Positions 1 to 48,631 of a stretch of DNA of 48,631 nucleotides are shown in pieces. The stretch comes from Elusimicrobiota bacterium (GTDB taxonomy: Bacteria > Elusimicrobiota > Elusimicrobia > FEN-1173): contig JAEURZ010000022.1 of NCBI GenBank assembly GCA_016788905.1, positions 1 to 48,631 of the forward strand. The letters run 5' to 3'. The first letter of the stretch is position 1. Each line of letters begins with the position of its first letter. The notes under the pieces are model-generated. The model was not told the origin of the DNA and searched no databases. It was given only the letters and a program-made list of their open reading frames with translations. Made by a program: the position numbers and the translations under genes.

Positions 1-2
1 TT

Positions 3-902
3 GCCACAGGGAAGAATATTAGTCTTCCCTATAGTGTTTTTCCCGGACCGGACCATATGGCGTATTTGGCAGACTTCAACAACAAAATCCGGATGATCGC
101 GGGTGAGGACTTTATTGCGCCGTCCACGTCGACGTTGGTGGCGGTGGAGGGGTCAGTGGACGGCGGAGTGGCCTTGTCTTGGGCGTCCGCGGGGGATGAT
201 GGGATGTATGGAAACCTGACAGGGGACTATCGGATTCAATACGCCACCACGGCGGCCACTCCTTGGAGCACCAGTTCTACGCCCAGCGGGGCGTATACGT
301 TGACGATTTCCACCACCAACGTGACGCCGGGGGTGACGCAATCGACCTCCGTGGTGGTGGGGCTGATTCAGACCTGGTATTTCGTGATTTGGACGAAAGA
401 TGAGGTGAACAACTGGTCAGTCGTATCGGCGACGGCGTCGGTGGTGCCGTTTCTGACGAATCGGTCGGTGGTCCTTACGAGCGGCGGGGCACAGGATTGG
501 GGGGCGGTGAACCTGGGGTCAACGGTGGTGGGATCCACGGGGACAGTGCTCTTAAACGATGGGAACGTGGCGAACACCTACAGTTTCACGGCCTCGACGC
601 AGACTTTAGGGAGCCCCTGGAGCGTGCAAAGTGCCCCGCCGGCGGGCCCTGATCAGTTGGTGATTTACGGGGCGTTCCACGGGGCGGCGCCGGTGTCGGG
701 GGATTATGGGGTGGAAGATGTGATGTATGGAACAGGCCAATCCAGCTCGGGGACGGTCTTTACGGTGGACGGGTCCGCCACGGGGGCCTCGGTGCCCAAG
801 GGAGAAAGTCGAACCTTGTGGATTCGGATGGATTTCCCCACCACGACCACGACCGTGGCCCAGCAAACCATAAAAGTTCAGGTGACGGCACTAGCGCCTT
901 GA
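3..902 (+). CDS. C-terminal part of a secreted/surface protein with a fibronectin-III-like domain (5' partial)
   Basis: The frame is open from the window edge (first full codon at 3), so this is the C-terminal 299 residues of a longer protein. After about 40 residues comes a FN3-like domain of roughly 90 residues: it begins with a VALSW strand, continues through GDYRIQYAT, and ends with a WYFVIWTKDEVNNWS strand. A second all-beta region rich in Ser, Thr, Gly and Val follows and closes with regular alternating strands. There is no catalytic motif. Composition and repeat style fit an extracellular adhesin or sorting-related protein; similar FN3 repeats are frequent in Elusimicrobiota (recollection, not a search). 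An ATG at 57 exists but is internal. The function is unknown beyond surface or structural. Confidence 0.75.
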   Translation, partial: ATGKNISLPYSVFPGPDHMAYLADFNNKIRMIAGEDFIAPSTSTLVAVEGSVDGGVALSWASAGDDGMYGNLTGDYRIQYATTAATPWSTSSTPSGAYTLTISTTNVTPGVTQSTSVVVGLIQTWYFVIWTKDEVNNWSVVSATASVVPFLTNRSVVLTSGGAQDWGAVNLGSTVVGSTGTVLLNDGNVANTYSFTASTQTLGSPWSVQSAPPAGPDQLVIYGAFHGAAPVSGDYGVEDVMYGTGQSSSGTVFTVDGSATGASVPKGESRTLWIRMDFPTTTTTVAQQTIKVQVTALAP

Positions 903-930
903 TATAAAACCCGCTGCTCAATTCGGCGGA

Positions 931-959
931 TTGACAGGGCCTTTCCCCTGTGCTACCAT
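931..959 (+). promoter_or_regulatory. Sigma70-type promoter of the phosphohexomutase-enolase run
   Basis: A consensus -35 TTGACA (931-936), a 17-nt spacer and TACCAT (954-959) preceded by TG at 951-952 form an extended -10 promoter. The start codon lies 48 nt downstream of the -10 at 1008, so this transcript would have a short leader. Confidence 0.6.
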
Positions 960-1007
960 CCCCACACTTCACTCATTTTCGATGAAAAACAGAGGCGTTT
1001 ACAACCC

Positions 1008-3861
<2,854 letters not shown>

Positions 3862-3863
3862 AC

Positions 3864-4178
3864 GTGCTCCGTGGGATCCTGCGCCGGCGCGCGCTATGGA
3901 TCTTGTTGGGTGCCATCGCTGTTTCAGCGTTAATTTCGGGGGGAGCTATTCGGCTTTATTGGTGGCGTAGCCAGGAATTGAAAGATCTGGAGCGGCGACG
4001 TGTTGATTCTCAAGTGCGGGTTCGGTCTCTGGAAGCCCGTCGCCTGCGAGCGGAACAGGACGCTGAATTTATAGAAACGGTGGCCCGACGAGAGCTGGGG
4101 CTTATAGGTAAAAACGAAATCGAGTATCGTTTCGTCTCCCCAACGTCCACAGCTGCTTCAAAAGCGGGAAAACGTTAA
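3864..4178 (+). CDS. FtsB/DivIC-like septum formation initiator
   Basis: A 104-residue bitopic membrane protein. It has a short basic N-terminus, one transmembrane helix at about residues 10-30, then a heptad-like coiled coil rich in Glu, Arg and Leu (about 36-70), and a conserved-style RRELGLIGKNEIEYRF segment. That order (tail, membrane helix, coiled coil, ARxxLGxxxxxExxY) is the FtsB/DivIC plan; these proteins bridge FtsL and FtsQ in the divisome. The start is a GTG two nucleotides after the enolase stop, so translation is probably coupled. Enolase followed by an FtsB-like gene is a common bacterial arrangement and supports the call. Confidence 0.82.
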   Translation: MLRGILRRRALWILLGAIAVSALISGGAIRLYWWRSQELKDLERRRVDSQVRVRSLEARRLRAEQDAEFIETVARRELGLIGKNEIEYRFVSPTSTAASKAGKR

Positions 4179-4207
4179 AGACTCCCTTGCTGGAAAGGAG
4201 AACCCCC

Positions 4208-4369
4208 ATGTCTGAAACCCTCTGTCCGAAGTGCAACGCCAAAGGCCATGTAAAGGTGAAACAATCCCGGTCAGACAAAGGGGTTGATTTGAAATATTTC
4301 GAGTGTTCTATCTGCCGAAGTCTTTGGACCAATTCGATCGATATCCTCCCCCTTCCCGTTGAAGCGTAG
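4208..4369 (+). CDS. Small zinc-ribbon protein
   Basis: A 53-residue protein with two Cys-x-x-Cys knuckles, CPKC near the N-terminus and CSIC about 24 residues later, the typical four-cysteine zinc ribbon. The ATG at 4208 has a strong Shine-Dalgarno, GGAAAGGAG at 4192-4200, with a 7-nt gap, which decides the start. The region between the knuckles is basic (VKVKQSRSDKG), consistent with nucleic-acid or protein binding. The function is unknown. The next gene starts inside its last codons, so the two are likely co-translated. Confidence 0.7.
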   Translation: MSETLCPKCNAKGHVKVKQSRSDKGVDLKYFECSICRSLWTNSIDILPLPVEA

Positions 4370-5960
4370 TTTTCCTTCGGGGGTGGATGGAAGGGGACCC
4401 CACCTGTTGTTACGGGATCGGCGCGAGCTTGGGGCCCGGGGGGTACAGCCCTCCGAAGCGATGCGGCAGTTTCAGTTGCTTCGAAACCCACCCCCACCTC
4501 CCTTTGTAATTCGTCCTTGCACCGCGGGGGACGGAATAGAACGGCTGACCCTTTCAGATCGCCGTCGCTTGGCCCGACTCGCTGGCGACGCCCTGCGCGC
4601 GGGCCGGTTTTCTCGGTTTGTGCCAGCTTCCGGTGCGGCGACCCGGCTCTTTAGCGACCTCCTTCAGTTGGATCAAGAAAGGAAAACCTCAGGAAATAAT
4701 ATCCGTTCTATCCTGAAAACCAATCAAAATTCGTTTGCGCGGTCTTCTGCCCATTTTTTCGCTTCGCTTCCCCGGTTTGCTCTTTATGAACCCCTTCGGC
4801 GGTTGTTGGGTGATCAGCGCTTGAACGTGGCGCGACTTTTGGCCGCCCAAAACTATGACCCTATTTTGGATGCTTTGATTCACCGAAAAGGGATGAATGT
4901 GACACGCCGGCCCAAAGGCCTCATCCCTTTTCATTGGGTAGGCCGGAAAGTGGTCAGTGCTTTTGAAGAACATCTCCGGGAAGCTCTTCCACTGAGAGAT
5001 AAAAACCGTTCGGTTCGGGTCCATTTTACGGTGGCACGGGATTTCTTATCGGAAATAAAAAAGCTTGGACAAGAGAGGATTCGGTTCATTAAAAAACATT
5101 TTGGCATCACCGTGCGTCTCACGTTTAGTCTCCAAAACTCGGAAACGGATACCCTGGCTTTGGAGAGGGGGAAAGGACTTGTTCGTGGATTGGACGGTCG
5201 ACTGCTTCTTCGTCCGGGGGGACACGGGGCCCTATTGAAAAATCTGGAAAAAACCCTGGGTGACATTGTCTTCATGAAGAATATTGATAACGTTCCTGTT
5301 TCCTCATTTCAGGCGGAAGGGAACGTGTGGCGCCAGGCGTTGGCGGGCCGTTTGATCGAAGTCCAGACGAGAGGGAACGCATGGGCTCGTGTTCTCGATC
5401 GGGGAGGGGCCTCTCGTTCCGAACGGATCGAAGCGGAAGAATTCATTCAAGTGACGCTGGGTCGGGTGATTCCCCGCTCTGTCCCTTTGCCCAAAAGAAT
5501 TGCTTGGATGCTCCACCTGTTAAATCGTCCCTGGCGCGTGTGTGGGATGGTGCCCAATACCGGAGAACCTGGAGGAGGGCCCTTTTGGGTTAAAAGCCCC
5601 TGGGGGGATTCCCGACAGATTTTGGAAGTGGCACAATTAGGGGTTCATCAGAAGAAACTCTTGAAAAAATCCACGCATTTTAACCCGGTCGATATGGTCG
5701 TCGGGTTACGCGATGGGGAAGGTCATCCCTATTCTCTTGATCGGTTTGCCGATCTCTCCCAAGTGATTGTTGGCCGAAAACGCTTTGAAGGGCGTGAGAT
5801 TCGGACTTTAGAACATCCGGGCCTGTGGAACGGTGGGATGGCCCATTGGAACACTGTTTTTGTGGAAATCCCCGCCGACCTTTTTCATCCGGTCAAAACA
5901 ATCAACGATCTCCTTCGCCCCGGCCATTGTTCACGAAAAAAAAGTATGGGCACGCGATGA
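4359..5960 (+). CDS. DUF4301-like protein
   Basis: A 533-residue protein of unknown function. The segment RFVPASGAATRLF near residue 90 is glycine/alanine-rich and resembles the nucleotide-binding start of nucleotidyltransferase-like folds; together with the later PNTGEPGGGPFWV and HFNPVDMVVGL segments it matches what I remember of the DUF4301 family. There is no signal peptide or membrane helix. The longest frame begins at a TTG at 4359 overlapping the zinc-ribbon gene; a GTG at 4383 is an alternative start. The stop overlaps the next start (ATGA). The family assignment is from memory of motifs; the biochemical role is not known to me. Confidence 0.65.
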   Translation: MKRSFPSGVDGRGPHLLLRDRRELGARGVQPSEAMRQFQLLRNPPPPPFVIRPCTAGDGIERLTLSDRRRLARLAGDALRAGRFSRFVPASGAATRLFSDLLQLDQERKTSGNNIRSILKTNQNSFARSSAHFFASLPRFALYEPLRRLLGDQRLNVARLLAAQNYDPILDALIHRKGMNVTRRPKGLIPFHWVGRKVVSAFEEHLREALPLRDKNRSVRVHFTVARDFLSEIKKLGQERIRFIKKHFGITVRLTFSLQNSETDTLALERGKGLVRGLDGRLLLRPGGHGALLKNLEKTLGDIVFMKNIDNVPVSSFQAEGNVWRQALAGRLIEVQTRGNAWARVLDRGGASRSERIEAEEFIQVTLGRVIPRSVPLPKRIAWMLHLLNRPWRVCGMVPNTGEPGGGPFWVKSPWGDSRQILEVAQLGVHQKKLLKKSTHFNPVDMVVGLRDGEGHPYSLDRFADLSQVIVGRKRFEGREIRTLEHPGLWNGGMAHWNTVFVEIPADLFHPVKTINDLLRPGHCSRKKSMGTR

Positions 5961-6802
5961 AAATCGCGGTCATGATGATCCACGGGGTGGGGCGACCTGA
6001 CCCGACCTTCGCGGATGGAATGATAGCCGCCTTGACGAAGAATTTTCGTAAGGCCACGGCGGGGGCGGACGAGCTGGTGATCAAACCGGCCTATTGGGCA
6101 CCGGTTCTTCAAAAAGCCGAGAACGAATTGTGGCGTCGGTTGGGGGCGGGGGGGCCCATGGATTTCGTTAAACTTCGACGCTTTATGATGGATTTTGCCG
6201 GGGACGCTATCGCGTATCAGCCGGCGCCCCGTGAACGGGCCATCTATGAAGGCGTTCATCAGGTTTTGGCCAAAACACTTAAAGATTTAAGTGTTTTGGC
6301 GGGTCCCACCGCTCCGCTGGTTGTGATTGCACACAGTTTGGGAACGGTCATCGCCTCCAACTTCCTCTACGATCTTCAATCTCAGGAGAAACGCCAGATC
6401 GTGCCCAAATCCGTTTTGAGAAACTCCGGAAAGTCACCTTTGGATCGGGGGGAAACCCTTTCCCTCCTCTTTACCCTGGGAAGCCCCCTCGCTCTCTGGA
6501 GTCTTCGGTATCAGGGTTTTGGAAAACCGATTCAAGTCCCGTCTCGGCATTTAGGGAAACATCATCCTCGGATCAAAGGCGGCTGGGTCAATATTTATGA
6601 TCAGGACGATGTGATCGGGTATCCCCTTCGCACCATCAATGCCGCCTATCAACGTGCGGTCAAAGAAGATCGCCCGGTAAACGTGGGTGGGCTTTTGTCC
6701 TCCTGGAACCCCACGTCGCACACGGAATATTGGACGGATCACGATGTCCTGACTCCTCTCACCGAAGAGTTCATCGCGCTCTCAAAACAGTTTCAAAGAT
6801 AA
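5957..6802 (+). CDS. Alpha/beta-fold hydrolase, lipase-like
   Basis: A 281-residue putative cytoplasmic serine hydrolase. The start at 5957 overlaps the previous stop in an ATGA and gives the N-terminus KIAVMMIHGVGRPDPTF, where HGVG is the oxyanion-hole strand turn. The nucleophile elbow is AHSLGT with Ser127, a G-x-S-x-G variant with Ala first, as in several bacterial lipases. A late histidine candidate is in SHTEYWTDHDVL. The substrate is unknown. Codons 6269-6300 contain an unusual 32-bp palindrome, listed separately. The rhomboid gene follows after 3 nt, so they are probably one transcript. Confidence 0.75.
   Translation: MKIAVMMIHGVGRPDPTFADGMIAALTKNFRKATAGADELVIKPAYWAPVLQKAENELWRRLGAGGPMDFVKLRRFMMDFAGDAIAYQPAPRERAIYEGVHQVLAKTLKDLSVLAGPTAPLVVIAHSLGTVIASNFLYDLQSQEKRQIVPKSVLRNSGKSPLDRGETLSLLFTLGSPLALWSLRYQGFGKPIQVPSRHLGKHHPRIKGGWVNIYDQDDVIGYPLRTINAAYQRAVKEDRPVNVGGLLSSWNPTSHTEYWTDHDVLTPLTEEFIALSKQFQR
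6269..6300. repeat. 32-bp palindrome inside the hydrolase gene
   Basis: Two perfect 15-nt arms, 6269-6283 and 6286-6300 (GCCAAAACACTTAAA and its complement), are separated only by GA. The RNA would form a near-perfect hairpin with a minimal loop. No run of U follows, so it is not a standard intrinsic terminator. It encodes the ordinary residues LAKTLKDLSVLAG. Confidence 0.8.
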
Positions 6803-6805
6803 CCC

Positions 6806-7603
6806 ATGGCTTTTGATCAACCCCTTTCCTATCGATCCCTTCCCCCGGCCGTAAAGGGGCTGATCACCGCAACCGTTAGCCTTTTCGTTTTGCAATGGTT
6901 CTTTTCGGTGATACAAGGGCCGAATCTGGTGAGTTATTTCGGGTTGACTCCCGGCGAAGTGACGGGACGGTTCATGATTTGGCAAACGGTGACCTACATG
7001 TTTTTCCATGGGGGAGCCTTTCACCTTCTCTTCAACTGTTACATGTTGTGGGCGCTAGGGAAGGTCGTTGAGGTTCAGTGGGGAACACGGTCTTTCCTCT
7101 TTTATTATTTCCTCTGCGGCGTGGGCGCGGCGGTGGTCAATGTCTTAGTGGAACCCCATGCCATGACCCCCGTTATCGGGGCCTCTGGAGCGATTTACGG
7201 CCTTCTGGTGGCGTTTGCCATGATGTATCCCGACGCCGTGTTCCTTGTGATGTTTATCGTGCCGTTGAAAGCGAAACACGCGGTTGTTTTCTTCGCTCTC
7301 TTGGAATTGATGTTCAGCATGAACGCTAACGCCTCGAACATCGCGAACATTGCCCATTTGGGCGGAATGGCTACCGGGTTTATCTATCTAAAAAGCCGTG
7401 TTTGGCGGCTCGATTTTCGGTTTTGGAAAGGACGTTTCGGGGACTGGTCTCGACAACGAAAGACGTCCAAACCCAAGATCGAATTCCATGAGCTGGGCCA
7501 AGAAGTCGATCGTATTTTAGAGAAGATTTCTCTTAAAGGACGTTCCAGCCTTACCCGGGAGGAGCGAGAATTGTTGGAACGCTACTCGCGAATGAAGCGG
7601 TAG
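6806..7603 (+). CDS. Rhomboid-family intramembrane serine protease
   Basis: A 265-residue membrane protease with about six hydrophobic helices. The catalytic serine lies in GASGAIYG (Ser127) and the catalytic histidine in AHLGGMATG (His184), the expected dyad in transmembrane helices 4 and 6. The WxxxTYMFFHGGAFHLLFN segment at roughly 55-75 is the typical TM2 with its conserved His and Asn. After the membrane domain there is a charged cytoplasmic C-terminal tail of about 70 residues containing a predicted helix that ends LTREERELLERYSRMKR. Substrates cannot be predicted. The gene ends 5 nt from the convergent cardiolipin synthase gene. Confidence 0.92.
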   Translation: MAFDQPLSYRSLPPAVKGLITATVSLFVLQWFFSVIQGPNLVSYFGLTPGEVTGRFMIWQTVTYMFFHGGAFHLLFNCYMLWALGKVVEVQWGTRSFLFYYFLCGVGAAVVNVLVEPHAMTPVIGASGAIYGLLVAFAMMYPDAVFLVMFIVPLKAKHAVVFFALLELMFSMNANASNIANIAHLGGMATGFIYLKSRVWRLDFRFWKGRFGDWSRQRKTSKPKIEFHELGQEVDRILEKISLKGRSSLTREERELLERYSRMKR

Positions 7604-7608
7604 AGGAT

Positions 7609-9033
7609 TTACAAAAGTGGGGAGAGGGCCCGACAAAATCCCTCTGTGAATTGGCGGGTGAACGATAGGTCGGAAAGTTCGTCGTGTTTTACGACCGTGG
7701 CGTGGTCGGTCATGCGGTCGAACACGTGAAGGAGATGTCCGGCGACTTCCCGATCATAGAGCAAGAGACTCAGTTCAAAGTTAATTAAAAAACTTCTTGT
7801 GTCCATGTTGGCTGATCCCACCAGGGCCAATTGTCCATCCACCGTTACCACTTTGGAATGCAAGAAACCTTCCCGAAGTTGATAAAGGTGAACCCCGCTT
7901 TGGAGAAACTCTTTAAACCAGCTTCGGCTGGCCAAATCCACGACGGGGTGGTCCGTTTTCTTCGGGAGAAGCAACTCCACCCGAACCCCTTTGCGCGCAG
8001 CGATTTTTAGCGCCAGGGCGACCGGAGGCGTCGGAATAAAGTAAGGGGTGGTGATGGTCACCCGTTCGCGGGCGGCGTGAATGGCTTCCAGAAAGATCAT
8101 GCCCAGGGCGTTTTCCTGGCGGTCAGGCCCGGTGGGAAGAACTTGGACCAGGGTTGACCCTTTTTGGCTCGGAAGGGGAAAATAGTTTTCTCCGGACAGA
8201 TGTTCACCGGTAACAAAATTCCAATCCTCCACAAAAACAGCTTGGAGTCCTTCCGCGGCGGGGCCCTCCAGACGAACGTCCGTTTCACGCCAATGCAAGC
8301 GCCGGGAACCCACTCGCCAGAAATGATGTCCAATGTTTTGGCTGCCCATAAACCCTGAACTTCCATCGATGACGGTGAGCTTCCGGTGGTTCCTGAAATT
8401 AAAGGACCAGGGGCGACGAAAGGTTCGGAACGGGGAAAAGACGGCGGTGTGAACTCCGGCTTCTTGAAGAGGTTTCAGGAAAGACCGTCCGATGCGAAAG
8501 GATCCTACCGCATCGATCAGCAGGCGGCATACTATTCCTCGTCGGGCCTGTTCGATCAAAAGGTCCCGGAAAAAGAGTCCGGTTTGGTCGGGTTCCACAT
8601 TGTAATAACACATGTGAACGTGATGTTTGGCCTGCCGAATCGATTGGGCGAGGGCTGTATCGGTTTCGGTGGCGCGATCAAAGAGCGTCACCCGGTTGCC
8701 TCCGACGACAGGGTATTCCGTGAGTTTGGAGGCCAGGAGCGCCACGTTTTGAAGGGCGTGGGGAAGACTTTCCTTTAGATGGGAGGGGTCCTCCCGTTGA
8801 AAAAGGCGGTGGGAGGGCTTGGGCACGCGTCGCCGTCGAAGGCGGAAGCGTTGAAAACCAAAAAACGAGTAGAGAGTGACCCCGAGGAAGGGAATCAGGA
8901 AGAAGCCCAGAACCCAGGCGAGGGTAACGGCGGCATCGCGTTTTCTTGAAATAACGAAGAAAGAAAAAAGGAGCGCAAGGGTCATGTCCAGGAGCGTGAG
9001 GAGACCCCAACCGGAGAGGACAAAGTCGATCAT
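7609..9033 (-). CDS. cls: Cardiolipin synthase (phospholipase D superfamily)
   Basis: A 474-residue membrane-bound enzyme that makes cardiolipin from phosphatidylglycerol. Two hydrophobic helices fill the first 60 or so residues (FVLSGWGLLTLLDMTLALLF and WVLGFFLIPFLGVTLYSFFG), the usual Cls anchor. Two HKD motifs follow, HRKLTVIDG and HSKVVTVDG, the latter continuing with LVGSANMDTRSF. I use the ATG at 9033 (MIDFVLSG) because it matches the usual Cls N-terminus; an upstream in-frame TTG at 9057 would add eight residues and neither has a clear Shine-Dalgarno. The gene stands alone between a convergent and a divergent neighbour. Confidence 0.92.
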   Translation of the reverse strand: MIDFVLSGWGLLTLLDMTLALLFSFFVISRKRDAAVTLAWVLGFFLIPFLGVTLYSFFGFQRFRLRRRRVPKPSHRLFQREDPSHLKESLPHALQNVALLASKLTEYPVVGGNRVTLFDRATETDTALAQSIRQAKHHVHMCYYNVEPDQTGLFFRDLLIEQARRGIVCRLLIDAVGSFRIGRSFLKPLQEAGVHTAVFSPFRTFRRPWSFNFRNHRKLTVIDGSSGFMGSQNIGHHFWRVGSRRLHWRETDVRLEGPAAEGLQAVFVEDWNFVTGEHLSGENYFPLPSQKGSTLVQVLPTGPDRQENALGMIFLEAIHAARERVTITTPYFIPTPPVALALKIAARKGVRVELLLPKKTDHPVVDLASRSWFKEFLQSGVHLYQLREGFLHSKVVTVDGQLALVGSANMDTRSFLINFELSLLLYDREVAGHLLHVFDRMTDHATVVKHDELSDLSFTRQFTEGFCRALSPLL

Positions 9034-9286
9034 AGGCAAGGCAAGGGATGAGTCCAAGAGTGGTTCAGGGGGGGCTGGCGCACGGGCGGCATATGAGAAA
9101 TGATTCTATCAAAACAACGGGTGTGCTTCCGGATTTCAACGTTCTTTGCTAATGTAAATCTGTCCTCTGGGATGGATTCGGGCTCGAAGATTAGGAAGCG
9201 AGCTTGTTCAGCGTGGATTTAATTTAGACCTGTTTGATTGGGAGCGGTAATCAGGCAGGACATCGTTTTCGTGAAGGGAGATCCCT

Positions 9287-11737
9287 ATGTCTCAAATGAA
9301 ATTTCCGTATAAAACGCCTTTTGGAGAATTCGCGGAAGATGGCGCCAGTTACCTGATCCGCCGGCCCGACACCCCTCGGCCCTGGATCAATGTGATGTCC
9401 TCCGGGACTTACGGGGTGGCGATGAGTCAAGCTGGGTCGGGATACAGTTGGCTTCATCACGCTTCTTTAAATCGTATTACCCGATGGAATCAAGACTTGA
9501 TCCAGGACAACGGCGGCCGTTTTTTATACATGAGAGACGAAGAAACCGGAAAGTTTTGGTCCGTGGCCTGGCAACCGGTGCGCGCGAAACCGGAATCCTA
9601 TGAGGTGATTCATGGGGTGGGGTTCACCATCATCAACTCACGCAACGAGGGAATTCAGGCCCAGTGGCTGGTGTTTGTTCCCCATGACGAGCCCCTGGAG
9701 GTCTGGCGGCTTCGCATTAAAAACACCACAAAGCGACCTCGGAAATTAACGCTTTGGAGTTATTTGGAATGGAATTTGGGCGAGTCCCCGGACAGTCATC
9801 GGGAGTTCCACAAAACGTTCATTGAAACGTCGGCTCACGAGGGGAACACGATTTTGTTAGCGAAGAAACGGCTTTCGCCACTCCGGAATTCTAAAGGACA
9901 ATTGTGGAACCGGAATTGGGATCACGTGGCCTGGCACGCGATCAGTTTACCGACGAAAAGTTTTTCGTGTGACAAACAGGCGTTCCTGGGGAATTATGGT
10001 TCAACGGATAATCCGGCGGCATTGAAAGCGGGGAAATATGTGGGGCCAACCACGCACAAATGGGACGATAGCATTGCCAGCTTCTGCGTTGAACTCCCTC
10101 TGAAAGCCGGGGAAGAGAAAAGTATTCTTTCAACGATTGGAGGCGCCGATTCCCAGAGTCAGGCTTTGGTCAAGGCGAAACGGTTTATGGACTTTTCCCA
10201 GGTGGACAGTGGGTGGGGTCGTACGGAATCTTTTTGGGACAGGTATTTGGCGGCTTTTCCCATAAAAACACCCGACCGTTCTTTCGATTTACTCACCAAT
10301 ACTTGGCTGAAATATCAAGCTCTGTCCTGTCGCCTTTGGGGCCGCACCGCTTATTATCAAACGGGCGGCGCCTATGGGTTCCGTGATCAACTCCAAGACA
10401 GCCAGGTTTTTCTTCCTTTGGATGCGGAAGGGACACGAAAACAGATCCATTTGCACGCGGCCCACCAGTTCACGGATGGCACCGTTTATCATTGGTGGCA
10501 TCCGCTCTCTGAGGAAGGGCACCCTTCCGGTTATTCGGACGATCTCTTGTGGCTTCCGTTTGTCATGATGAATTATTTAAAAGAGACGGGTTACTGGGCG
10601 CTTCTTGCGGAAATGGCTCCTTTTGCGGCGCGTCCAGGCAGTAAGGCTCAAGAGACAGGAACCCTTCACGATCACGCGGTTCGTGCCATTGAAAAGTCGT
10701 TAACACGCCTTTCGTCTCGAGGACTTCCTCTGCTTGGGGAGGCCGATTGGAACGACGGACTCTCCGCCGCGGGGAGGGGCGGGAAAGGGGAAAGCGTGTG
10801 GATGGCCCATTTCCTCATTGGATTATTGCGGGACTGGGCAGATATGACGGAGCGGGCCGTGGCGGCCAGAGGACTCCCCTCGCGTGAGAAGGGAAGGGCG
10901 GTTCGTTACCGAAAGGCAGCCGACCGGTTGAAAATTGCCGTAAACCGTTTCGGTTGGGACGGGGAATGGTATTGGCGCGCGACAACGGATGATGGCACTG
11001 TTTTAGGGTCAAAGAAATCAAAGGAAGGAAAGATTTTTTTGAACGCCCAAACCTGGGCTGTGTTGAACGACGTGGTTCCCGCGGGTCCCCGGCGGAAAGT
11101 GTTATTGAAATCGATTGAGAAGAATCTTTATGGGCCCCATGGGCCGTTGTTGCTCACCCCTCCCTACACCACGCCGGACGAACGAGTGGGGTATCTCACG
11201 CGGTACTCCCCCACCACACGTGAGAACGGTGGGATTTACACCCACGCCGCTGTCTGGGCGCTCCAGATGGAATGTTCCCTCGGCCGGGCGAAAAAGGCCT
11301 GGGAACTCTATGAAAAACTTTCCCCGGTTTTGCGGAACGCGAAAGATCCTGAATTGTATCGCGCCGAGCCTTACGTGACCCCCGGAAATGTGGATGGCCC
11401 CGGCTCGCCCACTCCGGGGCGGGCGGGATGGACTTGGTATACGGGGTCCGCCGCTTGGCTCTACCGAATTTCAACAGAGTGGATTTTGGGTATCCGCCCC
11501 ACCTGGGATGGTCTGATCATTCGGCCGTGTTTACCACCCCATTGGAAAGTTGCGGAAGCCACACGCCAATTCCGAGGTGGGGTTTACCAGATTAAATTTC
11601 AACGAGACCCGAAACTTCCTGCCGGTACCCACCGGGTCACGTTTAATAACCGGGATCTTTCGGGTGACCTGGTTCCCCCATCGCCCGGGATGCAAAACGA
11701 GGTGAACGTGCGCGTGGGGCCCGCGGGGAAGGAATGA
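9287..11737 (+). CDS. GH94-family glycoside phosphorylase (cellobiose/chitobiose phosphorylase type)
   Basis: An 816-residue enzyme of glycoside hydrolase family 94, which phosphorolyses beta-linked disaccharides to a sugar 1-phosphate. The N-terminal beta-sandwich includes WINVMSSGTYGVAMSQAGSGYSW in the family style. An (alpha/alpha)6 barrel follows, with YRTGGAYGFRDQ-like sequence (here YQTGGAYGFRDQLQDSQ) and the general-acid region GEADWNDGLS near residues 485-493, whose Asp488 is the expected acid. The end, GTYQIKF-like GGVYQIKFQRDP, is the closing beta domain. There is no signal peptide, so it is intracellular. GGGAG-type SD (GAAGGGAG 9273-9280) precedes the ATG by 6 nt. Exact substrate (cellobiose, cellodextrin or diacetylchitobiose) is not determinable. 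The next gene overlaps by 4 nt. Confidence 0.9.
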   Translation: MSQMKFPYKTPFGEFAEDGASYLIRRPDTPRPWINVMSSGTYGVAMSQAGSGYSWLHHASLNRITRWNQDLIQDNGGRFLYMRDEETGKFWSVAWQPVRAKPESYEVIHGVGFTIINSRNEGIQAQWLVFVPHDEPLEVWRLRIKNTTKRPRKLTLWSYLEWNLGESPDSHREFHKTFIETSAHEGNTILLAKKRLSPLRNSKGQLWNRNWDHVAWHAISLPTKSFSCDKQAFLGNYGSTDNPAALKAGKYVGPTTHKWDDSIASFCVELPLKAGEEKSILSTIGGADSQSQALVKAKRFMDFSQVDSGWGRTESFWDRYLAAFPIKTPDRSFDLLTNTWLKYQALSCRLWGRTAYYQTGGAYGFRDQLQDSQVFLPLDAEGTRKQIHLHAAHQFTDGTVYHWWHPLSEEGHPSGYSDDLLWLPFVMMNYLKETGYWALLAEMAPFAARPGSKAQETGTLHDHAVRAIEKSLTRLSSRGLPLLGEADWNDGLSAAGRGGKGESVWMAHFLIGLLRDWADMTERAVAARGLPSREKGRAVRYRKAADRLKIAVNRFGWDGEWYWRATTDDGTVLGSKKSKEGKIFLNAQTWAVLNDVVPAGPRRKVLLKSIEKNLYGPHGPLLLTPPYTTPDERVGYLTRYSPTTRENGGIYTHAAVWALQMECSLGRAKKAWELYEKLSPVLRNAKDPELYRAEPYVTPGNVDGPGSPTPGRAGWTWYTGSAAWLYRISTEWILGIRPTWDGLIIRPCLPPHWKVAEATRQFRGGVYQIKFQRDPKLPAGTHRVTFNNRDLSGDLVPPSPGMQNEVNVRVGPAGKE

Positions 11738-12738
11738 GTTCACCCGAACTCATCATTCCGGACGCTCCTTCCGCTCGACAGCGGGCCTGGACCGTTTACG
11801 GAGAGGCCGTTCACGCGGCTCGGGAGATTTATCGCGTGTTGGAGCCAGAACAGAAACAAACCGCGGCCCTTTTCTGGCCGGAAAACATTGTTCGGAAGAT
11901 GTTGTTGCATCTGCGTAACGACAATTCTGAATTGCTCGCCCTTACTCTTCGGTCCGTTCCGGATCATTTCTTGTTCGGTCATGTTCCCAATATCACCCTC
12001 CTTTCCCTTCGACTGGGTTTGGAGGTTGGGCTTGAAGAGGAGGACTCTGTGACGTTGGGGTTGGCGGCTTTTTTAAGTGAATTGGGTTTGGCTCCACTCC
12101 TTGAATTGGCGGCGAAACCGACTAAATTAACAGATGAAGAATTTCGTCTTTTACGCGGCCATGTGGAGGAGGGGAAAAAATTGCTGGACATGTTCCCACT
12201 TCCCGAGAGTGCCATGAAGGCCACGATCCGCGAGGTGATAGGCCAATGCCATGAACGTAGTGGTGGTAAGGGGTATCCGGGGGGGCTCAAAAAGGACGCT
12301 ATTCACCTTTTCGCCCGAATTGTTGGACTCGCTGACACGTACGAAGCTATGACGCATCCCCGGCCTTGGCGTTCACCAACGTTGCCCCATGATGTGTTGC
12401 GCCAAATGATTGAGGAGAACAGGGACGAATTCGATTCGATGTTGGTTCGGTCCTTGGTGGAATGTTTAGGTTTTTACCCTCCCGGAAGTTTTGTTCGCCT
12501 TAATTCCGGTGAAATTGGGCGCGTCACCCGTCCTGAACCGGGATTGCCGTTGCGCCCCCAGGTTTGGATTTTTATGGACACGATGGGTCATCGGTTGGAA
12601 CGCCCGCTGGCTTATTCTCTTGTCACGAGACCCACCCTTTTCGTTCAAGAGGCTGTGAACGAAACCACGATAAAAACCACCGACCCCCGCTTAGCCTTAG
12701 AACTTCGCGCGCAACGTTGGTGGCTCAAAGACGACTAA
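11734..12738 (+). CDS. Degenerate HD-GYP-type protein
   Basis: 334 residues. The middle third follows the HD-GYP plan: a helical segment with LGLAAFLSELGLAPL where HDIGK is expected, then LLRGHVEEGKKLL, then CHERSGGKGYPGGL, then ARIVGLADTYEAMT. The GYP part and the D of the ADxYxAMT motif survive, but the metal-binding His-Asp pair is replaced by Ser-Glu and the first His of HHE is Cys. Cyclic-di-GMP hydrolysis therefore looks unlikely; binding or a scaffold role is possible. The C-terminal 80 residues form a small beta domain, as in some HD-GYP proteins. It overlaps the GH94 gene by ATGA. Confidence 0.78.
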   Translation: MSSPELIIPDAPSARQRAWTVYGEAVHAAREIYRVLEPEQKQTAALFWPENIVRKMLLHLRNDNSELLALTLRSVPDHFLFGHVPNITLLSLRLGLEVGLEEEDSVTLGLAAFLSELGLAPLLELAAKPTKLTDEEFRLLRGHVEEGKKLLDMFPLPESAMKATIREVIGQCHERSGGKGYPGGLKKDAIHLFARIVGLADTYEAMTHPRPWRSPTLPHDVLRQMIEENRDEFDSMLVRSLVECLGFYPPGSFVRLNSGEIGRVTRPEPGLPLRPQVWIFMDTMGHRLERPLAYSLVTRPTLFVQEAVNETTIKTTDPRLALELRAQRWWLKDD

Positions 12739-12741
12739 GCT

Positions 12742-13506
12742 TTGGTCGAAGTGTCTTCTCTCCTCATCTCCCACGTTTCTAAATCGTTTCCATCGGCCGG
12801 AGGGTCACGTCCTGTTCTGTGTGATGTTTCTTTTTCTGTTCCCGAAGGGGGGCTCACATGTCTTTTGGGCCCGAACGGGTCGGGGAAAACCACCCTATTG
12901 AAAACGATCGTGACCTTATTAATCCCGGAGACCGGTGTCGTCCGGGTGGGGGACATCGACGTTCATAAAAATACCGGAAAAGCGAAGCGGTTAATTGGGT
13001 TTGCCTCCACCGAAGATCAATCTTTTTATGGCCGCCTGTCGGCACGGATGAATCTTTGGTTTTATGGACAGATGTATGGTCTTTCCGAGCGTCTTTTTGC
13101 ACAGCGATTAGACTATTTGGTGGATTTACTGGATCTGTCGGGTGGGTTGGAACAACCCTTTCGCGAGTTATCCAGTGGACAAAAACAACGGTTCCTCTTG
13201 GCTCGGGCGGACCTTCACGACCCTTCTGTGTTGATTTTGGATGAACCACACCAGAATCTGGATCCGCGATTTTCTACCCGATTGAGAAAGGTGATTCAGG
13301 AGGAATGGGTGCATCGGAAAAAGAAAACGGTTTTGGTCTCCACCCATCATTTGGAGGACGCCCAAAAGATTTCTGACCATTGGGTTGTTTTGGGGGATGG
13401 AAAAGTTCGGTTTTCGGGATCTCTGGCGGAAGCACGCTCCAATGCGTCCCATTTGGATTTGGAAAAATTCTTCAACTCTTTAACGGAAACCAGCCTTGCC
13501 CGCTAG
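12742..13506 (+). CDS. ABC transporter ATP-binding protein
   Basis: A 254-residue nucleotide-binding subunit. Walker A is GPNGSGKTT (residues 43-51), the signature is LSSGQ (143-147), Walker B is LILDEP (164-169) followed by HQNLDP, and the switch histidine is in VSTHHLEDAQ. The family and the neighbouring ABC-2 permease suggest an exporter of a lipid, polysaccharide, drug or sodium type. The first in-frame start is TTG at 12742, 3 nt after the HD-GYP stop; GTG at 12751 is possible. The end overlaps the permease gene by 11 nt, so the two are translationally coupled. Confidence 0.9.
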   Translation: MVEVSSLLISHVSKSFPSAGGSRPVLCDVSFSVPEGGLTCLLGPNGSGKTTLLKTIVTLLIPETGVVRVGDIDVHKNTGKAKRLIGFASTEDQSFYGRLSARMNLWFYGQMYGLSERLFAQRLDYLVDLLDLSGGLEQPFRELSSGQKQRFLLARADLHDPSVLILDEPHQNLDPRFSTRLRKVIQEEWVHRKKKTVLVSTHHLEDAQKISDHWVVLGDGKVRFSGSLAEARSNASHLDLEKFFNSLTETSLAR

Positions 13507-14305
13507 GACTCTTTGGGCCTTTTTTCGGCGAGACGCCCTGATACACACGTCGTATAAAGTGGGTTTTTTTGTGGACTTGGGAGGAGTCTTTTTTACGGCG
13601 GCCACCTATTATTTCGTCTCGCGGGTGTTTGGTTCCGCGGCGTCACCGTTTCTGGAAAAATACGGGGGGGATTATTTTGCTTTTGTCTTAATTGGTGTGG
13701 CGTTTGCGGCTTATCAAAACGTGGGGTTGAACTCCTTTTCCCAGTCCCTCCGCCAAGAGCAGTTTCTGAACACGTTGGAACCCCTTCTCATGACTCCGGT
13801 AAACACCCCACGTTTTTTGTTGGGGTCTTCCCTTTGGGACTTCCTCTATGCCACGGTGCGGGTGGGGCTCTATCTGGGGTTGGGCGCTCTGTTTTTCGGG
13901 TTTCGAATGACGAACGCTCGCTGGGGGCCCGCTCTCGTGGTGTTGGCTCTTACCCTTTTCGCTTTCATGGGTCTGGGTGTTTTTTCGGCCGCCTTTATCA
14001 TGCGGTTTAAGAGAGGGAACCCTGTGCCGTGGTTTATGGAAGCCGCCAGTAACTTGTTGGGGGGAGTGTTTTTCCCGTTGGTGGCTCTTCCCGTAGGCCT
14101 ACAAACAGCGGCTCAATTCATCCCTATGACACATGCCTTGGAAGGCCTTCGGAAGGCTCTTTTAATGGGGGCGGGATGGACTGACGTGGCTCCCCAATTA
14201 ATGGCTCTCGCCCTGTTTGTTGTGGTGTTGTGGCCCATTGGGATATTGGTTTTTGGTCGTTCCATTCGTCGCGCGCGCGCCGATGGATCGCTTGGACATT
14301 ACTGA
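13496..14305 (+). CDS. ABC-2-type transporter permease
   Basis: A 269-residue integral membrane protein with six predicted helices: roughly residues 22-42, 58-78, 105-130, 137-165, 175-200 and 236-256. The plan and the amphipathic N-terminus ARTLWAFFRRDALIHTSYK fit the ABC-2 permease family. It pairs with the ATP-binding protein whose gene it overlaps. The start is TTG at 13496. The transported substrate is unknown. Confidence 0.85.
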   Translation: MPARTLWAFFRRDALIHTSYKVGFFVDLGGVFFTAATYYFVSRVFGSAASPFLEKYGGDYFAFVLIGVAFAAYQNVGLNSFSQSLRQEQFLNTLEPLLMTPVNTPRFLLGSSLWDFLYATVRVGLYLGLGALFFGFRMTNARWGPALVVLALTLFAFMGLGVFSAAFIMRFKRGNPVPWFMEAASNLLGGVFFPLVALPVGLQTAAQFIPMTHALEGLRKALLMGAGWTDVAPQLMALALFVVVLWPIGILVFGRSIRRARADGSLGHY

Positions 14306-14317
14306 CCTGGAGGTCCG

Positions 14318-14908
14318 ATGAAAAAAATGGTGGGCGTTTTGGGTGTTGTCATTCTCTCGGCCGTTGTTTCAATGGCCGCGGAAGGGCGTTGGGCTGTGGT
14401 ATTGGATAAGACCACGGGCAAGGAGAAAGCGCAACTGCAAACGGAGTCCAAAATAGTTTTGAAAGAGATTTCAATCGAAAGGGTTCGGGAATATGCCCCT
14501 GTGGCCTATGAGAAGGTTCGGGAACGGAAACGGAAAAAGAAAGCCATGCAGCGCGGAGTCCGATTCACACGTCTGACCGCCAAGGATATTTCCGCCACTC
14601 CCTTGGACGGGGGGCGCCTTCTCGTTCTGCAAGAACAAGTCATTGCCATGCCTCCCCAACCGGATGTTCCGACCGGGGACCCTCTTGAATTGAAGGAGGG
14701 AGACCATCGGGAAGCCGAGAAGAACACTATTTTTGTAACTGTATTTGATTCAACTGGGAAGGTTCTGTGGTCACGTAAATTCGGACCCCTTTCCGGGCGC
14801 CTTCCCGTTCATCGAGACTATTGGGCTCTCCCGGCCGTGCCGACGCCCGCTGTTGCCACTGATTCCGGAAATGTTCAAGGGTCAATTAGCGAATCCAAAA
14901 GTGAGTAA
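14318..14908 (+). CDS. Secreted protein of unknown function
   Basis: 196 residues beginning with a clear Sec signal peptide (MKKMVGVLGVVILSAVVSMAA, cleavage after about residue 21). GGAGG at 14309-14313 is spaced 4 nt from the ATG and supports the start. The mature part has a strongly basic stretch, VRERKRKKKAMQRGVRF, around residues 67-83 and a beta-rich second half ending in FVTVFDSTGKVLWSRKFG. The C-terminus is low-complexity Ser/Glu. I recognise no family. It follows the ABC permease in the same run and may be periplasmic. Confidence 0.65.
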   Translation: MKKMVGVLGVVILSAVVSMAAEGRWAVVLDKTTGKEKAQLQTESKIVLKEISIERVREYAPVAYEKVRERKRKKKAMQRGVRFTRLTAKDISATPLDGGRLLVLQEQVIAMPPQPDVPTGDPLELKEGDHREAEKNTIFVTVFDSTGKVLWSRKFGPLSGRLPVHRDYWALPAVPTPAVATDSGNVQGSISESKSE

Positions 14909-15330
14909 TGGGGGGGGAATGCCCCCCGGTGGGGTGCCTTCCGGTGGATGGAGATAAACCTGTTCTCCTTTACGATGGGGATTGTGGTCTTTGTCGGCGT
15001 GTGGTTGGGTGGATTCGCGGACGGGCAGGGGACCGCATTATTTATCTTCGCAATAAAACGGCTGTTCAGAAGTTCCCGGACTTGCACCCCCCTACGCCTC
15101 TCTCCACTTCGGTCATCCTCTTGGATGCGAATGGATCCTTTCATCAAGGCATGGGTGTTTTATTTAAAATTTTCGCTTTATGGGGGACGCCTTTTCTTTG
15201 GAACTTGTCTCGATCGTCTGGGGTTTTTAGGTGGGGGAGTGAAAGGCTCTATCGAATCCTGGCGGTCTTGAGGCCATTTATTTCCAAAGTTTTGGATGTT
15301 TTGTTGGGCCCACCGCCGGAGGATTTATGA
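14908..15330 (+). CDS. DCC-family (DUF393) thiol-disulfide oxidoreductase-like protein
   Basis: A 140-residue protein with the defining YDGDCGLC motif at residues 22-29 near the N-terminus (Cys26 and Cys29), the pattern for which the DCC family is named. The middle contains SVILLDANGSFHQGM, the expected second strand-turn region, and the C-terminal half is hydrophobic and helical. Family members are predicted thioredoxin-like, but few have been tested. The ATG at 14908 shares one base with the preceding stop; the end overlaps miaA by 4 nt. Confidence 0.82.
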   Translation: MGGECPPVGCLPVDGDKPVLLYDGDCGLCRRVVGWIRGRAGDRIIYLRNKTAVQKFPDLHPPTPLSTSVILLDANGSFHQGMGVLFKIFALWGTPFLWNLSRSSGVFRWGSERLYRILAVLRPFISKVLDVLLGPPPEDL

Positions 15331-16322
15331 GTGATTCTCCCTTTCATCCCGCAAAATTGCCGATCCTTTTGATCGTGGGACCCACGGGGTCAGGAAAATC
15401 GGATGTGGCGGTGGAAGTGGCTCGGCGGTTAGCGGCCGAGGTTATCTCCGTGGATTCCCGTCAGGTTTATCGGGGATTAAGTATCGGTACCGCTAAACCG
15501 GAAGGGGAATGGATTCAAACCCCACAAGGGCCCCGTTTCATCGTTCAGGGGATAGTTCATCATTTAATTGACCACGTGTCCCCAGCGGAGCCTTACACGG
15601 CCGGACGGTTCGCTCAAGAAGCGTCTGGTGTTCTTACCGAGCTGGTTCGGCGTGAAATACCTGTGGTGATGGTGGGGGGAACAGGGCTCTATTTTAGGGG
15701 CCTGGTGCGCGGATTAGCCCCCCTACCCCCGGGCGACCCCATAATAAGAAAAAAACTTAACAATCAGGCAAGTCTGGGGGGGCGCGAGGCTCTGCATCGG
15801 GAGCTTGCCCGAGTGGATCCGGCGGCGGCCCATCTGATCCCGCCCAATAACATCCAGCGGGTTATTCGTGCTCTTGAAGTGTATTTGATTACCGGAAGGC
15901 CTCTTTCGGATCTCCAAAAAGAAGGAACGCACCCTTCCCCTTTAGACTACCTTTGGTTTGGACTTCGTTGGAATCCTCAGATCTACGATAAGAGACTCAA
16001 AATCCGTTGCGCGGGGATGGAGGAGGGGATATTGGCTGAAACCAGGACCCTCTTGACGAGCGGAATACCCTTGTCTGCCCCCGCTTTTCAGTCATTAGGA
16101 TACCGAGACGCCATGGCCCACATCAAAGGAGACCTTTCGCGGGAGGCGTTTAGCCAATGTTTATATAAACAGACCCGTTCCTATGTTAAGCGCCAGAACA
16201 CCTGGTTTCGCAGTGAACCAGGGATCACCTGGCTGGACGTGGACTCCCCCTTCGAGCCAAGGAAGCTCGCGGAACGATTGCTCTCTGATCAGAGAATACG
16301 TCACCCGATCAGGGAGGGCTGA
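15327..16322 (+). CDS. miaA: tRNA dimethylallyltransferase
   Basis: MiaA adds a dimethylallyl group to N6 of A37 in tRNAs reading UNN codons. The P-loop GPTGSGKS is at residues 18-25, followed by the family-specific VISVDSRQVYRGLSIGTAKP, HHLIDHVSPAEPYTAGRF and VGGTGLYFRGLVRGL. The C-terminal part has the swivel region ending LYKQTRSYVKRQNTWFR, the RQ-TW tRNA-contact motif. The 331-residue length is normal. It is the last gene of the run that starts with GH94; its start overlaps the DCC gene by ATGA. Confidence 0.96.
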   Translation: MSDSPFHPAKLPILLIVGPTGSGKSDVAVEVARRLAAEVISVDSRQVYRGLSIGTAKPEGEWIQTPQGPRFIVQGIVHHLIDHVSPAEPYTAGRFAQEASGVLTELVRREIPVVMVGGTGLYFRGLVRGLAPLPPGDPIIRKKLNNQASLGGREALHRELARVDPAAAHLIPPNNIQRVIRALEVYLITGRPLSDLQKEGTHPSPLDYLWFGLRWNPQIYDKRLKIRCAGMEEGILAETRTLLTSGIPLSAPAFQSLGYRDAMAHIKGDLSREAFSQCLYKQTRSYVKRQNTWFRSEPGITWLDVDSPFEPRKLAERLLSDQRIRHPIREG

Positions 16323-16324
16323 GG

Positions 16325-16516
16325 TTATTCGTTTGGTGGGGTCTCTATTTTTCTCTTTATTTTATCTTTGTTGTCTTCATAAAATTTACGAATGTTGTCT
16401 ACGTTATCCAGGATCAGCTTGGCTTTGGTTAAGCCAAAGGTCATGCCAAACCGATCCTCCTCGCTTGTTTTAAGACTGATCACTACGTTTCCTTTGAATT
16501 CGCCAATTGTGAACAA
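16325..16516 (-). CDS. Small conserved-type hypothetical protein
   Basis: A 63-residue protein, convergent with miaA (2-nt gap). TTG at 16514-16516 is the start: the minus strand has AAGGAG (complement of 16523-16528) exactly 6 nt before it. The sequence has a short beta hairpin with GEFKGNVVISLK, then a helical tail beginning FGLTKAKLILDNVDNIRKFYED and a charged end. Small proteins of this GEYKGNPVLxL / FGxxKAKxIL style are widespread without a known function (recollection). The frame continues upstream but is interrupted by TAG codons; see the AT-rich region. Confidence 0.55.
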   Translation of the reverse strand: MFTIGEFKGNVVISLKTSEEDRFGMTFGLTKAKLILDNVDNIRKFYEDNKDKIKRKIETPPNE

Positions 16517-16976
16517 TGAAGTCTCCTTCCCATTGAAGTTGTCGTAACCCTACTCTATCTCAGCTCCGGCATTCATTGCAATGATCCCTGTCATATGGGG
16601 AAAATGCAACTTCACAGCCATTGTCATCTCTACGTAAGAACACTACAAAAAATTAGCCGAAAAATCAGATGCGATGATAGGCACCCCCTAAATCAAAAAA
16701 TTGGACGAACACTTTTTCATGAAATAGGGTGACACGTTGGGTATAAAAAACATCAAAATAAACACAACGCCAAGAAAAATGATTTATTTGATAAACATGG
16801 TTAGATTTGAAATTAAAAACACTGATTATTAACTACTTTGATATTTAATGTGATTCTTATTATTCTTGTTATATTTTTGGTGTCCGTGCCTTATTATTTA
16901 ACATAATATATATTATCGGACATAATAAATAGGAGTGATTTGCTCTGTTTTTGTGGATAGAATCAGATCGTTAATT
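16517..16976. other. AT-rich region without a convincing gene
   Basis: This 460-nt stretch is much richer in A and T than its neighbours, especially 16690-16950. On the minus strand, in frame with the small protein at 16325-16516, the reading frame from about 16715 is broken only by TAG codons and contains a possible 25-codon piece starting at MTMAVKLHF. A TGTCCG...CGGACA 6-bp inverted repeat spans about 16880-16921. I see no RNA gene, repeat array or clear promoter. It looks like decayed or recently acquired DNA. Confidence 0.5.
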
Positions 16977-17486
16977 CTATTTCGAGAAAGATTTGGCGAG
17001 CGTCTTTCCTGATTCAAGACCCGGCAGCGTGGCTCGGTATTGGGTTCCTTTTCCTGAGCCGGATCGCGAAGCTAATCCTTCTCTTTCAAGGCGCTCGAAC
17101 GATCTGGAAAGCCTTCGAAGTCCAGCGAATCCCGACATTCGGAGGTCTTCGGCCATTCGGGTCACCGGTACTTCGGATCGACCAAGAAGGCTGTTGTAGC
17201 CGTAAAGGAGGAGCAGGAGGGCATTGGAAAGGCGCTGAAGAACCTCGCCTCGGGGTGGCAGGACCCGCAAACGGACTGTCCTTTGACCCCGGTCTACATC
17301 GTAGACGGGGTGTTCTGTTTCGGCCTTTTCTGGATTTTGTGGGCCGGGAATGCGCCTGGTCTCCATTGCCGACTCTTTGAGTAGCCAAATCTTAGCTTCC
17401 TCTAGCCTGGCCTCGACCGCTTCTCTAGTTCCCTCTGCTTCGAATTCCCGCTCCCCGATCTTGATCTTGACCCGTAGATTATCCAC
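16977..17486 (-). CDS. Probable winged-helix protein of unknown function
   Basis: 169 residues, GTG start at 17486 with GGGGGAT just upstream. The N-terminal 30 residues (VKIKIGEREFEAEGTREAVEARLEEA) form a beta hairpin and helix often seen in short prokaryotic regulators. The C-terminal 90 residues (LSNALLLLLYGYNSLLG, then VPVTRMAEDLRMSGFAGLRRLSRSFERLEREGLASRSGSGKGTQYRAT) read as a winged helix with a recognition helix and wing. The central part (40-75) is variable and charged. There is no partner gene next to it. Call rests on fold reasoning only. Confidence 0.55.
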   Translation of the reverse strand: MDNLRVKIKIGEREFEAEGTREAVEARLEEAKIWLLKESAMETRRIPGPQNPEKAETEHPVYDVDRGQRTVRLRVLPPRGEVLQRLSNALLLLLYGYNSLLGRSEVPVTRMAEDLRMSGFAGLRRLSRSFERLEREGLASRSGSGKGTQYRATLPGLESGKTLAKSFSK

Positions 17487-17736
17487 CGTTATCCCCCGTT
17501 TTTCTGCGCACGCTGAGGCCAGAAAAATGCGATGTTTCGTATTTATTGAACACGTATTGTACTATTACGCACCGTCGTCGAATAGGGGCCGCCTTGTCAT
17601 GATTTCGTCTGGGCGAGATTTTGTCGTCAAAGAAAGCTTCTGGTCGTTTACAATAAATTTACAACTTCTTTAGGGGATCTTAAGGCCCAATTCGTAGGAT
17701 AGGGCTATGGAAACCATGCGAGAGAAGGGAGGCCCT

Positions 17737-17901
17737 ATGGAGCGATCGATTCATTCTGAAGGTGTCTGTGTGCATTGTGCCGGTGAACGAGTTGCCTTTC
17801 TTTGGGCGAAGGATTCCAACCAGGAAGGACGTTGGGTGATCAATGAAGCAGTTAACCCCAATGAGAAATCTTTAAATTCTTGCGATTGTAATTCCAATTA
17901 G
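17737..17901 (+). CDS. Small cysteine-containing protein of unknown function
   Basis: 54 residues with CVHC near residue 11 and a C-terminal CDC, suggesting a four-cysteine metal site. GGGAGG (17727-17732) precedes the ATG at 17737 by 4 nt. An upstream in-frame ATG at 17707 lies 6 nt after a possible -10 TAGGAT, so a 64-residue leaderless form is also possible. It ends 31 nt before the giant protein gene. No family recognised. Confidence 0.4.
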   Translation: MERSIHSEGVCVHCAGERVAFLWAKDSNQEGRWVINEAVNPNEKSLNSCDCNSN

Positions 17902-17932
17902 CTTCCGCGTATCCCGCCACCTTTTCTCCCCC

Positions 17933-20900
17933 ATGTGCGGCTCAGGTTTTCGCGTTCTTCTGGGCGCCATGTTTTTCTTGCTCCATGTTCCAGGGGCGTA
18001 TGCTGTTGAATCTAATTTTTGGCAGGATCGACGTTCGCGTTCTTCTGAAAGGCTCAAATCCCCCCCCACCCCATTCCTGGCGTCCACTTCGTTCGTCTCT
18101 TCCGCTGGCGATCTCGTCCCGGGACGTTTCTCCTCCCCGCTGTTTTTAGGACCATCGGAGCGGTCTTATCGTTCGAGTTCTGGTTTAGGCGGTCTCTCTT
18201 CAGGGAAATCGGAAAAAATTGAATGGATCACTTCTTCCCTTGCGGCGTACGGGGACATTCGGGAAGTTTTTCAATCCTCAAATCCTGCGGCCCCCATGGT
18301 TATTCATTTGCAGGATATTCATGATATTGAAGAAGCTCAGCGTAATCTCGCGGGGATCTTGGACGCATTGCAGCGAGAGGGTGGGGTGGATTTTGTGGGA
18401 CTGGAAGGGGCTGTTGGTCCCTTTCATCTCGAACCTTACCGGGCCTCCCCTTTCCCGGATGTGACCAAAACCATGGCGGATGCCTTTTTGAAACTGGGGT
18501 ATTTATCCGGGCCTGAAGTTGCCGCTATTACCGCAAAAAAAGTTCCATTTCTTTGGGGTGTGGAAGATTTAGGGTTGTATGGGGATCATATTAAGGCGTT
18601 CCAGGAGTCTGAAGATCATCGGTCATCCCTTAGGGAGTCTTTCAATCGGGTATCTTTTGACTTGAACGAAGCTCAGGAACGGTTCTATTCTCCTGAACTC
18701 CGGGCCCTGGAAAACCACCGGAAGGCCTATCAGTCTAATCGTGAACCCTTGACGTCTTTTGTTGACCACCTTTGGAGGGTGGGGACGTTTAATGAAATAG
18801 ATTTCCCCAATATTTCACTCCTCCTCCGTTCCATGGATTGGGAGAAAAAACTGGACTTAAAAATTGTTGAAAAGGAAAGAGCGGAGTTTGTTAAGGAAAT
18901 CACCCGTAAGGTCCCAGAGGCGGCTCTGGTTGTCTTAATTCAAAAAAGTGCGGATTACCGGAAAGGATCACTTCCTTACGGTGCTTATTATAGGTTCCTC
19001 CAGCCGTTTTGCCTTGCCAACGGGATTTCGGTTGCGTCGTACACCAACTTTAATAACTACATTTCATACGTTCTTTTGGCGGAACGGATCCAGAGGGAAG
19101 CCCTTATTGATGAATTGGAATCCCTAGACCTCGCCGCGGACTCTCTTCTTGCCAGAACTCCTGAACAGAAATTCCTGGTAGCCGCCCGCCGATCTTTGGG
19201 TCGGGTGGATCAACTGATTTCTCACAAACTTTCCCCCTCCGAGTGGTACCGCTACCAGAAAGACCGGAAGTTTTTGGAAAAGATTCCGGGTGAACTTTCG
19301 TTACTTCTTGGACGTCCCCTTGATGGGGTGAATAGCCTAACGCTGGAGAGCCTCGCTCCATTTGAAAAATTCTGTGAGCGAGCCTTGGATCGGAACAAGT
19401 CCCTTGTGGAAAATCTTTTGGAGAAAATGAAATCAGAGGGTCGTTCATCAGGGGTCCTTGTGGCCGGAGGTTTCCATACAGAGGGAATGGTTCGTCTGCT
19501 GAGGCAAAAGGGGGTTTCGTTTGTTGTGGTGACCCCGCGGTTATCCAGGGTCCCAGAGGGAGGCAGTCCCTTGGATGTGTTTAGTCGACAACCACGCCCC
19601 TTGGAAAAACTATTAGCGGGTGACGTCATCCATTTGAATTTCCCCCTTCAAACCCAAGCGGGGACCGAAGCCGCCAATTTAGTCTCAACGAGAGCGGATG
19701 GATTCCTACGTCAGGAAACGTCCCATGTTCTTTGGTCTTCCCTTCGGTATTTTTTGGAAAAATTGAAACGGGGATTCCAAGGGGACAATTTAGAGCAATT
19801 CGAATCCTTTGCGAGCCCGTTTAAAACGATTGTTGGCGTTTCTTCTCGCGTTTTCGAGTTCAAGGGGCGTTCGGCCATGGCCGTGAGAGTCAGGAAAAGA
19901 AACGGGACTGAACAAGAATTCCTTATCGTGTCTGAGCCGCAAGGCAGCAAATATGTGGTTGATTTACCGAAAAATCCGCTCTATCAGAGCCCTTTTTTAC
20001 TTGATGAAATTTCAACGATGGTATCTCTGTACGATTTTAATTGGTTTGGACCCATGGAATTTGGCCCTGTCTCTTGGGCGCGGGAGTATATTCCGGATTT
20101 CTGGATTTCAAACCGCCGTGCGATTCGACGCTTTGTTCCCCGTCTTTTGGGGGGACTTCTTTACCCTTCTTGGGAAGTCAAAACGGAAGCGCGTATGGAG
20201 GAAGCGCACGACGCCTTTATTCAGCGGGCAATCGCTCTGGGAGTACCCGCAACCGTTTTGAACGGAATTGCCGCCCACATGCGACGATCACGGGAGTTGG
20301 CAAACCGTATTTCCCGCGACTTAAATTTAAGCTCTGGCGATCGAAATGACCTTCGCTTGGCCGCGATCATTCATGATACAGGGAAATTCCATCCTGATTG
20401 TGTGCACAGTATTGCCAGCCGCGCGATCTTTGGGCCAACCGCGGATGTTCAAGAGGAACTTCAAAAACATGAATCCGTCGTTTTTGAAATGATGGAGAGA
20501 GAGGAATTGCCAATAACAGAGAACGTTGCGCGTATTCTAAAAGTGCACAGTGCCCTTGGTCCCCGCTCAAACGAGCAATTAGCGACTATTCCGGGGGTGA
20601 CAGACCGGCACATCCGATTGGCTCTTTTGCTCGCCATGATTGACGTGTCGGACGGGTACCGTGACATGCATCGTCCCTATATCCAAACCCGTGTCATTAC
20701 AAACAATGAAGGATTTCCAACGGCGGAACAACTTCGGAGAGAATTCCAAAGATATTCCAATAAATTAAGAGAGACCCGTAGACCCTACCGTCATGATCTT
20801 TCTGAGTGGGCCGATCGCAAATATGATGAGCTCTTAAAAAAGACATGGTTTCGAATCGCCACTGAAAAGACCCTCTTTGAATTCATCGCATTAAGAGCAA

Positions 20901-23242
20901 CCGATCAAAATAAGGGTGGGGACGTGTCCTTAACTGAACATTCTTTTCAAACGGTGGTTTCGGATATCGCTAAATTTGATCTATTTTCTCGGGATACACC
21001 TATGGAGCTCTGGTGGCGTTCGGTCGTGGAATCTGTTTGGCTTCAAGGAAATGAGGGGTTGGAATCCCGGGGAGAAATCCTTCAAACGTTACTGGGGTTT
21101 CTCGAGAATTCAGGAGAAACCATTTCCCATTCCCAAGTCCTTGACCTACGGTTTTTAACTCGTCAGATGATGTCCTTTTCTTTTCAGGAAACCTATCCTG
21201 ACCCGGAAACCCATTCCAGTGCGTTGGTCGATGATTTAGAGTCCCTGTTTAAAGATCATCGGTATTTGGATTTCGAAAAGTTAGGGTGGGCTTTAACTCG
21301 TTTTGTTAAACAAGGAATAAGCCTTTCAAAACCTGGCCATCCTGTCACAGTAAGGGCTCGGAATATAGATGGGAATAGGGTGTTTGAATTAAGGGGAGTG
21401 ACGGCACTATCCCCCCTCACGTCTTTTGACTCAAAGGAGGGGCAAGTCTTTCCTCTTTCAGGAAGAAACTTCAAGGGCAGGGATATTCCGACAGCGCTCT
21501 TGCCCCCCCCTTCAATCTCAGAGAATAAGTTTTCGCTTGAACTTGTTGTTCCCTTTTCAACCGATGACTTTGCCGCCTGGCATGTGTCCAAAGCAGACAT
21601 TGAAACGGTTGGGGGGTGGCTGGAAAAGATGTTTGAGTGGGAGAAAATTCGATATCTTAACATTCATCTGATGGTCAATACGAGCTTATCCGGGCCCATG
21701 CAAGCCGTTCGGTATGAGGACCAAACAACGATTTTCTTGAACCCCCATCGCGCCTCGAAAAAATCAATGGAGAAGGCGATGAACCAAATTGTGGCCGGTG
21801 TTCCAGAACTCCGAGCGGGAGGACCTGTCTTTGATTTGTTTTCTGAGATCACCATGAAGCACCTGGGAATTAAGCCGACTCGGTTCAATTCTTTACTCAA
21901 TATGTTTGTGGGGCATTCTTCGGAAAAGATTAAAAATCGACCCTGGTTGCATCTGGGTGGGGCTGTGGTATTTGAAAATTCACTTCGGGTGGCCTACATC
22001 GCCGGTTTCTATTCCCTTGCCCTCTGGGCAGGGGTGGGGGCCTTGGGGTCTTTTTATGTGGCCTATGTGGGAGGCGGAGTCATTCTCTGGGCCCTAACCC
22101 ATAAAATCATGAACCTGTTTTTGCGAAACTTCTTCCCCCATAAGAAAGTTCAAACTTTGACATGGACTGATGCTCTCTATAAGATCCCTGCAAGTTTTCT
22201 TGTTTCCGTTGTATTTCTCAGTGTTGGGTTTTATATTCCCCTGGAAAACTTAGCGGTTCTAAATCAGGTGATGGCGCTCGTTTCGTCCCCTGTTTTCTTG
22301 GGCGCGGTAACGATGACAACTCTATTTCAATCGAGTGTGGATGCTTACATTGCGTTTTCGAAACCCCATTGGGGCCGACATCTTCTCAATATGTTTCTTG
22401 GAAGACCAGAACCCGAAATTATCCCCCCACCCACTCGGTTGATTTTTTCCATTGATGTCAATGAAATTCGGGAGCGCGTCTCAACTGAAACACGCAGAAG
22501 AGAATCCGATCGTCAATATCTCGGGGCGATGATTTCCTCTCGTTCGTTCGGTTCGTCTTTGGCCGTAAGGCATCGGGCCGAAAATGTATCCCAAGAACAA
22601 AGACGAGTCGATCTCCAATCCTTGGCCTTGGAAGTGGCGGCTTTTGAGAAAAATTTGAAGATGAATCTGTCTTTTGCACTTCGTGAGATGGGGGAAGGCT
22701 ACAATAGGGAGATGGGCCTTTTGTCTTTCTCCGAGGCCGTGGAGTCCGCGCTTAAACATGATAAAGAACTTGGAATAGAGGTCTCAGCATCCCTCTTTAA
22801 GGCCGATCGCCAAGCTTATTTGAACCCTCAAGATATTGCGACGCGAGATCAGTTGCGTTTGGTCTCCTTGTTGAGTGAATCCAAGAATATTCCCCTCACG
22901 CTGATAGTCCCCGAAAACATTTCGAATACCGATGTTTCCTCCTTTTTGGAACGGCAAGGAATTCGAGTCGATTTGAAGTATTCCATGGTTTCAAAGACAA
23001 GAGAGCTCTTAAACGCCGAGTCGAAATATTCGGTGGAGAAATTGATGAAAAAGGTTCAAGGTGTTACCACTGTTTCCGAGTTGAGGCCCATGATGTTATT
23101 TTTTCACGATGCGAACGAATGGGCCATAGACCCACGTCTCGCCCAGCTCCTTTCCCTGTTTTATGGGGATTTGTATTACGATGTTCAAAAAGTCACGGGA
23201 GATCAGTTAACGCACCTGGTGGCGGTCTTGATTCAAGCCTAG
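17933..23242 (+). CDS. Giant secreted multidomain protein with an N-terminal TraB/ChaN-like region and an HD domain
   Basis: 1769 residues. Residues 1-24 (LLGAMFFLLHVPGAYA core) are a signal peptide. From about 95 to 560 there is an alpha/beta region that includes MVIHLQDIHDIEEAQRNLA, VGLEGAVGPFHLEPYR and, near the end, GVLVAGGFHTEGMVRLLRQKG, which resembles the ChaN/TraB haem-binding or hydrolase-like fold. Around 770-1000 is an HD phosphohydrolase-type domain with the metal motif IIHDTGK (His814, Asp815), a later HESVVFEM and DVSDGYRDM. Residues about 1350-1480 contain two hydrophobic blocks with several membrane helices. The last 250 residues are soluble and helical. Large proteins with this N-terminal unit occur in Omnitrophota and Elusimicrobiota (recollection). 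The cellular role is unknown. Confidence 0.75.
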   Translation: MCGSGFRVLLGAMFFLLHVPGAYAVESNFWQDRRSRSSERLKSPPTPFLASTSFVSSAGDLVPGRFSSPLFLGPSERSYRSSSGLGGLSSGKSEKIEWITSSLAAYGDIREVFQSSNPAAPMVIHLQDIHDIEEAQRNLAGILDALQREGGVDFVGLEGAVGPFHLEPYRASPFPDVTKTMADAFLKLGYLSGPEVAAITAKKVPFLWGVEDLGLYGDHIKAFQESEDHRSSLRESFNRVSFDLNEAQERFYSPELRALENHRKAYQSNREPLTSFVDHLWRVGTFNEIDFPNISLLLRSMDWEKKLDLKIVEKERAEFVKEITRKVPEAALVVLIQKSADYRKGSLPYGAYYRFLQPFCLANGISVASYTNFNNYISYVLLAERIQREALIDELESLDLAADSLLARTPEQKFLVAARRSLGRVDQLISHKLSPSEWYRYQKDRKFLEKIPGELSLLLGRPLDGVNSLTLESLAPFEKFCERALDRNKSLVENLLEKMKSEGRSSGVLVAGGFHTEGMVRLLRQKGVSFVVVTPRLSRVPEGGSPLDVFSRQPRPLEKLLAGDVIHLNFPLQTQAGTEAANLVSTRADGFLRQETSHVLWSSLRYFLEKLKRGFQGDNLEQFESFASPFKTIVGVSSRVFEFKGRSAMAVRVRKRNGTEQEFLIVSEPQGSKYVVDLPKNPLYQSPFLLDEISTMVSLYDFNWFGPMEFGPVSWAREYIPDFWISNRRAIRRFVPRLLGGLLYPSWEVKTEARMEEAHDAFIQRAIALGVPATVLNGIAAHMRRSRELANRISRDLNLSSGDRNDLRLAAIIHDTGKFHPDCVHSIASRAIFGPTADVQEELQKHESVVFEMMEREELPITENVARILKVHSALGPRSNEQLATIPGVTDRHIRLALLLAMIDVSDGYRDMHRPYIQTRVITNNEGFPTAEQLRREFQRYSNKLRETRRPYRHDLSEWADRKYDELLKKTWFRIATEKTLFEFIALRATDQNKGGDVSLTEHSFQTVVSDIAKFDLFSRDTPMELWWRSVVESVWLQGNEGLESRGEILQTLLGFLENSGETISHSQVLDLRFLTRQMMSFSFQETYPDPETHSSALVDDLESLFKDHRYLDFEKLGWALTRFVKQGISLSKPGHPVTVRARNIDGNRVFELRGVTALSPLTSFDSKEGQVFPLSGRNFKGRDIPTALLPPPSISENKFSLELVVPFSTDDFAAWHVSKADIETVGGWLEKMFEWEKIRYLNIHLMVNTSLSGPMQAVRYEDQTTIFLNPHRASKKSMEKAMNQIVAGVPELRAGGPVFDLFSEITMKHLGIKPTRFNSLLNMFVGHSSEKIKNRPWLHLGGAVVFENSLRVAYIAGFYSLALWAGVGALGSFYVAYVGGGVILWALTHKIMNLFLRNFFPHKKVQTLTWTDALYKIPASFLVSVVFLSVGFYIPLENLAVLNQVMALVSSPVFLGAVTMTTLFQSSVDAYIAFSKPHWGRHLLNMFLGRPEPEIIPPPTRLIFSIDVNEIRERVSTETRRRESDRQYLGAMISSRSFGSSLAVRHRAENVSQEQRRVDLQSLALEVAAFEKNLKMNLSFALREMGEGYNREMGLLSFSEAVESALKHDKELGIEVSASLFKADRQAYLNPQDIATRDQLRLVSLLSESKNIPLTLIVPENISNTDVSSFLERQGIRVDLKYSMVSKTRELLNAESKYSVEKLMKKVQGVTTVSELRPMMLFFHDANEWAIDPRLAQLLSLFYGDLYYDVQKVTGDQLTHLVAVLIQA

Positions 23243-23302
23243 TCGATCCCATTCGGGTTTGTTGTAAGACTGGTTTGGGAAAATTTAACGGAGAAAAAGA
23301 GA

Positions 23303-25123
23303 CTACTTTTTTTTAGGAAAGAGGATGTTGTGGCGGGTGAGAAGTCCAACGAGTTTTGACGCCGCGTCGGGATTTTGTTCCTGACCTGTCAGTCGTAGAT
23401 CCGCCGAGGAAAGCGCGCTTTCCCCTGAACAGATCTCGATAGCCAAGACAGGGAAATCGGGAATAAGCGCTTGGACCGCGGCGACATCGGCGAGCCCGAT
23501 GGCGTTGGTGGTGGACACCACCAAGAGCCCTGCGTCCAGGAGAATGTGGGCCACTTCGGCGAACCGACGAACGAGTTCCTGTTGGGTCGACTGGGTCCAA
23601 ATCATGTCGCTGTCAACGCCAAGAAGGACATTGGTCCCATCCAACATATAGGTGGCGTGGCCATCCTGGAAGAGATCTTTTTCAAGAGTGCGGGCGTAGC
23701 GATGTTTTCCGACACCGGACTTGCCAACAAACATGACCAACGCCGCCCGGTGCCCGAACCGTTGTGACCGTTCTTGGGGGGAGACACCCCCTTTAATCCA
23801 ATGGAAATCACGCAGACGGGCTTCTTCCCGGAGTTCTTCCTGATCGTCCCGTTCCGCGGAAATAATGATTCCCCCCCCCGCGATGTCGTAACCATCCACC
23901 AAAACGAAACGGGCTGTTGCTTCTCCTTGGGTGATGTCGTCAAAGGCGATGGGCTGTTTCGTTTCGAGAACAACATCCGCCACGTCATGACGCCCGACTT
24001 CGTGAATTTCTAAAACTTTCCCGGCGTCAGAGGCGTCCACCACTTTTTTGATTTCATGAAGGTGAACCGGAACCGCCTGGGTATGGATTTTGAGTTTGTA
24101 GTCCCGGCCTTTGATAAAGGGCTTCTTGCCCAGCCATATCATGTTGGCGCGGAATCGGGTACTGACGAGGGGTGGGGCCGCGGTGTGGCTCATGAGTTCG
24201 CCACGGGTGATGTAAATTTCTTCGTTTAAGGTAAACCCCGTTGACCACCCCGCGCCAATTTCTTGGCGGGGTGTTGCATTAAAGGCTTCAATGCTCTTGA
24301 TGACACTGGATTTATTGGAGGGAGAAAAGAAAACAGGATCCCCCACCTTCACCCGACCGGATTCCACGCGCCCCGCGATGATCCGACGATCGTCGCCCTG
24401 GCTGGTGAACTTATAAATGGCCTGTACAGGAAAACGAAGGGGGCGGTCAAGATGGGGAGGCGCTTTTTGGAATTCGTCCAGGGCTTCCAAGAGAGTGGGG
24501 CCCTTATACCAACCCATCTCTTGGCTTCGGATCGTAAGATTTTCACCATTTAAAGCGCTGGCGGGGATAAAACAATCGGGGTCAGGGGCCCCAATTCCCT
24601 TTAAAAAAGAGCGAAACTCTTGTTCGATTTTTAAAAAGAGAGTTTGATCGCGGTTCACCAGATCCATTTTATTCACAACCACTAGGATTTGTCTCACTCC
24701 CAACATGGAAAGCAAATACCCATGGCGCCGGCTGTTCTCTCGAACCCCTTCTTTGGCGTCGATAACCAACACGGCTGCCTCGGCCCGAGCGGCGCCGGAA
24801 ATCATGTTCTTGAGAAACTCGATATGGCCGGGGGCATCAATAAGAATATAGTCCCGTTTGTCTGTTTTGAAAAAGGATCGGGCGGTATCAATGGTAATGC
24901 CTTGGTCCTGTTCGTCCGTCAAGGCGTCTAAGAGAAAGGCATACTCGAAGGGTTTTCCCGTGCGGGAACATTCTTTGCGTACCGATTCCAATTTCCCTTC
25001 CGGGAGCGAACCCGTGTCGGCGAACAGCCGGCCCACGACGGTGCTCTTCCCGTGGTCCACATGACCCACGATGACAATGCTCATCTGTTCTCGGGTGTCC
25101 ACCCCAGGCAAAGAGGTCGTCAC
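23303..25123 (-). CDS. cysN: Sulfate adenylyltransferase subunit 1 fused to a decayed APS-kinase domain
   Basis: 606 residues. The N-terminal EF-Tu-like GTPase couples GTP hydrolysis to APS synthesis by CysD: G1 GHVDHGKS (20-27), [10 protein letters not shown] switch region, DAPGH, NKMDLV. Domains 2 and 3 follow to about residue 440. The C-terminal 150 residues are homologous in order to APS kinase (CysC), but the P-loop reads GKSGVGKH, with His instead of Ser/Thr, DGDNVR has become DGTNVL, and the CxxRDPKGLYxxAR substrate segment is missing. Kinase activity is therefore doubtful, which would leave APS as the product. The start overlaps cysD (GTGA). Confidence 0.9.
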
Positions 25124-26022
25124 ATGTACCCTTCGCGGCGCAGTTCTTCGAGACCGTGTTTGCCGTCTTGCAACCGGCCCGAGCGTTCCGCAACGTTTTT
25201 AAGTTTTCCGCTTTTCAGTTCCGTAATAATATCGTCCACGTTCCGGGCTTGGCTTTCGATGGGGGCTTGGCAGGGGCCACAGCCCAAACTTCGGTAACGC
25301 GTTCCCGCCCCCTGATCGTAATAAAGGGATACGGTGGGGATATTTTCCCGTTTAATGTATTCCCAGATATGAAGCTCGGTCCAATCCAATAAGGGGTGAA
25401 TGCGAACGTGGGTGCCTGGGGCGAAATCGGTTTTAAACTGATTCCAAAATTCCGGGGGTTGTTCCCCCACATCCCAGGCGCTGTTTTTGTCCCGGGGAGA
25501 GAAATAGCGCTCTTTCGAGCGGCTTCCTTCTTCATCGGCTCGGGCACCCACAATGACGCCATGGTACGGGGCCCGATCGGGATCTATTTCGTATTGACCT
25601 GAGGTGTGGTTAAGTTTTTGTCTTGGCCAAGTGCCATTCAGCGTGTTGGCCAGGGCGTCTTTTTTCAAAAGGCCACAACATTCCACTCGAGACAATTTAT
25701 CGGGATGGCCCTCCGGAAGATGTTGGGTGGCCGGAAACGTTCGACCGGCCTTAATGGCTTCAACATTCTGGCCGACGATCATGGTCAGTTTATATTCCAG
25801 GGCCAATCGTTCCCGATAGGCAATCATCTCTGGAAGTTTATAACTGGTGTCGATGTGAACCAAAGGAAAGGGGACATGTCCAAAAAAAGCTTTGCGCGCG
25901 AGCCAAAGCAAGACCGTGGAATCTTTCCCAATGGACCACAGCATGCAGAGACGTTCAAAATGACGGAACGCCTCTCGGAAGATATAGACACTCTGTTGTT
26001 CCAACTGATCCAAATGATTCAT
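25120..26022 (-). CDS. cysD: Sulfate adenylyltransferase subunit 2
   Basis: 300 residues, the PP-loop ATP pyrophosphatase subunit that adenylylates sulfate. The PP-loop is SIGKDS at residues 30-35, followed by [52 protein letters not shown] and [14 protein letters not shown], all standard CysD signatures; the length is also normal. It is the first gene of a two-gene operon and its stop overlaps the cysN start. No APS/PAPS reductase or sulfotransferase gene is in the window, so the destination of the activated sulfate is not visible here. Confidence 0.95.
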
Positions 26023-26199
26023 GGGCGAAGGGAGTCCTAAATGTTGGCCTTCAGATTGAACAAGGATATTTTACAAAATTAGATCTGGTCGTGTTTGGCG
26101 TGGGGAAACATTCCGGAGAAGGATCCATCCCTTTCTGCGGGCAGGGGATCTCTGTAATGGGTTGGCTGGTTGAAATGGGAAGTTTTGGAAGCTACATCG

Positions 26200-28578
26200 T
26201 TAGTTCTGGACCACGACCTTTAACGTTTTACTCCTTAAGTTACTTTTGATCAAAACGAGGTAGACGCCGCTGGCGACCCTCTGGCCCTCTATATTGCGGC
26301 CATCCCAGACGGTTTCCCCATTTTGTTCATTGATAGATAATTCGCGAACGAGGGCACCCGTAATCGTAAAGACCCGAACGTGGGCATCCAGAGGAATGGA
26401 GGAAAAAAAAATCCCTCTGGGATGGAGGTTGGGCTGAAATGGGTTAGGATAGGCTCGAACGTCTTGAAGTGACCCCTCAGTGAAGGAAAATTGAAGGGCT
26501 GTAACTGACAGCTTCGGGAGTGTCACCTGGAATCGGGGTTCCCCTTTTGTCGAGGGGAGAAGAGAAGAAACGTCGGAGCTATTGAACCCGGACCGTTGGA
26601 TTTCGTTTGGTGTGGCCACCGTGTTGCGAGAATCAATCGCGGAGCCCGAAATCACGCTCCCCTGCTCAAAGGTTAAAGGGAAACTGAAATTATCGAAATC
26701 AAGATTAACGGAGACGCTGTTGTCTTTGTTTCGGTTCACCATCAGGAGTGAGATTTCTTTATTGGCAGAGTCGAGAGTGGCCAAGGCGTCGACCGTTGGG
26801 ATAGAGGTTTCTCCAGGCATCCACCCCACAGGTTCAGACGTGAACGTTGTCCCGGTCACTTGGACGTCCACGAGTGTGGGTTTGAGGTAATCTTTGTAAA
26901 GCGTCTCCACATAAAAGGGACCATGACGAATAAGGGTGGCGTTAAATCCGGCAGTGAGAGTAAACTCCACGAGGGATGAACTTTCGTTTAACAGATCGAA
27001 CTGGTTGACCAATCGAATGCCCTGGCGGAGAAAGGTGTTTTTCATGGAAGCCATGAAAAGCGTGGATTGGAGATTTTGTGGGAAGAAAAAATTACTATTC
27101 CCTGTCGTTGTGGTGGTCTGTGCCGCGTATTCAGTAACCGCGATTTGGATCTGAGGGTTTCCCGACTCGGCAATGAGGGATTTTAAACTGATAATTTCTT
27201 CCTCAAAAAAGAGAGGGGACCCCATGAGCGCGTTATAAACGGTTGTTTCATCGAGCATACGATTATCGCGTCCCGTGGCATAAACATGAATCGATAAAAA
27301 ATCCATTTGGGTCGCGGCCCCAGCGAGAAGATCTTGATTCCAGTTGGGATCCACAATCCCTGTCATATACCCATCCGACGGTTTGTGCCCTCCTACAGCA
27401 CCGACAAAAATGGTGGGGTCTACCGCTTTCATGGCGTCAGAGAAATCTCGAAAGGCATTGATGTAATTGTCTGTGTTCGGTTGAGTGTATCCCCCGGGGT
27501 TGGGCAAAGATCCCGGTTCGGGAGCGATTTGGTTCCAAATTTCGTTTCCCACCTCCCAATATTTGACATGGTAAGGGGTCGATCGACCGTTGGCTGCGCG
27601 TTGGGCGCCGAAAGGAGTCGATGGTGATCCGTTGCAATATTCGACCCACTGGGCTGCGATGGTAGGTCCAGAGGCTAAATTGACGATAAAGACAGGCGTC
27701 CATCCTTGGGCCTCGGACATTTGGAGAAATTCGTCCACACCAAAATCATTGTAATAGGGTTTTTTATCGAAGCCATCTCCGGCGGTTTGAGTGTAATAGT
27801 GAAACACGCTCACATTTGATTTTCTCAAATCTCGAGGGCCCACAGCTTTTTTCCAGTCGTAAGCGTTGGCCTCACTCCCAGAACCGAAGCGCATGGTTTT
27901 CATCCCCAATTCTCCAAAGGCATTGAATAGGGCAGGAGAGAGGCCACTTTGGGTGACCGTGGGGATAAGACTTAAGTTATCAATCCAAACTGTTCCTGTT
28001 CCGTTAAATTGAAGAAGAAAAAGACCGTTGACTTGACTGTCTGTGACGGTGAAGGACCCTGAATATTGGGTCCAGCTGGAAGCAATGGAAGGGTGAATTC
28101 CTGAATTTGAAACGATGGAATAAAGGGTATTGGGATCGATCATTGAAACCGTGATGTTTCCCCCGTAGCTGGATTGTTTTGCCCAGAATGAATATGTGTA
28201 GGTTTGTCCCGACTCCACCCAGACCGCGGTTTGGACCATTGCCACAATGCTCCCGGAGAGAAAGGTGTTAATGACGGTTTTGGCGGAACATCTATCCCCA
28301 TATCTTTCCGTGCAATCTTGGGAAATGGAGGCAGTGGCCGTTTGGATAACGGAGGTCCACTTTTGATCTAGGGACCACTCGAACCCACGATCGAGGATCC
28401 GTTCGTCAAAAAGGCGGTTTTGAACTTTTTGGTTGTCGTTGACCTGAGCGTTCGATCCAAACAGAGTCGTGGCGGAACTGATTTTATTGAAGTCCAATAC
28501 GACCACTTCGGTCGCCATTGTGGTTCCCCAACATAATACTCCAATGGCAAATCCAAAAGCCGCATTTTTGAAATTCAT
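26200..28578 (-). CDS. Secreted GH51-like alpha-L-arabinofuranosidase with carbohydrate-binding and sorting domains
   Basis: 792 residues with a Sec signal peptide (cleaved near residue 22, after GTTMAT). Residues about 65-205 are a jelly-roll carbohydrate-binding module of the CBM4/9 style, ending in GTVWIDNLSLIP. A TIM barrel follows: KYWEVGNEIW carries the acid/base Glu near 345, and IAVTEYAAQ carries the nucleophile candidate near 482, as in GH51 and clan GH-A. The last 80 residues (YPNPFQP near the start, DGRNIEGQRVASGVYLVLI later) are a FlgD-like/T9SS type-A-like domain, suggesting outer-surface sorting. The substrate is inferred as arabinoxylan-like polysaccharide, with GH39/GH30-type enzymes as alternatives. 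Confidence 0.8.
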   Translation of the reverse strand: MNFKNAAFGFAIGVLCWGTTMATEVVVLDFNKISSATTLFGSNAQVNDNQKVQNRLFDERILDRGFEWSLDQKWTSVIQTATASISQDCTERYGDRCSAKTVINTFLSGSIVAMVQTAVWVESGQTYTYSFWAKQSSYGGNITVSMIDPNTLYSIVSNSGIHPSIASSWTQYSGSFTVTDSQVNGLFLLQFNGTGTVWIDNLSLIPTVTQSGLSPALFNAFGELGMKTMRFGSGSEANAYDWKKAVGPRDLRKSNVSVFHYYTQTAGDGFDKKPYYNDFGVDEFLQMSEAQGWTPVFIVNLASGPTIAAQWVEYCNGSPSTPFGAQRAANGRSTPYHVKYWEVGNEIWNQIAPEPGSLPNPGGYTQPNTDNYINAFRDFSDAMKAVDPTIFVGAVGGHKPSDGYMTGIVDPNWNQDLLAGAATQMDFLSIHVYATGRDNRMLDETTVYNALMGSPLFFEEEIISLKSLIAESGNPQIQIAVTEYAAQTTTTTGNSNFFFPQNLQSTLFMASMKNTFLRQGIRLVNQFDLLNESSSLVEFTLTAGFNATLIRHGPFYVETLYKDYLKPTLVDVQVTGTTFTSEPVGWMPGETSIPTVDALATLDSANKEISLLMVNRNKDNSVSVNLDFDNFSFPLTFEQGSVISGSAIDSRNTVATPNEIQRSGFNSSDVSSLLPSTKGEPRFQVTLPKLSVTALQFSFTEGSLQDVRAYPNPFQPNLHPRGIFFSSIPLDAHVRVFTITGALVRELSINEQNGETVWDGRNIEGQRVASGVYLVLIKSNLRSKTLKVVVQN

Positions 28579-28605
28579 TTGGGATTTCTCCAGCGTTCCT
28601 TCCCC

Positions 28606-28634
28606 ATTATATGAGGATCTTTGATTTTAAACAA
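28606..28634 (-). promoter_or_regulatory. Promoter of the GH51-like gene
   Basis: On the minus strand TTGTTT (complement of 28629-28634), a 17-nt spacer and a perfect TATAAT (complement of 28606-28611). The start codon at 28578 is 27 nt further on, with GGAGA about 8 nt before it, so this is a leadered mRNA. Confidence 0.6.
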
Positions 28635-28699
28635 GTCGCTCCAGGTGCAGGAGAAATTTGTGTTCTGAGCAAAGAACATGTTTCTTGTTGTGGGTTCCG

Positions 28700-28912
28700 T
28701 TACTTGTAAGGAAGGATTTGTTGCCGGATTTTATTTTTGAGCGGCTCGTATTCGGGGTCTTTGTGGACCAGAATAGCCCCGAGACTCAGTGCGGTCGCGG
28801 CAATCCAGGCGTCGGCAACGGAAAGCCGGGTCGATTGCATGTCATTTTCTCCAATCACATGTAATTTTATTTTAAGAGCATGTGTCTCGTAGCGAATGCA
28901 GCTATTTGTCAA
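28700..28912 (-). pseudogene. C-terminal fragment of a VapC-type PIN-domain toxin
   Basis: The last 40 or so residues match the C-terminal half of a PIN ribonuclease: STRLSVADAWIAATALSLGAILVHKDPEYEPLKN, with the Asp of the DxWIAA motif and the later Asp of HKD. The N-terminal half with the first two acidic residues is absent and the upstream codons are not PIN-like. No VapB antitoxin gene is adjacent; the next gene upstream on the strand is the AbiEi-like gene. I read it as a dead remnant of a toxin-antitoxin locus at the left edge of the accessory island. Confidence 0.6.
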
Positions 28913-28931
28913 TCTCGTGCGAAGGCGTTTA

Positions 28932-29546
28932 TCAGAAGCCTATTTTTTTGAGGTATTGGGTGAGCGCTGGAAAGGCGAATCGAGTGGCGTATTCCCTGAT
29001 TTTTTGGGAATCCAAATCCCATTTTTTATTGCGGGAATACGGAACGCCCAAGGGGGACCGTGGAACGAGCCCCAGGTAGGCCAGATCCAGAAAGGCTTTT
29101 TCTTTTTCGGCCATGGGGAAGGTCCCTTTGTTTGAGTGGCTTTGCTGAAAACCCCAAAACAGGCGGGCCGGGAGGTGGTGGATATGAAAATCGGCCAAAG
29201 ACGTATGGAGCCGGGCGGGGCGGCCTGTGGTGACGGCATACACCGCCCGGGGGACTTCGTCGATGGCACCCTGCCTGGAAAGCGCGGTGTAAAGAGAAAT
29301 GTAACTGGGCGAGGGAAAAGTGAGGTGTTGGACGGCTTCTGCAGGGTCCAGCGGATCGTCCAGTCGGTTGGCCCACACGCCCCTTTTGAGTTGGGTCAAC
29401 AGTTTTTTACCAGCGAGCCGTTGGAGCGCGTGGGTCGTTGCCGCAGGTTTAAGTCCCGTGAGTGTGAGAATGTCGGACGTTCTGAAAAACCGCAACCCCT
29501 GACTTTTAATAAGCCGTAAAATGTCCGTGGCTGGGAGTGTTTTCAT
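28932..29546 (-). CDS. AbiEi-type antitoxin/transcriptional regulator
   Basis: 204 residues. The N-terminal 60 residues form a winged helix (FFRTSDILTLTGLKPAATTHALQRLAGKKLLTQLKRGVW), followed by an AbiEi-like C-terminal domain with SPSYISLYTALSRQGAID and FPMAEKEKAFLDLAYLG, both typical of the family. In type IV AbiE systems this protein represses the operon and neutralises the AbiEii nucleotidyltransferase toxin. Its start overlaps the AbiEii stop by 4 nt. Here it is the second gene of the operon, whereas in typical abiE loci the antitoxin comes first. Confidence 0.82.
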   Translation of the reverse strand: MKTLPATDILRLIKSQGLRFFRTSDILTLTGLKPAATTHALQRLAGKKLLTQLKRGVWANRLDDPLDPAEAVQHLTFPSPSYISLYTALSRQGAIDEVPRAVYAVTTGRPARLHTSLADFHIHHLPARLFWGFQQSHSNKGTFPMAEKEKAFLDLAYLGLVPRSPLGVPYSRNKKWDLDSQKIREYATRFAFPALTQYLKKIGF

Positions 29547-30304
29547 AGTGACTCCGCCAGATGTCGCTCAACGGTTTCTTTCATCATCTGAAATCCCGCT
29601 GGATTGCCGTAGAGGGTTTCTAAGTCTTCTGGAAGGAACGGAAGCACTTGTTCGCGGAAATCGCCCAGAGAAAAACCGTTCGCCTTGTTCACCGCCCTCT
29701 CCCTCTCTTCCGAAGTGAGATCGTCGAATTTTTGAAACGGTGTCCTTGGAAATTGAGAATACAAGTGATGGAGGTCAAACAGGTCCCGAGCGGCAACGCG
29801 GGAAGGCGATCCTAAGGCGCGGATCTTTTGGGCGATCATTTCTTTGGGCCCATAGTGGGCGGCCACGAACGGCGGAAGGAAGGCCATTTCTAAAATTTCA
29901 GGGGTTGGGGTTGCCCGATCCGCTGCGATGTCCGGGGTGCGTCGGCTGAATTCCAGCCGGGTTGAAAGTCGGGTGCCTCCCATCACTGTCAATAGGATTT
30001 TCCATCGTTGGGTTGTCTCCGTTTGTTTAGGGGCCGAAAACTGCAGGCCGATGACGCCCTGAGGGCGAAGCCCGGCGGTAAGGGCTGGCCCCCCCAGTAT
30101 GTGGTCGACCGCATGTCGAAGTGTACGCACGGGAAGTCGCGGGGAAACGTCGATGTCCATGTCTTCCGAAAGTCGGGGCGAACGATGGAAAAAGCGAAGG
30201 CAAATTCCTCCCTTCACAGCATAGGGCCGGAGGGCCAGTCGGGAGGCCAACTGCCGCAGGGCATGCAAGTGAAACAGTTCGCGAACGCGAAAAGAAGGGT
30301 CCAT
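29543..30304 (-). CDS. AbiEii-type nucleotidyltransferase toxin
   Basis: 253 residues of the DUF1814/AbiEii family. The N-terminal nucleotidyltransferase motif is KGGICLRFF (residues 31-39) followed by RLSEDMDID, where Asp48 and Asp50 are the metal-binding pair of the GS-x-SxDxD type. Further family motifs are AHYGPKEMIAQKIRALG (Lys catalytic region) and ARDLFDLHHL. AbiEii toxins modify the 3' ends of tRNAs or similar targets. All visible catalytic residues are intact, so it is probably functional. The ATG is 6 nt after a -10 hexamer, so the transcript is probably leaderless. Confidence 0.85.
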   Translation of the reverse strand: MDPSFRVRELFHLHALRQLASRLALRPYAVKGGICLRFFHRSPRLSEDMDIDVSPRLPVRTLRHAVDHILGGPALTAGLRPQGVIGLQFSAPKQTETTQRWKILLTVMGGTRLSTRLEFSRRTPDIAADRATPTPEILEMAFLPPFVAAHYGPKEMIAQKIRALGSPSRVAARDLFDLHHLYSQFPRTPFQKFDDLTSEERERAVNKANGFSLGDFREQVLPFLPEDLETLYGNPAGFQMMKETVERHLAESL

Positions 30305-30310
30305 AAGTTG

Positions 30311-30339
30311 ATAATGTACGTAATTTACTTATTTGTCAA
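30311..30339 (-). promoter_or_regulatory. Leaderless promoter of the AbiE operon
   Basis: Minus strand: consensus -35 TTGACA (complement of 30334-30339), 17-nt spacer, -10 CATTAT (complement of 30311-30316), 6 nt, then ATG at 30304. Transcription would start at or next to the ATG. Confidence 0.65.
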
Positions 30340-30497
30340 TATCTAACATTAATAATGCATTGGGTTGCTTCTGTCTAAAAGGCTGGAGCGACCTCTCTTT
30401 CTGGTAGGTTTCAATCCAAAGAGTGGGGGTATAAAGTGTCAGGTGACTGGGCCGTATGTGTGGTGGCCCCCCCCCTGGTCCGCAATTTCTTTTCCAC

Positions 30498-30526
30498 TTG
30501 ATTTATTATATATACAAACGTATAGT
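30498..30526 (+). promoter_or_regulatory. Promoter and candidate LexA operator of the PolB2 cassette
   Basis: -35 TTGATT (30498-30503), 17-nt spacer, -10 TATAGT (30521-30526), 6 nt, then ATG at 30533. A 14-bp perfect interrupted palindrome TATAC-AAAC-GTATA (30511-30524) overlaps the -10. The lexA promoter has the same arrangement (TATTC-TTTT-GTATA) at the same distance from its ATG, so I propose a shared LexA site that blocks RNA polymerase. Confidence 0.55.
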
Positions 30527-30532
30527 ATGCGA

Positions 30533-31093
30533 ATGAGCCTTTTCCTCCCCCCACCCAGTCGATTGATTTCGGAGAAGTTGGGGTGGCCTTCGGGGCGGGG
30601 GCGGTCTTTTCATGTGTTGTGCGGCCCCCGGGGGATTTCTCGGTGGACAGTGGAGGCACTCTGCCCCTTGTTGGAGGGGCCAACAAAAATTTACTGGGTC
30701 GACGCGGCGAACCGTTTTGACGCCCACGCCCTGGCCAAGACGGCTCAAGGGTATCGGATGGATCCCCGGGCGGTGTTATCCAAAATCCAATTGGCCCGGA
30801 CCTTTAACGCTTTTCAACTGGCCGCACTGGTGACCGGAAAATTGCCCCGGCTCGCTCCGGGGCCTGTGGTGTTGGCCGACCCTCTGGCGCCCTTTCTTGA
30901 TGAAGAGTTGGCGCTGGAAGATGCACAGCGTGCCTTTCAGCGGTTCTGTTTGGGATTGGCCGATGTTTCCGGTCCGGTCCTGGCTTTGGTGGTGGATCGC
31001 CCGTTGCCTCCAGGCCGCAAATGTTTTTCCCAGGGATTTTTGAAATTGGCCCAAAGTGTCACCCGGGTGGGACCTGTGGCCTTGGAAAACTAA
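30533..31093 (+). CDS. RecA-superfamily-like protein with degenerate P-loop, PolB2 cassette gene 1
   Basis: 186 residues. The RecA-like core is recognisable: a strand and loop at the P-loop position, residues 31-39 GPRGISRWT in place of GxxGxGKT; then YWVDAANRFDAHALA (54-68) as the second strand/helix; ARTFNAFQLAALV (88-100), typical of RecA/RadA paralogues; and a Walker-B-like strand PVVLADPLAPFLDEEL (111-126). The lysine and Ser/Thr of Walker A are absent, so ATP hydrolysis is unlikely. I choose ATG 30533 because it has the same spacing from the -10 as lexA; ATG 30527 is in frame 6 nt earlier. It shares one base with the next gene. By analogy to ImuA, it may tether the polymerase to RecA filaments (inference). 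Confidence 0.6.
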   Translation: MSLFLPPPSRLISEKLGWPSGRGRSFHVLCGPRGISRWTVEALCPLLEGPTKIYWVDAANRFDAHALAKTAQGYRMDPRAVLSKIQLARTFNAFQLAALVTGKLPRLAPGPVVLADPLAPFLDEELALEDAQRAFQRFCLGLADVSGPVLALVVDRPLPPGRKCFSQGFLKLAQSVTRVGPVALEN

Positions 31094-31362
31094 TGGGCCG
31101 GACGCTCCCCACCATCGTTCAAACGCTTCACCAGGAAGAAGCCCTGTGGAAAGATTTCCGCCGGGCGCTTCGCAAAGAGGATCAGGAGGTTTTAGACACG
31201 TTGTGGCGATTTGCCCGTCGGCATGCGGCACCGCTTTCCATGGCCAGCCGGCCCGTCCCTATGGAGGGAATCACCCTGGCCATGCTCCTTGGCCTTGCCG
31301 CGCGCGTTCAGGAACTGGAAAGACGTTTGGAGGTGCGGGATTCTGTCAGTGAAGGGCGTTAA
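31093..31362 (+). CDS. Small helical protein, PolB2 cassette gene 2
   Basis: 89 residues, mostly helical and charged: LHQEEALWKDFRRALRKEDQEVLDTLWRFARRHAAPL, a short linker, then a hydrophobic helix ITLAMLLGLAARVQELERRLEVR. ATG at 31093 overlaps the stop of the RecA-like gene by one base, so the two are translated together. I do not recognise a family. Its position between a RecA-like gene and a family B polymerase suggests an accessory subunit. Its last codons overlap the 3' end of the convergent MazF-like gene by 4 bp. Confidence 0.6.
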   Translation: MGRTLPTIVQTLHQEEALWKDFRRALRKEDQEVLDTLWRFARRHAAPLSMASRPVPMEGITLAMLLGLAARVQELERRLEVRDSVSEGR

Positions 31363-31706
31363 GAAAGGATTTTGTGGAGTTCGGTGGTCAAGTATCCGAG
31401 GGTTGGGTTTGAAATATGCCCCAGTTTTTTTCGGATTAAGCGTTGATCGATTGTCACGATTTTCCCAAGTTTCACGAGGGATGGTTTCGGAAGACCAGCC
31501 GACTTTTGATCCTCCTGGGACAGAAGATGATCGTAGCGAGGGACTTTTTTTGAAACTTGAGACGTTATGGCGACTAAAACCACATCTAAATGGGTTTGAT
31601 TGAATGTGTTCGACGACAGGATCAGCGCTGGGCGCATTTTTGTTGTTGTTAAATCCGTAAACGGGAAAGCAATGAGAACGACGTCGCCTCGCTTAAAGGT
31701 TGTCAT
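31359..31706 (-). CDS. MazF/PemK-type endoribonuclease toxin
   Basis: 115 residues starting MTTFKRGDVVLIAFPFTDL, the diagnostic MazF beginning, followed by MRPALILSSN and VVLVAITSQ strands and the SLVKLGKIVTIDQRLIRKKLG region. These match the sequence-specific mRNA interferase fold (SH3-like barrel); Arg in the KMRPALIL strand is the usual catalytic-site residue. The 5' end overlaps the antitoxin gene by 14 nt and the stop overlaps the convergent small cassette gene by 4 bp. It is located between two genes of the PolB2 cassette, on the opposite strand. Confidence 0.85.
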   Translation of the reverse strand: MTTFKRGDVVLIAFPFTDLTTTKMRPALILSSNTFNQTHLDVVLVAITSQVSKKVPRYDHLLSQEDQKSAGLPKPSLVKLGKIVTIDQRLIRKKLGHISNPTLGYLTTELHKILS

Positions 31707-31875
31707 ATATATCGTCTTGTGAGTTATTCCAAAAAGCAAAAGAGGTTTCCGCTACTTTGAGGCGAGCCCAATCTTCTTTGGGAAGGCGAATGAGTGCGGG
31801 TAGATCCCGGAGAAATTTTCTCTGATCTTCCGGTTTCAGGGCCCGGACACATTTTTTAAGAGTTTTGAGTGTCAT
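31693..31875 (-). CDS. Probable antitoxin of the MazF-like toxin
   Basis: 60 residues, short and charged, ending in SFAFWNNSQDDIYDNL, which is a typical intrinsically disordered toxin-binding tail. It lies directly upstream of mazF with a 14-nt overlap, the normal antitoxin position. The N-terminal half (LKTLKKCVRALKPEDQRKFLRDLP) is helical rather than a clear AbrB or RHH DNA-binding fold, so the antitoxin family is uncertain. Confidence 0.65.
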   Translation of the reverse strand: MTLKTLKKCVRALKPEDQRKFLRDLPALIRLPKEDWARLKVAETSFAFWNNSQDDIYDNL

Positions 31876-31881
31876 GGGGAT

Positions 31882-31910
31882 AGTCTACTTAGGCGGAGGG
31901 AGGAAATCAA
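31882..31910 (-). promoter_or_regulatory. Leaderless promoter of the MazEF-like pair
   Basis: Minus strand -35 TTGATT (complement of 31905-31910), 17-nt spacer, -10 TAGACT (complement of 31882-31887), 6 nt, then ATG at 31875. It faces away from the PolB2 gene. Confidence 0.5.
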
Positions 31911-31948
31911 GGGTTTTTCGACGGCGTTTTTAGTGAATGAGGGATCTT

Positions 31949-34213
31949 ATGCACTGCAACGGATGGATCTTTGACGCGTATCCTGTTTTTGAAGGAATTC
32001 GGGTGTGGGCGGTGTTGGTGGATGGGCGGCGGGTCACCTTTGTTGACCCCTGGCGGGCCCCTTTTATCGTGGACGGGGATTCTTGGGGTCGGGCTCGCCC
32101 TCTCTTGGTCTCGTCGCATACCCCCCTAGAGATCTCTCCCCGACAAGGAGCGGACCTTTATTCCGAAAAATGTCGACCGGGGTGGGAAGTTCGCGTTGCC
32201 CCGCCGGTTCATGGTCCCCTGGTCAAAAAATTAAAGCGGGCGGGGGTTCTCCTTTACAACGCGGACTTTCATCTTGTTCAACATTATCACTACGAGCGGC
32301 GTCATTTCCCCCTGGCCTTTGGCATGTTTGATTTTGACGGTGATCGATTGACCTCGTTTTCGCTCCAAGACGATCCTTGGTCTGTGGATTTTTCACTTCC
32401 CCCCCTTCGGTTCTTGCATGTGGCTCTCGCGGGGTCCGAATTTTCCGGTGCGGTGAATCCCACCCACGCGTCCCGTGGTGGACTGGTTTTACAGTATGAA
32501 GGATTGACCCATGTGTTGGAAGGGGACCCCGCTCAGCAAATGGAGAGTTTGGATCGGCGGATTCGGGAGTGGGATCCCGACGTCCTCTCGACTGACTGGG
32601 GTGACAGTTATTTGATTCCGCACCTTTTGGAGTGGTCGATCAAAACGAGACACCCCCTTTCTCTGTCCCGGGATCACGCTCGTGGGGTGAGCGGTCAACA
32701 GGGCCGGAGCTTCATGACTTACGGCCAAATGATCTATCAATCGGGTGCCCAATATCTTTTCGGTCGTTGGCATCTGGATCTGAAGAACAGTTTCTATTTT
32801 AAGGAATGTGGCTGGGAGGGCCTCTACGAAATTGCCCGCATCGCTAAGATTCCAGTTCAACGGGCGGCCCGAACGACGATCGGGACGTCCCTGTCCTCCA
32901 TGCAGTTGGACGTAGCCCTTCGTCGGGGCCTGTGGGTGCCCATGGACAAGGCCCAGGCGGAGGACTTTCGCCCGGCGTCAGAGCTGGTGGTGGCGGACAA
33001 GGGCGGTTTGGTCTACGAGCCCGATATCGGCTGGTTCGAAAACGTGGCCGAGTATGATTTCGTCTCCATGTACCCCACGCTGATGGTGAAACACAACATT
33101 TCACCCGAAACAGTGAATTGTGATTGTTGCCGAGAGGTTCTTCCTGTCCCAGAAATAGGCCACCACCTTTGCCGTCGTCGCCAAGGAATCGTTCCGGAAG
33201 TTTTAGCGCCGATCTTAAAGAAACGCGTCGAATACAAACGTCGCTATAAGGCGGGGGATCCCCAAGCCGCCGCTTTCAAGGCTCGCGCCGATGCCCACAA
33301 GTGGTCCCTAGTGACAAGCTTTGGCTATCTCGGATTCAAGAACGCGCGGTTCGGGAAGATCGAGGCGCATGAGTCGGTGACGGCTTGGGGGCGTGAGACT
33401 CTCCTGCGAGCCAAGGATTTTGTGGAAAGCCGGGGATTTCATGTTCTTCATGCAAATGTGGACTGTGTTTGGGTTCAAGGGCAGGCGGGAATGGATTACG
33501 AACATCTTCGGCGGGAGATCGAAACGGCAGGCGATTGCTCTGTGGGGTTGGAAGGCGTCTATAAGTGGCTACGGTTTTGCCCTTCCAAAACCGTTCCGCT
33601 CTCGGGCGTGCCGAACCGTTACTTCGGGGCGTTCACGAACGGAGAGCTCAAAATACGGGGGTTGGCCCTGCGCCGTCGGGACACACCGGAGATCTTTAAG
33701 AAAATGCAGAAAAATATGTTGGCGGTTTTGGCCGAGGCTGACGACGTGGCGGGATGTCGGGCTCGGGTCGGACGTGTGTCCGTGATCGCGGATACGGTTC
33801 GCGAACGGATCGCGGAAGGCCGGGTGGATGCCGTGGAGTTGGCCGTCACTTTTACGTTATCAAAGGACCCCTCGGAATACGTTTCGAATGGACCTTCCTC
33901 CGTGGCCGCGAAACGTTTGGCGGCGTCTGGAGTTCCTTTGCATGCGGGGGAAACCGTGCGCTACATCATCACTTCTTCAGGGGACAAGGTGGTTGATTTT
34001 CGTGCGACGCCCTTGGCCTTCGTGAGCGAGGCTCCAGAAGTGGACACCCAAAAATATCTAGAACTTTGGCAACGGTGTCGGGATGAAATTATGGAGGGTT
34101 TGGAAGAGGAATCTCCCGTCTTTCAGGTTCGAGAAATCCCGGCGCCATTTTCCCCTCAGCGCAGAAAAACTGAAAATGAACACCAACAGGAATTTTATTT
34201 TTTTGAAAAATAA
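31949..34213 (+). CDS. PolB2-like family B DNA polymerase, PolB2 cassette gene 3
   Basis: 754 residues. Motif A is EYDFVSMYPTL with catalytic Asp370. A CDCC...HHLC cluster follows, a possible zinc site. Motif B is KWSLVTSFGYLGFKN (Lys451). Motif C reads HANVDCVWV: the second Asp of DTD is kept (Asp505) but the first is Asn503. The exonuclease region is degraded: ExoI has lost its DxE (LHVALAG) and ExoII reads DPDVLSTDWGDSYL. These features match the PolB2/Dpo2 group, known in archaea as altered polymerases linked to damage tolerance and found in some bacteria. The C-terminus QQEFYFFEK resembles a sliding-clamp motif. AGGGA at 31940-31944 supports ATG 31949; ATG 31937 is an alternative. Confidence 0.8.
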   Translation: MHCNGWIFDAYPVFEGIRVWAVLVDGRRVTFVDPWRAPFIVDGDSWGRARPLLVSSHTPLEISPRQGADLYSEKCRPGWEVRVAPPVHGPLVKKLKRAGVLLYNADFHLVQHYHYERRHFPLAFGMFDFDGDRLTSFSLQDDPWSVDFSLPPLRFLHVALAGSEFSGAVNPTHASRGGLVLQYEGLTHVLEGDPAQQMESLDRRIREWDPDVLSTDWGDSYLIPHLLEWSIKTRHPLSLSRDHARGVSGQQGRSFMTYGQMIYQSGAQYLFGRWHLDLKNSFYFKECGWEGLYEIARIAKIPVQRAARTTIGTSLSSMQLDVALRRGLWVPMDKAQAEDFRPASELVVADKGGLVYEPDIGWFENVAEYDFVSMYPTLMVKHNISPETVNCDCCREVLPVPEIGHHLCRRRQGIVPEVLAPILKKRVEYKRRYKAGDPQAAAFKARADAHKWSLVTSFGYLGFKNARFGKIEAHESVTAWGRETLLRAKDFVESRGFHVLHANVDCVWVQGQAGMDYEHLRREIETAGDCSVGLEGVYKWLRFCPSKTVPLSGVPNRYFGAFTNGELKIRGLALRRRDTPEIFKKMQKNMLAVLAEADDVAGCRARVGRVSVIADTVRERIAEGRVDAVELAVTFTLSKDPSEYVSNGPSSVAAKRLAASGVPLHAGETVRYIITSSGDKVVDFRATPLAFVSEAPEVDTQKYLELWQRCRDEIMEGLEEESPVFQVREIPAPFSPQRRKTENEHQQEFYFFEK

Positions 34214-34232
34214 GCATATTCTTTTGTATAGT
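34203..34232 (+). promoter_or_regulatory. lexA promoter with candidate autoregulatory LexA operator
   Basis: -35 TTGAAA (34203-34208, within the last codons of the polymerase gene), 18-nt spacer, -10 TATAGT (34227-34232), 6 nt, ATG at 34239. The palindrome TATTC-TTTT-GTATA (34217-34230) overlaps the -10 and shares the TATnC-N4-GTATAGTAT core with the cassette promoter. Confidence 0.55.
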
Positions 34233-34238
34233 ATTCCT

Positions 34239-34835
34239 ATGGACCAACTCACGGCACGCCAAAAAGAAATCTATACGTTCATTGTCAATCAAATTGAGAA
34301 AAGTGGTATTCCCCCCACGGTAAGGGAGATCGCCAAACATTTTGATGTTTTTCCAAAGGCGATTCAGGATCATATTTCAGCGTTGGAACGAAAAGGTGTT
34401 TTGCGTCGGGCTAAAGAGACGGCTCGTGGTCTTTTGTTGGGGGCCAGGCGGTTGGTGGAAGCCCAGTCCCGACTCCCCATCCTGGGGCGAGTTTCCGCTG
34501 GAGTTCCCCTTGAAGCGATTGCGGAGGTGGAGGATTATTTGGCTGTGGATGAGGCCATCGCCAAACGCGCTAACTTCGTTTTGCGTGTGAAGGGCGACAG
34601 TATGAGTCCGGAACTTTTGGATGGGGATATGGTCTTGGTTCAAAATACGACTGTGGCGGAAGACCGGGCTATTGTTGTGGCCACCGTGGATGATGAAGAG
34701 GCGACGGTCAAACGATTGCGGCGCGTGAACCGGGAAATCTTTTTGGAACCGATAAATTCTGCTTATCCCCTCATTCGAGGTCGAAAAGTTTCTGTTATTG
34801 GAAAAGTGACAAGCGTCATCCGAACCTATTTTTAA
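34239..34835 (+). CDS. lexA: LexA repressor
   Basis: 198 residues, with the SOS repressor/protease plan. The N-terminal winged helix (PTVREIAKHFDVFPKAIQDHISALERKGVLRR) is followed by the autocleavage site Ala87-Gly88 in GRVSAGVP, the nucleophile Ser121 in KGDSMS, and the general base Lys158 in ATVKRL; spacing is practically that of E. coli LexA (84/85, 119, 156). The start is ATG 34239 since MDQLTARQKEIY is the canonical beginning. It lies 25 nt after the polymerase stop but has its own promoter inside the polymerase gene's end. Presumably it represses itself and the upstream cassette until RecA-stimulated cleavage. Confidence 0.95.
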   Translation: MDQLTARQKEIYTFIVNQIEKSGIPPTVREIAKHFDVFPKAIQDHISALERKGVLRRAKETARGLLLGARRLVEAQSRLPILGRVSAGVPLEAIAEVEDYLAVDEAIAKRANFVLRVKGDSMSPELLDGDMVLVQNTTVAEDRAIVVATVDDEEATVKRLRRVNREIFLEPINSAYPLIRGRKVSVIGKVTSVIRTYF

Positions 34836-35135
34836 CAGATTTGCCGCGGATTTAATCAATCCAGTTCCCCGCTGGTAACCCGAAATCCCCAGTTGAATCA
34901 CGGGATTCGACAAAAAAATCGGGCTTTTTTCCTTTCCAAAAAAGTTTGTCCGTAGTCCCCGCGACCGCGCTAGCGGAAGTGCCGCGTGGGAGCGGCCTAC
35001 GACCTGCACTTTTTTGTTCGTAAAAAAGCCCGCTTTTTTCGTCTCGCATCAGCGGCTCTGCCGCCTCAAGTGCCAGGCTCTCTGAGCCTGGCCGGTCCTC
35101 GCGCTCAACTGGGGATTCCGGGTTAACTCATCGTA
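34836..35135. other. Gene-free interval downstream of lexA
   Basis: 300 nt between lexA and the convergent Nudix gene. It is almost entirely occupied by the inverted-repeat element at 34876-35125; I see no coding potential in either strand. Confidence 0.7.
34876..35125. repeat. 250-bp highly structured inverted-repeat element
   Basis: Outer arms 34876-34896 and 35105-35125 are 21 nt with one mismatch. Nested inner arms 34909-34930 and 35022-35043 match at about 20 of 22. Two further hairpins with TCT loops sit near the right end: GCGGC-TCT-GCCGC (35052-35064) and the 9-bp stem GCCAGGCTC-TCT-GAGCCTGGC (35072-35092). There is no protein. It could be a MITE-like mobile element or a structured RNA. 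The poly-T runs after the inner arms may also act as a bidirectional terminator between lexA and the Nudix gene. Confidence 0.7.
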
Positions 35136-35747
35136 TCATTGAGTTTCAGACACCCAATCTCTTAAAGCATGAAAAGTGCTTCGAAACGCCAGTTCTTTCC
35201 ATGGAATTTCGTTGGGTAGGAAGGCTTTTACTTCGAGAGATTCGGCCCCTGGGCAAGGGGTGGGACCAATGACTTCAGTTGGATAAATGACCGTAACAAT
35301 TGGAGAATCTTCGTAGGAATAAATCTTGGGTGGTCCCAGAACGCGGACCCGAGTACGGATTTCTTCCCAGGTTTCTCGCAGGGCCGCTTGTTCCACGGTT
35401 TCCCCCATTTCCATGTAACCGGCTGGATGACTCCAAAGGCCGTAGGCGGGTTCAATGGCCCTTCTTAGTAAGTAGATTTTCCCGTTATGAATGGGGAGGG
35501 TGGCTCCCACTATTTTAGGGTTTTGGTAGGCGATCCCTTTACACTCGACACAGACAAATCGTTTTCTTCTTTCAATATGAACATAAGTCCATTGGAGCGT
35601 TTCTCCGCAACGGAGGCAATGGCGAATATCGTTTGAAAAGGTTTTCCACCAGGATTTAGGAAGTCCCCCATCCGCGAAACGTTTTTCCATTTCACGTTCA
35701 ATTCGGGGAGTGATTATTTTGGGGGTTTTGAGTTTATTCGGGGGCAT
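35136..35747 (-). CDS. Nudix hydrolase with zinc ribbon
   Basis: 203 residues. A zinc ribbon (Cys44, Cys47, Cys66, Cys69) precedes the Nudix domain, the plan of NudC-like NADH pyrophosphatases and related ADP-ribose hydrolases. The Nudix box spans Gly110-Glu116-Arg124-Glu125-Glu128-Glu129 (GYMEMGE...RETWEE); the usual Gly after EE is replaced by a different residue. PAYGLWSHPAGYMEMGE is a typical start of the box. The start overlaps the DUF309 gene by 14 nt, so these genes and nth form one minus-strand operon. Confidence 0.85.
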   Translation of the reverse strand: MPPNKLKTPKIITPRIEREMEKRFADGGLPKSWWKTFSNDIRHCLRCGETLQWTYVHIERRKRFVCVECKGIAYQNPKIVGATLPIHNGKIYLLRRAIEPAYGLWSHPAGYMEMGETVEQAALRETWEEIRTRVRVLGPPKIYSYEDSPIVTVIYPTEVIGPTPCPGAESLEVKAFLPNEIPWKELAFRSTFHALRDWVSETQ

Positions 35748-36150
35748 CGGAATTCGCTCGTTTTAACTGGAAAGCAAGTTGGGATGAATAGGATATTTTG
35801 ATTGGACCTGAAAGGCCTCTTCCAGCTAATTGATCAATGGGTGCGTCCAATATCCCTGTTAAGGCTTGAGTGAATTTCGTTCGGAGGAGAGTCAGGTTCA
35901 ATCCTAGATGGTGGGTTCCGTAGGGAGTAAGGAGTTCTATCCCGGAGCCATAAAGAATTCGGGCCCCACGCATGTTTCCAATCTGAAGATGGTGCATGGC
36001 ACTGGTGACCTGAATGAGCCCCTGAAAAAAGTCCTTGTTCGACCCGCGGGTGTCGTGCCAAAGTTCTTCCCACACTTCATGGGCTTCGAAAAACTCTTCC
36101 CGATTAAAGAGGGAAATCCCCATTTCAAAGCGAGGATCCAGGGTGCTCAT
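35734..36150 (-). CDS. DUF309-family protein
   Basis: 138 residues beginning MSTLDPRF. The key pattern FNREEFFEAHEVWEELWHD (residues about 15-33) with its acidic/His pairs, followed by DFFQGLIQVTSAMHHL, matches the DUF309 family, a helical bundle of unknown function. ATG 36150 is chosen because it overlaps the nth stop (ATGA); a longer frame exists upstream. It is placed between nth and the Nudix gene. Confidence 0.8.
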   Translation of the reverse strand: MSTLDPRFEMGISLFNREEFFEAHEVWEELWHDTRGSNKDFFQGLIQVTSAMHHLQIGNMRGARILYGSGIELLTPYGTHHLGLNLTLLRTKFTQALTGILDAPIDQLAGRGLSGPIKISYSSQLAFQLKRANSDAPE

Positions 36151-36776
36151 AAGGTGCCCACGGAAGGACAATATTTTCGCAGGGGGCAGGTCGGGCAATC
36201 CGGCCGAAGGGCTCTACAATACTTCCGGCCGTGTGTAATGAGGGCATGAGAAAACCAAATCCAATCCTTTTGAGGGATCATTTTCATAAGATCGGTTTCA
36301 ACCTTTTCCGGCTCGATCTCTTTTGTCAGTCCCAGTCGTTTGGAGAGTCGTTTAACATGGGTATCCACGACCACGCCACAGGCAATTCCATACCCTGTCC
36401 CCAAAACCACATTGGCTGTTTTTCTGGCCACCCCGCGCAATTGCAGTAATTCGTTCATGGTTTGAGGAACAACTCCTCCATAGTGGGCCATCAATAAACG
36501 TGAGGAGTGGATTAGGGATTTAGCCTTTTGACGGTAGAAGCCCGTTGATCGAATAATCTCTTCCACCTCTGATAGAGACGCCTGGGCGAGCTCTTCGGGC
36601 GATCCGAACGTTTTAAAAAGGTTCGGGGTCACTTGGTTCACTCGCTCATCGGTGCACTGGGCCGAAAGAATGGTTGCGATTAACAGTTGAAAGGGGTTGG
36701 CGTGGGTTAAGGCGCAGTGAGGTTTTGGATATTCTTTTTTAAGGGACCGCAGGATCGGCGCGAGAGATAAACTCAT
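36147..36776 (-). CDS. nth: Endonuclease III
   Basis: 209-residue base-excision repair DNA glycosylase/AP lyase for oxidised pyrimidines. The HhH-GPD motif ends LRGVARKTANVV with catalytic Lys119, followed by the catalytic Asp138 in VDTHVKR. A C-terminal [4Fe-4S] loop has Cys187, 194, 197 and 203 with the C-x6-C-x2-C-x5-C spacing of the E. coli enzyme. ATG 36776 lies 6 nt after the extended -10 TGCTAAAAT (complement of 36783-36791), predicting a leaderless mRNA. It heads the operon with DUF309 and the Nudix gene. Confidence 0.95.
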   Translation of the reverse strand: MSLSLAPILRSLKKEYPKPHCALTHANPFQLLIATILSAQCTDERVNQVTPNLFKTFGSPEELAQASLSEVEEIIRSTGFYRQKAKSLIHSSRLLMAHYGGVVPQTMNELLQLRGVARKTANVVLGTGYGIACGVVVDTHVKRLSKRLGLTKEIEPEKVETDLMKMIPQKDWIWFSHALITHGRKYCRALRPDCPTCPLRKYCPSVGTL

Positions 36777-36782
36777 GGTGAA

Positions 36783-36791
36783 ATTTTAGCA
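36783..36791 (-). promoter_or_regulatory. Extended -10 of nth (leaderless)
   Basis: Minus strand TGCTAAAAT, extended -10 type, ends 6 nt before the nth ATG. No good -35 is visible. Confidence 0.45.
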
Positions 36792-36821
36792 ATTCGGCTT
36801 TAATCAAGTGGTCGGAAAGGG

Positions 36822-36827
36822 TAAAAT
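36822..36827 (+). promoter_or_regulatory. -10 of the cobalamin adenosyltransferase gene (leaderless)
   Basis: TAAAAT (36822-36827) ends 6 nt before the ATG at 36834. The -35 region is weak (TTTAAT about 17 nt upstream). Confidence 0.4.
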
Positions 36828-36833
36828 GATCCC

Positions 36834-37382
36834 ATGAAAATTTACACAAAGGTTGGCGACGGTGGAGACACCTATTTGTTTGGAGGTCGGAAGCTTCGAA
36901 AAGATTCCCCCCGTGTGAAGGCCTATGGGGTGGTGGATGAGTTGAACTCTGTTCTTGGGTGGGCCGAAACGGAAACAAAAGCGCTGTCCGTCCGTCGATC
37001 CATTTCCATCATTCAAGAAGAGCTTTTTGTTTTGGGGGCTGATCTCTCGACCCCACGGGATGCCCCTGACTCCAAGAAAATTCCCCGAATTGGACCCGTT
37101 CAGATTGAACGTTTGGAACGGGAAATGGATACCCTTTCGCGCCATTTACCAGAACTTAGAAACTTTATTCTTCCTGGGGGGGCCGGGGGTGGTGCCTTGC
37201 TTCATCTCGCCCGGGCGGTTTGTCGAAGGGCCGAAAGGAGTTTAGTCGTTCTCTTAAAAAGGGACCAATCTTTTTTACACGCTCAAATCTATCTCAATCG
37301 TCTTTCCGACTGTCTTTTTTTGTTGGCCCGGACCGGGAACCAAAAGGCTCGTTCGCCTGAGAAAATATGGAAACCAACTTAA
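36834..37382 (+). CDS. PduO-type cob(I)alamin adenosyltransferase
   Basis: 182 residues. The ATP-binding N-terminus KIYTKVGDGGDTYLFGG, then RVKAYGVVDELNSVLGWAE, and the C-terminal FILPGGAGGGALLHLARAVCRRAERS region are the three conserved blocks of PduO-type ATP:corrinoid adenosyltransferases, which make adenosylcobalamin. Position-3 residues of KxxDELN and the Arg of the final helix are present, so activity is expected. It is divergent from nth across a 57-nt intergenic region and stands alone; no B12-dependent enzyme gene is adjacent. Confidence 0.92.
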   Translation: MKIYTKVGDGGDTYLFGGRKLRKDSPRVKAYGVVDELNSVLGWAETETKALSVRRSISIIQEELFVLGADLSTPRDAPDSKKIPRIGPVQIERLEREMDTLSRHLPELRNFILPGGAGGGALLHLARAVCRRAERSLVVLLKRDQSFLHAQIYLNRLSDCLFLLARTGNQKARSPEKIWKPT

Positions 37383-37413
37383 AATAATCACAGATGCTAA
37401 CGAAAGGAGCCTC

Positions 37414-38229
37414 CTACGTCGTCAGGACGGCCCAGCCTTGGCCGGGGGCTCCATCATAAGCGTGGAGGGCGAAGCGGGTGGTAGGGCCGAGGACTCCGAG
37501 CATGACGTAGAGATCGCTTAAATCGGCGGCGGGGTTTCCGACTCGGATCCAATAGGGGTCCATTTTCTTTATCTCAGGTCCCTTGCCATCTCGCAAACAA
37601 TTCAACACTTTTTGGTCGAAGATGACGGCCGCCATTCCGTCTTCCAAATGGAGGCAGGCGGTGAGGTTATGGGAGAGCCCTCCTCCCCCAAGGATCAACA
37701 CGTTCTTTCCTGATTTTTCAATGGCTTGGCGAATGACGCTTCCCCACTTGAGGCATGTTTCTAAAGAGAGTTCGGAAGAAGAGAGCGGTACGATTGGTTT
37801 TTCTCCATTTGGAAAGAGAACTTTGAGCGGGACCGCGGCCGCCACGTCGGCCCAATGGTGGCAAGCTTGAACGGGAAGCCCGTCCTTTTTCCCCGCCTCA
37901 ATTAATTGTTGGGCCAGTGCTGGATCCCCGGGGCAATTGTAACGGAGATCCACCGGGTAACCGGAAAAATCATTTTGGGCTGAATGAAATGCACTGGGTT
38001 CCACATAGAACCCTGAACGGGCGATCCAAAAGGGTGAGAGGACGATGACCGTGTCTACTTTGTTTTGGCGAACGGTTTTTCCCACTTCGCGAAGTGACTT
38101 TAGAACCGCGGAGGGGTTGTCGAGCTCTCCTTCGAATACCACAGGCCATTGGGGAACAATTATTCCCGAAACCGTTCCCAGTCGCCGATCGTCTTTCATC
38201 GGAGTCCGAGGGTTTGAAAGGACGGGCAT
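37414..38229 (-). CDS. LigB/MEMO-like family protein
   Basis: About 271 residues resembling the class III extradiol dioxygenase LigB family (also AMMECR-linked MEMO proteins): an initial VDTVIVLSPFWIARSGF strand-loop, YPVDLRYNCPGDPALAQQL, HHWADVAAAVPLKVLFP and the family-like GGGGLSHNL. The first Fe ligand, normally the His of the SPH motif, is Phe here, so iron-dependent activity is questionable. I take ATG 38229 (MPVLSNP), 11 nt from the ilvD stop; ATG 38199 is an alternative. The gene is the last of the minus-strand run. Confidence 0.6.
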   Translation of the reverse strand: MPVLSNPRTPMKDDRRLGTVSGIIVPQWPVVFEGELDNPSAVLKSLREVGKTVRQNKVDTVIVLSPFWIARSGFYVEPSAFHSAQNDFSGYPVDLRYNCPGDPALAQQLIEAGKKDGLPVQACHHWADVAAAVPLKVLFPNGEKPIVPLSSSELSLETCLKWGSVIRQAIEKSGKNVLILGGGGLSHNLTACLHLEDGMAAVIFDQKVLNCLRDGKGPEIKKMDPYWIRVGNPAADLSDLYVMLGVLGPTTRFALHAYDGAPGQGWAVLTT

Positions 38230-38239
38230 TGGGGGTGGG

Positions 38240-39943
38240 TTAGCGAGGGACCCGAAGCACCGCTCCTTCGGAGCCAGAGGTGACCAGGGCGGCGTAACGG
38301 GCAAGCCAGCCTCCCGGGTTATCTGTTGATTTTCGGGGCTTCCAGGCTTTCTTTCGTTTCATCAATTCTTTGTGGGAGAGTGCGACAGAAAGTTCCTGTT
38401 TTTCAGCATTGATGGTTATAAGGTCTCCATTCTTTAATAAAGCAATAGGACCACCCACGGCGGCTTCGGGGCAAACATGACCCACCACGCGGCCGTGGCT
38501 CCCCCCAGAAAACCTTCCGTCTGTTAACAAGCCGACCTTGTCCCCCATTCCTTTCCCAGAAAGGATCGCTGTTAACGACAGCATTTCCCTCATTCCCGGA
38601 CCACCCTTGGGGCCTTCGTAACGGACGACCACGACATCGCCCGGTTTAATGGATCCTTTCAGGGCGGCGGCCGTCGCCGCTTCTTCTCCATCGTAAACTT
38701 TGGCTGGACCAGTGATATGTGTATTTGTCAGTCCCCCCACTTTGGCAACGGCCCCTTCTGGCGCCAAATTTCCCTTTAAGACCACGAGTGGTCCTGTGGG
38801 TCGGAGGGGATTCTTTGGGTCCCGGATAACTTTTTGCCCCGCCGTTAAGTTGGGATAAGAGGCCAGGTTTTGGGCCAATGTTTTTCCAGTGACGGTCATG
38901 GTTTTCCCATCAATCATTCCATGTTTCAACATGAGTTTTAATATGGCGGGAACCCCTCCCGCTTTATGGAGGTCGTACATCACATACTGACCGGAGGGTT
39001 TTAGGTCCGCCAGGTGTGGCGTCCGTTTGGCAATTCTATTAAAGTCCGCCAGTTCAAGTTTGAGACCAAAAGCGTTGGCAATGGCCAAGAGGTGAAGGAC
39101 GGCGTTGGTGGACCCGCCCAAAACCATCACGAGAGCGATGGCGTTTTCAAGGGATGTTTTCGTTACGATGTCCCTGGGTCGGATCCCTTTCTTGATCAGG
39201 TCGACCACGGCTTTCCCCGCTGATTTGCATTCTTCGGTTTTTTCATTGGACTCCGCGGGATGGGAGGAGCTTCCAGGAAGACTCATTCCCAAGGTTTCTA
39301 TGGCGGAGGCCATGGTGTTTGCGGTGTACATTCCGCCACAGGATCCGGGGCCGGGGCAAGCGGCGCATTCAATCCCCTTTACGGTTTTTTCGTCAATGAG
39401 ATTGTTGTTGAATTGCCCAACGGCTTCAAAGATACTGACGATGTCCACGTCTTTTCCTTGGAACTTTCCAGGAAGGATCGATCCTCCATAAACGAACACG
39501 GAAGGTAAATTTAGGCGCCCCATGGCCATGAGGCACCCAGGCATGTTTTTGTCGCATCCCCCAATCGCCACGAACCCATCCATTCGTTGAGCGCCGACCA
39601 CGGTTTCAATGGAGTCGGCAATAATTTCGCGGCTGGGGAGGGAATACCTCATTCCAGGGGTGCCCATGGATATCCCATCGGATACGGTGATCGTATTGAA
39701 AATTTGGGGAGAACCACCGCCGGCCTTGGCCCCAGCTTTGGCACTTTCCGCGAGCTTATTGATGTGAATGTTGCATGGCGTAATCTCACTCCAGGTGCTG
39801 GCCACCCCAATCAAGGGTTTGTTGAAATCCTCGTCCGTGAAGCCCACGTCTCTCAACATGGCACGGTTCGGAGCGCGGTAAATGCCCTCCGTAATGGCAC
39901 GACTTTGAGCTCGCAAATCTTGGGATTGGGATAATGGGGGCAT
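38240..39943 (-). CDS. ilvD: Dihydroxy-acid dehydratase
   Basis: 567 residues. IlvD dehydrates dihydroxy acids in branched-chain amino-acid synthesis and carries a [2Fe-2S] or [4Fe-4S] cluster. The cluster cysteines lie in GGCDKNMPG and [20 protein letters not shown]. Later signatures include [13 protein letters not shown]-like [12 protein letters not shown] and [17 protein letters not shown] precedes the ATG at 39943 by 7 nt, deciding it against an in-frame GTG at 39958. Follows the SirB1-like gene by 11 nt. It is the only branched-chain gene in the window. Confidence 0.95.
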
Positions 39944-39954
39944 GGGGTTTCTCC

Positions 39955-40788
39955 TCACTTTAACTCTTTCATTATAATTTTTTGTAATTTTAGAATTTCC
40001 GAACGGTCTGTGGTGTTCGGGGCTTTCCTTAAATAGAGTTCCAAGTCGGCTAAGGCCGGTTGGAGGTGTTTGAGATGATATCGCACTAACCCGCGGTCAC
40101 GAATCTGTGACCAATCCTCGGGCGCGAGAAGGACCATTTTGTCTATGACCGCGTGGCCCTTCGCAAAAGAACGGGATTCCATATAAATGTTCTTTAAATT
40201 AATAAGCACGCGCAAAAGGATCCCGCGCGGGCCAATGGGCGTAAAATGAGCTGGCGTGAGGGGCATTTTACCATCGAAGATTTTAGCAACCCGCTCGGCA
40301 CATTCTTTTTCATTCAAAAGCTGGCCTTGGTGGAACGGGTCCACATAAAATGTTCGTCCAGGCGTGACCAGGCCCGTTATAAAATGACCGGGAAGCCCTA
40401 TCCCCACGAGGGGGATGTCAGCCCGTCGAGCCACTTCCATATAGAGGAGCGAAAGGGTAATGGGAATGCCTACGCGTCTGTCCAACACTTCGTTCAAAAA
40501 ACTGTTCCGTGGATCGTAATATTCTTCTGAATTTCCTTTAAAACCTTCCTCGTCAAAGAGGACTCCGTTCAGTGCGGCAATGGTCCCAATGGGGTCACGC
40601 CCGAGGCTGAGGCGTTCTGTTACGCGGGAAGAGTAGGCGGCCAACTTGTCCAGATAGGGTTGTGGTGCGAGCGTGGGATACTCGTCTTGGGCCATGAGCA
40701 GGGCCGCTCGAGCTAGATCAATGGTGGTTTCGTTCCCTTTGATCAGGTGGGAGAGTTCCTCGCGTGGGGTGCGGCCGGTTTCGGTCAC
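39955..40788 (-). CDS. SirB1/transglutaminase-like family protein
   Basis: 277 residues. [46 protein letters not shown] is the core of the SirB1-type transglutaminase-like domain, followed by a tetratricopeptide-like tail ([39 protein letters not shown]). The Cys of active transglutaminases is not evident (ITLSLLY), as is usual in this family. The GTG start overlaps the HAD stop. Function is unknown. Confidence 0.82.
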
Positions 40789-41477
40789 GGGATGGAAGTG
40801 GAAAAGAGACTCTCGAGATCTTTCAGTCGGAGCGCGGTTAGGACAGGGGCCACGCGATCGGCAGTGGCCAATTCCTCTGCGGGGTAGGTGGTTGTCACCG
40901 CGACGACTTTCATTCCAGCCCCCTGAGCGGAAAGGAGCCCATGTTTGGAATCTTCAACCACTAAACATTCTTCCGGTTGAATGTTTTTTTGGGGGTATTT
41001 GAGGTTCAATCCTTCCAGTGCTTTCAGATACGCGTCCGGAGCGGGTTTTCCCCTTAGGACATCTTCAGCGGCCACCACCACGTCAAAGTAATGCCGTATT
41101 CCAGCCGCTTCGATCATGAGGAGAACTTCTTCCCGCAACGCCCCCGAGGCCATGGCCAGCGGATACTTTTGAGAAACCGCCATCACAAATTCAACGACAC
41201 CCGGAAGGATTACGAGATTCTGCGCGGCTGTTTTTTTGTATAGAGCTGTTTTTTTAGCAATCAATCGATCGCGATCCCGTTCGCTTAGTGGTTTCCCCCG
41301 TGACGCATACACCGCGTTAAAACAGCCGCGATCATCCATGGCCAGATATTTTTCTACATATTCGGTTTGTGATAAGGGAACGCCTTCCTCTTCAAGGACC
41401 TTTTGAAATAGAGAAAAGTGCAAATGTTCTGAATCGGCAATCACTCCATCGCAATCAAAAATAATTGCTTTTAACAT
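40785..41477 (-). CDS. HAD-superfamily phosphatase, beta-phosphoglucomutase/phosphatase-like
   Basis: 230 residues. Motif I is FDCDGVIADSE, motif II ASGALREE, motif III lysine in RGKPAPDAY and motif IV VVEDSKHGLLSAQGAGM, all standard for subclass I HAD hydrolases with the C1 cap. The short substrate is not predictable; sugar phosphates are usual. AAGGAG 8 nt before the ATG at 41477 supports that start. The start overlaps the end of the HpnE-like gene by 7 nt. Confidence 0.85.
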   Translation of the reverse strand: MLKAIIFDCDGVIADSEHLHFSLFQKVLEEEGVPLSQTEYVEKYLAMDDRGCFNAVYASRGKPLSERDRDRLIAKKTALYKKTAAQNLVILPGVVEFVMAVSQKYPLAMASGALREEVLLMIEAAGIRHYFDVVVAAEDVLRGKPAPDAYLKALEGLNLKYPQKNIQPEECLVVEDSKHGLLSAQGAGMKVVAVTTTYPAEELATADRVAPVLTALRLKDLESLFSTSIP

Positions 41478-42904
41478 GGGACACACTCCTTTGCTTCATG
41501 TCGTGCGGAACCCGATGGGGTCAGGTGGGCCAAGGCGAGCGCGGCGGCTTGGTGACCGCTTCGTGTGGCGGCTTCAATGGTGGGTGGAAGGCCCACATCC
41601 ACCCAATCTCCAGCAAGAAAAAAATTGGTTAAAGACGTTTGGACCTTGGGACGGGAGCGATGAAACAACGGGGTTGGGGTCGGGGTGGCGTGTCGTTCCC
41701 ATAGGACAGAGGCGTGAAACGGTTCTTCTTTGAAGTCTGGAAACGCCCGCCGGAGGTCTTCCCGGGCCATCTCGATTAACTCTGTCGAAGATCTGTTTTC
41801 ATAGGAATTTGCCGCGCTGATCACCGCAGAGATCTGTCCACTGGCCGTAGGGCCCCAAAGAGTTTCGCGGTTAAACACCCACTGGAGATTCAGGTCCAAG
41901 AGTCCAATGAGAGGTTCTTGAAAAGGCGTCTTTTTAAACCAAAAGTTGATCGCCACAATGGGCGAATGGGGATGATTGATCAAAGGAGCCATAGCAGCGG
42001 ATAGAGGGACAGGGATGATTCGCAGCGCGGCGTGAAGCGATGTGGCGAGGATGAAAATGTCAGCCTTCACAGGTTCATCCCCATAAATCCCAACCGAGGT
42101 CACCCGATTCCCCTCAACGTTAAACCCTGTCGCTTTTTGTCTCAAGGCCAGTCTGCCTTCCGCTCGCTGAAGGTAGGGACCCAATTCCATCGACCAAAGC
42201 CGATTGAGCGAGAGGGTGGCGTGTCCTAGGGATCGGGAATCTCCTTTAGCGAAAAGGCATTCTTTTAAGACAATGAGCAGGGAAGCGGCCGCGGCCTGAT
42301 CGGTGTGTTCGTTCAAGGTCGCTAGGCAGAGAGGGTCCCAAAACGCTCGTCGGGCACCTGGGGTTTGTCCCAAATAGGAAAGCCATTGTGAAACGGTCAA
42401 GTCGCTTACACGTCGGGTGGAAGCGATGCGCGAGCGCGTCAAGCCCCAGAGTAAGGACAGGCGGTCTTTCACTGTCAATTCGCTAAAAAAAACTACTCCT
42501 CCCGCCAATCCGATGTTTCCAGAAAATAATCGGGGTTCTAAAATAGACTTTTTTCCTAACCGATTGATAAAAGGTATTCGTAATGATTTTGAAAATCGAA
42601 TTCGGTTTTCCACGCGCAACCGACGGAGGAATGTCCGGGTGTCACGATAGGCCCCCATGAGGAGATGTTGGCCATTGTCCACGTCCTGTTTGGTGACACC
42701 ATCTTTAAATGATGACGTCCGACCACCCAAGGTGGCCCGTTCTTCAATGAGTGTCACGGCCACACCGGCTTCTGCCAGCGCTGAAGCCGCACTGGCTCCA
42801 GCGAATCCTCCCCCGATGACGACGGCATGAAACCGCTCCCCACCTGAATCTTCGGAGTGGGCCGTGTTATTAAATGTTGGTTGCTTTCGTCTCGTTTCCA
42901 CCAT
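41471..42904 (-). CDS. hpnE: Hydroxysqualene dehydroxylase-like FAD oxidoreductase
   Basis: 477 residues. The FAD-binding Rossmann start is VVIGGGFAGASAASALAEAG, then GGRTSSF, and DNGQHLLMGAYRDT, which resembles the HpnE (squalene-associated FAD-dependent desaturase) signature; the C-terminal FLAGDWVDVGLPPTIEAATRSG is the usual FAD-contact end of amine-oxidase-like flavoproteins. HpnE reduces hydroxysqualene in hopanoid and carotenoid-related pathways. HpnC and HpnD genes are not next to it, so a phytoene-desaturase-like role remains possible. Confidence 0.72.
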   Translation of the reverse strand: MVETRRKQPTFNNTAHSEDSGGERFHAVVIGGGFAGASAASALAEAGVAVTLIEERATLGGRTSSFKDGVTKQDVDNGQHLLMGAYRDTRTFLRRLRVENRIRFSKSLRIPFINRLGKKSILEPRLFSGNIGLAGGVVFFSELTVKDRLSLLWGLTRSRIASTRRVSDLTVSQWLSYLGQTPGARRAFWDPLCLATLNEHTDQAAAASLLIVLKECLFAKGDSRSLGHATLSLNRLWSMELGPYLQRAEGRLALRQKATGFNVEGNRVTSVGIYGDEPVKADIFILATSLHAALRIIPVPLSAAMAPLINHPHSPIVAINFWFKKTPFQEPLIGLLDLNLQWVFNRETLWGPTASGQISAVISAANSYENRSSTELIEMAREDLRRAFPDFKEEPFHASVLWERHATPTPTPLFHRSRPKVQTSLTNFFLAGDWVDVGLPPTIEAATRSGHQAAALALAHLTPSGSARHEAKECVPC

Positions 42905-42909
42905 AATGG

Positions 42910-42953
42910 AAACACCCCCACTCCCCGTTTGGTGTAGGAGAGTGGGGGTGTTT
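42910..42953 (-). terminator. Hairpin between peroxiredoxin and hpnE-like gene
   Basis: A 14-bp perfect stem (42910-42923 with 42940-42953) rich in G:C pairs and a 16-nt loop. On the minus strand it follows the peroxiredoxin stop at 42966 and is followed by a short TTT, so it is probably an intrinsic terminator for that gene. Confidence 0.65.
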
Positions 42954-42965
42954 AATTAAATAAGG

Positions 42966-43574
42966 CTACTTCAGCGCTTCCGCCACGCGGCCGACGAGGG
43001 TCGCTTCGTTCTTGGCGGTTTTCAGGGTTTTCCCCCCTTGACTCCAGTTGGCAGGACACGCCTCTTCAGGGTGGGTGGCGAGATAGGCGTTGGCTTGGGC
43101 TTTTCGGAGTAGTTCCGCGGCGTTCCGGCCCACGTTATAGAAGTTGACTTCACTGGAAGCCAGCTTGCCATCAGGGCTGATGATGAACGTTCCACGAAGG
43201 GCCAAACCTGTGGCCTCATCGTAGACGCCGAAAAGGCGAGAAACTTTCCCTGTTGGATCCGCGGCCATGGGGAATTTTAACCCAGCCAAAAGCTTCTCTT
43301 CCCGTTGCCAAGCCAAATGAACGAACTTGGTGTCTGTGGAAACGGAGACGATTTCGGCGCCAGCTTTTTCCATTTCTTCGTATTTCGTGGCCACGTCGGC
43401 CAACTCGGTTGGGCAAACGAAGGTGTAATCGGCGGGGTAGAACACCAACACAGTCCACTTTTTCTTCTTCTTGAGTTCAGCCAAAGAAACTTTTTCAAAG
43501 GCGTGGCTCTTGGGGTTATATGATTCCATCTCAAAGTCTGGAACCTGCTGACCAACTCGAACGATGTCACTCAT
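42966..43574 (-). CDS. 2-Cys peroxiredoxin (AhpC/TSA family)
   Basis: 202 residues. The peroxidatic cysteine lies in YTFVCPTE (Cys54) and the resolving cysteine candidate in EEACPANW (Cys173), the typical 2-Cys Prx1/AhpC arrangement. Family motifs SVSTDTKFVHLAW and RGTFIISPDGK are present. AAGGAG sits 7-8 nt upstream of the ATG. No AhpF or thioredoxin-reductase gene is adjacent, so the electron donor is unknown. Confidence 0.94.
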   Translation of the reverse strand: MSDIVRVGQQVPDFEMESYNPKSHAFEKVSLAELKKKKKWTVLVFYPADYTFVCPTELADVATKYEEMEKAGAEIVSVSTDTKFVHLAWQREEKLLAGLKFPMAADPTGKVSRLFGVYDEATGLALRGTFIISPDGKLASSEVNFYNVGRNAAELLRKAQANAYLATHPEEACPANWSQGGKTLKTAKNEATLVGRVAEALK

Positions 43575-43603
43575 GGAATTCTCCTTTTTTAATGAATATA
43601 AAT

Positions 43604-45343
43604 TTAAGATTTATCTGTAACGAGGGTCTTTATGAGATTCATAAATTCTTCCAGGGGCATGGAACCTAAATCTTTCCCCTCCCGCGTTCGAACGGAAACG
43701 GATCGTGATTCAGCTTCCCGTCCCCCGACCACAAGCATGAACGGAACTTTTTGTAGGGTCGTCTCACGAATCTTAGCGCCAATCTTATCCGCCGCCGTAT
43801 TGACTTGAACCCGTAAACCGGCCTTTTTTAATTCGGTATAGACCTGATCCGCGTAAGGCAAAAACTTATCAGAAATGGGAAGAACCATGGCTTGGACCGG
43901 TGCCAACCAAGCAGGGAACGCTCCCGCGTAATGCTCGATGAGAACCCCAAAGAACCGTTCCAGCGACCCCAAAAGCGCCCGATGGATCATGAACACCTGA
44001 GTTTCCCCACCCTTTTCGTCTCGATAGTTAATATGGAATCGTTCCGGGTTATTAAAGTCCACTTGCACAGTTGAACACTGCCATTGTCGGCCCAAGGAAT
44101 CTTTGATTTTGAGATCAATTTTAGGGCCATAAAAGACTCCCTCACCCGGATCAATGGTGTAGGGCAATCCAACGGTTTCTAATGCTTTTTTTAAAGCGCC
44201 TTCCGCATGGGCCCATCCCTCTAAGGTGCCCGAATATTTATCAGGACGTGTCGAGAGTTTGACCTCGTATTCTTTGAATCCAAACATGGAGAGAATTTCT
44301 GTGATGATCTTTAATGTGTCAATGACTTCCTGTTCCACCTGATCCGGTCGACAAAAAATATGGGCATCATCCTGCGTAAAACCACGGACGCGCATGAGAC
44401 CGTGAAGAACACCGCTCCGTTCGAACCGATACACTGTGCCAAATTCAGCGTATCGTATGGGGAGTTCCCGGTAAGAATGAAGAGCCGATTTGTAAATGAG
44501 GATGTGGCCCGGACAGTTCATGGGTTTGAGCAAAAACTCTTGGTTTTCCAAGTCCATGGCCGGGTACATGTTGTCCCGGTAATAATCCAAATGCCCGGAC
44601 GTTTTCCAAAGAGCCGAGCGAGCCACGTGGGGAGTATAAACAAAATCGTAGCCATGGGCGCTCAAATAGTCCTTCAGCGTGTCTTCAACGATTCGGCGGA
44701 GAACCGCTCCTTTGGGGAGCCAATAAACAAACCCAGATCCCCCCTCTTCATGTTCAATGCTGAAAAGACCGAGTTTCGGGCCCAGGTCCCGGTGATCCCT
44801 CTTTTTAGCCTCTTCCACACGAGTCAGGTAAGCGTCCAGTTCTTCTTGGGTGGGCCAGGCGGTTCCGTAAATACGTTGCAACCGCTCCCGTTTTTCATCC
44901 CCCCGCCAATACGAGCCTGCTATCTTTGTGAGTTTAAAATGTCGAATGGATCCCGTTGTTTCCACGTGGCCACCACGGCAAAGATCTGTGAAGTCACCAT
45001 GGGAGCAATAGGTGACGGTTGGTGAGCCCAGGTCCTCAATCAGCTCAACCTTGTATTTTTCGCCTTTCCCGGCCCAAAACTTTTTCGCTTCTTCGGAGGT
45101 ATGGGTGCTCATGATGAAGGGATGGTTTCCCTTAACGATTTCACGCATGCGTGCTTCAATCTTGGGTAGGTCTTCTGGGGTGAAAGATTGGGGACTATCA
45201 AAATCATAATAAAAGCCATCTTCCACAGGCGGGCCAATGGTGATTTTTGTCCCTGGGAAAAGTTCTTGGACAGCTTGAGCCATGACGTGAGTGGTCGAAT
45301 GACGCAAGGCGTCCATATCAACTTTCGAGGTTTCAGTGGACAT
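43604..45343 (-). CDS. thrS: Threonyl-tRNA synthetase lacking the TGS domain
   Basis: 579 residues. The protein begins directly at the editing domain: HSTTHVMAQAVQ (His motif HxxxH) and DLCRGGHV. The class II catalytic core follows with PMNCPGHILIYKS, motif 2 RFERSGVLHGLMRVRGFTQDDAHIF and motif 3 region VMIHRALLGSLERF-like MIHRALLGSLERFFGVL, and then the anticodon-binding C-terminal domain. The usual N-terminal TGS domain (about 60 residues) is absent. No in-frame upstream start exists because of a stop 44 nt before the ATG. Confidence 0.93.
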   Translation of the reverse strand: MSTETSKVDMDALRHSTTHVMAQAVQELFPGTKITIGPPVEDGFYYDFDSPQSFTPEDLPKIEARMREIVKGNHPFIMSTHTSEEAKKFWAGKGEKYKVELIEDLGSPTVTYCSHGDFTDLCRGGHVETTGSIRHFKLTKIAGSYWRGDEKRERLQRIYGTAWPTQEELDAYLTRVEEAKKRDHRDLGPKLGLFSIEHEEGGSGFVYWLPKGAVLRRIVEDTLKDYLSAHGYDFVYTPHVARSALWKTSGHLDYYRDNMYPAMDLENQEFLLKPMNCPGHILIYKSALHSYRELPIRYAEFGTVYRFERSGVLHGLMRVRGFTQDDAHIFCRPDQVEQEVIDTLKIITEILSMFGFKEYEVKLSTRPDKYSGTLEGWAHAEGALKKALETVGLPYTIDPGEGVFYGPKIDLKIKDSLGRQWQCSTVQVDFNNPERFHINYRDEKGGETQVFMIHRALLGSLERFFGVLIEHYAGAFPAWLAPVQAMVLPISDKFLPYADQVYTELKKAGLRVQVNTAADKIGAKIRETTLQKVPFMLVVGGREAESRSVSVRTREGKDLGSMPLEEFMNLIKTLVTDKS

Positions 45344-45481
45344 TTTCGGTATCTTCCTTGGAATAAAAATGGTGGGGTTCTCTCATTGGGCCCGAAAATT
45401 GAGGACACCCCGGAGCTAAACACGGAAATTTTATTAACTTTCCCAAATATAGCACATAAATTTCGGGATGCATACCGTATT

Positions 45482-45506
45482 GGGGGACGTTCTCAACTAA
45501 TCAACT
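45482..45506 (+). repeat. Left terminal inverted repeat
   Basis: 25 nt, perfect inverted match to 46530-46554. Includes the stop codon of the transposase. Confidence 0.9.
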
Positions 45507-46491
45507 TACTGAGCTCTGGGATCGATTCGAGAAAATCTCTTCCTCGTTCCTTTGCTTTCGATGCCGCCTGCACACTCATTCCAGTCATCTCCGCCATGGA
45601 TTTACATGACATACCCTTATACCCTGTCCCGAGGTATATTAATAGGGCCTTCGCTTCGCTCACGGCTGAGCGGCGCCCTTTTCTCAACAGGTCCCTCTTG
45701 TCAATATTCATCGCTTTCGCAACCTTTTCCGTAAGGTCCTCGATCGTTAGATTTACCTTTACCAACGACTCTTTTTCCGCCTCTTTCAATACAGATTCCA
45801 CAAAATCACCACTCCCCAATATTCGATCGTCATAGGCCATCTTGGGTTCTCTTTGCAGGCCCCCCCACTGTCCTGGTTTCCTCCCTAAACTACGCAAGAG
45901 GCCTCCGCCTATCAGATCTTCCCTTTTCCCTTGACCAAGGCCTTCTTTGACAAATGCCAGGTAACGCTTTTGTGACTCACGTCGTGTCGAACCAAAGCTT
46001 CGAAGAACATCATCAACCTCTTGCCACTTCCGCGGTTTGTGGTCCATCAGGGTCCCATGGCCAGCCCAGGGAAATAATTTCAGGTTATCCAGGGTCTTAA
46101 CAATTCCAGCTCGCACGGGGTTCAGATGAATGTATCGGACAAGTTCAATGAGGTAGGAATCTCGATCGCAAAGAATCGATTTGTATCGGTTTTGGAAAAG
46201 ATGTCCAGATCGACGATACCGCCGGTTAAAATACCCCACATACCCAGTCATTAGCCTCCGCATCAGGGGGGCAGCGGTTCCCTGGGGGCCCGACTGAATC
46301 AGAAGGTGAAAATGATTTGGCATCAAGACCCAGGCGAGACATCGGCATTTCGACTTTTCCAAACCAATTCGCAGACGTTCAAGGAATTCAGAATAATCAG
46401 CGGCATCAAGAAATATCTTGCGCCGTTCGTTTCCCCGCGCAATGACATGAAAGAGACCACCAGGAATCACAAGGCGTGCGCGTCGAGGCAT
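45493..46491 (-). CDS. REP-associated-type HUH (Y1) transposase with DnaA-like C-terminal domain
   Basis: 332 residues. The N-terminal 180 residues are a Y1 transposase domain: GGLFHVIARGNERRKIF, the HUH motif PNHFHLLIQ, SGHLFQNRYKSI and VRYIHLNPVRAGIV, all typical of TnpA-REP-like proteins. The C-terminal 100 residues (LTIEDLTEKVAKAMNIDKRDLLRKGRR, SEAKALLIYLGTGYKGMSCKSMAEMTGMSVQAASKAKER) resemble the helix-turn-helix of DnaA domain IV, as in other family members. ATG 46491 is 6 nt after a -10 TATTAT, so a leaderless transcript is likely. Confidence 0.9.
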   Translation of the reverse strand: MPRRARLVIPGGLFHVIARGNERRKIFLDAADYSEFLERLRIGLEKSKCRCLAWVLMPNHFHLLIQSGPQGTAAPLMRRLMTGYVGYFNRRYRRSGHLFQNRYKSILCDRDSYLIELVRYIHLNPVRAGIVKTLDNLKLFPWAGHGTLMDHKPRKWQEVDDVLRSFGSTRRESQKRYLAFVKEGLGQGKREDLIGGGLLRSLGRKPGQWGGLQREPKMAYDDRILGSGDFVESVLKEAEKESLVKVNLTIEDLTEKVAKAMNIDKRDLLRKGRRSAVSEAKALLIYLGTGYKGMSCKSMAEMTGMSVQAASKAKERGRDFLESIPELSKLIS

Positions 46492-46497
46492 GGCCCA

Positions 46498-46526
46498 ATA
46501 ATAAACATTTCAACGCACACAGTCAA
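46498..46526 (-). promoter_or_regulatory. Leaderless promoter of the transposase
   Basis: Minus strand -35 TTGACT (complement of 46521-46526), 17-nt spacer, -10 TATTAT (complement of 46498-46503), 6 nt, ATG at 46491. Confidence 0.6.
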
Positions 46527-46939
46527 CTTAGTTGATTAGTTGAGAACGTCCCCCTATCGTCTTTATAGGGTTTGTTGTAGAGAATTGCTTTGTAAATATA
46601 AGCTCTGAACAAACCCTCTGTATCAGAAGGCCACTCCATTGTTGACGGAAAAATACGAAGATGCGTAATTAGAGGTCCCTTTATCTTCCCCTTTTCACAC
46701 TTTTGTACGTTAAAATCGAATTCGATAAAATCAAACCTTGATGGATCATTGTTTTGTTGGTGTTTAACAATATTAGTAAGAGTTCCAACTACAACCAAAG
46801 AAGCATCCTCCCAACTTTTCTTTTCGTCAAATCCCCCGTTTTTATCGAAATTTTCTTGTTCATCAGGTCCCCTCCCCATCGCCAGAGAATTAACAATTGA
46901 AAAAAAACCAATGAACAATATAGCGGGTATTTTTTTCAT
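46523..46939 (-). pseudogene. Small secreted protein gene, 3' end truncated by the transposon
   Basis: The frame is 138 residues, but only about 128 are native; the last ten are read from the transposon inverted repeat. A Sec signal peptide (IPAILFIGFFSIVNSLA) ends near residue 20. The mature part has DASLVVVGTLTNIVKH and FNVQKCEKGKIKG beta strands; its family is unknown. It is placed behind a decayed RHS tip, in the position of an immunity-protein gene, and is likely exported to the periplasm or cell surface. Immunity is inference only. Confidence 0.6.
46530..46554 (-). repeat. Right terminal inverted repeat
   Basis: 25 nt, perfect inverted match to 45482-45506. Lies just outside the transposase -35 box. 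Confidence 0.9.
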
Positions 46940-47184
46940 CTTTGTCTACTTACCAGTCCCATGTCCAAGAATATCCATAGTTGAATGAGTTATTCGTTAC
47001 ATAATCTCCCGGGTGATTGTAACCAAGACCCTATCGGGCTGTACAATTATTGTTCCATCCAAAATTTGACGAAAACAGATAACTTTCGCCACGAGCCGGA
47101 ACGGCAATCCCTTCGTCAGTGCCGTTGTCGCTGCCGTTGTCATACCCCCCATCGTGGCTGGGGATACTCGACTATTATCCCCCT
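46940..47184 (-). pseudogene. Decayed orphan RHS C-terminal tip
   Basis: On the minus strand the interval 47151-47113 resembles codons of the intact RHS gene at 48226-48188 (36 of 39 nt), reading GGMTTAATTALT against GGVTAAATTALT. Downstream sequence diverges, and one minus-strand frame continues to about 46945 with a C-terminus ending NNSFNYGYSWTWDW before TAA, broken by one in-frame TAG near 47035. No start codon is present. This looks like a displaced toxin tip of the polymorphic RHS locus. Confidence 0.45.
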
Positions 47185-47508
47185 TTATGGATTAACGATA
47201 CAGGCGTTTGGATCACCTTCTATCCGCCAGGAAAGGATTTTGTTCGTTTTGGGATCAATTTCAAAAATATAAATACAATCTCCTAAGTGGCTTGACCCCA
47301 AATATTTATTCTCTAAATTTCCATTAGGGAGAATTCTCTCCTCAATTAAATCATCCCTATAACCGAACTCATAATCTTTAATCGAAGAGATATCTCTGCC
47401 AATTTTACTGTCAATGTGTTCAATGAAGTTCTGTCGTGGGGAAAGAACCCGGCACCCCAATACCCCCACAATAGTAACGATCAAAATATAAAAAATGATT
47501 TTCTTCAT
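47185..47508 (-). CDS. Small lipoprotein, candidate RHS immunity protein
   Basis: 107 residues. MKKIIFYILIVTIVGVLGC is a type II signal peptide with the lipobox VLGC (Cys19). The mature 88 residues are charged with aromatic strands (DYEFGYRDDLIEERIL, DCIYIFEIDPKTNKILSW). The start overlaps the RHS gene stop by 4 nt, the classical position of the immunity gene for an RHS toxin; membrane anchoring would place it in the periplasm. I do not recognise a family and the immunity role is inferred from location. Confidence 0.7.
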   Translation of the reverse strand: MKKIIFYILIVTIVGVLGCRVLSPRQNFIEHIDSKIGRDISSIKDYEFGYRDDLIEERILPNGNLENKYLGSSHLGDCIYIFEIDPKTNKILSWRIEGDPNACIVNP

Positions 47509-48631
47509 TTTCGTCCCGCTTCTTCCACCATCATCTGATTTATGATGGAAGTGGACCCCCCACCCAGAAGAGGGATGTATGTATACGCAGCTGCAAATGG
47601 CATTGTTGTAAGGTTCGAGGTAAGTGTGAAAGTAACATTATTCATCCATGCGTCATGCAATGCCGCCACAGCATTCATCCCCGGAATCTGGTTTGCAAAT
47701 CTACTCAAGGCACCTCCCTGTGACCCAAAATCTTGCCAATAATTTCCAGTGAGTTTCTGATTTAAACCAAAAACGTTCTTTCCAAATGGCGGTTGATGAT
47801 TTGAATTCGCACGAAAATCGTAAGTTCCATCTCCCGAGTTTAGTCCAGGGCGCGGATCAGGTGGCCCGCCTCTCATTTCTGTGTAGGCATATTCAAATAA
47901 TTTCCCAGTCCCTGCCATAGCCGCACCAATCGCAGCCCCCTTTAGGCCCAGGCTGTTTGCCTCCGCAAAAGTTCCACCATACAATTCAGCCGCCGTCACT
48001 CCAGCCGCATATCCTCCCGCAGCACCACCTGAAACTGCCCCCATAAAACCACCAACCCCTGAGCCAAAAGCATTGGATGCGGCGCCACCAATCGCACTGT
48101 TAAAGTCAGATGCCACAACACCGGCTGCAGCTCCAGCGGCAAACCCCACAGCTCCCGCTTTTAATATATCACCAAAATTTGATCCACTCGTCAGTGCCGT
48201 TGTCGCTGCCGCTGTGACACCCCCCACCGCCGCGTAAGCCCACCATGAGGCTTGAGGACCTATCGCTATCACAGCGACGACAGCGGCGACCTGAATAAAC
48301 GATTTAAAGAAGTTCTTGAACTTCCAATGCCCTGTTGGATCGATGTAGTTGATTGGATTGTTCTCGACATAACTGTAGCGGTTTAGGTTTTGAGGATTGT
48401 AAGGGTTACTAATGATGGGATCCGGGCTGACAAACTTTCCTAGACCAGGATCGTAATATCGCGCATTGTAGAAATATAGACCTGTCGAGTCATCTTGCCT
48501 TTGGCCCGTGTACTGCCAATCGGTGCTGGCGGTTCCCTCTCTCTTAAAAAGCCCTCCAAACGGGAGGTATTCCATACTTTGTGTTTGATCACCGGTCGTG
48601 TTTGTCATGAGCGACACACTGCCAAGATGGT
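47505..48631 (-). CDS. RHS-repeat protein, C-terminal part with polymorphic tip (5' partial)
   Basis: The frame runs through the window edge (HLGSVSLMTNTTGD at the edge, an RHS-like start of the core), so 370+ residues are the C-terminal part of a larger protein. The RHS core end is recognisable as TGQRQDDSTGLYFYNARYYDPGLGKFVSPDP and ends in NRYSYVENNPINYIDPTGH. A Gly/Ala-rich hydrophobic linker follows, then a tip of roughly 110 residues with GNYWQDFGSQGGALSRF and PGMNAVAALHDAWMNNV that is probably the toxin. I cannot name the tip's activity. Its stop overlaps the downstream lipoprotein gene. Confidence 0.85.
   Translation of the reverse strand, partial: HLGSVSLMTNTTGDQTQSMEYLPFGGLFKREGTASTDWQYTGQRQDDSTGLYFYNARYYDPGLGKFVSPDPIISNPYNPQNLNRYSYVENNPINYIDPTGHWKFKNFFKSFIQVAAVVAVIAIGPQASWWAYAAVGGVTAAATTALTSGSNFGDILKAGAVGFAAGAAAGVVASDFNSAIGGAASNAFGSGVGGFMGAVSGGAAGGYAAGVTAAELYGGTFAEANSLGLKGAAIGAAMAGTGKLFEYAYTEMRGGPPDPRPGLNSGDGTYDFRANSNHQPPFGKNVFGLNQKLTGNYWQDFGSQGGALSRFANQIPGMNAVAALHDAWMNNVTFTLTSNLTTMPFAAAYTYIPLLGGGSTSIINQMMVEEAGRK

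Follow-up and report, generated by a model that had tools for sequence, protein, structure and literature searches.

Locus organization

The stretch of DNA analyzed here (the window) comprises 48,631 nucleotides of contig JAEURZ010000022.1 from an Elusimicrobiota bacterium (assembly GCA_016788905.1), whose genome amounts to 2.51 Mb and is 99.85% complete; statements about gene counts and absences in this genome refer to searches of the genome. Four intact genes lie on its forward strand: iRadA (30533-31093), encoding a 186-residue protein with a RadA/Rad51 core; PPB2 (31093-31362), encoding an 89-residue protein of the arCOG07300 type that starts with MGRTLPT; the gene for a 758-residue family-B DNA polymerase of the PolB2/G2 group (31937-34213); and lexA (34239-34835), encoding 198 residues. 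The ATG of PPB2 overlaps the stop codon of iRadA in the sequence TAATG, and lexA starts 25 nt 3' of the end of polB2. The 574-nt gap between PPB2 and polB2 holds an antisense toxin-antitoxin pair, namely a PemK/MazF-like toxin gene recognized by a family match (31359-31739, reverse strand, probable ATG at 31706) and a 60-residue antitoxin-like ORF named from its position only (31693-31875, reverse strand), whereas PPB2 and polB2 overlap or adjoin in relatives. A first-pass annotation, made from the sequence alone, had described three codirectional cassette genes. The common strand was confirmed; the three genes are not contiguous, the toxin-antitoxin pair between them having been overlooked in that annotation. 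The bacterial gene order iRadA-PPB2-PolB2 on one strand is present with other genes between PPB2 and PolB2, an interruption compatible with the published description of the system (PMC11791011).

iRadA and PPB2

The first gene had been taken to encode a RecA-like adaptor with a broken P-loop. The P-loop is indeed broken, with GPRGIS replacing GxxxxGKT, and the product is an inactive RecA-fold protein, but it is RadA/Rad51-like and not a RecA or ImuA protein. Its match to the Pfam Rad51 model falls slightly under the cut-off, and the AlphaFold2 model (pLDDT 87) has archaeal RadA as the best Foldseek match (E 8e-9), followed by matches to Rad51 and Dmc1. The protein has no N-terminal domain and consists of the RadA core only, with Walker A lost. 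The small helical protein noticed in the same annotation corresponds to PPB2, which has the N-terminus MGRTLPTIVQ in the window and is 70% identical to the PPB2 of a relative from the same family. At every locus where PPB2 was found, it opens with MGRT or with LGRT or VGRT, the latter two presumably reflecting alternative start codons.

HMMs of the bacterial loci find both proteins in haloarchaea, with E-values of 1e-12 to 1e-16 for iRadA and 1e-20 to 1e-25 for PPB2, in each case adjoining the haloarchaeal PolB2. Cassettes of these three genes are also found on four haloarchaeal megaplasmids (L116-L119), where the iRadA and PPB2 genes bear no annotation beyond that of hypothetical proteins, and on one of the plasmids (L119) the genes for an SOS response-associated peptidase (SRAP) and Cdc6 adjoin the cassette.

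The PolB2 polymerase

Translation of polB2 could start at 31937 or, equally well, at an ATG at 31949 with a Shine-Dalgarno-like AGGGA sequence. The product belongs to family B according to both Pfam and NCBIfam. Its top match is to NF004416, a model of 665 positions named 'type B DNA-directed DNA polymerase', with an E-value of 9.5e-112 and 374.5 bits, below the curated cut-off of 516. The AlphaFold2 model (pLDDT 86) has archaeal family-B polymerases as the best structural matches, and the sequence is 60% identical to PolB2 of the same-family relative. PADLOC labels the gene 'homing endonuclease', a name that we consider artefactual and attribute to a polymerase domain inside the PADLOC model.

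The altered motif C and the loss of the exonuclease, both pointed out in the first-pass annotation, were borne out. Motif C reads LHANVDCVW, with N-V-D in contrast to D-T-D of PolB3 and Pol II. When the protein is aligned to PolB3 of Pyrobaculum (5mdn), the ExoI D-x-E motif (DIE) falls on residues without acids. An xxD motif C with a preceding conserved His is common to all 50 of the PolB2 rows examined. The first motif C position is Asn in the window, where relatives have Ile, Leu, Val or Met, or Thr nearby. An orthologue of E. coli Pol II could be rejected from the low scores with Pol II models (34-62 bits against cut-offs of 570 to 1435), together with the NVD motif C and the lost exonuclease acids.

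Replacement of the first motif C Asp and of the exonuclease residues might also suit a complex that does not polymerize DNA and has a structural or regulatory task, such as the handling of stalled forks, as was first proposed for PolB2 when it was thought inactive; the early literature took the family as inactivated (PMC4104785). However, experiments on Dpo2 from Sulfolobus, which has a comparable substitution, showed that this enzyme is active as an extender polymerase and devoid of exonuclease activity (Feng et al. 2022, PMC8764526). Moreover, the motif A Asp, the second motif C Asp, the motif B Lys and the motif C His of the family are conserved in the window PolB2. We regard a role without polymerase activity as decidedly unlikely.

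A maximum-likelihood tree was calculated for 53 polymerase rows. The PolB2 side is separated from PolB3 and Pol II with a support of 100/100 in this tree, in which crenarchaeal PolB2 was left out and the outgroup branches are long. The window PolB2 is sister to that of a same-family genome (L019) within an Elusimicrobiota clade (100/100), inside a PolB2 clade that includes haloarchaeal PolB2. Its placement apart from Pol II agrees with the PolB2-like character anticipated in the first-pass annotation. Bacterial G2 polymerases were previously placed within archaeal B2 (Kazlauskas et al. 2020, PMC7544198).

Among phages, close relatives of the window polymerase were seen only in Leptospira LE1-type phages, which themselves have the whole PolB2 cassette. 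The occurrence of PolB2 in these phages and in a few viral contigs, together with the toxin-antitoxin genes and the 250-bp repeat flanking the locus, could suggest that the polymerase belongs to a phage or mobile element and plays no part in the SOS response. Yet the window PolB2 nests in chromosomal Elusimicrobiota PolB2, and the locus lies among housekeeping genes with no structural phage genes seen nearby. The tree position within Elusimicrobiota PolB2 argues against a simple phage polymerase, which we reject, and a phage or mobile origin without an SOS role is highly improbable.

Distribution of the cassette and polymerase complement

We surveyed 69 genome loci from many phyla with at least 1.1 kb of sequence upstream of PolB2. 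PPB2 is present at 68 of them, and 63 have both iRadA and PPB2 in the order iRadA-PPB2-PolB2. Among 295 Elusimicrobiota genomes, PolB2 and PPB2 were each found in 15, with 14 genomes common to both. Of the two discordant genomes, one has a PolB2 fragment on a short contig, and the other, which is fragmented, gave a partial match to PPB2. The cassette is not a chance arrangement, because iRadA, PPB2 and polB2 are found together elsewhere as well, and the co-conservation on which the first-pass reading depended was thereby found. A lexA gene lies upstream on the same strand at 10 of the 60 loci with enough sequence, and upstream on the other strand at 4 more. The downstream position of lexA in the window is unusual, since none of the 69 surveyed loci has lexA downstream of PolB2.

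Two LE1-type Leptospira phages, KF114879 (L120:4171-7439) and KF114878 (L121:3183-6259), carry a complete iRadA-PPB2-PolB2 cassette in which the partners of the polymerase are annotated as hypothetical proteins. Two IMG/VR entries (L126 and L130) are LE1-type phage cassettes as well, and a few viral contigs carry PolB2. We did not come across a PolB2 mutasome of phages in either PMC11791011 or PMC7544198.

No Y-family protein (PF00817) was found in the window genome, which has one family-C polymerase (PF07733) and no second, and PolB2 is its only family-B (PF00136) gene. Judged from this polymerase content, the main translesion enzyme of the genome is probably PolB2. PolB2 as a general replacement of Y-family polymerases in the phylum is ruled out, as 10 of the 15 PolB2-bearing Elusimicrobiota genomes also have a Y-family protein. 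Membership in an ImuA-ImuB-DnaE2 system was likewise rejected for the window locus, there being neither ImuB nor a second DnaE in the genome.

LexA and candidate operators

As the first-pass annotation had stated, lexA is intact: the Ala-Gly cleavage site and the Ser/Lys residues are retained, and the product scores 174.9 bits against the TIGR00498 cut-off of 110.95. It is the sole lexA found in the window genome. Consensus matches only gave a predicted sigma-70 promoter for iRadA-PPB2 (30498-30526, forward strand; -35 TTGATT, 17-nt spacer, -10 TATAGT) and another for lexA (34203-34232, forward strand; -35 TTGAAA, 18-nt spacer, -10 TATAGT), the latter running from the 3' terminal part of polB2 into the 25-nt gap. 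Both predicted TATAGT boxes (in the regions 30520-30533 and 34227-34239) end 6 nt before the start codon, so the iRadA and lexA mRNAs may be leaderless.

A candidate LexA operator, TATAC-AAAC-GTATAGTAT (30511-30529, forward strand; core palindrome 30511-30524), lies over the spacer and the -10 box of the predicted iRadA promoter. The candidate at lexA, TATTC-TTTT-GTATAGTAT (34217-34235, forward strand), has the same register and one mismatch to the core palindrome. Two palindromes in the cassette's own promoters are by themselves unremarkable in AT-rich sequence. The argument for an operator is a comparative one, and it rests on the corresponding site at lexA of a genome from the same family and a sister genus (G282, L111). 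The lexA promoter of that genome contains the perfect palindrome CTATAC-ATGT-GTATAGTAT, which equals the iRadA box of the window in the 14 specified bases and in register. Other Elusimicrobiota lexA promoters have diverged palindromes with a like layout.

The box core TATAC-N4-GTATA is not enriched in the 2.51-Mb genome, with 9 sites at zero or one mismatch (two of them the cassette promoters) versus 12 for the reversed control. The candidate box is absent at the recA promoter, and no SOS gene is evident beside the remaining matches genome-wide. We therefore restrict the proposed box to the two cassette promoters. LexA control of iRadA-PPB2 is likely on this comparative basis, and LexA control of polB2 via read-through is plausible because we found no terminator and no separate promoter in the gap.

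The toxin-antitoxin insertion

The PemK/MazF toxin pair is an insertion in the cassette and not a part of the mutasome; no homologue of the toxin was found in any other cassette examined. The 60-residue ORF, which has no family match, lies upstream of the toxin gene and overlaps it, and is the probable antitoxin. Neither a predicted promoter nor a candidate box was found just upstream of polB2, and, with the antisense pair in between, polB2 expression would thus depend on read-through.

Such an arrangement might indicate a decaying mutasome remnant, in which polB2 was separated from its promoter when the toxin-antitoxin pair inserted. The antisense pair in a gap where PPB2 and polB2 of relatives overlap or adjoin, and the lack of a predicted promoter upstream of polB2, are consistent with decay. 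So are the deviating motif C Asn and the C-terminal tail QQEFYFFEK of PolB2, which resembles a beta-clamp peptide but is non-canonical, whereas relatives carry xLPLxW or QLRLF. On the other hand, all three genes are full length without any stop or frameshift, PolB2 and PPB2 have the identity to the same-family relative given above, the invariant residues are kept, and the gap contains no recognizable terminator. Another Elusimicrobia genome also has about 450 nt inserted at the PPB2-PolB2 junction (L022:4543-4991), with no recognizable gene in the insertion and an intact PolB2. Decay of the system is in our view unlikely.

Proposed function and relation to known systems

Considering which genes are present and how they are arranged, their joint conservation, the placement in the tree, the folds, the loss of catalytic residues and the operator-like sites, the locus is very probably a LexA-controlled PolB2 mutasome cassette (iRadA-PPB2-PolB2) of the bacterial type. 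The first-pass reading as a B-family SOS mutasome is therefore supported in outline, and such a system has already been published (PMC4104785, PMC11791011). For the window organism, we infer SOS induction, complex formation and translesion activity as follows. Intact LexA would repress both its own gene and the iRadA-PPB2 operon, possibly including polB2, by binding TATAC-N4-GTATAGTAT over the promoters. Upon DNA damage, RecA filaments would trigger the self-cleavage of LexA, and the cassette genes would be expressed. PolB2, with no proofreading and an xxD motif C, would be held in a complex with one iRadA and a PPB2 trimer, the MGRT arm of PPB2 reaching the PolB2 active site. The C-terminal tail of PolB2 would probably tether the polymerase to the beta clamp, and PolB2 would extend primers past lesions at the cost of mutations.

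This model follows the PolB2 mutasome proposed by Timinskas et al. 2025 (PMC11791011), a computationally modelled heteropentamer PolB2:iRadA:(PPB2)3. That study also describes how the genes are ordered in bacteria, the MGRT arm of PPB2, and the clamp-binding motifs that many members have in PolB2 or iRadA. The window fits the published mutasome on almost every point compared. It shares with the bacterial systems (PMC11791011; G2 of PMC7544198) the gene order, the MGRT arm, the dead RadA core, the xxD motif C with His, the lost exonuclease and a nearby lexA, and its PolB2 tail resembles a clamp peptide without being canonical. It differs in the downstream instead of upstream lexA, the antisense MazF pair inside the cassette and the motif C Asn. 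Makarova et al. 2014 (PMC4104785) described the operon of PolB2, arCOG07300 and inactive RadA, also in bacteria and with a lexA link, for example in Leptospirillum. The L. ferriphilum locus LFML04_0990-0993 has the same PolB2, arCOG07300 homologue, inactivated RadA and lexA, but its four genes form one predicted operon, whereas in the window a separate promoter is predicted for lexA and other genes break up the cassette.

Archaeal PolB2/Dpo2 loci (Sulfolobus and the haloarchaeal megaplasmids) have the three gene families in common with the window, and Dpo2, the one member with demonstrated translesion function and cited as the sole agent of damage-induced mutagenesis (PMC8764526), provides the extender and mutagenesis model. 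The archaeal neighbours, however, are Orc1/Cdc6 and not LexA, and the window belongs to the bacterial clade. The ImuA-ImuB-DnaE2 system is similarly an error-prone, damage-linked complex with a RecA-fold protein, in many cases an inactive ATPase. It uses a family-C polymerase and a Y-family scaffold, unlike the family-B polymerase and RadA-like partner of the window, and no Y-family protein was found in the window genome. E. coli Pol II resembles the window PolB2 as a damage-induced family-B polymerase, if the window enzyme is induced as inferred, but it is a single subunit with an active exonuclease and a DTD motif C, and it is distant in the tree.

The system as such is known, and what is new here is of local scope: a candidate LexA operator, a lexA gene placed downstream of polB2, a toxin-antitoxin pair inserted in the cassette, and the set of polymerases in the genome. 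Since the genome has a single lexA and a single PolB2 cassette, and no Y-family or second family-C polymerase was recognized in it, it is a clean case in which to ask whether the archaeal-derived complex is responsible for SOS mutagenesis of a bacterium, and the locus supplies a concrete candidate LexA operator sequence. We know of no bacterial PolB2 or PolB2 mutasome with an experimental assay. It is possible, though rather doubtful, that SOS mutagenesis in this lineage is wholly family-B, with the PolB2 mutasome of archaeal derivation as its sole dedicated translesion machinery and as the main LexA target besides lexA, and that the antisense MazF couples SOS read-through to toxin expression.

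Flanking elements

The cassette is immediately preceded by a type IV toxin-antitoxin pair, AbiEi/AbiEii (28932-30304, reverse strand), and a VapC/PIN-like fragment was found at 28700-28912. Rfam gave no match between 28 and 36 kb. A 250-bp element with 21-nt terminal inverted repeats (95% complementary) follows lexA directly at 34876-35125. Some two dozen related copies or fragments of this element occur in the genome, the best being 97% identical, as in a MITE-like repeat family.
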